Source of the DNA: Vulcanimicrobiota bacterium
GTDB lineage: Bacteria; Vulcanimicrobiota; Vulcanimicrobiia; Vulcanimicrobiales; Vulcanimicrobiaceae
DNA length: 34,540 nt
Assembly: GCA_003140855.1 (NCBI GenBank)
Contig: PLLF01000042.1
Location: forward strand, 1 to 34,540
Direction of reading: 5' to 3'
In this document: positions 1-34,540 of the stretch, one piece after another
Position numbering within the stretch: the first letter of the stretch is position 1
How the letters are laid out: the number at the start of each line of letters is the position of its first letter
Translations under genes and position numbers: made by a program
The notes under the pieces: model-generated
What the model was told of the DNA's origin: nothing
Database searches by the model: none
What the model saw: the letters and a program-made list of their open reading frames with translations, nothing else

Positions 1-605
1 GAACCGACCTCGGGACCCGCGAGGGTGTTGGGGATGGTGACCTCGCCGTCGTAGTAGGCGAGCCCGGTACCCGCGAGGCTGTCGGTCGGGGCGGGGGCGA
101 GATACGAGCCGGTGGTGCCGTCGTTGCCGGTGCCGTTGCCTGTGCCCTCGGTACCTGTGCCGGCACTCGTGGCGCCGCTGTTGTCGAGACCGGCGATGAC
201 GACCCGCGGGCCGTAGGTGGGAGCGGCACCGCCCTTGGCCGTACCGACCGCCGGCAGCGAACTCAGAGCCGCCGCGGCCACGAGCAGGGCGCACACACCG
301 ATGGGCACCAGGCGCTCGGGTCGTTCGGGATGGGCTACGTGCGAGCGGACGGCGGCCGCGATGGCGGCCCGATCGAGGTGGGTGGCATGGGCGAGGCCGT
401 CGGCCCCGACCTCGACGAGCTTGCGGCTCTGCGCGAAGGGATGGAGCCTGCCCGGGTCGCCGCCGAGGAGCTCGGTCGCCGAACCGAAGAACGGCGCCAC
501 GATAGAGCGCAACGGCGAGAGGAGTGCCGCGACGAGGGCCGCGGTCCGATGGTCGGCAGACAGACGGGCAAGAGCTACACGGGCAGCGAGCGCCGCTCTA
601 TGCAA
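1..605 (-). CDS. Partial membrane-anchored protein of unknown function (3' end outside window)
   Basis: The frame is open from a TTG at 605 to the window edge, giving 201 visible residues and no stop. The TTG is chosen because a GGAGG Shine-Dalgarno lies 8 nt upstream (614-618 on the plus strand). Residues 1-98 are Ala/Leu/Arg-rich with no motif I recognise. Residues about 99-120 are one hydrophobic segment that looks like a membrane anchor. After it comes a Thr/Gly/Asn/Ser-rich linker (about 145-170) and then the start of another segment. A cytoplasmic head, single membrane span and low-complexity outer linker is a common layout for cell-wall-associated proteins, for example ones ending in LysM or peptidase M23 domains, but any such domain would lie outside the window. 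Base usage is very GC-rich like the next two genes. Function not assigned. Confidence 0.6.
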   Translation of the reverse strand, partial: MHRAALAARVALARLSADHRTAALVAALLSPLRSIVAPFFGSATELLGGDPGRLHPFAQSRKLVEVGADGLAHATHLDRAAIAAAVRSHVAHPERPERLVPIGVCALLVAAAALSSLPAVGTAKGGAAPTYGPRVVIAGLDNSGATSAGTGTEGTGNGTGNDGTTGSYLAPAPTDSLAGTGLAYYDGEVTIPNTLAGPEVG

Positions 606-935
606 TACGGACTCCTCCAGCGTTGGGCGGCAGTCTGACGGGTGTGTGGTGGGAGCCGCCCGAGGGTCTCGGTATTAGCTTGGACCCTAGGCCGGAGGCG
701 ATGTAGGGCTCGCACCGATCGCAGGTCTGTTGGTCCCAACCGTAACAGACGCGGAGGCACCTGCGCAATCGGGCAGCCCCATTCGAATTCCGTCGGTGTC
801 TGTACGTGCCATGGGTGAGACCGCGAAGCCTCAGATCTCGTCGACTCCGGACCGCCCGCGTCCGGTGCTACGCTTTGTTCGCTGCCCAACCGCCCGGCCC
901 TGCCCGCGGCCATCGGCGTACCTCGGAGTTCTCTC
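606..935. other. Divergent intergenic region
   Basis: These 330 bases separate the partial minus-strand gene from the LLM oxidoreductase. They should hold both promoters and the 5' UTR of the minus gene. I see the GGAGG of the minus gene (614-618), the GGAG of the plus gene (924-927) and one short inverted repeat at 847-865. I see no tRNA and no convincing sigma-70 pair. I looked for a ydaO-type c-di-AMP riboswitch, which can precede cell-wall hydrolase genes in high-GC bacteria, and did not find its conserved core. Confidence 0.5.
847..865. promoter_or_regulatory. Short inverted repeat upstream of LLM oxidoreductase
   Basis: CCGGAC (847-852) and GTCCGG (860-865) are perfect inverted copies separated by 7 nt, about 70 bases before the GTG start at 936. 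It could be an operator or a small hairpin in the leader. In GC-rich DNA such a 6-bp repeat can occur by chance. Confidence 0.25.
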
Positions 936-1829
936 GTGAAAATAGGTCTACAGATACCCTCGTTTACCTGGCCGGGCGGCGACTCCGCGATCGGCGAGAC
1001 CCTCGCGCAGATCGTGGAGACGGCCGACAGCGCCGGCATCGACTCACTGTGGGTCATGGATCACCACTATCAGATCCGAGGCGTCGGTCCCGTCGAGGAT
1101 CCGATGCTCGAAGGTTGGACCAGCCTCGGCTTCATGGCTGCCCACTCCAAGCGCGCGACGCTCGGGCTCATGGTTGGCGGTATCCACTACCGACTGCCCG
1201 GGCTGTGGGCAAAGGCCGCCACCACCCTGGACGTCCTGAGCGGCGGACGCGCCTACCTTGGCATCGGGGCAGCCTGGAACGAGGAAGAAAGCCGTGGGCT
1301 CGGTTTTCCGATGCCGCCCCTAGGTCAACGTTTCGAGATGCTCGAGGAGTGCTTGCAGATCTGCCACGAGATGTGGCAGGGCGAACACGGCTCTCAGGCG
1401 GCATTCGATGGCAAGCATTACCAGGCTGCTCGGTTGCTCAACTCACCGCAGGCCTTGAGCAAGCCTCATCCCCGCATCCTCATCGGCGGCGGCGGCGAAC
1501 ATAAGACCCTGCGCCTGGTGGCCAAATACGCGGATGCCACCAACATCTTCGGCGGACCCACGCAGCTGAAGCACAAGTTCGAGGTGCTGCGTGAGCGCTG
1601 TGCCGAGGTCGGACGACCGTTCGAAGAGATCGAGAGGACGAACCTCCAGAACGTCGACCTCGGCCGGCAGTCGGCCGCCCAGGTCGTCGATCAGTTCGGG
1701 ACGCTCGCGGCCGTCGGCGTCCAGCACGTCATCTTCAGCATGGCGAAGCCCTGGGACCTGCGCAATATCGAGACTCTGGGCCGTGACGTTATCCCGCAAG
1801 TTCACGCGATCGAGCCAACGGCCCTTTGA
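936..1829 (+). CDS. LLM-class F420-dependent oxidoreductase (Rv1855c-like)
   Basis: A 297-residue luciferase-like TIM-barrel protein. The N-terminus KIGLQIPSFTWPGG and the later segment with SLWVMDHH are typical of the Rv1855c-like group of probable F420-dependent oxidoreductases. The middle holds the usual LSGGRAYLGIGAAWNEEE stretch (about residues 100-118), where the family binds the deazaflavin phosphate, and the C-terminal half has an IGGGGE loop. These enzymes are cytoplasmic hydride-transfer enzymes, and the substrate cannot be read from sequence. GTG at 936 is chosen because GGAG lies 8 nt upstream and the protein then starts exactly where the family does. It is monocistronic as far as visible. 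F420 use fits an actinobacterial or Chloroflexota source for this end of the window. FMN use is the alternative. Confidence 0.88.
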   Translation: MKIGLQIPSFTWPGGDSAIGETLAQIVETADSAGIDSLWVMDHHYQIRGVGPVEDPMLEGWTSLGFMAAHSKRATLGLMVGGIHYRLPGLWAKAATTLDVLSGGRAYLGIGAAWNEEESRGLGFPMPPLGQRFEMLEECLQICHEMWQGEHGSQAAFDGKHYQAARLLNSPQALSKPHPRILIGGGGEHKTLRLVAKYADATNIFGGPTQLKHKFEVLRERCAEVGRPFEEIERTNLQNVDLGRQSAAQVVDQFGTLAAVGVQHVIFSMAKPWDLRNIETLGRDVIPQVHAIEPTAL

Positions 1830-1996
1830 GAGCGACTGGCCGCCGGGCCCTGGGTGGTCTCGCCTTCCCAGCGAGGCGCGTGAGTCCTGCCGCTCGCGAC
1901 CGGGCAGCCACGCGGCCCCGGCACGAGTTATCTTGCGGCTACCGGGCCCACCGGTTTCGCGCCGTCGAAGCCGCCGCCTGAAGATCGGGAGACAGC

Positions 1997-3040
1997 GTGA
2001 ACCTCAACGTCGTCCTGCCTCTCTGCTCGTCGCTGCTGAGCTTCGTGTTCTTCGGCCTGCTCGTCGACCAGTGGCGGGAACGGCGACGCGCCTATCAGGC
2101 CGTCTGGGCTCTGGGGATGCTGTGGTACGCCATCAGCGCCGGCACCGAGTTCGTCGGCGGCGCCTTCGGCTGGTCTGAGCCGCTGTACCGCGCCTGGTAC
2201 CTGATCGGGGCTACCTGGGTAGCAGGCTGGCTCGGCCTCGGCACGATCCTCCTTCTCGGCCGGACCCGTTTCGGTTATGCCCTTGCGACGTCGCTGTTCC
2301 TCGCCGGTTTGTTCACGGCCCTCAGCGAAGCCAAGTACCACTACTCCGGGAGCGGCATCGCGCCGGTTCTCTACTTCGGGATTGCCGTGGCCCTCGCCGG
2401 GGCAGTCGCCTTCGACACTTTCCGGGGCGGCGACGTGTGGCCACGTCTCGTGGCCGGGGCGATCGTGGCGGGCACTCTCGCCTCGGCCGTACTGATGGCC
2501 GTCGCCACTTTACCCGCGCCCGGCTGGATCGTGGATCCGATCACGCACATCCCCACCGGCGACCTGATCCCCGGCTATCTCCGCCTGCTGACGCCGCTGT
2601 TCAACGTTACCGGCGCGTTCGCCCTGTCGCTGGGCGCGATCTTCAGCGCCTACATCTTCATGCCAAAGCGTCGCTTGATCGAGTACTCACTCGACCGGGA
2701 CCAGCCGGTGGCATCGCTCATTGCGAATCTTCTGCGGGCTCCCGTGGCGGTCACGGTGAACCTGGCCGTTTCTCTCCCGGGCGCAGCGGTCGCTCTCGTG
2801 TCCGGGCGGCTCAACAGCCGTGTTCCGGCCACGATCCTGATCGCGATCGGCGGCTTCATTCCCGCCGTGACCAGCGGTCTGAATCGTTTCGGCAACACCG
2901 GGGCCTTCTTCGTGGGAGAGTTCCTCGGCGTCGTCTTCTTGCTCGCGGGCTTCCTCGCTTCCATCGAGGTCTTCGCTCAGTTCCGGATACCTTTTACGGG
3001 CGTGGTCCTCCGGGCACGCCGAGAACCGGATGCTCGGTGA
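1997..3040 (+). CDS. Polytopic membrane protein of unknown function
   Basis: A 347-residue protein with about eight or nine hydrophobic segments, roughly at residues 5-25, 34-55, 64-88, 92-110, 118-138, 148-170, 193-222, 275-300 and 305-330, joined by short Arg-containing loops such as WRERRR near residue 29. No transporter signature or catalytic motif is visible. GTG at 1997 follows GGGAG at 1987-1991. Codon use (mostly C/G-ending, AAG for Lys) matches the preceding genes. It ends 51 bases before the thioredoxin reductase start, but a palindromic operator and a -10-like box lie between, so the two need not be co-transcribed. Conserved hypothetical. Confidence 0.75.
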   Translation: MNLNVVLPLCSSLLSFVFFGLLVDQWRERRRAYQAVWALGMLWYAISAGTEFVGGAFGWSEPLYRAWYLIGATWVAGWLGLGTILLLGRTRFGYALATSLFLAGLFTALSEAKYHYSGSGIAPVLYFGIAVALAGAVAFDTFRGGDVWPRLVAGAIVAGTLASAVLMAVATLPAPGWIVDPITHIPTGDLIPGYLRLLTPLFNVTGAFALSLGAIFSAYIFMPKRRLIEYSLDRDQPVASLIANLLRAPVAVTVNLAVSLPGAAVALVSGRLNSRVPATILIAIGGFIPAVTSGLNRFGNTGAFFVGEFLGVVFLLAGFLASIEVFAQFRIPFTGVVLRARREPDAR

Positions 3041-3050
3041 GCCGCCAACC

Positions 3051-3069
3051 GATACTCCCCGGGAGTATC
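3051..3069. promoter_or_regulatory. Perfect palindromic operator upstream of trxB
   Basis: GATACTCCC (3051-3059) and GGGAGTATC (3061-3069) are perfect 9-bp inverted arms around one base. The shape (ATAC, C-run, G-run, GTAT) resembles operators of the CsoR/CstR/RcnR family, and Rrf2-type regulators also use similar palindromes. It covers the -35 region of the likely trxB promoter, the position expected for repression. No matching regulator gene is in the window. Confidence 0.55.
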
Positions 3070-3079
3070 AGCCGCGTGC

Positions 3080-3085
3080 TAAGAT
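3080..3085 (+). promoter_or_regulatory. Probable -10 box of trxB (leaderless promoter)
   Basis: TAAGAT is preceded by TG one base upstream, which makes an extended -10. The ATG of trxB starts 6 nt after it, so transcription would begin at or next to the start codon. No Shine-Dalgarno fits in the gap. There is no good -35, since the palindrome occupies that place. Confidence 0.5.
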
Positions 3086-3091
3086 GAAGAC

Positions 3092-4168
3092 ATGAGCAAC
3101 GACGCCACACCCAAGCCGGCGACCCTGAAGTTGGCCGATTTGAAGCTCTCCTTCGGCGGGCCGGCAGCGAGCGAGACCGCGCCGGATGCACAGAAGTCTC
3201 CGTCCGGCGAGTCTGAGGACCGCCCGATCGAAGCGAAGGTCGTGATCGTCGGGTCAGGCCCTGCGGGTCTGACTGCGGCCATATACGCCGCGCGCGCCGA
3301 CCTGGCGCCGGTGGTCATCGGGGGGCTCGAGAGCGGCGGCCAGCTCATGATCACGAGCGACGTCGAGAACTATCCCGGCTACGCCGACGGGATCATGGGG
3401 CCCGAGATGATGGCCGACTTCCGCCGCCAGGCGGAGCGCTTCGGTGCCGACTTCGTCACCGACAACGTGACGAAGGTCGACTTCTCCGAACGGCCGTTCC
3501 GCATCTGGGTCGAGAACGACGAGTACCAGGCCGACGCGGTCATCGTCGCGACCGGCGCGAGCGCGCGCTGGCTCGGCATTCCCGGCGAAGCGCGGCTGCG
3601 CGGCCGGGGCGTCTCGACGTGCGCGACCTGCGACGGCGCATTTTTCCGTGAGAAACACATCGTCGTGGTCGGCGGCGGTGATTCGGCGATGGAGGAAGCG
3701 CTGTTCTTAACGCGCTTCGGTTATAAAGTGACGGTCATTCACCGGCGCGACACGCTGCGCGCGAGCAAAATCATGGCCGACCGCGCGTTTTCGCACGAGA
3801 AAATCTCGTTCGTCTGGAATACGGCGGTAGAAGAAGCGATCGGCGATGACAAATTGCGCGCGCTCAAATTGCGCAACACCGTCGATGGCACGCGTTCCGA
3901 TCTCGAGGCGGATGCGCTCTTTATAGCGATCGGACACGATCCGAACACGGCCATCTTCAAGGGGCAACTGGATTTGGATGCGATGGGTTACATCGCTTCG
4001 CCCGACGGTGTGTCCACGAACGTCGAAGGCGTTTTTGTAGCGGGCGATGTCAACGATCTTCGTTACAAACAGGCCGTCACCGCGGCCGGCGCGGGCTGCC
4101 GCGCCGCGATGGACGCGGAGAAATATCTCGAAGCGCTCGAGTTTCCGATCGAAGAAGCGATAGCCTAA
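3092..4168 (+). CDS. trxB: Thioredoxin reductase (possible chimera)
   Basis: A 358-residue FAD/NADPH thioredoxin-disulfide reductase. Residues 1-47 are a Pro/Ser/Glu-rich extension absent from most TrxB proteins. The FAD Rossmann motif GSGPAG follows at about 54-59, the redox pair C177-A-T-C180 is intact, the NADPH motif GGGDSA lies near residue 194, and the C-terminal FAD motif with AGDV is near 320. It reduces thioredoxin, and so indirectly peroxiredoxins. Base usage changes inside the gene. All six Lys codons before about 3650 are AAG while eight of the nine after are AAA, and T/A third positions rise sharply. The 5' part matches genes to the left and the 3' part genes to the right. The reading frame and fold are continuous, so a natural hybrid is possible, but an assembly join in a conserved region is more likely. 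Confidence 0.9.
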   Translation: MSNDATPKPATLKLADLKLSFGGPAASETAPDAQKSPSGESEDRPIEAKVVIVGSGPAGLTAAIYAARADLAPVVIGGLESGGQLMITSDVENYPGYADGIMGPEMMADFRRQAERFGADFVTDNVTKVDFSERPFRIWVENDEYQADAVIVATGASARWLGIPGEARLRGRGVSTCATCDGAFFREKHIVVVGGGDSAMEEALFLTRFGYKVTVIHRRDTLRASKIMADRAFSHEKISFVWNTAVEEAIGDDKLRALKLRNTVDGTRSDLEADALFIAIGHDPNTAIFKGQLDLDAMGYIASPDGVSTNVEGVFVAGDVNDLRYKQAVTAAGAGCRAAMDAEKYLEALEFPIEEAIA

Positions 4169-4171
4169 GAA

Positions 4172-4729
4172 TTAACCTTCAGCCGCGACCCGCAGGCGAC
4201 TGCGCGCAAGCTCCATGCGCGCGGTTGCATCTGCATCAAGGGTTTCGATTGCTGACAGGGCAGCTTCAATAAGCTCCCATGACGTGCGCTCCTTGGTTGC
4301 CGCCACAGCTCGTTCGGCAACGTCGAGCGATTCCGAGTCGCTCCAGTGTACGAATGCCGCTATCCGATCTGCGATAGCATCTTCCAGGCGGTAAACTCTA
4401 AACGTGCCGGCAGAAGTTCGGAGCTCGACGTATTCAGAGATGGCACGTTGATCTATGTAAGGTGTGTCTGCCACGAAATCGAGGGTGTATAAGGTTTCGG
4501 GACTCGCGAATACGCGACCCCGTTCTTTGAAGCCGAGGTCCAAGAGGGCGCCAGAGATTTTTCGTCTGTCAATTCCCGCCGTCACGGCGAAATCTATGTC
4601 CATTGAGGTATACACGTCGGGCACATGCGCGGTAATTGCGCTCCCGCCGACCACAACAACCTCAACGCCCTGCTGCTTCAAGTGCGTCGCAACAGTCGCG
4701 GCGACTTCAGGCAACGTGAGATCTTCCAT
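4172..4729 (-). CDS. Nucleotidyltransferase (AbiEii/DUF6036-like)
   Basis: A 185-residue protein from ATG 4729, which begins 2 nt after the stop of the upstream regulator gene. An ATG at 4780 would add 17 residues overlapping that gene, and I judge this less likely. Near the N-terminus it has the polymerase-beta-type nucleotidyltransferase signature GGSAI, followed about 15 residues later by MDIDFAV, in which two Asp would bind metal. This is the minimal core seen in AbiEii, MNT and DUF6036 proteins, some of which are toxins that add nucleotides to tRNA or to a partner. The rest is mostly helical. Coupling to a small winged-helix regulator suggests a toxin-antitoxin-like or selfish module, but that is inference. 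It faces trxB tail to tail with 3 bases between. Confidence 0.75.
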   Translation of the reverse strand: MEDLTLPEVAATVATHLKQQGVEVVVVGGSAITAHVPDVYTSMDIDFAVTAGIDRRKISGALLDLGFKERGRVFASPETLYTLDFVADTPYIDQRAISEYVELRTSAGTFRVYRLEDAIADRIAAFVHWSDSESLDVAERAVAATKERTSWELIEAALSAIETLDADATARMELARSRLRVAAEG

Positions 4730-4731
4730 TT

Positions 4732-5052
4732 TCAAATCGGCTTGCCGATCCGGCGCGGTCTGCGGCGCAGTTTCGACCATCGCTTTTCGTAATGTGGCAG
4801 TTCGCTCAGGCGTAACAGAAGCTTATAAAGCTCGTCGCGCGCCCAGAAGCGAGGGTTTAGCTCGACGATTCGAGTGCCGCCGACACGTTTTGAAACTATC
4901 GCTCCGGCGCGTTCAAGCGAAGATACTGCGCGCTGGACTTCATTCAGCCGGCGACCGAGAACGCGAGCAATTTCTGAAGGGTAAGTCCGGCTGAGCCTGC
5001 CGATGGCGATGAGGGCCTCGGTTCTCAGGGTCGAGCCAAAAAGGGCGTCCAT
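4732..5052 (-). CDS. Winged helix-turn-helix regulator paired with nucleotidyltransferase
   Basis: A 106-residue protein starting at ATG 5052 (MDALFGST). A longer frame exists but would run through the promoter and operators. Residues about 8-62 form a winged helix: a first helix with LRTEALIAIG, a recognition region PSEIARVLGRRLNEVQRAVSSL, and a wing with SKRVGGTRIVEL. The C-terminus is rich in Arg and Lys. The likely role is DNA binding and autorepression of its own two-gene operon, because a matching 16-bp palindrome occurs twice just upstream, one copy filling the gap between -35 and -10. In family terms it resembles ArsR-like small wHTH proteins encoded next to nucleotidyltransferases. 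Confidence 0.75.
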   Translation of the reverse strand: MDALFGSTLRTEALIAIGRLSRTYPSEIARVLGRRLNEVQRAVSSLERAGAIVSKRVGGTRIVELNPRFWARDELYKLLLRLSELPHYEKRWSKLRRRPRRIGKPI

Positions 5053-5058
5053 AGGAGT

Positions 5059-5088
5059 ATTGTACACTACATATTTGTAGTGTCGCAA
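5059..5088 (-). promoter_or_regulatory. Promoter of the wHTH/nucleotidyltransferase operon (leaderless)
   Basis: On the minus strand, TTGCGA (plus coordinates 5083-5088) and TACAAT (5059-5064) are separated by 18 bp. The ATG at 5052 starts 6 nt after TACAAT, so the transcript should begin at the start codon with no room for a ribosome binding site. Confidence 0.6.
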
Positions 5089-5103
5089 CTACATATTTGT
5101 AGT
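5066..5103. promoter_or_regulatory. Two tandem copies of a 16-bp palindromic operator
   Basis: The plus-strand sequence ACTACATATTTGTAGT occurs identically at 5066-5081 and 5088-5103. Each copy is an inverted repeat (ACTACA...TGTAGT). Copy centres are 22 bp apart, close to two helical turns, so two dimers would sit on the same face. The first copy fills the -35/-10 spacer and the second overlaps and lies upstream of the -35. This is the expected picture for autorepression by the adjacent winged-helix protein. The sites are far more A/T-rich than their surroundings. Confidence 0.75.
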
Positions 5104-5121
5104 GATAATTTCGGGTTGGCG

Positions 5122-5676
5122 CTATTGCCAGATCGTCATCACGAACATCGGGCGCGCGCCCTTCACGGTCATCGGGCCGCTCGGCGTACCGCACTGCGCC
5201 ATATAGGTTGTGGGCCACCTCGTTGAAGCGGCGGGAAGCGTGCAGACCAGATTTCCGCCGCAGTAGTAGGGATAATTTCCGATAACCGTGCCCGTGCCGG
5301 CATTGCACGTAATGCCACTTCCGCCCGCAATCTGAAACGTCCAAGGCCTGGCGGCGCTCTTCGCGTTTGGTTGCGGGAGTGGTTTGGTGAGATTGATGAC
5401 CGTGCCTGTATTCGCGGCGATATTCTGCGGGCAGTTCACAACTTTGCTCGAGACTCTGAAACACGGATCCATAATTGAGTTGCCAATCATGCACCGGAAC
5501 GCATCGCTGCGCGTCGAGACAATCGAGCTCGTCCAGCAAGAGCCGCTTACTGCTTTGCCCTTCATGCCGGCCGCGTTATAGTTTACGACCTTCGTTGGGC
5601 CGGGATAAGCGCCAGCGGGCAAAATTGTCAAACTCATCACGGTGACAACGATGACAGCTGAGATCAAGTGTTTCAT
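5122..5676 (-). CDS. Cysteine-rich secreted protein of unknown function
   Basis: A 184-residue protein starting at ATG 5676, with AAGGAG 6-7 nt upstream. A longer frame to 5784 would translate a dispersed repeat and is rejected. The N-terminus has a clear signal peptide: MKH, a hydrophobic core of about 18 residues, then PAGAYP, so it is exported. The mature part has eight Cys spread along the chain (in SCWTSS, RCMIG, PCFRV, NCPQN, TCNAG, YCGGN, VCTLP and QCGTP), enough for four disulfides, and is rich in Gly, Thr and Asn, typical of a small beta-rich extracellular protein. No family recognised. It sits upstream of and in the same direction as the wHTH gene, but that gene has its own promoter. 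Confidence 0.65.
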   Translation of the reverse strand: MKHLISAVIVVTVMSLTILPAGAYPGPTKVVNYNAAGMKGKAVSGSCWTSSIVSTRSDAFRCMIGNSIMDPCFRVSSKVVNCPQNIAANTGTVINLTKPLPQPNAKSAARPWTFQIAGGSGITCNAGTGTVIGNYPYYCGGNLVCTLPAASTRWPTTYMAQCGTPSGPMTVKGARPMFVMTIWQ

Positions 5677-5694
5677 AAATGCTCCTTTAGTGCG

Positions 5695-5756
5695 CCCCTC
5701 GTCACCGGCGCCCTTGGCGCCGTGCTCGGGGTCCTTCGACAAGCTCAGGATGACAC
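5695..5756. repeat. Dispersed hairpin repeat, copy 1
   Basis: A REP-like intergenic element made of CCCC, a stem GGCGCC-CTT-GGCGCC (5707-5721) with flanking CAC/GTG pairs, GGGG, and then TTCGACAAGCTCAGGATGAC. Copy 3 at 33234-33293 has the same layout with a different but still paired stem, and copy 2 at 12907-12982 shares the TTCGAC and GCTCAGGATGACAC parts. It lies just upstream of the secreted protein gene. Confidence 0.7.
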
Positions 5757-5825
5757 CCATAATAGCCACCGCCGGTGTCACCATGGCACACGCCGTGTTG
5801 CCATCTCACACGCTGCATGCCGGTC

Positions 5826-6671
5826 TCATTGCGACAATAGATTCGATATTGCCGACTCTAATGTCGGATACTTGAACATAAAGCCTTGCGCCTGCGCGCG
5901 TTCCGGAAGGACGCGCTGACCCTGCAGAGCCATCTCGGCGCCTTCGCCCAGGATCATTTTCAGCGCAAATTTTGGCACGGGCAATGCCGCGGGGCGGTGC
6001 AGCGCCTTTGCGAGCATCTCGGTGAAATCTTTGTTGCGCACCGGATTGGGCGCCGTTCCGTTAATCGCGCCCGCCAGTTTATCGATGGCGAGGATGTAGA
6101 TGCCGACGAGATCGTCGATGTGAATCCACGAATACCACTGCTTGCCGGTTCCCAGCCGCCCGCCCGTCCCGGTTTTGAATACGGGTAGAATCTTCGCGAA
6201 GACGCCGCCGTCGCGGCCCAACGCAAGGCCGTTGCGCACGCAGGCGACCCGCATCCCATAGTCGCGGCCGCGCTGCGCGACGTTTTCCCACTCCACACAC
6301 ACCTGCGCCAGAAAACCCATGCCGGGCGGGCTGCTCTCGGTAAACGAGGCGTCTTCGCTGCTTCCGTAATAGCCGATGGCGGAAGCCGAGATGTAGGCTT
6401 GCGGTTTCGGATCCACGTGCGCGAGCGCGTCGAAAAACTTCGAAGGAAGGGCCGTGCGGCTTTCACGGATGCGCTGTTTGATTTCCGCGCTCCACCGCTG
6501 CGCGATCGGTTCGCCCGCAAGATTGACGACTGCGTCGGTAGCGCCCGCGGCCGCTGCGGCGGCATGCGGTTCGCGCATCGAGCCCGTTGTGACCTCGTCG
6601 CCGCGCGCTTGTAAGGCGGCCACCAGGTGGCTGCCGATAAAACCGCTAGCGCCGAAGACGGCGATGCGCAT
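5826..6671 (-). CDS. TIGR01777 family NAD(P)-dependent epimerase
   Basis: A 281-residue extended short-chain dehydrogenase of the TIGR01777/SDR39U1 type (YfcH-like). The NAD(P) motif GASGFIGSHL is at residues 8-17, followed by NLAGEPI. The SASAIGYYG segment near residue 115 carries the Tyr of the family, and WIHIDDLVG (about 193-201) and the C-terminal domain fit full-length members. The substrate is unknown for the family. The ATG at 6671 shares its A with the TGA of glcE, so translation is coupled. It is the last gene of the long minus-strand run starting at queD. Confidence 0.88.
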   Translation of the reverse strand: MRIAVFGASGFIGSHLVAALQARGDEVTTGSMREPHAAAAAAGATDAVVNLAGEPIAQRWSAEIKQRIRESRTALPSKFFDALAHVDPKPQAYISASAIGYYGSSEDASFTESSPPGMGFLAQVCVEWENVAQRGRDYGMRVACVRNGLALGRDGGVFAKILPVFKTGTGGRLGTGKQWYSWIHIDDLVGIYILAIDKLAGAINGTAPNPVRNKDFTEMLAKALHRPAALPVPKFALKMILGEGAEMALQGQRVLPERAQAQGFMFKYPTLESAISNLLSQ

Positions 6672-7864
6672 CAGATTCCGCCTATAAATCTCCCGGGGTT
6701 AAGCGTTCCATGAGGGTCGAAGCGCGCCTTCATCGCGCGCATTTTTTCGATGGCCGGCGGAACCGCGCCCCATGGTTCGAATGGCGCGCGCACCGCAGCA
6801 TCGCTCGCCACGATCGCACAGCGCGGCTCGAGCTCACGCAGCTCGATGTGACACGCTTCGATTTTATCAGCGAACCGCCGCGCGTCGCGCTCGCTCGCGC
6901 GCACGAATACATCGCCGTTCATCACGTCGAGAAGCACGTCCGTAAACAATTCGTGGCGGTTGCACGCATCCCGCAGCTGCTCTGCCCGCTCTTCGGCCGT
7001 TCCGGGAGGCCCGAACAAACGGTAGGTGATCGAACGGCCGCGCTTGTTGGCGATGCACGCATCGAGCGTACGACCGAAACTCTCGGCGGCGCCGGTGTCG
7101 ACGATCGTGGTTTCGGGCACGCCGGCCTTTCCGAGCGCTGAACGCGTGTCGAGGGTCGCGCGCTCGAGCAGCTCTTCGGTGCCTTCGAAATAGAGCAGCA
7201 CGCGGCCGTCGATGTCATCTGCGCCGTCGACGTTCTTGCCGAAGCCTTCAACGCAAAACGCGGCTGCGGGGGTAACCGCAAGTGACGCTATCTGCGCAAT
7301 CGCGCGCGGGCGCGTGGCTTCGGGAAGCGGCGCTATGAGCGTACGGCGTTTCTTCGGAACCGGCAGCGTTTTGAAATTGAGATGCGTGAAAACCGCGAGC
7401 GTTCCAAACGAACCGATGTAGAGTTTGCTCATGTCGTAGCCGCTGACGTTTTTCACGACCATGCCGCCGGCGTTTGCAAGCGTCCCGTCCGCGAGTGCGA
7501 CTTGCGAGCCGATGACGAAATCGCGCGCACGTCCGTAGAAATGCCGGCGCGGTCCGGGCCAGCCCGCCGCCAACGAACCGCCGATGGTAGCTTTCTTGCG
7601 CAGCGGGACGTCGATCGGAATGAATTGTCCGTGCTTGCCGAGCGCGGCGTTCAGCTGCGCGACGCGCACGCCGCTCTGTGCGGAGCACGTCAAATCGTGA
7701 TATTCGTGCGTGAGGATGGTGTTCAGGCCCGTCGTTATCAGCGATACGTCCGCGCGCGGCAACGCCGGACCCATCCCGGCGAGCGTCTTGCCGCCCTCGA
7801 TCGATACTTTCAAACCATCGCGGTCACAGCGCGCGAGTGTCTCGCGCAGTTCGTCGACGGTCAC
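6671..7864 (-). CDS. glcE: Glycolate oxidase FAD-binding subunit GlcE-like
   Basis: A 397-residue FAD-binding protein of the PCMH/VAO fold. The FAD domain has the expected SIEGGKTLAGMG near residue 20, ATIGGSLAAGWPGPRRHFYG near 95 and NAGGMVVKNVSGYDMSKLYIGSFGTL at about 130-155, the last a strong GlcE match. With GlcD it oxidises glycolate or another 2-hydroxyacid and passes electrons to the quinone pool. Its GTG start overlaps the glcD stop by 4 nt. The iron-sulfur subunit gene glcF, normally beside glcDE, is not in the window. Confidence 0.88.
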   Translation of the reverse strand: MTVDELRETLARCDRDGLKVSIEGGKTLAGMGPALPRADVSLITTGLNTILTHEYHDLTCSAQSGVRVAQLNAALGKHGQFIPIDVPLRKKATIGGSLAAGWPGPRRHFYGRARDFVIGSQVALADGTLANAGGMVVKNVSGYDMSKLYIGSFGTLAVFTHLNFKTLPVPKKRRTLIAPLPEATRPRAIAQIASLAVTPAAAFCVEGFGKNVDGADDIDGRVLLYFEGTEELLERATLDTRSALGKAGVPETTIVDTGAAESFGRTLDACIANKRGRSITYRLFGPPGTAEERAEQLRDACNRHELFTDVLLDVMNGDVFVRASERDARRFADKIEACHIELRELEPRCAIVASDAAVRAPFEPWGAVPPAIEKMRAMKARFDPHGTLNPGRFIGGI

Positions 7865-9240
7865 TTCACTTCGGCGCAGCCGACGCCGGCGGGAAAAATC
7901 TTCTCGGGGTTGAGCACGCGTTTGGGATCGAATACTTCGCGCACGCGCGACATCGTCGCGAGGTCGTCGGTCGAGAAGATGCGCGTTAGCGTGTCGCGTT
8001 TCTCATACCCGATGCCGTGCTCGCCACTGATCGTGCCTCCGAGATCGACCGCCGCTTCCAGAATCTCGTTGCCCGCTTCGATAACGGCGGCAACTTGTTT
8101 GCTATCGCCGCGATCGTACATCAACAGCGGATGCAAGTTGCCGTCGCCGGCGTGAAACACGTTGCCCGCGATAATACCCCGCGAACCGCACGCCTCTGCG
8201 ACAGCCTGCAGCGCTTGCGGCAGTTTGGTGCGCGGCACGACGACGTCTTGAATATAGTAGTTGGGCGCGATGCGGCCGGTCGCGCCAAGCGCGCCTTTGC
8301 GCCCCGCCCATAGCGCATCGCGTTCGGCTTCGGATTTTGCGGCCCGCCAGGTGGTCGCGCCGTTTGCGTTCATGATGCGGCGCATCTCGCTCTCGTGCAG
8401 ATTCATCTCGTCTTCGAAGCCGGCGCTTTCAATTAAAAGCACGGCCGCTGCATCGGTCGGATAGCCGGCATGGAATGCCGCTTCAATCGCCGGCAGCATG
8501 ACATGGTCCATCATCTCGAGCGCCGTCGGTATGATGCCGGCGCCGATGATTCCGGTAACCGCGGCCGACGCTGCGTTCACGTCGTCGAACGCCGCCAGCC
8601 AAACGCGAACCGTTTCCGGCTGGCGCAGCAACCGAACCCATGCCGAAGTCACGATTGCGAGCGTGCCTTCGCTGCCGACGAGCACCCCGGTGAGATCGTA
8701 CCCGATATCGTCGAGCGAAGTAGTCATCACGTCGCCGTTTTCATCGACGATCTCGAGCTCGAGTATGTGATTCACTGTCGTGCCGTACGAGAGACAATGT
8801 GGACCGCCGGCGTTGGTACCGATGTTACCGCCGATGGTGGAAACTTTTTGCGACGAAGGATCGGGCGCATAGAAGAGCCCGGCCGTTGCGACGTGCTTCG
8901 AAAGATCGAGGTTGATCAGGCCCGGCTGCACGCGCGCGCGCCGGTTGCGCACATCCACTTCAAGCACGCGATTCATGCGCGCGAACGAGAACACGACGCC
9001 GCCGCGCGCCGGAATCGCACCGCCGCACAAGCCGGTGCCGGCACCGCGCGGAATGATCGGCTCGCCGCAGTCCTTTGCGATTTTTACGGCTGCGGCTACT
9101 TCGCGGGTCGACGCGGGCAGCACGACCGCCGCGGGCACGACACCTTGCGAGTACGCATCGAATGCGTAAACCGCAAGATCCTCCGCCTCCGTTTTGACGG
9201 CGTCTGCACCGAGCGCGTCAATGAGCCGCTGCCTAAGCAT
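7861..9240 (-). CDS. glcD: FAD-linked 2-hydroxyacid oxidase, GlcD-like
   Basis: A 459-residue FAD-linked oxidase. The N-terminal FAD domain has PRGAGTGLCGGAIP near residue 60 and GGNIGTNAGGPHCLSYG at about 135-150. The C-terminal FAD-oxidase domain has GNVFHAGDGNLHPLLMYD and ends with GGTISGEHGIGYEK, where the conserved His and Glu bind substrate. This is the flavin catalytic subunit for glycolate/D-lactate-type substrates. ATG at 9240 lies 11 nt after the stop of namZ. The exact substrate (glycolate or D-lactate) cannot be decided here. Confidence 0.88.
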   Translation of the reverse strand: MLRQRLIDALGADAVKTEAEDLAVYAFDAYSQGVVPAAVVLPASTREVAAAVKIAKDCGEPIIPRGAGTGLCGGAIPARGGVVFSFARMNRVLEVDVRNRRARVQPGLINLDLSKHVATAGLFYAPDPSSQKVSTIGGNIGTNAGGPHCLSYGTTVNHILELEIVDENGDVMTTSLDDIGYDLTGVLVGSEGTLAIVTSAWVRLLRQPETVRVWLAAFDDVNAASAAVTGIIGAGIIPTALEMMDHVMLPAIEAAFHAGYPTDAAAVLLIESAGFEDEMNLHESEMRRIMNANGATTWRAAKSEAERDALWAGRKGALGATGRIAPNYYIQDVVVPRTKLPQALQAVAEACGSRGIIAGNVFHAGDGNLHPLLMYDRGDSKQVAAVIEAGNEILEAAVDLGGTISGEHGIGYEKRDTLTRIFSTDDLATMSRVREVFDPKRVLNPEKIFPAGVGCAEVK

Positions 9241-9251
9241 CGGCTAGAGTT

Positions 9252-10457
9252 TCAACGGTAGAGCAAATACTTCTGCCGGACGGCGAGAAAGCGCCGCAGG
9301 GCCGGCGTCCATTGCGCCTCGATCTCTTGCGCGGAGCGGCCCGCTTGCAGCGCGGTTGCGAATGTATCGGTGCCCCAGTCGGTGGCAGTCGATTTGACGC
9401 TGACGCTAAGCGAACCCGGCGAAACGCTGCGGACCGCCGTGGCAATTTCCACCGCCGTACGCACCGATGGAAAGACTTTCGGATCGAAGACGTCGAGCTC
9501 GACGCCTGCGATTTGCTTGCCCGTTAGCGGACCGAAAAACGGCGACCAGTATGCGGGCCGAAAGTACACGCCCGGAATATTGCGCGCGTTGAGTTCGCTT
9601 GCGAGGCCGTACGCGTCAACCTCTTGTCCGCCGATGTACTTGAATGGTTTGGTCGTGCCGATTCCGCCGTTCAGTCCGATGCTGTCGGTGAGACCGGTGC
9701 ACGGATAGACGACCGTCGTGCTCCATTCCGGAATGTTGGGCGAGGTTTGCACCCATTGCAAGCCCGTATCGGGCCACAGCATTGAGCGCCGCCAGCCCTG
9801 CATTTTTATCACGCGAAGATTCGCGCCGATGCCGAACCGGTTGTTGAAGAGGCGCGCGAGTTCGCCGACCGTCATCCCATGACGCATCGGGATCGGATAG
9901 AGCCCGATGAACGATTTGAACTTCGGATCGAGCACCGGCCCTTCGACCATCGCGCCGCCGATCGGGTCGGGCCGATCGAGCACCCAAATCTCCTTGCCGA
10001 ATTGTTTAGCGGCTTGCATGGCGTAGGCCATCGTCGAAACGTACGTGTAGGGACGCGCGCCGACATCTTGGATATCGAAGAGCAGGACGTCCACGCCGTC
10101 GAGCATCTGCGCCGTTGGATGGCGCTGATCGCCATACAAACTGTACACCGGCAGACCGGTGCGCGCATCGGTGTATGAAGCGACATAGGCGCCCGCGGGG
10201 CGATCGCCGCGTAAGCCGTGCTCGGGTGAGTAGATCGCTTTTACGCAAATATCCCCGTTGGCTTTGATCGCGTCGACGATGTTGACCAAGCGCGACGTGA
10301 CGCCGGTTTGGTTGGTAATGACGCCGACGCATTTGCCGGCTAGATCGTGCCAGGCGCTTTGCAAGAAGATTTCGTCGCCGAGGGTGACGCGGGCGGGCGG
10401 CGGCGTCGTGCCGAGCAAGACGGCGGCCAGCGCCGTAGCGAGTGCGAGTTTAAGCAA
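9252..10457 (-). CDS. namZ: Exo-beta-N-acetylmuramidase NamZ (DUF1343)
   Basis: A 401-residue protein with an N-terminal signal peptide (about residues 1-22). It then has the typical DUF1343/NamZ sequence: a GVITNQTG motif near residue 45, YSPEHGLRGD near 75, a DIQDVGARPYTY segment near 130, LDRPDPIGG near 160 and PSPNIP-like TSPNIPEW near 240. Characterised NamZ removes terminal N-acetylmuramic acid from peptidoglycan fragments, so this exported protein probably takes part in cell-wall sugar recycling. The start is TTG at 10457, overlapping the end of mqnD by 8 nt, which implies coupled translation. Its presence in a queuosine/menaquinone/glycolate gene run is unusual. Confidence 0.88.
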   Translation of the reverse strand: MLKLALATALAAVLLGTTPPPARVTLGDEIFLQSAWHDLAGKCVGVITNQTGVTSRLVNIVDAIKANGDICVKAIYSPEHGLRGDRPAGAYVASYTDARTGLPVYSLYGDQRHPTAQMLDGVDVLLFDIQDVGARPYTYVSTMAYAMQAAKQFGKEIWVLDRPDPIGGAMVEGPVLDPKFKSFIGLYPIPMRHGMTVGELARLFNNRFGIGANLRVIKMQGWRRSMLWPDTGLQWVQTSPNIPEWSTTVVYPCTGLTDSIGLNGGIGTTKPFKYIGGQEVDAYGLASELNARNIPGVYFRPAYWSPFFGPLTGKQIAGVELDVFDPKVFPSVRTAVEIATAVRSVSPGSLSVSVKSTATDWGTDTFATALQAGRSAQEIEAQWTPALRRFLAVRQKYLLYR

Positions 10458-11295
10458 AAACCGCCTCGACTTGTTTGGGGATGATCCCTTGCACGCGCGC
10501 TCGGCGGAAGAGTTCTTTTACGGCTGCAATTCCTTCGTCGCCGATGTCGTCGCTAAATTCGTTCACGTAGGTATCGATGTGCTTGCGCATGACGGTTTCA
10601 TCCATAGATTCCGCGTGCGCGTGCACGTACTTCATGACCTCGTCCTCGTGCTCGCGCGCATACTTCAAACTGCGGCGGATTGCATCGTTGACTTCTTTGG
10701 TTCGGTCTACGAGATCGTTACGCACCATGATCGCACCGAGCGGCACCGGCATCCCACCGGTCTCCTGGTCCCACCATTCGCCCAGATCGGCAACGCCGAC
10801 CAATCCTTCGTCTTTGTAGGTGAAGCGCGATTCGTGGATGATGAGCCCGGCGTCGACGGTTCCATCTGCAACCGCATCGACGATTTTATCGAAGCGCATC
10901 GCGAGCGTTTGGGGCCGCTTGCCCGTGCCCATTGCCAGGCTCAACAGCATAAACGCCGTGGTGCGCTCGCCCGGAATGGCGATCACCTTGTCTTCGAAAT
11001 CTTTTAACGTCTTGCCGGCGCCGGGTTTCGCCACGACCAGCGGACCGCAGGCGTGTCCGAGCGCGCCGCCCGCGCGCAAGACGCTGTAGTTTTCCAGCAA
11101 GTCAGGCACAACGGCATAACTGACTTTCGTCAGTTCGTAGTTACCCTTTAACGCAGAGTTGTTGAGATTTTCGATGTCTTCGAGCTGCACGTTAATCGAC
11201 GGCGCGTCCTTGAGCAGGCCGTTGGCCAGCGCTGCAAAGATGTACGTGTCATTTGGGCAGGGCGAGTACGCGAGTGTAAGTGTTTTGTTATCCAT
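10450..11295 (-). CDS. mqnD: 1,4-dihydroxy-6-naphthoate synthase MqnD
   Basis: A 281-residue periplasmic-binding-protein-fold enzyme of futalosine-pathway menaquinone synthesis, converting cyclic dehypoxanthine futalosine to 1,4-dihydroxy-6-naphthoate. The start MDNKTLTLAYSPCPNDTYIF is the family hallmark. SYAVVPDLL, the GCGPLVV-like ACGPLVVAK, DAGLIIHESRFTY and LGAIMVRNDL follow in order. ATG at 11295 is preferred over a TTG four codons upstream because the family begins here. It overlaps mqnB by 8 nt. Together with mqnB it shows that menaquinone is made from chorismate by the futalosine route. Confidence 0.93.
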   Translation of the reverse strand: MDNKTLTLAYSPCPNDTYIFAALANGLLKDAPSINVQLEDIENLNNSALKGNYELTKVSYAVVPDLLENYSVLRAGGALGHACGPLVVAKPGAGKTLKDFEDKVIAIPGERTTAFMLLSLAMGTGKRPQTLAMRFDKIVDAVADGTVDAGLIIHESRFTYKDEGLVGVADLGEWWDQETGGMPVPLGAIMVRNDLVDRTKEVNDAIRRSLKYAREHEDEVMKYVHAHAESMDETVMRKHIDTYVNEFSDDIGDEGIAAVKELFRRARVQGIIPKQVEAVFA

Positions 11296-11896
11296 CTTTC
11301 GTTCCAAGCAGTGAGAGCAGCGCGTTCAAAATGTGCTCCAGCCCGCGCGCGCCGGCCTCAAAATCCCAGCCGCTGCGGCCGCGGTCGCCGGCTAAGTTGG
11401 ATATACCCCGGACTTCGATGGCCGGCACGCCCGCGATTTCGGCGGCGCGCAGCACGGCGAACCCCTCCATCGTTTCGACGCCCACGCCTTGCGAAGCAAG
11501 CCGAGCCGCCGTTCCGTCGAGCGCGGTCACTTGAGTGACGGTCACGCCGCGCACGCTGCGAAATCCCAGTTCAACGAGTCGATCGACCAGCGCGAGATCG
11601 GAACTCGCGCGATCGACCACGCTGGCGTTATCCGGCAGTTCGATCTGCGCGCCGGTTTCCAAGCACAGCGCGAGCGAATCGTCGGAAACCACGACGCCTT
11701 CGCCGATATCTGCGCAATCCTTGAACGCGCCGGCCAGGCCCGCGTTAATCACCAGCTCCGGGCGGCTTTGCGCCAGCGCGCGCGAGACTGAAGCGGCCGC
11801 TTCGACGGGTCCGACTCCGGTCACGAGCATTTCGACGTGCGGCTGCGATTCAAAGAACGCCAATTCTTTGTTGACCGCGCACGTAACGAGAATCAC
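11288..11896 (-). CDS. mqnB: Futalosine hydrolase MqnB
   Basis: A 202-residue nucleosidase of the phosphorylase/MTAN fold. Visible features are the N-terminal strand ILVTCAVNKEL, the GVGPVEAAASVSRAL loop near residue 30, NAGLAGAF near 55, and the C-terminal VETMEGFAVLRAAEIAGVPAIEVRGISNLAGDR, whose ME.FA and R.ISN motifs bind the nucleoside. It cleaves futalosine to dehypoxanthine futalosine and hypoxanthine. GTG at 11896 overlaps the queE stop by 4 nt. MTA/SAH nucleosidase is the nearest alternative, but the adjacent mqnD supports MqnB. Confidence 0.9.
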   Translation of the reverse strand: MILVTCAVNKELAFFESQPHVEMLVTGVGPVEAAASVSRALAQSRPELVINAGLAGAFKDCADIGEGVVVSDDSLALCLETGAQIELPDNASVVDRASSDLALVDRLVELGFRSVRGVTVTQVTALDGTAARLASQGVGVETMEGFAVLRAAEIAGVPAIEVRGISNLAGDRGRSGWDFEAGARGLEHILNALLSLLGTKDG

Positions 11897-12468
11897 GGAA
11901 CACCGATAAATTTGTGCGTTTGCAGGGAGAGCCGGAAGCGGCCGGGGTGCGCTTTCGCGTATTCGAGCGCCAGCGCCACGTTCTTGGGTTTGTTGCCCTC
12001 GGGCTGCAGCAGCACGGTTTTTTTGTCCGCGAAGAGTTCGAGCCAGTTTTCGGGCACGCGCTCGTCGACGATCAACTTCACTTCGTTGGCGCGCTTCGCC
12101 ATGCGCGTGTCAACGCGTTCTTTTGGCGAGACGGTAAGCCATACGTCGTCGGGGAGTTCGGTGGCGATCGTTCCATTGGATTCGATGTGCACGCGCCTTC
12201 GGTCGCGTCGTAGCGCTTCGATCAGTTCGAGCGCTTCACCCTGCGCGAGCGGTTCGCCGCCGGTCAGCACGACCATCGGGCAATCCTTGCCGAGCTCGCG
12301 CACTTTGGCGACGACCTCGTCGATGGTCGAGAAAAACTTTAAAGAATAATCGGTGTCGCAAAAATCACACGAGAGATTGCATCCGGCCAGGCGTACGAAA
12401 ACTGCCGGCTTACCGGTGTGCTCGCCTTCGCCTTGTATGCTGTAGAAGATCTCTGCCAGCTGCAACAT
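11893..12468 (-). CDS. queE: 7-carboxy-7-deazaguanine synthase QueE
   Basis: A 191-residue radical SAM enzyme. ATG 12468 shares its A with the TAA of queD. A longer frame reads through queD and is not real. The N-terminus EIFYSIQGEGEHTGKPAVFVRL and the cluster motif C-NLS-C-DF-C (CX3CX2C, near residue 30) are clear, followed by VVLTGGEP and HIESNGT. It converts 6-carboxytetrahydropterin to 7-carboxy-7-deazaguanine on the way to preQ0, queuosine or deazapurine-modified DNA. The partners queC and queF are not in this window. Confidence 0.93.
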   Translation of the reverse strand: MLQLAEIFYSIQGEGEHTGKPAVFVRLAGCNLSCDFCDTDYSLKFFSTIDEVVAKVRELGKDCPMVVLTGGEPLAQGEALELIEALRRDRRRVHIESNGTIATELPDDVWLTVSPKERVDTRMAKRANEVKLIVDERVPENWLELFADKKTVLLQPEGNKPKNVALALEYAKAHPGRFRLSLQTHKFIGVP

Positions 12469-12833
12469 TATGAGAAGTCGCTCTTGCGTAAGATCGCGCG
12501 CGCCGTATCCGTTTCCCACAGAACGAGTTCGTCGAGCGCGGGCAGCACCGGATGCAAGCGATGCCAAATCCACGTAACGATGAGTTCGCACGTGGGATTC
12601 TCTATCGTATCGTTGAGTGAGGTATGGTCGAGCGCATCGATGACGTGCCGATCGACGATCGCTTTCAGCACGTCGAAATCCTCGATCATTCCGCGCGCTG
12701 CGCCTTCGGTCTGCAGCGGGCCTCTTACGGCAACTTCGAGGCGATACGAATGCCCGTGCGGACGCGCGCACTTACCCTGATGGAACGGCAGTGTGTGTGC
12801 GGCCTCGAAGCGGAAGCTTTTACGAATTTGCAT
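12468..12833 (-). CDS. queD: 6-carboxy-5,6,7,8-tetrahydropterin synthase QueD
   Basis: A 121-residue PTPS-family protein. The zinc-binding His residues are in FEAAHTLPF and PHGHSY, the catalytic Cys is in GKCARPHGH, and MIEDFDVLK, the DHTSLND motif and ENPTCE complete the active site. It makes 6-carboxytetrahydropterin from dihydroneopterin triphosphate, the step before QueE. It is the first gene of a run of eight minus-strand genes with overlaps or gaps of at most 11 nt. The 5' flank has no Shine-Dalgarno and holds the tail of repeat copy 2. Confidence 0.93.
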   Translation of the reverse strand: MQIRKSFRFEAAHTLPFHQGKCARPHGHSYRLEVAVRGPLQTEGAARGMIEDFDVLKAIVDRHVIDALDHTSLNDTIENPTCELIVTWIWHRLHPVLPALDELVLWETDTARAILRKSDFS

Positions 12834-12906
12834 GATAGGAGGAAGGCTGGACTTTGCCTCGTTATTGGCGCGGGCCTCTCCACGGTGCCGAAGGGCTTTC
12901 TACTTG

Positions 12907-12982
12907 GTGTCATCCTGAGCGAAGCGTTTCGCCTTCAGCGAAACGCGAAGTCGAAGGGCGCCCGAGCGGAGTCGAGGGCCGC
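12907..12982. repeat. Dispersed hairpin repeat, copy 2 (encodes VOC C-terminus)
   Basis: On the minus strand this reads CCCTCGACTCCGCTCGGG, then GCGCCCTTCGACTTC, then a 9-bp stem GCGTTTCGC/GCGAAACGC with a 5-nt loop (12924-12946), then GCTCAGGATGACAC. It shares the TTCGAC and GCTCAGGATGACAC boxes with copy 1. The VOC gene runs into it and takes its last 20 or so codons and its TGA stop from it. The stem may also act as a terminator or mRNA-stabilising hairpin. Confidence 0.7.
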
Positions 12983-13413
12983 TTGAGCCGGCAAAACCTA
13001 GGCTTCGAAATTAGCTCGATCGTATTGCCGGACGGGTCGCGAACGTAAAGCGAGAGCGATTTCCCTTCCGCGCCTTCCTCTTCGCGCTCCTCGACAATCG
13101 CGACGCGGTGAGCCGCAAGATGGTGTCGAAGCGCATTTGCATCGTTTGATCCGAGCGCTAACGCAAAATGATCGATGTTGCGGCCGCCGGTGACGGGCGC
13201 TTTGGCCCAAGCGCCTTCTGGCGAGGCGATGTCGACCAAGTCGAGATGGGAAGTTCCGGCGCGCAATTCAGCCATGCCGTACTTCGGTATGCGTTCCTCC
13301 ACCGTGCAACCGAGCACACTTTCATAGAATGCGAGCGACTCGGACATTCCATTGACGTGCAATAGGATGTGATCGATGCCCGTGATGGTGAAGGGAGGCG
13401 CCGCGATTTCCAT
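12910..13413 (-). CDS. VOC (glyoxalase/bleomycin resistance) family protein
   Basis: A 167-residue protein from ATG 13413. A frame starting at 13491 would overlap the E2 gene. It has a single vicinal oxygen chelate domain of two beta-alpha-beta-beta-beta units. GIDHILLHV holds the first metal ligand His, and IDHFALAL and a C-terminal GNTIELI hold the others. The domain ends at about residue 140. The remaining Arg/Ser/Pro-rich tail is encoded by repeat copy 2, so the original stop has probably been replaced. The reaction is unknown, since the family covers glyoxalases, dioxygenases and epimerases. It lies 7 nt after the E2 stop, as last gene of the 2-oxoacid dehydrogenase operon. Confidence 0.82.
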   Translation of the reverse strand: MEIAAPPFTITGIDHILLHVNGMSESLAFYESVLGCTVEERIPKYGMAELRAGTSHLDLVDIASPEGAWAKAPVTGGRNIDHFALALGSNDANALRHHLAAHRVAIVEEREEEGAEGKSLSLYVRDPSGNTIELISKPRFCRLKRPSTPLGRPSTSRFAEGETLRSG

Positions 13414-13420
13414 GAGGGCC

Positions 13421-14800
13421 CTACAGGGCGCCGCGGGGACCCATTGATTCAAGCCGTTTCTTGAGATCCGCCAGGAAGCCGCTCGCGACATAACCGTCGA
13501 CGACGCGATGATCCAACGATAAACATGAGTTCATCATATAGCGGATCGCGATCGAATCGTCGTCTTGCACCATCGGCCGTCTGACAACGGTTTCCATCGT
13601 GACGATGCCCGCTTGGCCCGCATTGATGATCGGTGCTGAAGCGAACGACCCGTTCGCACCCGTGTTGTTGACGGTGAATGTACCCTTTTTCAGATCGTCG
13701 GTTGTAAGTTTATTTTTGCGCGCACGCTCGATCAGGTCGCCGGCTGCAAGCGCGATTCCCTTGATCGAAAGTTTGTCGGCATGTTTGATGACGGGTACGA
13801 CAAGATTCGCCGGCAGTCCGATCGCAATGCCGATGTTCACATCCTTTTCGACGTAAATCGACGGGCCTTCAGTTAGGAACTTCGAGTTCATCAGTGGAAA
13901 CGCAGCCAGCGATTCGACGACCGCGCGAATGAAGAACGGAAGAAGTGTGAGCTTTACGCCCGTGTCGCGTTCGAAGCGATCTTTCTCGCGTTTGCGCCAT
14001 TCCCAGACGTTGGTGACGTCAACTTCGACCATCGACCAGGCGTGCGGGGCAGTCTTGCGCGATTCGATCATGCGCTCCGCAATAATGCGGCGCATGCTGC
14101 TGAGGTGAATGGTCGTGCCGGGGATCGGATCGGCATACGTGCTCGTGTTGCCCGGCCCGGGTTTGGACGGCGCGCGCGGTGCCTCGGTCGGCGCGGCGGT
14201 CGCGGCGCCACTCGGCGTGAGCTTAGCGGCGGCGAGCACGTCGTCAGCGGTCACGCGTCCGCTCGCGCCGGACCCTCGAACGCCGCGAACGTCGATATGA
14301 TGTTCTCGCGCTAAACGACGGACGGCCGGCGAGACGCCGCGCAGCGCGGCTTCTTCGCGCTGGCCGTTGCTTTTCGGTGGAAACATCGTGGGCGTGCCAC
14401 TGGACGCGGCTGCCGATTTTACGTCGAGCTGCGGAATATTGAAGCCGGGAACCGGTTCCATGTTGGCGCTTTCCGCCATCGCGTCGCGCGACTTGGGAGG
14501 CTCGCCTGATTTCTCGGCGGGCGTTTCCGAAGTTTTTGCCTGTGCCGACGCCTTGGCGGCTCCAACCTCGTCGATAATCGCAATCGGCGTGCCCGTCGCA
14601 ACGGTCGTGCCTTCTTGCACGAGCAGTTCGCGAATTTTGCCGGTGACGGGCGAGGGAACCTCGGAGTTGACCTTGTCGGTCGAAACCTCGAGGAACGCTT
14701 CGTATTTTTCGACCGGGTCGCCGGCTTTTTTTAGCCAGCGCTCGACGGTGCCTTCGGTAACCGTTTCGCCGAGTTGCGGCATCGTGATAGTCGTGGCCAC
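13421..14800 (-). CDS. Dihydrolipoamide acyltransferase (E2) of 2-oxoacid dehydrogenase complex
   Basis: A 459-residue E2 protein. Residues 1-75 form one lipoyl domain, with the lipoylated Lys in EVSTDKVNSEV. A Pro/Ala/Ser-rich linker follows, then a peripheral subunit-binding domain (about 155-195, with SPAVRRLAREH and GSGASGRVTADDVL). After a second linker comes the catalytic acyltransferase domain (about 235-459), with the active site DHRVVDG near residue 435. It transfers the acyl group to CoA. The neighbouring E1 alpha and beta genes suggest a branched-chain 2-oxoacid dehydrogenase, though pyruvate or acetoin is possible. The GTG start overlaps the E1 beta stop by one base. No E3 gene is in the window. 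Confidence 0.92.
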   Translation of the reverse strand: MATTITMPQLGETVTEGTVERWLKKAGDPVEKYEAFLEVSTDKVNSEVPSPVTGKIRELLVQEGTTVATGTPIAIIDEVGAAKASAQAKTSETPAEKSGEPPKSRDAMAESANMEPVPGFNIPQLDVKSAAASSGTPTMFPPKSNGQREEAALRGVSPAVRRLAREHHIDVRGVRGSGASGRVTADDVLAAAKLTPSGAATAAPTEAPRAPSKPGPGNTSTYADPIPGTTIHLSSMRRIIAERMIESRKTAPHAWSMVEVDVTNVWEWRKREKDRFERDTGVKLTLLPFFIRAVVESLAAFPLMNSKFLTEGPSIYVEKDVNIGIAIGLPANLVVPVIKHADKLSIKGIALAAGDLIERARKNKLTTDDLKKGTFTVNNTGANGSFASAPIINAGQAGIVTMETVVRRPMVQDDDSIAIRYMMNSCLSLDHRVVDGYVASGFLADLKKRLESMGPRGAL

Positions 14801-15804
14801 TAGAACTTCACCATCTCGCGCATCGCGTCGGCCATTTTGGCGGGCGAACTCATATACGCTTCTTCGAGCGGCATCGCATAGCCCATTGCGGGAACGTCGG
14901 GCGCGGCGAGCCGCCGAATCGGCGCGTCGAGATCGAAGAGCGCTTCCTCGGCAACCATCGCGCTAATCTCGGCGCCGATGCCGCCGAATTTATTGTCCTC
15001 GTGAATGATCAGCAGTTTGCGCGTCTTGCGCACGCTCTGCAGAATCGCCGTGCGATCCATCGGGCGAACCGAGCGCAAGTCGATTACTTCGACCGACATG
15101 CCTTCGCTCTCGAGCTGGTTGGCGGCTTCGAGCGCCCAATGCACGTACAAGCCGTACGAAACAACCGTTAGCTGCGAGCCCTCCTTTTTGACATCGGCTT
15201 TGCCGATCGGAATGACGTAGTGACCGTCGGGCACTTCGCCTTTAATCAGACGATAGGTTTTCTTGTGCTCGAGAAAGAGCACCGGATCGGGATCGTCGAT
15301 CGCGGCGTTGAGCAAACCTTTGACATCGGCCGGAAATGACGGCACGACAATTTTTAAGCCCGGCACGTGATAGAAGAGCGCTTCGACGGAAACCGAGTGC
15401 GAGAGCGCGCCGCGCACGCCGCCGCCGTAGGGCGTGCGGATGACCATCGGACACGTGTACTCGCCGTTGGAGCGATAGCGCGTCTTGGCAGCTTCGCCGA
15501 CGATTTGATTGAATGACGGATAGATGAAGTCGGCGAATTGAATCTCGGCGATCGGACGCAAGCCTTCCATTGCCATGCCGACGGCGATGCCGACGATCGA
15601 CGCCTCGGCGATCGGCGTGTCGATGATGCGCTCGGTCCCAAACTCTTTGACGAAATCTTTGGTGATCAAAAAGACGTTGCCGCGGTTGCCGACGTCTTCG
15701 CCTAAAATCAGAACTTTGTCGTCGTTCTTCAACGCTTCGTAGAGCGTCGCGCGCACGGCCTCGACGTTGTTGAGCACTTGCGAGGAAGAGGTCGCTACTG
15801 CCAC
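14800..15804 (-). CDS. 2-oxoacid dehydrogenase E1 component, beta subunit
   Basis: A 334-residue transketolase-like pyrimidine-binding subunit. It has LGEDVGNRGNVFLITK near residue 35, a RIIDTPIAEASIVGIAVGMA stretch near 60, and QFADFIYPSFNQIVGEAAK. The C-terminal transketolase domain has VIDLRSVRPMD and HEDNKFGGIGAEISA. With E1 alpha it forms the thiamine-diphosphate-dependent decarboxylase. GTG at 15804 lies inside the last codons of the upstream E1 alpha gene (10-nt overlap). Gene order alpha, alpha, beta, E2 points to a BkdA/AcoA-type complex. Confidence 0.93.
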   Translation of the reverse strand: MAVATSSSQVLNNVEAVRATLYEALKNDDKVLILGEDVGNRGNVFLITKDFVKEFGTERIIDTPIAEASIVGIAVGMAMEGLRPIAEIQFADFIYPSFNQIVGEAAKTRYRSNGEYTCPMVIRTPYGGGVRGALSHSVSVEALFYHVPGLKIVVPSFPADVKGLLNAAIDDPDPVLFLEHKKTYRLIKGEVPDGHYVIPIGKADVKKEGSQLTVVSYGLYVHWALEAANQLESEGMSVEVIDLRSVRPMDRTAILQSVRKTRKLLIIHEDNKFGGIGAEISAMVAEEALFDLDAPIRRLAAPDVPAMGYAMPLEEAYMSSPAKMADAMREMVKF

Positions 15805-16823
15805 GGTTCCCAGGCTCCTTCGTAAACATGCTTGTAAAGATCGTCGGCGGTCGGAAACGGCATCGCTTCGGCTTTGTCGGTGGCCTCATTGGTTTCGTGC
15901 AGCACGTCTTGTTTCATGGCCGCGACTTGCTCGCTAGTCATAACGCCCGACTCGACCAGCAGGTTTTCAAACCGCGGAACGGGGTCATCTTTGCGGCGCT
16001 CTGCGACATCCTCGCGCGTGCGGTACGTCATGTCGTTGTCGTCGGTCGAGTGCGCCAGAAAGCGATAGCAGACGCCTTCGAGCAGCGTCGGGCCGCCGCC
16101 ATTGCGCGCGCGCTCCATCCCGCGTGAAACCGCATCGTAGGTTGCCAGCGGATCGAAGCCGTCAAACTGTTCGCCCGGCATGCCGTACCCTTCGGCGCGC
16201 TTGTAAATATTGGGCTGGCCCATTTGCAGCGAGAGCGGGGTTGAGATTGCCCACAGATTGTTTTCGCACAAGAACACGATCGGCAGTTTATGCACGGCCG
16301 CGAAATTCATCGACTCGTGCCATTCGCCTTCGCTGGTCGTGCCGTCGCCGAAGGTCACCAACACCGCGCGCCCGGATTCCTTACGATACTTCAGTGCGTA
16401 CGCTGCGCCGACCGCGTGCGGAATATGCGCCGCGAGGATCGACGAAAACGACATTAGCCCGGCGCGTTTGGAAGAATAGTGGTTTGGAAATTGCCGGCCG
16501 CCGTTGTGATCGGCCGCGCGCGCGAAGATCGAAAGCATGATCTCGTAGGGCGTCAGGCCGATGCCGATCGATAACCCCAGATCGCGGTAGTACGGCGCGA
16601 GAATATCTTTGCCGCGCGCAAACGCCATCGCCGCGCCGGCTTGCAGCGCTTCGTGGCCCTCGCTGCCGAGGGCAAACGGAACTTTTCCCTGACGGTTCAG
16701 CTGAAAGCCGCGGTTGTCGAGCTGCCGCTGCAGCAGCATCGTGCGGAAAATCGTCTTCAGTTGCTCGTCGGAAAGCCCGTGGCGTTCGAGCGATTTGCGT
16801 ACCTGCGTGGGGATGCTGGCCAT
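15795..16823 (-). CDS. 2-oxoacid dehydrogenase E1 component, alpha subunit (copy A)
   Basis: A 342-residue TPP-binding alpha subunit. The thiamine diphosphate motif runs from FGDGTTSEGEWHESMNFA (near residue 165) to the CENN about 25 residues later. QGKVPFALGSEGHEALQAG near residue 47 and the YRTREDVAERRKDDP loop near 275 are typical. It decarboxylates a 2-oxoacid, most likely branched-chain, with E1 beta. It is the same length as the second alpha copy just upstream, colinear without visible gaps, and begins 10 nt after that copy's stop. Confidence 0.92.
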   Translation of the reverse strand: MASIPTQVRKSLERHGLSDEQLKTIFRTMLLQRQLDNRGFQLNRQGKVPFALGSEGHEALQAGAAMAFARGKDILAPYYRDLGLSIGIGLTPYEIMLSIFARAADHNGGRQFPNHYSSKRAGLMSFSSILAAHIPHAVGAAYALKYRKESGRAVLVTFGDGTTSEGEWHESMNFAAVHKLPIVFLCENNLWAISTPLSLQMGQPNIYKRAEGYGMPGEQFDGFDPLATYDAVSRGMERARNGGGPTLLEGVCYRFLAHSTDDNDMTYRTREDVAERRKDDPVPRFENLLVESGVMTSEQVAAMKQDVLHETNEATDKAEAMPFPTADDLYKHVYEGAWEPWQ

Positions 16824-16833
16824 CGAGCCTACC

Positions 16834-17862
16834 TTATTGCCACGGCTCCCACGGACCCTCGTAGAGCCGGCTGAACAGGTCCTCGGGGCGAGGGTACGGG
16901 ACCGCCTCGGCCCGGTCGGTCGCGTCGTTGGTCTCGGCCAGAATCGAGGCTTTGAGCTCGTCGAGCGCCGCTGGCGTGAGCACGCCTTGCTCCACCAGCA
17001 GCCGCTCGAATTTGGGCACCGGGTCGTCCTTGCGGCGCTCCGCGACTTCTTCGCGCGTTCGATAGCTGCGGTCGTCGTCGTCGGTGGTGTGCGAAAGAAA
17101 ACGGTAGCACTTGGCTTCGACCAGCGTTGGTCCGCCGCCGTGCCGCGCGCGGTCCATCGCTTCCTTTGTAACCGCGTAGCATGCGATCGGGTCGAAACCG
17201 TCGACGACCACGCCCGGCATGCCGTAGCCTTCCGCGCGCTTGTATACGTCCGGCTGTCCCATTTGCGCTGAGAGCGGCGTGCTGATCGCCCATTCGTTGT
17301 TTTCGCAGAGAAAAACGATCGGCAACTTGTGGATTGCCGCGAAGTTTACGGATTCGTGCCACTCGCCTTCGCTGGTCGCGCCGTCACCGAAGGTCGTCAA
17401 GACCGCGCGCCCGTGTTCCTTGCCGAGCTTCAGCGCGTAGGCCGCGCCGACAGCATGCGAAGTCTGCGCCGCAATGACCGAGCTAATCGTGTACAGTCCC
17501 AGCTTCTTGCTAGCGTAGTGGTGCGGAAACTGCCGGCCGCCGCTGTGGTCGTCGATGCGCGCGAAAAGCGAGAGCATCACCTCGTACGACGTCAGGCCGA
17601 TGCCGAGATCCAACCCGAGATCGCGATAATATGGAGCGAGAATGTCCTTGCCGCGCACGAACGCCATCGCCGCGCCGGCTTGCACCGCTTCGTGTCCTTC
17701 GCTCGCCGATGCGAACGGAATCTTTCCTTGGCGGTTGAGCGCGAAGCCGCGGTTCTCGAGCGTGCGATGCAAAATCATGACGCGCAGCATCGCGACGAGC
17801 TGCTCGTCGGTTAAGCCATGGCGCTCAAACTCGGGCGTGCGTTGGGCTGTGGTGCTTGCCAT
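16834..17862 (-). CDS. 2-oxoacid dehydrogenase E1 component, alpha subunit (copy B)
   Basis: A 342-residue paralogue of copy A, starting at ATG 17862 (MASTTAQR). A frame to 18015 would overlap the divergent gene and lacks family similarity. The TPP motif (FGDGATSEGEWHES to CENNEWAIS) is intact, so both copies look active. They share long identical blocks (for example KDILAPYYRDLGL, IYKRAEGYGMPG versus VYKRAEGYGMPG, and EPWQ at the end) but differ throughout, so the duplication is not recent. It may supply a second substrate specificity to the shared E1 beta/E2 core. It is the first gene of this operon. Confidence 0.92.
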   Translation of the reverse strand: MASTTAQRTPEFERHGLTDEQLVAMLRVMILHRTLENRGFALNRQGKIPFASASEGHEAVQAGAAMAFVRGKDILAPYYRDLGLDLGIGLTSYEVMLSLFARIDDHSGGRQFPHHYASKKLGLYTISSVIAAQTSHAVGAAYALKLGKEHGRAVLTTFGDGATSEGEWHESVNFAAIHKLPIVFLCENNEWAISTPLSAQMGQPDVYKRAEGYGMPGVVVDGFDPIACYAVTKEAMDRARHGGGPTLVEAKCYRFLSHTTDDDDRSYRTREEVAERRKDDPVPKFERLLVEQGVLTPAALDELKASILAETNDATDRAEAVPYPRPEDLFSRLYEGPWEPWQ

Positions 17863-17923
17863 CGGGTGTCGTACTCGCCCGGCTTCAAGAGCAAATCCTG
17901 CGGCCGCAACGAAAGTTGGAAGG

Positions 17924-18745
17924 GTGGGTCGCTTAGCCGCACTTGGAGTTTTTGTTACGCTTGCGTTGCTGGCAGGGGCGCGCGCGCAAGCTGCGGCCGA
18001 GTTCTGTCCAGCCACGCTGGTCAGCGCGCCGGTCGCCGTCGACGCGAACTCGGTGCGTTTTCGCTTGGGCGCAATCAGTTCACGCAGCGTTAGCGACGTT
18101 GTCCGTCTTCAGACGGCCAAGGGTTGGTACGCCGCCACGTTCGACAACCTGGCGTTTAAACTGGTCGAGCAATCGTACAGCGACCAAGGCTTTCCGTTCA
18201 GTCACGAAGATTATCTCTCCGAAGATATCGTCGTGAAACTTCCCGTTGCCGCACCCCTGCTCTATGCCTATGTCGCGCAAGCCGCAGCCAAGGGTGATAC
18301 CTTCTTAAATTGGGATCGTTACGGCTTGGTCGCGTGTTCGCCGACGCCGTTCTCGCCCAAAGACAAACAGAATGCCGCGCGTCCGATGCCGCCGCTTTCC
18401 AAAACGCCGATTCAGTTGTCCGCCCTGCCGATTACCGCGCCGATCCAGGCGACGTGCAGCGAACCGTTCGACGATGTGCGCGTCATAAAGGCTGGGCCGT
18501 TTCACTATCCGGCAATTCTCGGGCGCGACGACCCCACGGCGCGGCCGACCGGCGTAACGGTAGTTGTCGTTGCGGTCGATCGCGACGCGAGCGTTGTGGA
18601 CGCGTGGGTGTGGGAACCGATCGGCACGCCGATGCTCGATCAGGCTGTTGTAGATGAAGCACGCAAAGCGAAATATTCGCCCGGCAAGGCGTTCTGTGAA
18701 AACGTCCCGGGCTATTTTGTGTTGCGCTCAGTTTTTACGCAGTAG
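17924..18745 (+). CDS. Secreted protein with TonB-C-like C-terminal domain
   Basis: A 273-residue protein, best started at GTG 17924, which places a signal peptide at the N-terminus (GRLAALGVFVTLALLAGARAQ then AAAEF). Upstream parts of the frame run antisense through E1 alpha. The C-terminal 70 or so residues (GVTVVVVAVDRDASVVDAWVWEPIG, then LDQAVVDEARKAKYSPG) look like the TonB C-terminal fold, which also occurs in many exported proteins with no role in iron uptake. The middle domain has no recognised family. Export to the periplasm or cell surface is likely. Start uncertain, as the Shine-Dalgarno-like GGAAGG is too close to the GTG. Confidence 0.65.
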   Translation: MGRLAALGVFVTLALLAGARAQAAAEFCPATLVSAPVAVDANSVRFRLGAISSRSVSDVVRLQTAKGWYAATFDNLAFKLVEQSYSDQGFPFSHEDYLSEDIVVKLPVAAPLLYAYVAQAAAKGDTFLNWDRYGLVACSPTPFSPKDKQNAARPMPPLSKTPIQLSALPITAPIQATCSEPFDDVRVIKAGPFHYPAILGRDDPTARPTGVTVVVVAVDRDASVVDAWVWEPIGTPMLDQAVVDEARKAKYSPGKAFCENVPGYFVLRSVFTQ

Positions 18746-18749
18746 TGCG

Positions 18750-18935
18750 TTAGGGCCGTTTGTTGATGTCGTCGCGAATAGCTTGCGAAGCGGCGTCAGC
18801 CGCCTCCTTGGCTTTGGCGGCCCCTTTTTTGAAGAGCTTGGTCAGCTGATTCGCAGCTTCTTCAAGCTGTGGTTTGGTCTGATCGAGCGCTTCTTTCATG
18901 CGTTGTTTGGCTTTTTCCAGGTTTTCGTCGTTCAT
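18750..18935 (-). CDS. Small amphipathic helical protein
   Basis: A 61-residue protein, almost all Ala, Lys, Glu, Asp and Gln, with heptad-like spacing that predicts one long helix or coiled coil (about residues 3-55). It resembles the small YtxH/apolipoprotein-like stress proteins in composition only. Its ATG overlaps the stop of the next minus-strand gene by 4 nt (ATGA), which supports both as real and co-translated. Tail to tail with the TonB-C-like gene, 4 bases apart. Function unknown. Confidence 0.55.
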   Translation of the reverse strand: MNDENLEKAKQRMKEALDQTKPQLEEAANQLTKLFKKGAAKAKEAADAASQAIRDDINKRP

Positions 18936-19264
18936 CGTTCTGTCACCGTAAGCACCCAGCGAATGGCACGTGCGTATTGGTCCATTTCGCGGACCGTACG
19001 CCGCAGCCAGCCGCCGGCGCCTTTCTCATCGTCGTTACTGTGCGAAGGGGGAAGGTGTTTCGCGTAGGCAAGGGCGGCGTCCAATTGCGTCTCAATTGCG
19101 GGCCAACGGCTGCGCAGCGACTCCTCGGAGGCATCGGGCAGACGCTCGATGATCGGCGGCGCGGGCGCCGCCGGATCGCGCAGGGCGAACTCCAGCCGCG
19201 CAAGTGCGTAATCCGCGCTTACGCTAATAAATGAAGCCAGCAATTGCACCAGCCGAACTTCCAT
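18932..19264 (-). CDS. Hypothetical protein, 110 residues
   Basis: Starts at ATG 19264 and overlaps the following small gene by 4 nt. The sequence is mostly helical: an N-terminal amphipathic region (VRLVQLLASFISVSADYALARLEFAL), a Pro/Ala-rich turn and a C-terminal Arg-rich region (GGWLRRTVREMDQYARAIRW). No family is recognised, no signal peptide is seen, and it is probably cytoplasmic. It is divergent from the FAD oxidoreductase, with 39 bases between start codons. Confidence 0.5.
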   Translation of the reverse strand: MEVRLVQLLASFISVSADYALARLEFALRDPAAPAPPIIERLPDASEESLRSRWPAIETQLDAALAYAKHLPPSHSNDDEKGAGGWLRRTVREMDQYARAIRWVLTVTER

Positions 19265-19303
19265 CTACGGGAGCGTTTTCGTTAGCGGCGAAAAGCGGCC
19301 TCC

Positions 19304-20545
19304 GTGAGTGCGGTTGGAGATTCTCGGCGTTACGTGATCGTCGGAAACGGTTTTGCGGGTACCACAGCCGCGGAGCAATTGCGCAAACACGATCCATCGT
19401 GTTCGATCGTGCTCTTTACCGACGAACCGTACACGCTCTACAACCGGATTGCGCTCCCACCCATGCTGCGCAAACAAGTCACCGAACAAAAAGTGATCAT
19501 GCGCGACCTCGAGTGGCACGAAAAACACGCTATCGAGCTGCACTTGGAGACACGCGTCGACCGCGTCGTGCCCGACGAGAAGGTCATCGAAGCCGCGGGA
19601 AAGTCCTATCCGTACGATGCGATGCTGGTAGCCACCGGTGGGCGGCCGAATCCGCACCCGGCGCCCGGATACGATGGCGCCAACGTCTACAACTTTCAAT
19701 ACATGAGCGACACCAAGGCGATCTCGCGCGAGCTGGAAACAGCCAAGGCGGGCGTTGCGATCGGCGGCTCGTTCATCGCCTACGAACTTGCCGAAGCGTT
19801 TGTATCGCGCAAGGTCGAGACGCACTGGATCATGCGCGGGCCGTACGCGCTCTCACGCATGCTCGATGACGTGGCGGGCAATCTGATCGACGAAGCCGCC
19901 AAGACCGACGGCGTGCACATGCACTACGGCGATGAGATTACCGAATTCGTGCGCGACAACGGCGTCGTGAAGAAGATTCGCACAAAAAACGGCGCGGAGA
20001 TCGAAGCGCAGTGTTACGGCGTCGGCCTGGGCTTGCGCATGAACATCGAAGTGCTCGACGGCAGCGGTGTCGAGACGAGCGCCAACGGGATTCTGTGCGA
20101 CGACGGTTTAGAGACCAACGTCAAGGGCATTTTCGCCGCCGGCGACATTGCGGATTTCTTCGATCCGATTCTCGAGATGCGTTACCGCATGGGAACCTGG
20201 AACAACGCCGGCGCGCACGGCAAAGTCGTCGCGCAAAACATGATGGGCGGCAGCGAGAAATATCACGACGTCCCGGAGTATTCGAGCTTGCTCTTTAAAG
20301 GGCAAACGATCACGCAGTTTGGCCTCTCCCCTGAGTATCGGAAAGACATCGAAACCGTCTTTATGGTGGACAAAGAGAAAAAATGGTACCGTGCGCTGTA
20401 TTTTTGGGAAGATCGCCTCGTAGGCGGGCTGTTCATGGGCAAAGGCAACCGCAGCGGTAAACGCAAGTACGTCGACACGATAAAGAGCAAACAACGCTTT
20501 CCAAAGCCGCAATGGGCACCGATGCTCGAGTGGACGCACGACTAA
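19304..20545 (+). CDS. FAD-dependent NAD(P)-linked oxidoreductase (NirB/rubredoxin-reductase-like)
   Basis: A 413-residue two-dinucleotide-fold flavoprotein. The FAD motif YVIVGNGFAGTTAAEQLR is at residues 10-27, LYNRIALPPMLR near 50 matches the NirB-type N-terminal group, and ATGGRPN near 110 and the second nucleotide-binding region GVAIGGSFIAYELAEAF near 150 follow. GIFAAGDIADFFDP near 275 is the C-terminal FAD motif. No redox-active CxxC is present, so it is not a thioredoxin or lipoamide reductase. It probably moves electrons between NAD(P)H and a small iron-sulfur or haem protein, but the partner is not visible. GTG at 19304; sixA follows 13 nt downstream. Confidence 0.85.
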   Translation: MSAVGDSRRYVIVGNGFAGTTAAEQLRKHDPSCSIVLFTDEPYTLYNRIALPPMLRKQVTEQKVIMRDLEWHEKHAIELHLETRVDRVVPDEKVIEAAGKSYPYDAMLVATGGRPNPHPAPGYDGANVYNFQYMSDTKAISRELETAKAGVAIGGSFIAYELAEAFVSRKVETHWIMRGPYALSRMLDDVAGNLIDEAAKTDGVHMHYGDEITEFVRDNGVVKKIRTKNGAEIEAQCYGVGLGLRMNIEVLDGSGVETSANGILCDDGLETNVKGIFAAGDIADFFDPILEMRYRMGTWNNAGAHGKVVAQNMMGGSEKYHDVPEYSSLLFKGQTITQFGLSPEYRKDIETVFMVDKEKKWYRALYFWEDRLVGGLFMGKGNRSGKRKYVDTIKSKQRFPKPQWAPMLEWTHD

Positions 20546-20558
20546 AGGCAGGATCGAA

Positions 20559-21035
20559 ATGAAGATCTATTTCTTACGACATGGCATTGCGGCTGAACCC
20601 GGTGATTGGAAGGGCAGCGATTTCGACCGGCCACTGACCGACGACGGACGCAAACGCATGGCGCGGGAAGCCAAGGCGCTACGAAAACTGGATCTGGATC
20701 TCGATGCGATCGTTACGAGCCCGCTCGCTCGCGCGAGGGAAACCGCGGAGATGGTGGCAGCCGCGCTCAAGATTACGACCATCAAAGAGGACGAGCGAGT
20801 CGCAGGGGATTTCGATATTTCAAGTTTGGAAGAGATCTTGCAAGACCACGCCGATGCGAAGACCATCATGCTGGTCGGCCACGAGCCGAGTATGAGCGGG
20901 ACGGTCGGCCGTCTTGTCGGCGAAGCGCGAATAGATCTCAAGAAAGGCGGCTTGGCGTGCGTCGAACTGCCCGACGCCTCGACGATGACCGGGGAATTGC
21001 TCGCCCTCATTCCGCCGAAGGTGCTCCTGCTATAG
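20559..21035 (+). CDS. sixA: Phosphohistidine phosphatase SixA-like
   Basis: A 158-residue histidine phosphatase. The catalytic RHG is at residues 7-9 (YFLRHGIAAE), the conserved TSPLARARETAE near residue 54 supplies Arg, and VGHEPSMS near 107 supplies the second catalytic His. The length and the short C-terminal half are typical of SixA, which dephosphorylates phosphohistidine on signalling or PTS proteins in the cytoplasm. It follows the FAD oxidoreductase by 13 nt. The stop overlaps the converging beta-CASP gene by 6 nt. Confidence 0.88.
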   Translation: MKIYFLRHGIAAEPGDWKGSDFDRPLTDDGRKRMAREAKALRKLDLDLDAIVTSPLARARETAEMVAAALKITTIKEDERVAGDFDISSLEEILQDHADAKTIMLVGHEPSMSGTVGRLVGEARIDLKKGGLACVELPDASTMTGELLALIPPKVLLL

Positions 21036-22382
21036 CGTTACCGTCGTGCCGCGGGCCGCTACGTGCGCGTCCCAACCGTATTTCATCTTAACGAGATCGC
21101 ATAACGACTGCGCGGCAACCGGATCGCCGTGGACGGCATAGTACGTCGGTTTGCTGGTGCACGTGTCGAGCCATTGCTGAATTTCGTTGCGATCGGCATG
21201 AGCGCTGTAACCTGAAATAATGCCGGTTGCAGCGCGCACCGGCAGAACATCGCCATAGATTCTCACCGATTTCGCGCCGTTGGTTATGAGAAAACCGAGC
21301 GTTCCGGCGCCCTGGAAACCCACGAAGAGAATCGTCGCCGTCGGATCCGAGACGTGGTTGTGTAAATGGTGCAACACGCGCCCGCCGGCGGCCATGCCGC
21401 TGGCCGATACGATGATGTGCGGGCCCTTTACGTCATTAATCGCTTTGGATTGCTCCGTTTCAACCGCAACGGTTAGATTGCTGCAACCGAATGGCTTGCC
21501 GTTCGTTTCGAAAGCGACCGGTTTGTGCCAAGCGGGATAATCTTTGAAGAGCTCGTCGACGTGCGCAGCCATCGGGCTGTCGAGAAAGACCGGCACGTTG
21601 GCAAGAGCGGGAAGTTGCCGCTGCAACTGCCCGATGGATAGCAAAATCTCTTGCGAACGCTCGACCGCGAACGCCGGAATAACGATGGCGCCGCCGCGCG
21701 CGATGCCAGCGGCCAGTGTTTGCCCGAGTTCTTGCAGCGCGTCGGGCGGATGGACGCGGTCGCCATAGGTTGACTCGCAAACCAGCACGTCGGCCTGGCC
21801 CATCGGCGTAGGGTCGTAGAGCAGCGTGCGGTTGTAGCGGCCGATGTCGCCGGAGAAAATGATTCGCTTCCCTTCGACTTCGATACCGACGAACGCCGAG
21901 CCGATGATGTGGGCGGCGTTTTTATATAGCGCGTTAAACCCGGCGACCTGAAACGGTTTTTCCAAATCGAAAGTTTTCGTCTGCTGTATCGTTTGCTGTA
22001 CGTTCGCGTCGTCGTAAAATGGGGGCGGCGCGTACGGTTCTTCGTGAAACCCGCGCTTTTTCAAATGGCGCTGAAGGTGCGCGGCGTCCTCGAGCACGAT
22101 GCGCATGAGCGCGTGTGTCGGCGTGGTCGCATAGATCGGGCCCTTAAAGCCGTCGCGCACGAGTTTTGGTAGGTAGCCGACGTGATCGATGTGGCCGTGC
22201 GTGATAACCACGGCGTCGAGTCCGGCCGGCGGCACCGGAAGCGGGACGCTGTTGAGCGCGACGATGTCCTGCGTGCCCTGAAAGAGTCCGCAGTCGATAA
22301 AGATCTTCCGTCCGTTGCTGATGAGCAGATGTTTGCTGCCGGTGACGGTTCCGGCTGCGCCGACGAACGTGAGTTCAGCCAC
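21030..22382 (-). CDS. Beta-CASP metallo-beta-lactamase (CPSF-like RNA-processing family)
   Basis: A 450-residue metallo-beta-lactamase of the beta-CASP group. The metal motif THGHIDHVG (H-x-H-x-D-H) is near residue 63, with a later His in NAAHIIGSAFV and an Asp in FSGDIGRYN. VLVCESTYGDR, SGYSAHADRNEI and VHGDP near the end are the beta-CASP A, B and C motifs. The family contains RNA endo/exonucleases related to CPSF73 (YsnF/TTHA0252-like), so cytoplasmic RNA processing or decay is the likely job. It lies downstream of a LOG-family gene with an 8-nt overlap. Confidence 0.9.
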   Translation of the reverse strand: MAELTFVGAAGTVTGSKHLLISNGRKIFIDCGLFQGTQDIVALNSVPLPVPPAGLDAVVITHGHIDHVGYLPKLVRDGFKGPIYATTPTHALMRIVLEDAAHLQRHLKKRGFHEEPYAPPPFYDDANVQQTIQQTKTFDLEKPFQVAGFNALYKNAAHIIGSAFVGIEVEGKRIIFSGDIGRYNRTLLYDPTPMGQADVLVCESTYGDRVHPPDALQELGQTLAAGIARGGAIVIPAFAVERSQEILLSIGQLQRQLPALANVPVFLDSPMAAHVDELFKDYPAWHKPVAFETNGKPFGCSNLTVAVETEQSKAINDVKGPHIIVSASGMAAGGRVLHHLHNHVSDPTATILFVGFQGAGTLGFLITNGAKSVRIYGDVLPVRAATGIISGYSAHADRNEIQQWLDTCTSKPTYYAVHGDPVAAQSLCDLVKMKYGWDAHVAARGTTVTL

Positions 22383-23001
22383 CAGATTCCACGATGCGCA
22401 AGCGCGGACGCGGCGGAGGCATGACCGATTTCGTGGCGCGATCGAAGGCCTGCGAACTTGGAATCGGTTCGCTGCGATATCTATCCAGGCAGCGATCGAC
22501 GAGCGTCTCGGGACTATCGTCGGAGATCATGATCGAGCCGGTATCTTTGCGTACCAAATCCGCGATCTTCAAGAATTCGTTCGAGATGCCGCCCGAGTTG
22601 AGCAGAATGCCGATCAGTTTGCCCTCATCGTAAGCGATGCAAAACTCACCGAGCGTTCCGCTGCGACCGCCGACAAAAAGCACGAAATCCGAGCTGTGAA
22701 TGTTATGCGTCTCGCGCCCCATCAAACCCGATCCGGTAAATACCATCGTCGTATATGGCTGCAGCGGCGACCCATACACGTTGACGTGCTCTTCGGGCGA
22801 AAGCGCGGGCGAAACGCCGAGACTAATACCGTTTGCCTCGTGCGCGCCGAGAACGGCCGCATGCGGCAAGCCGGGGCAGGCGCCCGTAACGATCGTGCAC
22901 TTGCGTTCGGCGATGCGCCGGCCCATTCGTGCCGCCAGCGTCAGCTCGGCCTCGGAAATATCGCCGCCCGCCGAGCCCATAACGCCAATTTGAATGTTCA
23001 T
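22375..23001 (-). CDS. LOG-family / TIGR00725-type Rossmann protein
   Basis: A 208-residue protein with a Rossmann-like fold. GVMGSAGGDISEAEL at the N-terminus and VGGRSGTLGEFCIAYDEGK near residue 110 carry the GGxGTxxE motif of the lysine-decarboxylase-like LOG family. Members cleave nucleoside 5'-monophosphates, as in cytokinin activation, or are uncharacterised (TIGR00725). ATG at 23001 has GGAG 8-9 nt upstream. The Pro/Arg-rich tail of about 25 residues is longer than usual. It is transcribed with the beta-CASP gene. Confidence 0.82.
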   Translation of the reverse strand: MNIQIGVMGSAGGDISEAELTLAARMGRRIAERKCTIVTGACPGLPHAAVLGAHEANGISLGVSPALSPEEHVNVYGSPLQPYTTMVFTGSGLMGRETHNIHSSDFVLFVGGRSGTLGEFCIAYDEGKLIGILLNSGGISNEFLKIADLVRKDTGSIMISDDSPETLVDRCLDRYRSEPIPSSQAFDRATKSVMPPPRPRLRIVESGG

Positions 23002-23069
23002 GAGATGCTCTCCGTCGGCGCACGTTCGGCTAAGGTATGCACGCGTCCGCCCGCGAAACTGCTGTCTCT

Positions 23070-24722
23070 ATGCCGGAACGTGAATCGCTCGAAGTAGACG
23101 TCCTGTTCGTGGGCGCTGGCCCGGCTAGTTTGGCGGGCGCGATTCGCTTGATGCAATTGGCGAAGGCAGCCGGGCGCGAGCTCGAGGTCCTGGTGATCGA
23201 TAAGAGCGGCGAAATCGGCAGCCACGGGATCTCCGGCGCGGTCATGGATCCGAAGGCGCTCGACGAGCTCTTGCCGGATTGGCGCGCCGAAGCGCCGGTC
23301 GAGTCCGAGGTCACCAGCGACCAGCTGTGGTTTCTGACCGAGGGCGCAAAAATCAAAGCGCCGGTCAATCCGCCGATGCTCAACAACCGCGGAAAATATG
23401 TAGCGTCGCTGCAGAAGATCGTGAAATGGTTGGGCGAGAAAGCCGAAGCCGCGGGCGCGCAAGTTTTTCCGGCGTTTCCCGGTCAAGAACTTTTATGGGA
23501 CGGCGAGCGCGTGATCGGCGTGCGCACCGGGGACAAGGGCCTCGACAAAGACGGCAATCCTAAACCGAATTACGAGCCGGGCGCGGATATTCTCGCAAAA
23601 ATCGTGGTGCTGGGCGAAGGGCCGCGCGGATCGCTCGTCAAGCAGGCGATGCCGCGTTTGCATCTCGATGCGGGACGCGAGCCGCAAGTGTACGCGGCCG
23701 GCGTAAAAGAGTTGTGGCAGTGTCCGCCGGGGCGCGTGCAGCCCGGTAGCGTGGTTCACACGATGGGCTATCCGTTGCCGGCCGAAACATTCGGCGGCGG
23801 CTTCGTGTACGGAATGCGGGAGGACATTCTCGACGTCGGATTCGTCACGGGCCTCGACTACCGCAATCCGACCACCGATTCGCACAATGAACTGCAGCGA
23901 TTCAAACAGCATCCAGCTATTCGCGCACTGCTTCAAAACGCAACGCTGGTTCGCTATGGAGCCAAGGCGATTCCCGAAGGCGGATTTTTCGCGATGCCGC
24001 GGATGTATAGTGACGGCCTGCTCATCATCGGTGACTCGGCCGGCTTTCTAAACGGCATGCGCTTGAAGGGCATTCATCTGGCGATGAAGTCCGGGATGCT
24101 CGCAGCCGAAACCGCATTTGAAGCGATTCAAGCCGGCGACACCGGCTCCGCGCGTCTCTCGGCGATGGAAAGCAGATTCAAAAACTCGTGGGCTTATCGC
24201 GAGCTTTTTGCGGCACGCAATTTCCATCAAGGTTTTGAAGGCGGGTTGATTGCAGGCATGCTCAACGTGAGCCTCGGTATGCTAACCGGCGGCCGCGGCT
24301 TCGGCTTCAAGAATAAATTGCACGGCGTCGCCGGTTATGCGCGTATGGAAAAGATGGGCTATAAGCCCAAAGAAACCCCGCGCGCAAAGATCGACAACGT
24401 GCTCACGTTTGGAAAACTGACCGACGTCTATAATAGCGGGGTCACGCACGAAGAAAACCAGCCGTGCCATTTAAAGGTCGCCGATACGAACATCTGCCGC
24501 GACCGGTGCACCGTCGAATACGGCAATCCGTGTCAGTATTTCTGTCCGGCGCAAGTGTACGAGCCGTTTTTTGAGAAAACCAACGGTCAGGTCGAGGGGC
24601 GCTTGCAGATCAATTTCACCAACTGCGTCCACTGCAAGACCTGCGACATCATGGACCCCTACCAAATCATCACTTGGGTTCCCCCGCAAGGCGGGGAGGG
24701 CCCAGTCTACACCAACATGTAA
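23070..24722 (+). CDS. Electron transfer flavoprotein-quinone oxidoreductase
   Basis: A 550-residue ETF-QO. The FAD motif DVLFVGAGPASLAGAIRL is at the N-terminus, KSGEIGSHGISGAVMDP follows, and GLLIIGDSAGFLNGMRLKGIHLAMKSGMLAAE near residue 330 is typical. The C-terminal domain binds one 4Fe-4S cluster, with Cys in FCPAQVYE and in NCVHCKTCDIMDP. It takes electrons from reduced ETF and reduces membrane quinone, here presumably menaquinone since mqn genes are present. An ATG at 23037 would add 11 residues with no family match, and neither start has a clear Shine-Dalgarno. It supports acyl-CoA and branched-chain amino acid oxidation. Confidence 0.93.
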   Translation: MPERESLEVDVLFVGAGPASLAGAIRLMQLAKAAGRELEVLVIDKSGEIGSHGISGAVMDPKALDELLPDWRAEAPVESEVTSDQLWFLTEGAKIKAPVNPPMLNNRGKYVASLQKIVKWLGEKAEAAGAQVFPAFPGQELLWDGERVIGVRTGDKGLDKDGNPKPNYEPGADILAKIVVLGEGPRGSLVKQAMPRLHLDAGREPQVYAAGVKELWQCPPGRVQPGSVVHTMGYPLPAETFGGGFVYGMREDILDVGFVTGLDYRNPTTDSHNELQRFKQHPAIRALLQNATLVRYGAKAIPEGGFFAMPRMYSDGLLIIGDSAGFLNGMRLKGIHLAMKSGMLAAETAFEAIQAGDTGSARLSAMESRFKNSWAYRELFAARNFHQGFEGGLIAGMLNVSLGMLTGGRGFGFKNKLHGVAGYARMEKMGYKPKETPRAKIDNVLTFGKLTDVYNSGVTHEENQPCHLKVADTNICRDRCTVEYGNPCQYFCPAQVYEPFFEKTNGQVEGRLQINFTNCVHCKTCDIMDPYQIITWVPPQGGEGPVYTNM

Positions 24723-24733
24723 ACGCTTGAGTG

Positions 24734-24934
24734 ATGAAGGCGACGATTAACGGCGAGATTCGCGACGTTCCGGAAGGCCTGACGATGCAGGGCTTGCTGG
24801 CGCACATCGCGGCGCCGGAGCGCGGTATCGCGGTTGCCAAGAATGATCGCGTCGTACGGCGCGCCGCATTTGCGCAAGAAATGGTGCAAGAGGGCGACCG
24901 CATCGAGATCATTCGCGCGGTGGCCGGAGGGTAG
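24734..24934 (+). CDS. thiS: Sulfur carrier protein ThiS
   Basis: A 66-residue ubiquitin-like protein. The start [21 protein letters not shown] and the end AVAGG with the obligatory C-terminal Gly-Gly identify ThiS. That end is adenylated and thiocarboxylated to deliver sulfur to ThiG. ATG 24734 is used, but a GTG one codon earlier is possible. thiG starts one base after the stop, so the two are translationally coupled. ThiF, ThiE and ThiC are not nearby. Confidence 0.9.
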
Positions 24935-24935
24935 C

Positions 24936-25724
24936 ATGGAAGACATTCTGCGCATCGGCAAGCGCGAATTCGCGTCGCGGCTGATTGTCGGCACGGCGAA
25001 ATATCCGTCGCTCGATGTGATGCAAGCCGCGCACGCCGCGAGCGGTGCGCAAATGGTTACTGTGGCTATCAGGCGGATTAATCTCGACGACAAGAGCGGC
25101 AAGACGCTGCTCGACTACATCGATCGCAGCCGCTATCAAATTTTGCCGAACACGGCCGGCTGCTACAGCGCGAAGGAAGCCGTGCTGACGGCGCAGCTCG
25201 CGCGCGAATTGGTTGAGACGGATCTCATCAAACTTGAAGTGATCGGCGATTCGCAGACGCTCTATCCCGACACGCGTGAAACGCTAGCCGCGGCGGCCGA
25301 ACTCGTGCGTGATGGCTTCACGGTGCTGCCGTATGTCGTAGACGATCCGGTGGCGTGCAAGCAGTTGGAAGAATTAGGCTGCGCCGCGGTGATGCCTTTG
25401 GCCGCGCCGATCGGCAGCGGCTTGGGCGTGTGCAATCCTTATTCGATCCGCATCATCAAGGAGCGCGCAAACATTCCGGTGATCGTGGATGCCGGCGTGG
25501 GAACGGCGAGCGATGCGGCGATTGCCATGGAACTTGGCGTGGACGCGGTGCTCATGAACACCGGCATCGCCGCCGCCAAAGAGCCGGTGATCATGGCCGA
25601 AGCGATGAGGCTCGCGATCGAAGCCGGACGGCTGGCGTTTCTGGCCGGACGGATGGAGAAGCGTCTGTACGCGAACGCATCGAGCCCGATGCGTGACCTC
25701 ATCGCCGTAGAAGACCGCTCGTAA
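24936..25724 (+). CDS. thiG: Thiazole synthase ThiG
   Basis: A 262-residue TIM-barrel enzyme from ATG 24936. A longer frame upstream overlaps thiS and is not real. Landmarks are [12 protein letters not shown] near residue 15, [10 protein letters not shown] near 45, [14 protein letters not shown] near 70, the catalytic Lys in LIKLEVIGD near 100, and [29 protein letters not shown] near 190-215. It forms the thiazole phosphate of thiamine from deoxyxylulose phosphate, ThiS-thiocarboxylate and dehydroglycine. Thiamine diphosphate is the cofactor of the E1 enzymes encoded on the other strand. Confidence 0.95.
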
Positions 25725-25741
25725 ACGTCCTAAATCGTCGG

Positions 25742-25770
25742 AAAACAGCCATTGCGGACATGGCCGTTTT
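25742..25770. promoter_or_regulatory. Inverted repeat in the promoter of the GlxA-type gene
   Basis: AAAACAGCCAT (25742-25752) and ATGGCCGTTTT (25760-25770) are inverted copies with one mismatch and a 7-nt spacer. They straddle the -35 box, so the site would suit autoregulation by the downstream AraC-type protein. Confidence 0.45.
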
Positions 25771-25780
25771 GGCATAGACT
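25752..25780 (+). promoter_or_regulatory. Promoter of the GlxA-type regulator (leaderless)
   Basis: TTGCGG (25752-25757), a 17-nt spacer and TAGACT (25775-25780) make a sigma-70-type promoter. The ATG follows 6 nt after the -10, giving a leaderless mRNA with no Shine-Dalgarno. Confidence 0.5.
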
Positions 25781-25786
25781 CGCCCT

Positions 25787-26764
25787 ATGAAGACACGCCG
25801 TATCGGCATCATGGGATACGATGGATTGCAGTCTCTGGACGTAGCGGGCCCGGCAGACGTATTTGCAACTGCCAATAACCGGATCGAGCGAAAGACTGCG
25901 CCGTACGAGATAGTTCTGCTCGCTGCACGGAAGGGTCCGATCGCGACGGAGTCCGGAGTGTCGCTTTACACGGACACGACGCTGTCGCAACGTGGGTTGC
26001 TCGACACGATAATCATTCCGGGAGGCCGCGCGCTGCGGGAGCAGCCGAAAGTGCGCGCGGCGGTGGCCGGGTGGTTGCGCGAGCACGCGAACCGGGCACG
26101 CCGCGTCGCTTCTGTCTGCACCGGAATTTATGCGCTTGCGGAATCGGGCTTGCTGGCCGGCCGGGCCGCCGCTACGCATTGGCGTTTTGCAAGCGATGTC
26201 CAAGAGCATTGGAAGAAAATACGAGTCAACGCCGATGCAATTTTCGTGAAGGATGGCAAGTACTACACATCGGCTGGGGTTACCGCAGGAATCGATCTGT
26301 GTCTCGCCCTTGTTGAAGAAGATTTTGGCAACGAGCTTGCGCTGGAAGTGGCGCGTGAATTGATAGTGTATCTCAAACGTTCCGGTGGGCAGCTGCAGTA
26401 CTCGCAGCCGCTGCTCCTGCAGACCCGGGCGAAGAAGCGGTTCGGTGACATCGCGTCGTGGATTCGGGGTCATCTCGACGAAGAGCTCACGGTTGAGGCG
26501 CTGGCCGAGCGCGCCAACCTGAGCCCGCGGCACTTCAACCGTAAATTCAAAGCAGTTTTCGGCCTCACGCCCGCCGATTTTGTGGAAGAACTTCGCCTGG
26601 ACGAAGCACGCTGGCTGCTTGCGAACGCGGACGGCTCGATAGAAAACGTCGCTGGCGATACCGGCTACCGTAGCGACGACACATTTCGGCGCGCCTTTGA
26701 GCGGCGCTTCGGGGTGGGGCCGAGCGAATACCGCCGGCGTTTTAGCGCGGTGAGCGCGTCGTGA
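25787..26764 (+). CDS. GlxA-family transcriptional regulator (DJ-1/PfpI + AraC)
   Basis: A 325-residue two-domain regulator. Residues 1-190 are a DJ-1/PfpI glutamine-amidotransferase-like domain (RIGIMGYDGLQSLDVAGPADVFATAN, and the nucleophile-elbow-like VASVCTGIYALAESGLL near residue 108), which in GlxA, CdhR and GbdR senses a small molecule. Residues about 220-320 are an AraC-type double HTH (LTVEALAERANLSPRHFNRKFKAVFG and IENVAGDTGYRSDDTFRRAFERRFGVGPSEYRRRF). It probably binds DNA as an activator or autoregulator. The stop overlaps the following glycosyltransferase start by 4 nt. The ligand is unknown. Confidence 0.9.
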   Translation: MKTRRIGIMGYDGLQSLDVAGPADVFATANNRIERKTAPYEIVLLAARKGPIATESGVSLYTDTTLSQRGLLDTIIIPGGRALREQPKVRAAVAGWLREHANRARRVASVCTGIYALAESGLLAGRAAATHWRFASDVQEHWKKIRVNADAIFVKDGKYYTSAGVTAGIDLCLALVEEDFGNELALEVARELIVYLKRSGGQLQYSQPLLLQTRAKKRFGDIASWIRGHLDEELTVEALAERANLSPRHFNRKFKAVFGLTPADFVEELRLDEARWLLANADGSIENVAGDTGYRSDDTFRRAFERRFGVGPSEYRRRFSAVSAS

Positions 26765-28272
26765 ATTTCCCCGCTCTCACGAAGTGGAAGATGACGATGC
26801 CGATCGCAGCGGGACTGCTGACGTTCGTTTTTCATTTGGCGGCCAATCCGCACTACGGATTCTTCCGCGACGAACTCTACTTCATCATCTGCGGTTTTCA
26901 TCCGCAGTGGGGATACGTCGATCAGCCGCCCGTCGTGCCATTGCTAGCTGCGGGGTCACAGCTTTTCGGGCATTCGCTTTTTCTCTTGCGGGCGATTCCC
27001 GCCGCGTTTGCGGGCGCGTCCGTGTACACGATCTGTTTGCTCGTTCTGGAGTTTGGCGGCGGCAGATTCGCGATGACGCTGGCCGCGATCGCCGGCGCAC
27101 TTTCTCCGGTCTTAACGGCGTTCGGCGAGAAAGTTGGGCCCGACATGGTGGGGCTGTGGCTCTGGCCGCTGGCTGTCCTGTATTTGGTGCGCATGGTCAA
27201 AGGCGGCGATCTGCGCCTGTGGCTTGGTGTGGGTGTGGCCATCGGAATCAGCGCGGAGAGCAAGTACAGCGTGATCTACTTTGCCGCGGCGTTCTTGCTC
27301 GCTCTGCTCATCGCGCCCGAGCGTCGGATCCTATTTTCAAAATGGTTCGTGGCAGGCGCTGCATTGGCAATCCTTATCGCGCTGCCGAGCGGCATCTGGC
27401 AAGCCGTCAACGGGTTCCCTATGCTCGAAGTGCTTCGTGCGGGTCAGAGTGGAAAGAACGTCATTCTTTCGCCGGCGCAGTTTTTGTTCGCGGAGTTTCT
27501 GATCGTCGGACCGCTGCTCTCGTTCGTCTGGGTTGGCGGCTTGATCTGGACGTTGCTAAGGCCGCCGTTGCGATTCATTGGATACGGCTTTGTTTTGCTG
27601 ATCGCAGCTATGATTCTCTCGCACGCGAAGCATTATTACCCCGCCGACGTATACCCCATACTTTTCGCTGCCGGTGGCGCCGCGATCGAAGCCTGGACGG
27701 CGCGAGCGCGGTATCTGCGTCCGGCTGCTGTTGCGATAGCGGTGGCGGGCAGTCTCGTATTGCTGCCCTACGTCGAGCCGATTCTGCCCGAGAGCACATT
27801 TATTGCTTACAATAAAGCTATCGGTCACAAGCTCGGGCTGAGCGTGACGGTTACCGAGCACGCGAAACAGAATTGGATGACGCAAGACTTTGCCGACATG
27901 CACGGCTGGCCGGAGCTGGCCGCAACCGTGCAACTCGTCTATGATAGCTTGTCGCCGTCCGATCGCGCGCAGGCGGTGGCGGTCGGCCAAAATTATGGCG
28001 AGGCCAGCGCGGTTGCATTTTTCTCGAACGTGCCGGTGATCAGCGGGCACAACCAGTTTTACCTTTGGGGGCCGCGCGGCAACGGCAACGTGTTGATCGA
28101 CATCCGCGGCGATTGCGGAAAGAGCCTGCATCTTTTCCGTTCCGCAAAGCGCGCAGCGGTATTCTTAGCTCCCTATGTGATGTCGTACGAAGATGACATG
28201 CCCATTATGGTTTGCCGCGGCATTACGCGCCCGCTTGGGACGATTTGGAGCAAGATCAAGAACTACGAATAG
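26761..28272 (+). CDS. GT39-type membrane glycosyltransferase (ArnT/PMT-like)
   Basis: A 503-residue polytopic protein with a GT-C fold. The first luminal loop after TM1 has GFFRDELYFI followed by HPQWGYVDQPPVVPLLA, a conserved stretch of the PMT_2/ArnT-like family in which the Asp of RDE is the likely catalytic base. About eleven hydrophobic segments cover residues 10-345. The C-terminal 150 residues are soluble and probably extracytoplasmic. Such enzymes transfer sugars from polyprenyl phosphates to lipids or proteins outside the membrane. GTG at 26761 overlaps the GlxA gene stop. The 3' end overlaps the converging methyltransferase gene by 17 nt. Confidence 0.85.
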   Translation: MNFPALTKWKMTMPIAAGLLTFVFHLAANPHYGFFRDELYFIICGFHPQWGYVDQPPVVPLLAAGSQLFGHSLFLLRAIPAAFAGASVYTICLLVLEFGGGRFAMTLAAIAGALSPVLTAFGEKVGPDMVGLWLWPLAVLYLVRMVKGGDLRLWLGVGVAIGISAESKYSVIYFAAAFLLALLIAPERRILFSKWFVAGAALAILIALPSGIWQAVNGFPMLEVLRAGQSGKNVILSPAQFLFAEFLIVGPLLSFVWVGGLIWTLLRPPLRFIGYGFVLLIAAMILSHAKHYYPADVYPILFAAGGAAIEAWTARARYLRPAAVAIAVAGSLVLLPYVEPILPESTFIAYNKAIGHKLGLSVTVTEHAKQNWMTQDFADMHGWPELAATVQLVYDSLSPSDRAQAVAVGQNYGEASAVAFFSNVPVISGHNQFYLWGPRGNGNVLIDIRGDCGKSLHLFRSAKRAAVFLAPYVMSYEDDMPIMVCRGITRPLGTIWSKIKNYE

Positions 28273-28834
28273 CCCGGACGAACCAGTGAATCACGCCGTG
28301 CAGCGGTTGGCTGTGCGCCCACCGGCCGATGATTTCATCGGCGGCAGTTTCTTGAAGCGACTCGACACTGAATCGCGCGGCTAAGAGCGAACGCAATTCT
28401 TCATCCGTAAAATACACATGCGGGACGTTTGCCTCGTCGCCTGTTTCCGTAGCATACACGTGCTTAGATATACGTACGCCTTTTCCGAACCGCGCGTCCC
28501 GCGTTGAAGCGAAGGTGGCGTGCAGCGGTGCGGCGCGTTTCAGCGCGCGCGCGACCGCATCGAGGTCAGCTGCGACGGTGGCGGGCGTGCCGTGAAACAG
28601 CGCGTGCGTGCTGAGCGCGCCGTCATAGTGTTCGTCGCGAGCAGATATTTGCGCGCCGTCGGCAATTGAATGAACTTCAAAGCCGGCAGCTTCCAGCGCT
28701 TCGGTGTTTCGACCGCTGCCCGAACCGATTTCTAAAATCTGGGCATGCGGAACGGCGCGTAGCCGCGCGATCAGCGATATCGCGAGCGGATGTGCGCGGC
28801 GGAGCTTCCCATCGTCTGCCGAAGATTCGTTCAT
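28256..28834 (-). CDS. Class I SAM-dependent methyltransferase
   Basis: A 192-residue protein with SAM motif I ILEIGSGSGRNTEALEAAGFEV near residue 33 and a motif-II-like GALSTHALFHG near residue 75, followed by FASTRD and VYFTDEELRSLL. It is shorter than usual but carries the full Rossmann core. The substrate is unknown. Its ATG (28832-28834 on the plus strand) overlaps the ATG of the divergent channel gene (28833-28835) by two bases, so its promoter must lie inside the channel gene. Confidence 0.8.
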   Translation of the reverse strand: MNESSADDGKLRRAHPLAISLIARLRAVPHAQILEIGSGSGRNTEALEAAGFEVHSIADGAQISARDEHYDGALSTHALFHGTPATVAADLDAVARALKRAAPLHATFASTRDARFGKGVRISKHVYATETGDEANVPHVYFTDEELRSLLAARFSVESLQETAADEIIGRWAHSQPLHGVIHWFVRAIRSS

Positions 28835-30428
28835 GCGTGAACTGCCTCTGATTATTGTCGTTGGCGGTGATGACCTTGCGCTGCGCGTCTGCGACGAACT
28901 GCGCGCAACGCGCGGGCACGACGTGGTTCAGCTTTGGCCGGCGGATGACGAGGCGCTGCGCGCCGCGGGAATAGCAGAAGCCGTCTGCATCATTCCGGTC
29001 TCGAGCGACGACCGGCTGAATCTGCAGATCGCGCTGAAGGCTCGCGAACTCAACCCGAAGATCCGGATCGTGCTGCGCCAGTTCAATCGCGCGCTCGGGC
29101 ACAAGATCGAGCAAAACCTGGCGGACTGCTCGGCGATATCGCCGGCCGCGCACGCGGCCGCGACCTATGCGGGAGCCTCCGTCGATCCGGCCTGCGTATA
29201 CGCTTTGCAATTTCCCGATGTGGACGGGCCGCTGGTCGGATTTTCGGAACGCGCTGCGCGCGATTTCGGTTTGCGCGACACAACGGTCGGCGAAGCCGAG
29301 CGCAGACTCGGTGTACGAGTGGTCACTGTCAATGAAGCCGTTGCACCGGAGCGGGCCGCGCGGATCACTCGGGACGATCGGGTGGTAGCGTTCGGGCCGA
29401 TGGAAACGCTGCAACACGCGTGGCGGCGGCACCGCCGTACGCGTCCGCAACTGCGCAGGCGGCGCGAATGGCTGGCCGACATGTTGCGCGCGGCCGCGCG
29501 TTACGAGCCGTTCCTCATCTACACGTTCGCGTTCGCGCTGCTGCTTTTTCTCGCGGGCTCGCTGTATTTTACTTTTCAGCTGCACCTGTCGTTCGTTGAA
29601 GCGATGTACTTTACGGCCTCGACGATGTTTACCGTCGGCTATGGCGACATCACGCCGTACAACCGGCATGGCGGAGTGCTTTCGCTGTTCGTTGCGATGG
29701 CGATCATGGTCGGCGGCGTCACGATCGCGGGCATCTTCATCGCATCGATCGCCTCGGCGTTCAGCCGCGCGCAAGAAACTGCGCTCCAAGGATTGCGCCG
29801 CGTTCGTGCAGAGGATCACGTCGTCGTGTGCGGCGCAGGCAATACCGGAACGCGCGTGATCGACTTCTTGCTCGATATGCAGCAGCGTGTAGTCGTGCTC
29901 GAGCAAAGCCCGAGTACGCTCGTGCTCGAATTGGCTCGCACTCGGCGCATCGATCTGCTTACCGGTGACGCGACGAGCGACGACACGCTGGAGTTTTGCG
30001 ATCTCCGCTCGGCACTCAGCTTCGTGGCCGTCACAGACAGCGATACGACGAATCTCGAGGCTTCGCTCGGCGCGCTCGTGCAAAATCCGCAAATTCCGGT
30101 CGTCGTACGGATTAACGATCCCGATTTTTCGCGGCTCATCGAACGCAATTTTAATATCGCCAAATCATTCTCGGCAAGCGAATTAACCGCGCCGATGATC
30201 GCCGGGCTGGCGCGTTTTCCGGGCACGCGCGGCCGCGTGGCTTTTGCGGACGAGAGCTTCAACGTCGGCGTGCGCAGCGCGTCGGACCGGCTTCCGCGCG
30301 CTGAAGGCACCGTTCCGCTGTACGCATGGCGAGCCGGGAAGCTCCGTCCGATTCGCGATTTTGCCGAGATGGAGCCCGAGGACCAGCTCCTCTATATCGT
30401 ACCGCTTTCGCAGTTTAAAGCGGAGTAG
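28833..30428 (+). CDS. Potassium channel with two RCK domains flanking the pore
   Basis: A 531-residue protein from ATG 28833. Upstream codons of this frame are antisense to the methyltransferase. Residues 1-210 form a TrkA-N/TrkA-C-like (RCK) domain whose nucleotide loop is GGDDLA rather than GxGxxG. TM1 is about residues 227-246, a pore helix leads to the selectivity filter TVGYGD at 267-272, and TM2 is about 278-304. A second RCK domain starts near 329 with VVVCGAGNTGTRVIDFLL and ends with a TrkA-C-like part (about 450-531). The filter shows K+ selectivity. Gating by nucleotide or ion through the RCK domains is inferred from the family. Having RCK domains on both sides of one pore is less usual than pore-RCK-RCK. 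Confidence 0.88.
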   Translation: MRELPLIIVVGGDDLALRVCDELRATRGHDVVQLWPADDEALRAAGIAEAVCIIPVSSDDRLNLQIALKARELNPKIRIVLRQFNRALGHKIEQNLADCSAISPAAHAAATYAGASVDPACVYALQFPDVDGPLVGFSERAARDFGLRDTTVGEAERRLGVRVVTVNEAVAPERAARITRDDRVVAFGPMETLQHAWRRHRRTRPQLRRRREWLADMLRAAARYEPFLIYTFAFALLLFLAGSLYFTFQLHLSFVEAMYFTASTMFTVGYGDITPYNRHGGVLSLFVAMAIMVGGVTIAGIFIASIASAFSRAQETALQGLRRVRAEDHVVVCGAGNTGTRVIDFLLDMQQRVVVLEQSPSTLVLELARTRRIDLLTGDATSDDTLEFCDLRSALSFVAVTDSDTTNLEASLGALVQNPQIPVVVRINDPDFSRLIERNFNIAKSFSASELTAPMIAGLARFPGTRGRVAFADESFNVGVRSASDRLPRAEGTVPLYAWRAGKLRPIRDFAEMEPEDQLLYIVPLSQFKAE

Positions 30429-31440
30429 CGAACAGATCCGCTAAGGTGCGGACGTTTTCCACATCCGACGTCAAGCCCAAGCGCGTTAGTCCCCACGAAT
30501 CTTCGATTGTCCGCAAAACCGAGTAGTGATTGTACACAACCTGTGAGGTGTAGCCGCGCTTGACGCCGCCGCCTATTGCGATGAATGGGATCTTACCGCC
30601 GCCGTAAAGGCCCCCTTTCGGCAGCAGATTTGTTCCGGGCGGCAGCATCGGTGAATCGCAGCATCCGTCGGCGTTGAGCCATCCGCCGGTGGCTTTATCG
30701 CCGTTGTATGTCGTTTCGTCCGTCAAAATGAAAATCACCGAACGCTTGGTCCAGCCCTTAGCGTGCAGCAGCACAGGAACCCACTGCTTGACAAAGTCGT
30801 CGCCGCTGCGGCGAAGATCGGCATCTTTTGCGTAGGGACACGGCTCCTCCGGCGTGCCGTGCATGTCTTTGCAGATGTCTGGCGATATCCAAATGAACTG
30901 CGCAAGCGTGCCGCGTTTCGCGTCGTTGGTCAACCCATCCAGCGGCACGACTTTCGCGCGCCGCTTTGGATTGTTCCGTACATCGTCGTAGAGCATGAAC
31001 GGATCGTGACGGATGACGTACAGTGCTGTGTTTTCATTGGGCGGATAGAAGTTGTCTGCGAAGCCCGCTGACGGTAGGCTTTGCATGTAGGCCTTCCACG
31101 AGATGTGGTGAGCTTCGAGTTCATCGACTACATTCCAATGGTTGAAACGCTGCGTTGGATCGTCCGAGTTACTGTACCAGTTAGAACCCGACGTTATGGC
31201 TATGTAGTTCGGTAAACTCGGATGCGTCACGCCGTAGAAATTTGCTGCATAGGCGTACTGTTTGGCGTATTTCGTGATGGTCGGAGCGGCCGGATCGCCG
31301 AGGATGCTCGCGTCGCTATGATTCTCGAGCATAATCACGACGACATGGTCGAATTTGGGCAGAGATGCGGCCTGCAAACGCGGCGACCACGCGCAGACCG
31401 ACGACAAGATTAAAGCAAGTACGGTGAGCAAACGGCGCAT
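30415..31440 (-). CDS. Secreted phosphoesterase (phospholipase C / acid phosphatase family)
   Basis: A 341-residue protein with a signal peptide (residues 1-24, ending near LQAAS). The first strand of the mature domain is FDHVVVIMLENHSD, the phosphoesterase-family signature whose Glu-Asn and nearby residues bind metal. THPSLPNYIAITSG follows near residue 70 and FILTDETTYNGD near 230. Members include bacterial acid phosphatase and phospholipase C. It probably releases phosphate outside the cytoplasm. ATG at 31440 has AGGGGA about 7 nt upstream. Its 3' end overlaps the channel gene by 14 nt. Confidence 0.83.
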   Translation of the reverse strand: MRRLLTVLALILSSVCAWSPRLQAASLPKFDHVVVIMLENHSDASILGDPAAPTITKYAKQYAYAANFYGVTHPSLPNYIAITSGSNWYSNSDDPTQRFNHWNVVDELEAHHISWKAYMQSLPSAGFADNFYPPNENTALYVIRHDPFMLYDDVRNNPKRRAKVVPLDGLTNDAKRGTLAQFIWISPDICKDMHGTPEEPCPYAKDADLRRSGDDFVKQWVPVLLHAKGWTKRSVIFILTDETTYNGDKATGGWLNADGCCDSPMLPPGTNLLPKGGLYGGGKIPFIAIGGGVKRGYTSQVVYNHYSVLRTIEDSWGLTRLGLTSDVENVRTLADLFATPL

Positions 31441-31511
31441 TTAGGATCCCCTCATTCGGTCAGCGTTTCGGCGAGGAGTTTGCGCGCTCTTTCTCGATAG
31501 TTTCAGAGTCC

Positions 31512-32801
31512 ATGACCAAGCGGAGATATCTCGTTTTCCTGCTCATGTTCCTGAGTATCTTCGTCAATTATATGGACCGGGTGAACTTCGCGGTCTCGAT
31601 TCCCGCGATCAGGCATCAATTTGGCTTCAGTTTGCAGCAGATCGGCGCGATCGCATTTGCGTGGGGAATCGCTTATGCTATCTTCAATTTCCCGGGCGGC
31701 TGGTTGGTGGACCGCCTTGGTTTGCGCTGGTCGCTGCCGCTGCTACTGGGCTGGTGGTCGGCCTTTACCATCGCCACGCCCTTCGCCGGCACGCTGGCCG
31801 GGTGGTTTGGGATACGCGCGTTAATGGGCGCGGGCGAAGCGCCGATCTGGCCGATCAACGCCAAGTGCGCGAATTCGTGGGCGGCACCGGCCGAACGCTC
31901 GACGCTCTATACGTGGGCAGGCTCCGGCCAATATCTGGGTCCGGCGATCGGCACGTTGCTGGCCGGCTTGATTCTCGTCAGATTCGGCTGGCAATGGACG
32001 TTCATTTCGTTCGGCCTAGCCGGTTTGGTGATTCTGCCGTTCTGGATTTTTGTGGTGCGCGATCGCCCGGCGCTGGATCCGCGGGTCAACGCCGCAGAAA
32101 TCGCTCGCATCGGTAACCGCGCGCCGCATGATGAGAAAGCTGACTGGCCCGGCGTCAGAAACGTGCTTTTCAGCCGCACCGGCTTTGGGATGCTGCTCAT
32201 CTACATCACGTTCGGCTACATCCTCTTTACGTTCTTATACTGGGTGCCGAGCTACATGTTTTACACATTTCACATGAGCATTCTCAAGAGTTCGGCATGG
32301 GCGAGTCTCGGTGCGCTGCTTGGTTTTGCCGGGTTCATTCTTTCCGGTCCGTTCAACGATCGGCTTGTCGCGCGCTTCGACCGGCTCACCGCACGCCGAA
32401 TCGGTACCGCGGCGCCGATGGTTTGTACGATGCTCTGTATGGTGCTTTCGATCTTCAGCGCGCGAGCGGGACTCGGCGGACTGACGGCCGTGCTGATCGG
32501 ACTCGCGCAACTGATGATGAATCTGACCGTCGGCGCTTGGGCGGTGAACATTATCGACATCTCGCCAAACCAAGCCTCGACCGGCTTCGTCTACGGCGTG
32601 TACAACGGCGCACTGAATATCATGGGCGCGCTCAACTCGCTCATACTTACAGCGATCGCGACCCGCTTTGGCTTCCCGGCGGCGTTCGGCAGCGCAATCG
32701 TCTTCATGCTCATTTTTCTCATCAGCATTCTCTTCATCGTCGACCGGCCGAGCTACACGCGGCTGATCGCCCGGGCGGAACTATCCCGCGGTGCGGCGTA
32801 A
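31512..32801 (+). CDS. MFS transporter, anion:cation symporter (ACS) type
   Basis: A 429-residue transporter with twelve predicted membrane segments. TM1 has YLVFLLMFLSIFVNYMDRVNFAVSIPAI, with the DRxN pattern of the ACS family, and GGWLVDRLGLRW is the loop 2-3 motif. The ACS group carries hexuronates, glucarate, phthalate or other organic anions with H+ or Na+, but the substrate cannot be inferred. The stop is 10 bases before the peroxiredoxin start. Confidence 0.85.
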   Translation: MTKRRYLVFLLMFLSIFVNYMDRVNFAVSIPAIRHQFGFSLQQIGAIAFAWGIAYAIFNFPGGWLVDRLGLRWSLPLLLGWWSAFTIATPFAGTLAGWFGIRALMGAGEAPIWPINAKCANSWAAPAERSTLYTWAGSGQYLGPAIGTLLAGLILVRFGWQWTFISFGLAGLVILPFWIFVVRDRPALDPRVNAAEIARIGNRAPHDEKADWPGVRNVLFSRTGFGMLLIYITFGYILFTFLYWVPSYMFYTFHMSILKSSAWASLGALLGFAGFILSGPFNDRLVARFDRLTARRIGTAAPMVCTMLCMVLSIFSARAGLGGLTAVLIGLAQLMMNLTVGAWAVNIIDISPNQASTGFVYGVYNGALNIMGALNSLILTAIATRFGFPAAFGSAIVFMLIFLISILFIVDRPSYTRLIARAELSRGAA

Positions 32802-32811
32802 CCGGAGTCAT

Positions 32812-33228
32812 ATGCTTACTGAAGGCGCGAAAATGCCGGAGCTCGACGTCGTCGACGACGCGGGTAGAAAACTCAACACCCGCGAGCTGCTGGGCAAACC
32901 CCTGGTCTTATGGTTTTATCCCAAAGACGACACACCCGGTTGAACGAGCGAAGGGTCGCAGTTTCGCGACTCCATCGACCGGTTTAAAGCGAAGGGCGCG
33001 GAGATCGTCGGAGTCAGCAAAGACTCCGTAGCGAGCCACCAAAAGTTCAAAGCCAAATACTCCCTACCGTTTCCGCTCATCGCGGACACGGACGGCAAGA
33101 TGTACAACGCTTTTGGAGTAGACGCGCGCACGACGTTTCTGATCGATCCTGACGGCACCGTCCGTAAAGTTTGGCCGAAGGTCAGCGTATCCGGCCACGC
33201 CGAGGATGTCTACAACTCGCTAGCCTAG
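32812..33228 (+). CDS. Peroxiredoxin (BCP/PrxQ-like), putative selenoprotein with in-frame TGA
   Basis: Reading from ATG 32812 (GGAG 4 nt upstream) through one in-frame TGA at 32941-32943 to TAG at 33226-33228 gives 138 residues. Before the TGA is VLWFYPKDDTPG and after it TSEGSQFRDS, so the TGA falls exactly on the peroxidatic Cys (residue 44) of the invariant peroxiredoxin motif TPGCTxE. The rest of the AhpC/TSA fold is intact (AEIVGVSKDSVASHQKF, FPLIADTDGKMYNAFGV, TTFLIDPDGTV) with no other stop or frameshift. A SECIS-like hairpin follows the TGA. TGA is an ordinary stop in other genes here, so Sec insertion is the best reading. No resolving Cys is visible. A segment of about 12 residues before TTFLIDP is shorter than in E. 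coli BCP. Alternatives are a point-mutated pseudogene or a sequencing error TGC to TGA. Confidence 0.8.
32941..32977 (+). promoter_or_regulatory. Candidate bacterial SECIS element
   Basis: Just after the in-frame TGA (32941-32943), GGGTCGC (32953-32959) pairs with GCGACTC (32966-32972) as a 7-bp stem with one G-U pair, closing a hexaloop AGTTTC (32960-32965). A lower 3-bp stem CGA/TCG (32945-32947 with 32975-32977) is possible. The loop begins 16 nt after the TGA and contains GU, as in bacterial SECIS elements such as that of E. coli fdhF, which SelB recognises. Confidence 0.6.
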
Positions 33229-33233
33229 GCGGT

Positions 33234-33293
33234 CCCCTCGTCTCGCGCGCCTGCGGCGCGCTGTTCGGGGTGGTTCGACAAGCTCACCATGAC
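33234..33293. repeat. Dispersed hairpin repeat, copy 3 (between convergent genes)
   Basis: Same layout as copy 1: CCCC, stem GCGCGCC-TGC-GGCGCGC (33245-33261), GGGG (33267-33270), then TTCGACAAGCTCACCATGAC. The stem sequence differs from copy 1 but still pairs, pointing to selection for the hairpin. It lies between the converging peroxiredoxin and pyrE genes and could act as a bidirectional terminator. Confidence 0.7.
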
Positions 33294-33304
33294 GCTGGGG
33301 CTGG

Positions 33305-33856
33305 CTAGTTTTCCGTCCTCGCATCGCCCCGGGGAAGTGAGAACTGCAGCAGCGAGCGCACCGGCGCGAGGCCGCGGCTGACGACGGCGCAGCACGTTAC
33401 GCGAAGTTTGAGTTCTTCGAGGCGGTCCTTGGCCGCGAGCAGCTCGCGCGCGGTCGTGACAACGTCCTCGAGCAAAAGCACGCGTTGTCCCGCTTCCCAT
33501 GCACCCTCGACGTACTCGCCGGCGAAGGCGCCGTAGCCTTTGGGTTTCTTACGAACGGCGATCATCGGCAGATTGGCGAGCTGCGACACGGCGGTGGCGA
33601 TAACGACTCCGCCGAGTTCGGTGCCGCCAATCAAATCCGGATTGACTTCCGAAATCACCGGCACGAAGAGCCGGGCGATCCGGCGCAACACGTGCGGATC
33701 GGAGAACAGGCGGAATTTATCAATATAATAATCGCTGCGCGTTCCGCCTGCGAGCATATAATCGCCGCGCGTCAGCGCGCGCTCGACGATGATCTTGCGC
33801 AGCCAGTTAAGTTCGGGTAACCGTCCTAGCGATTCGTTGGAGCCTAAATACTCCAC
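33305..33856 (-). CDS. pyrE: Orotate phosphoribosyltransferase
   Basis: About 183 residues, started at GTG 33856, which overlaps the end of the upstream binding-protein gene by 13 nt. Landmarks are LAGGTRSDYYIDKFRLFSDP near residue 38 (orotate-binding region), DLIGGTELGGVVIATAVSQ near 85, VRKKPKGYG near 113 and the PRPP loop VLLLEDVVTTARELLAA near 140. It makes orotidine monophosphate in pyrimidine synthesis. The PRPP loop reads TTARE where TTGGS or TAGTA is usual, so activity or exact specificity is slightly uncertain. The start could also be a few codons downstream. Confidence 0.82.
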   Translation of the reverse strand: MEYLGSNESLGRLPELNWLRKIIVERALTRGDYMLAGGTRSDYYIDKFRLFSDPHVLRRIARLFVPVISEVNPDLIGGTELGGVVIATAVSQLANLPMIAVRKKPKGYGAFAGEYVEGAWEAGQRVLLLEDVVTTARELLAAKDRLEELKLRVTCCAVVSRGLAPVRSLLQFSLPRGDARTEN

Positions 33857-34540
33857 TGCCAAGCATTCCAGGACTCGGTCACCGGATTGGGTGCGAAGCC
33901 TTTGAATTTTATGCTGATCGGATGCATCGCGCGCTGATCGTAGAGGAAGATCTCCGGAAGATCGCGCGCCAGATAGGTTTGGATCAGTGCGTACGCCTTC
34001 TTGCGCGTCGGGCGATCGTAGTTGTTCAGCGCGATTTTTTGCGCGGCCTCCATGTCGTTGTTGCAGTAGCGCGAGTAGTTGTAGCCCTTCGGCGCGACGT
34101 TCGCGCACATATATTGTGAGGCGTCGTCCGGATCGATACCGGCGTACCAGCCTGCCAGGCTCAGGTCGAACTTGCCGCCCTGCAGAATGCCGCCTTCGCC
34201 GACCGGCGCGAAGAGCACGTCGCCCGGATAGTACTTGATGTCCGCGATGATGCCCATTTGGCGCAACATCTGCTGGAGCTCGATGCTGTTCTTACGGCGG
34301 GTGACGTTGCTGTTGTTGCTGACCATCGTCAGCGTTAACGGCTGCCCATTTTTCATCATGACGCCGTCGGCGCGCGGTTTGTAACCTGCGGCCAGCAGCT
34401 CGCGGCGGCCCGCCTGAATGTTGGGCGGATACTGCGTCACGTTTGGATAGTACGACCACATCCAAAATGGCTGGTCTTCGACCGCAATCCGCGTTTGCCC
34501 GAATGTCAGCGTGTTGACGATGCGCTGCTTGTCGATCGCA
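33844..34540 (-). CDS. ABC transporter substrate-binding protein, family 5 (5' end outside window)
   Basis: 231 C-terminal residues are visible, and the frame is open to the window edge with no start. The first residues AIDKQRIVNTLTFGQTRIA are the conserved SBP_bac_5 region in which a new helix follows the hinge. PNIQAGRRELLAAGYKP, LTLTMVSNNSNVTRRKNSIELQQMLRQMGI and GWYAGIDPDDASQYMC follow, typical of the C-terminal lobe of DppA/OppA-type binding proteins. It is exported and binds peptides, nickel chelates or similar ligands for an ABC importer whose other genes are outside the window. pyrE overlaps its end by 13 nt. Confidence 0.88.
   Translation of the reverse strand, partial: AIDKQRIVNTLTFGQTRIAVEDQPFWMWSYYPNVTQYPPNIQAGRRELLAAGYKPRADGVMMKNGQPLTLTMVSNNSNVTRRKNSIELQQMLRQMGIIADIKYYPGDVLFAPVGEGGILQGGKFDLSLAGWYAGIDPDDASQYMCANVAPKGYNYSRYCNNDMEAAQKIALNNYDRPTRKKAYALIQTYLARDLPEIFLYDQRAMHPISIKFKGFAPNPVTESWNAWQWSI

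Follow-up and report, generated by a model that had tools for sequence, protein, structure and literature searches.

A conserved in-frame UGA in a BCP/PrxQ peroxiredoxin of Eremiobacterota/Vulcanimicrobiota is very probably a selenocysteine codon

Can a TGA codon that falls exactly on the catalytic residue of a peroxiredoxin (Prx) gene be read as selenocysteine (Sec)? The question is raised by a locus in the 34,540-nucleotide stretch of DNA analyzed here (the window), the opening part of contig C49 in a Vulcanimicrobiota assembly of 2.28 Mb that is 94% complete. The frame comprises 138 codons with a single in-frame TGA, codon 44, in the context YPKDDTPG-TGA-TSEGSQFRD, and its translation runs MLTEGAKMPELDVVDDAGRKLNTRELLGKPLVLWFYPKDDTPG-U-TSEGSQFRD...NSLA. 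A preliminary description of the locus had claimed a BCP-like frame with one TGA at the peroxidatic Cys and with a start, ribosome binding site and stop of its own. Our reading of the ORF bears this out (Table 1), as does alignment, in which both sides of the TGA match BCP/PrxQ peroxiredoxins end to end. The active-site signature is intact (P37xxxT41xxU44), and the protein has zero cysteines. From the sequence evidence, we consider it nearly certain that the gene encodes a Sec-containing BCP/PrxQ (COG1225) peroxiredoxin, with UGA44 decoded via SelB, Sec-tRNA(UCA) and a SECIS hairpin.

Table 1. Coordinates of the features discussed; positions without a contig name are those of the window.
Feature	Location	Strand	Details
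Predicted Sec-containing 1-Cys-type BCP/PrxQ peroxiredoxin gene	32812..33228	+	ATG start, TAG stop; 138 residues, Sec44
UGA read as selenocysteine, peroxidatic position (TxxU of PxxxTxxU)	32941..32943	+	orthologue comparison
Trp34 codon (TGG), 10 residues N-terminal to Sec44	32911..32913	+	orthologue comparison
Candidate bacterial SECIS hairpin	32953..32972	+	7-bp stem GGGUCGC/GCGACUC; loop AGUUUC 32960-32965
GGAG, likely ribosome binding site	32804..32807	+	4 nt 5' of ATG; read from sequence
MFS-type transporter gene	31512..32801	+	10 nt gap upstream of Prx; by inspection
selA	C1:3758-5080		516 bits; adjoins selB
selB	C1:1904-3739		310 bits; adjoins selA
tRNA-Sec (selC)	C25:34546-34635		73 bits vs 47-bit threshold; anticodon TCA (UCA)
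selD	C56, G000:C56:45474 (L097:3475)		374 bits; one in-frame TGA

Membership of the read-through protein in the BCP/PrxQ group is indicated by its domain, its active site and its fold. It matches the complete AhpC-TSA domain (PF00578) at 118.7 bits against a cut-off of 26 bits, carries the PxxxTxxC/U active site in its U form, and its closest PDB sequences are BCP/PrxQ proteins (5enu, 1.5e-35). An AlphaFold2 model built from the protein's own family alignment (pLDDT 96) has the PrxQ fold and superposes on PDB BCP/PrxQ structures with TM scores of 0.89-0.96; in this model, residue 44 is predicted to be the first of the helix that opens the peroxidatic site. The protein falls short of the cut-offs of two NCBIfam PrxQ equivalogs (NF053650, 127 of 260 bits; NF006960, 90 of 140 bits), which places it in the broad BCP family but outside those named equivalogs, and it likewise scores 51 bits against peroxi_PrxU (NF040737), below the cut-off of 270.

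We searched for orthologues in 149 genomes of the Eremiobacterota/Vulcanimicrobiota phylum, many of which have no Prx orthologue. All five congeners having the gene (90-91% identity) carry the single TGA. Across the phylum, an orthologue whose only internal stop is a TGA in this column is found in 35 genomes from three families, with identities reaching down to 37-50%. The preliminary description had proposed looking at what homologues hold at codon 44: read base by base in 69 Prx genes, this column is TGA in 35 and TGC or TGT in 34, every Cys orthologue read (34/34) having its Cys codon in the UGA column, as expected of Sec/Cys pairs. It had also guessed at an Eremiobacterota-like phylum, and at 91% identity the closest relatives bearing a name are indeed Candidatus Eremiobacterota MAGs. 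Such MAGs also make up most named relatives among the public genomes, many coming from palsa and some from Antarctica according to their titles.

The same comparison bears on whether the TGA is merely a Cys codon turned into a stop in a single assembly or lineage, either in a pseudogene or through sequencing error, leaving only a 43-residue stub. TGC or TGT becomes TGA by a single-base change, and MAG assemblies do have errors, but the identical TGA recurs in independent assemblies, making a sequencing error at codon 44 very unlikely, and it does so across families and at low identity. The codons downstream are conserved as well: among six congeners, dN/dS is ~0.10 past the TGA (codons 45-137) and 0.04 before it, which suggests that the post-TGA codons are translated and functionally important. 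Decayed frames in close relatives, named beforehand as grounds for dropping the Sec reading, were absent from the relatives read. Together with the complete Sec system of the genome, these observations leave a pseudogene or error next to no probability, and we regard that reading as refuted by the conserved TGA in independent assemblies and the purifying selection past it. The preliminary description had argued from the improbability of a nonsense mutation striking precisely the Cys codon; its conclusion holds, but that argument is not the strongest proof, as the comparison across relatives weighs more.

Decoding of UGA as Sec calls on selA, selB, selD and tRNA-Sec, which the preliminary description had suggested looking for in the same genome, and all four are there (Table 1). 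The selD gene itself has its in-frame TGA at the usual active-site Cys (SSCAG-U-ASK), and about 32 nt 3' of it lies a strong hairpin whose loop is GGUCC. With both selD and Prx bearing a TGA and a hairpin, two separate genes of the genome show the Sec signature. Prx and SelD are the only selenoprotein genes that our family searches found, an incomplete view of the selenoproteome; the single PF00384 molybdopterin match of the genome has no TGA, and its other PF00578 matches have no in-frame stop. Another SelB, with 55% identity to the one on C1, lies at L019:1630-3288 (G000:C52), where it is truncated because its 3.3 kb contig ends, and has a transposase-like ORF beside it; the genome may have two selB genes, or the contig may have strayed in from another Eremiobacterota species.

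UGA is reassigned in some bacteria, and Cys-charged selC-like tRNAs are known elsewhere, so the codon might be read as another residue, such as Trp or Cys, by a suppressor tRNA or under a reassigned code. However, TGA is a normal stop elsewhere in the window, ending 9 of 28 genes (picked by inspection), the sole TGA of Prx sits where Cys or Sec belongs, and the full selABCD set is accompanied by a SECIS-like hairpin. We therefore judge a residue other than Sec highly improbable, and a reassigned code was rejected on the comparative evidence. Because the genome has the decoding machinery and close relatives keep the codon, the TGA in Prx is almost certainly Sec, in agreement with the preliminary description, whose Sec reading is supported by the sel genes, the homologue column and the selection past the TGA.

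We asked how well the sequence just 3' of the TGA fits the bacterial SECIS (bSECIS) model quoted in PMC13188914, which specifies a stem of 4-16 bp, a loop of 3-9 nt with a G in its first two positions, a distance of 16-37 nt from the UGA and an MFE <= -7.5. The hairpin of the window has a 7-bp stem and a loop of 6 nt, with G as its second base, that starts 16 nt after the UGA; with an MFE of -17.1 kcal/mol, it fits the model on all four counts. Since the conserved SQFRD codons by themselves favor part of this hairpin, two controls were used, synonymous recoding and comparison of Sec with Cys family members. The stem is stronger than those of synonymous recodings (p=0.02), and a model-fitting hairpin with an upper-stem energy <= -7.5 kcal/mol is found in 60% of Sec forms vs 3% of Cys forms (Mann-Whitney test on stem energies, p=2e-5). 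Among relatives, compensatory changes have altered both sides of 3/7 stem pairs. Total fold energy, with the amino-acid sequence controlled, did not separate Sec from Cys forms (p=0.16), as part of the hairpin already follows from the SQFRD codons, and an Rfam search of the window returned no match.

About one third of the Sec orthologues, among them L058-L061 and L065 (G099, G097, G098, G088, G089), do not have a good unbroken-stem match to the bSECIS model, which reflects the limits of either the model or the evidence. The class-level relatives of family f3 (L071-L079) form a separate Sec Prx clade with TSGU, TAGU or TPGU sites. Their hairpin, AGUCAGC-GGUCN-GCUGACU, includes an A-U to G-C swap and has a GGUC loop at 28 nt from the UGA, in contrast to the AGUUYC loop at 16 nt in the clade of the window.

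Components of the Sec system are widespread in the phylum: selA is found in 121/149 genomes, selD in 118/149, and tRNA-Sec above threshold in 102/149. By our count from the table of genomes, 74 of the 118 selD-bearing genomes have one TGA in that gene. Among genomes with the TGA form of Prx, all have selD (35/35) and nearly all have selA (33/35), whereas selA is absent from 14/62 genomes with the Cys form (Fisher one-sided p=0.026). The two exceptions, G024 (listed as 96% complete, in 370 contigs) and G072 (63% complete), have neither selA nor selB and are outside the set of tRNA-Sec matches; both keep a selD with its own TGA, which makes gaps in the assembly a likelier cause than gene loss. 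One in-frame TGA also occurs in the selA match of a distant member of the phylum (G134:C21:69523-70815); this may reflect Sec coding, an error or gene decay.

We propose that UGA44 would be decoded by SelB-bound Sec-tRNA(UCA), directed by the SECIS hairpin, with selenium supplied through SelA and SelD, the latter itself a putative selenoprotein. As in the family generally, the Sec44 selenolate would attack peroxide and be converted to a selenenic acid. Both resolving Cys positions of atypical 2-Cys PrxQ proteins (CP+5 in alpha2, and Cys84 of XcPrxQ in alpha3) are occupied by other residues, Ser49 and Lys80. With no Cys there or elsewhere in the protein, an internal disulfide or selenenylsulfide would be impossible, judging from the translated frame, and an outside thiol, presumably thioredoxin, a glutaredoxin-like protein or a small thiol, must reduce the selenenic acid. 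By analogy, the enzyme is expected to run a 1-Cys-type cycle with Sec, that is, a 1-Sec mechanism. The window also holds a thioredoxin-reductase-like gene with a CATCDG motif (3092-4168), a possible source of reductant.

A selenoprotein of this kind might instead act mainly as a peroxide sensor or thiol oxidase relay, a role for which its lack of any cysteine and the presence in the genome of several Cys-type or stop-free AhpC/TSA-domain proteins could be cited. Given that the PxxxTxxU signature is intact, that the fold is plainly that of PrxQ and that no sensor partner adjoins the gene, we think such a role unlikely and favor a scavenging peroxidase. The gene immediately upstream encodes an MFS-type transporter (Table 1); of four congener loci examined, three have it next to Prx in this order, and the two genes are probably co-transcribed.

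Exchange between Sec and Cys appears to be accompanied by a second residue. The 35 Sec orthologues all have Trp at position 34, and the 34 Cys orthologues read all have Tyr there. Among loci fetched by conserved motifs from this and other phyla, 28/30 Trp-bearing proteins had the TGA, the two others being from sphingomonads; Tyr-Sec proteins lay outside the reach of this fetch. With both columns left out of the tree, the Sec label needs ~11 changes, of which well-supported branches force three, and the Trp label needs 10. An independent-pairs test pointed in the right direction but did not reach significance at three supported switches, too few for significance, and so we offer the Trp-Sec/Tyr-Cys link as a hypothesis. 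A broader scenario is that Sec is old and widespread in Eremiobacterota/Vulcanimicrobiota and that the BCP Prx has gone back and forth between Sec and Cys on several occasions, always coupled to a Trp/Tyr change at position 34; we regard it as evenly balanced. If true, Trp34 would be a Sec-specific active-site adaptation, or else a gate allowing the swap to be tolerated, and one that is also found in other phyla. The pattern provides a testable structural hypothesis on the requirements for selenium use by a peroxidase.

Published surveys associate Sec use with low oxygen (PMC1794560), and repeated Sec/Cys swaps within one family of this phylum could therefore serve as a natural series on what drives the choice. 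The enzyme is of a known kind, and what seems new is scale and place, with Sec apparently in use across Eremiobacterota/Vulcanimicrobiota: an apparently complete Sec system, selenoprotein SelD included, extends over a largely uncultured soil and permafrost phylum. Our literature search, which covered few subscription papers, found no earlier report of Sec in Eremiobacterota, Vulcanimicrobiota or WPS-2. At this locus, standard gene callers would overlook the enzyme and give only the 43-residue stub.

Among the selenoprotein families already established is the TxxU peroxiredoxin of COG1225/Bcp (PMC1088965, PMC1794560, PMC9312934). The window Prx shows all of the defining traits that we tested, departing only in the strict NCBIfam equivalog cut-offs and in the resolving cysteine, an optional trait. 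Family members from Geobacter, Anaeromyxobacter, Syntrophobacter and the Sargasso Sea share with the window Prx the domain family, the UGA in PxxxTxxU, a SECIS-type hairpin downstream and selABCD in the genome (PMC1088965, PMC1794560, PMC9312934, PMC13188914). The window Prx differs from them in its host phylum, Eremiobacterota, and its congener clade has zero cysteines and is missing a ~13-residue stretch that other Sec-Prx members have. PrxU of Eubacterium acidaminophilum is, as cited in PMC13188914 from Sohling 2001, also a Sec peroxiredoxin, but of another Prx subfamily according to NF040737, with which it is equated by name only. Like the E. coli fdhF-type bSECIS, the window hairpin lies just after the UGA and has a small loop with a G at its start; this loop is AGUUUC rather than GGUCU, and it fits the general model only, whereas the f3 relatives and the genome's own SelD have the GGUC-type loop of the E. 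coli element. In fold and active-site layout, close parallels are PrxQ/BCP of Xanthomonas campestris and Burkholderia ambifaria (5enu) and Bcp1 of Sulfolobus (TM 0.89-0.94, 37-43% identity). These proteins use Cys where the window Prx is predicted to use Sec, and XcPrxQ resolves with Cys84, at which position the window Prx has Lys80.
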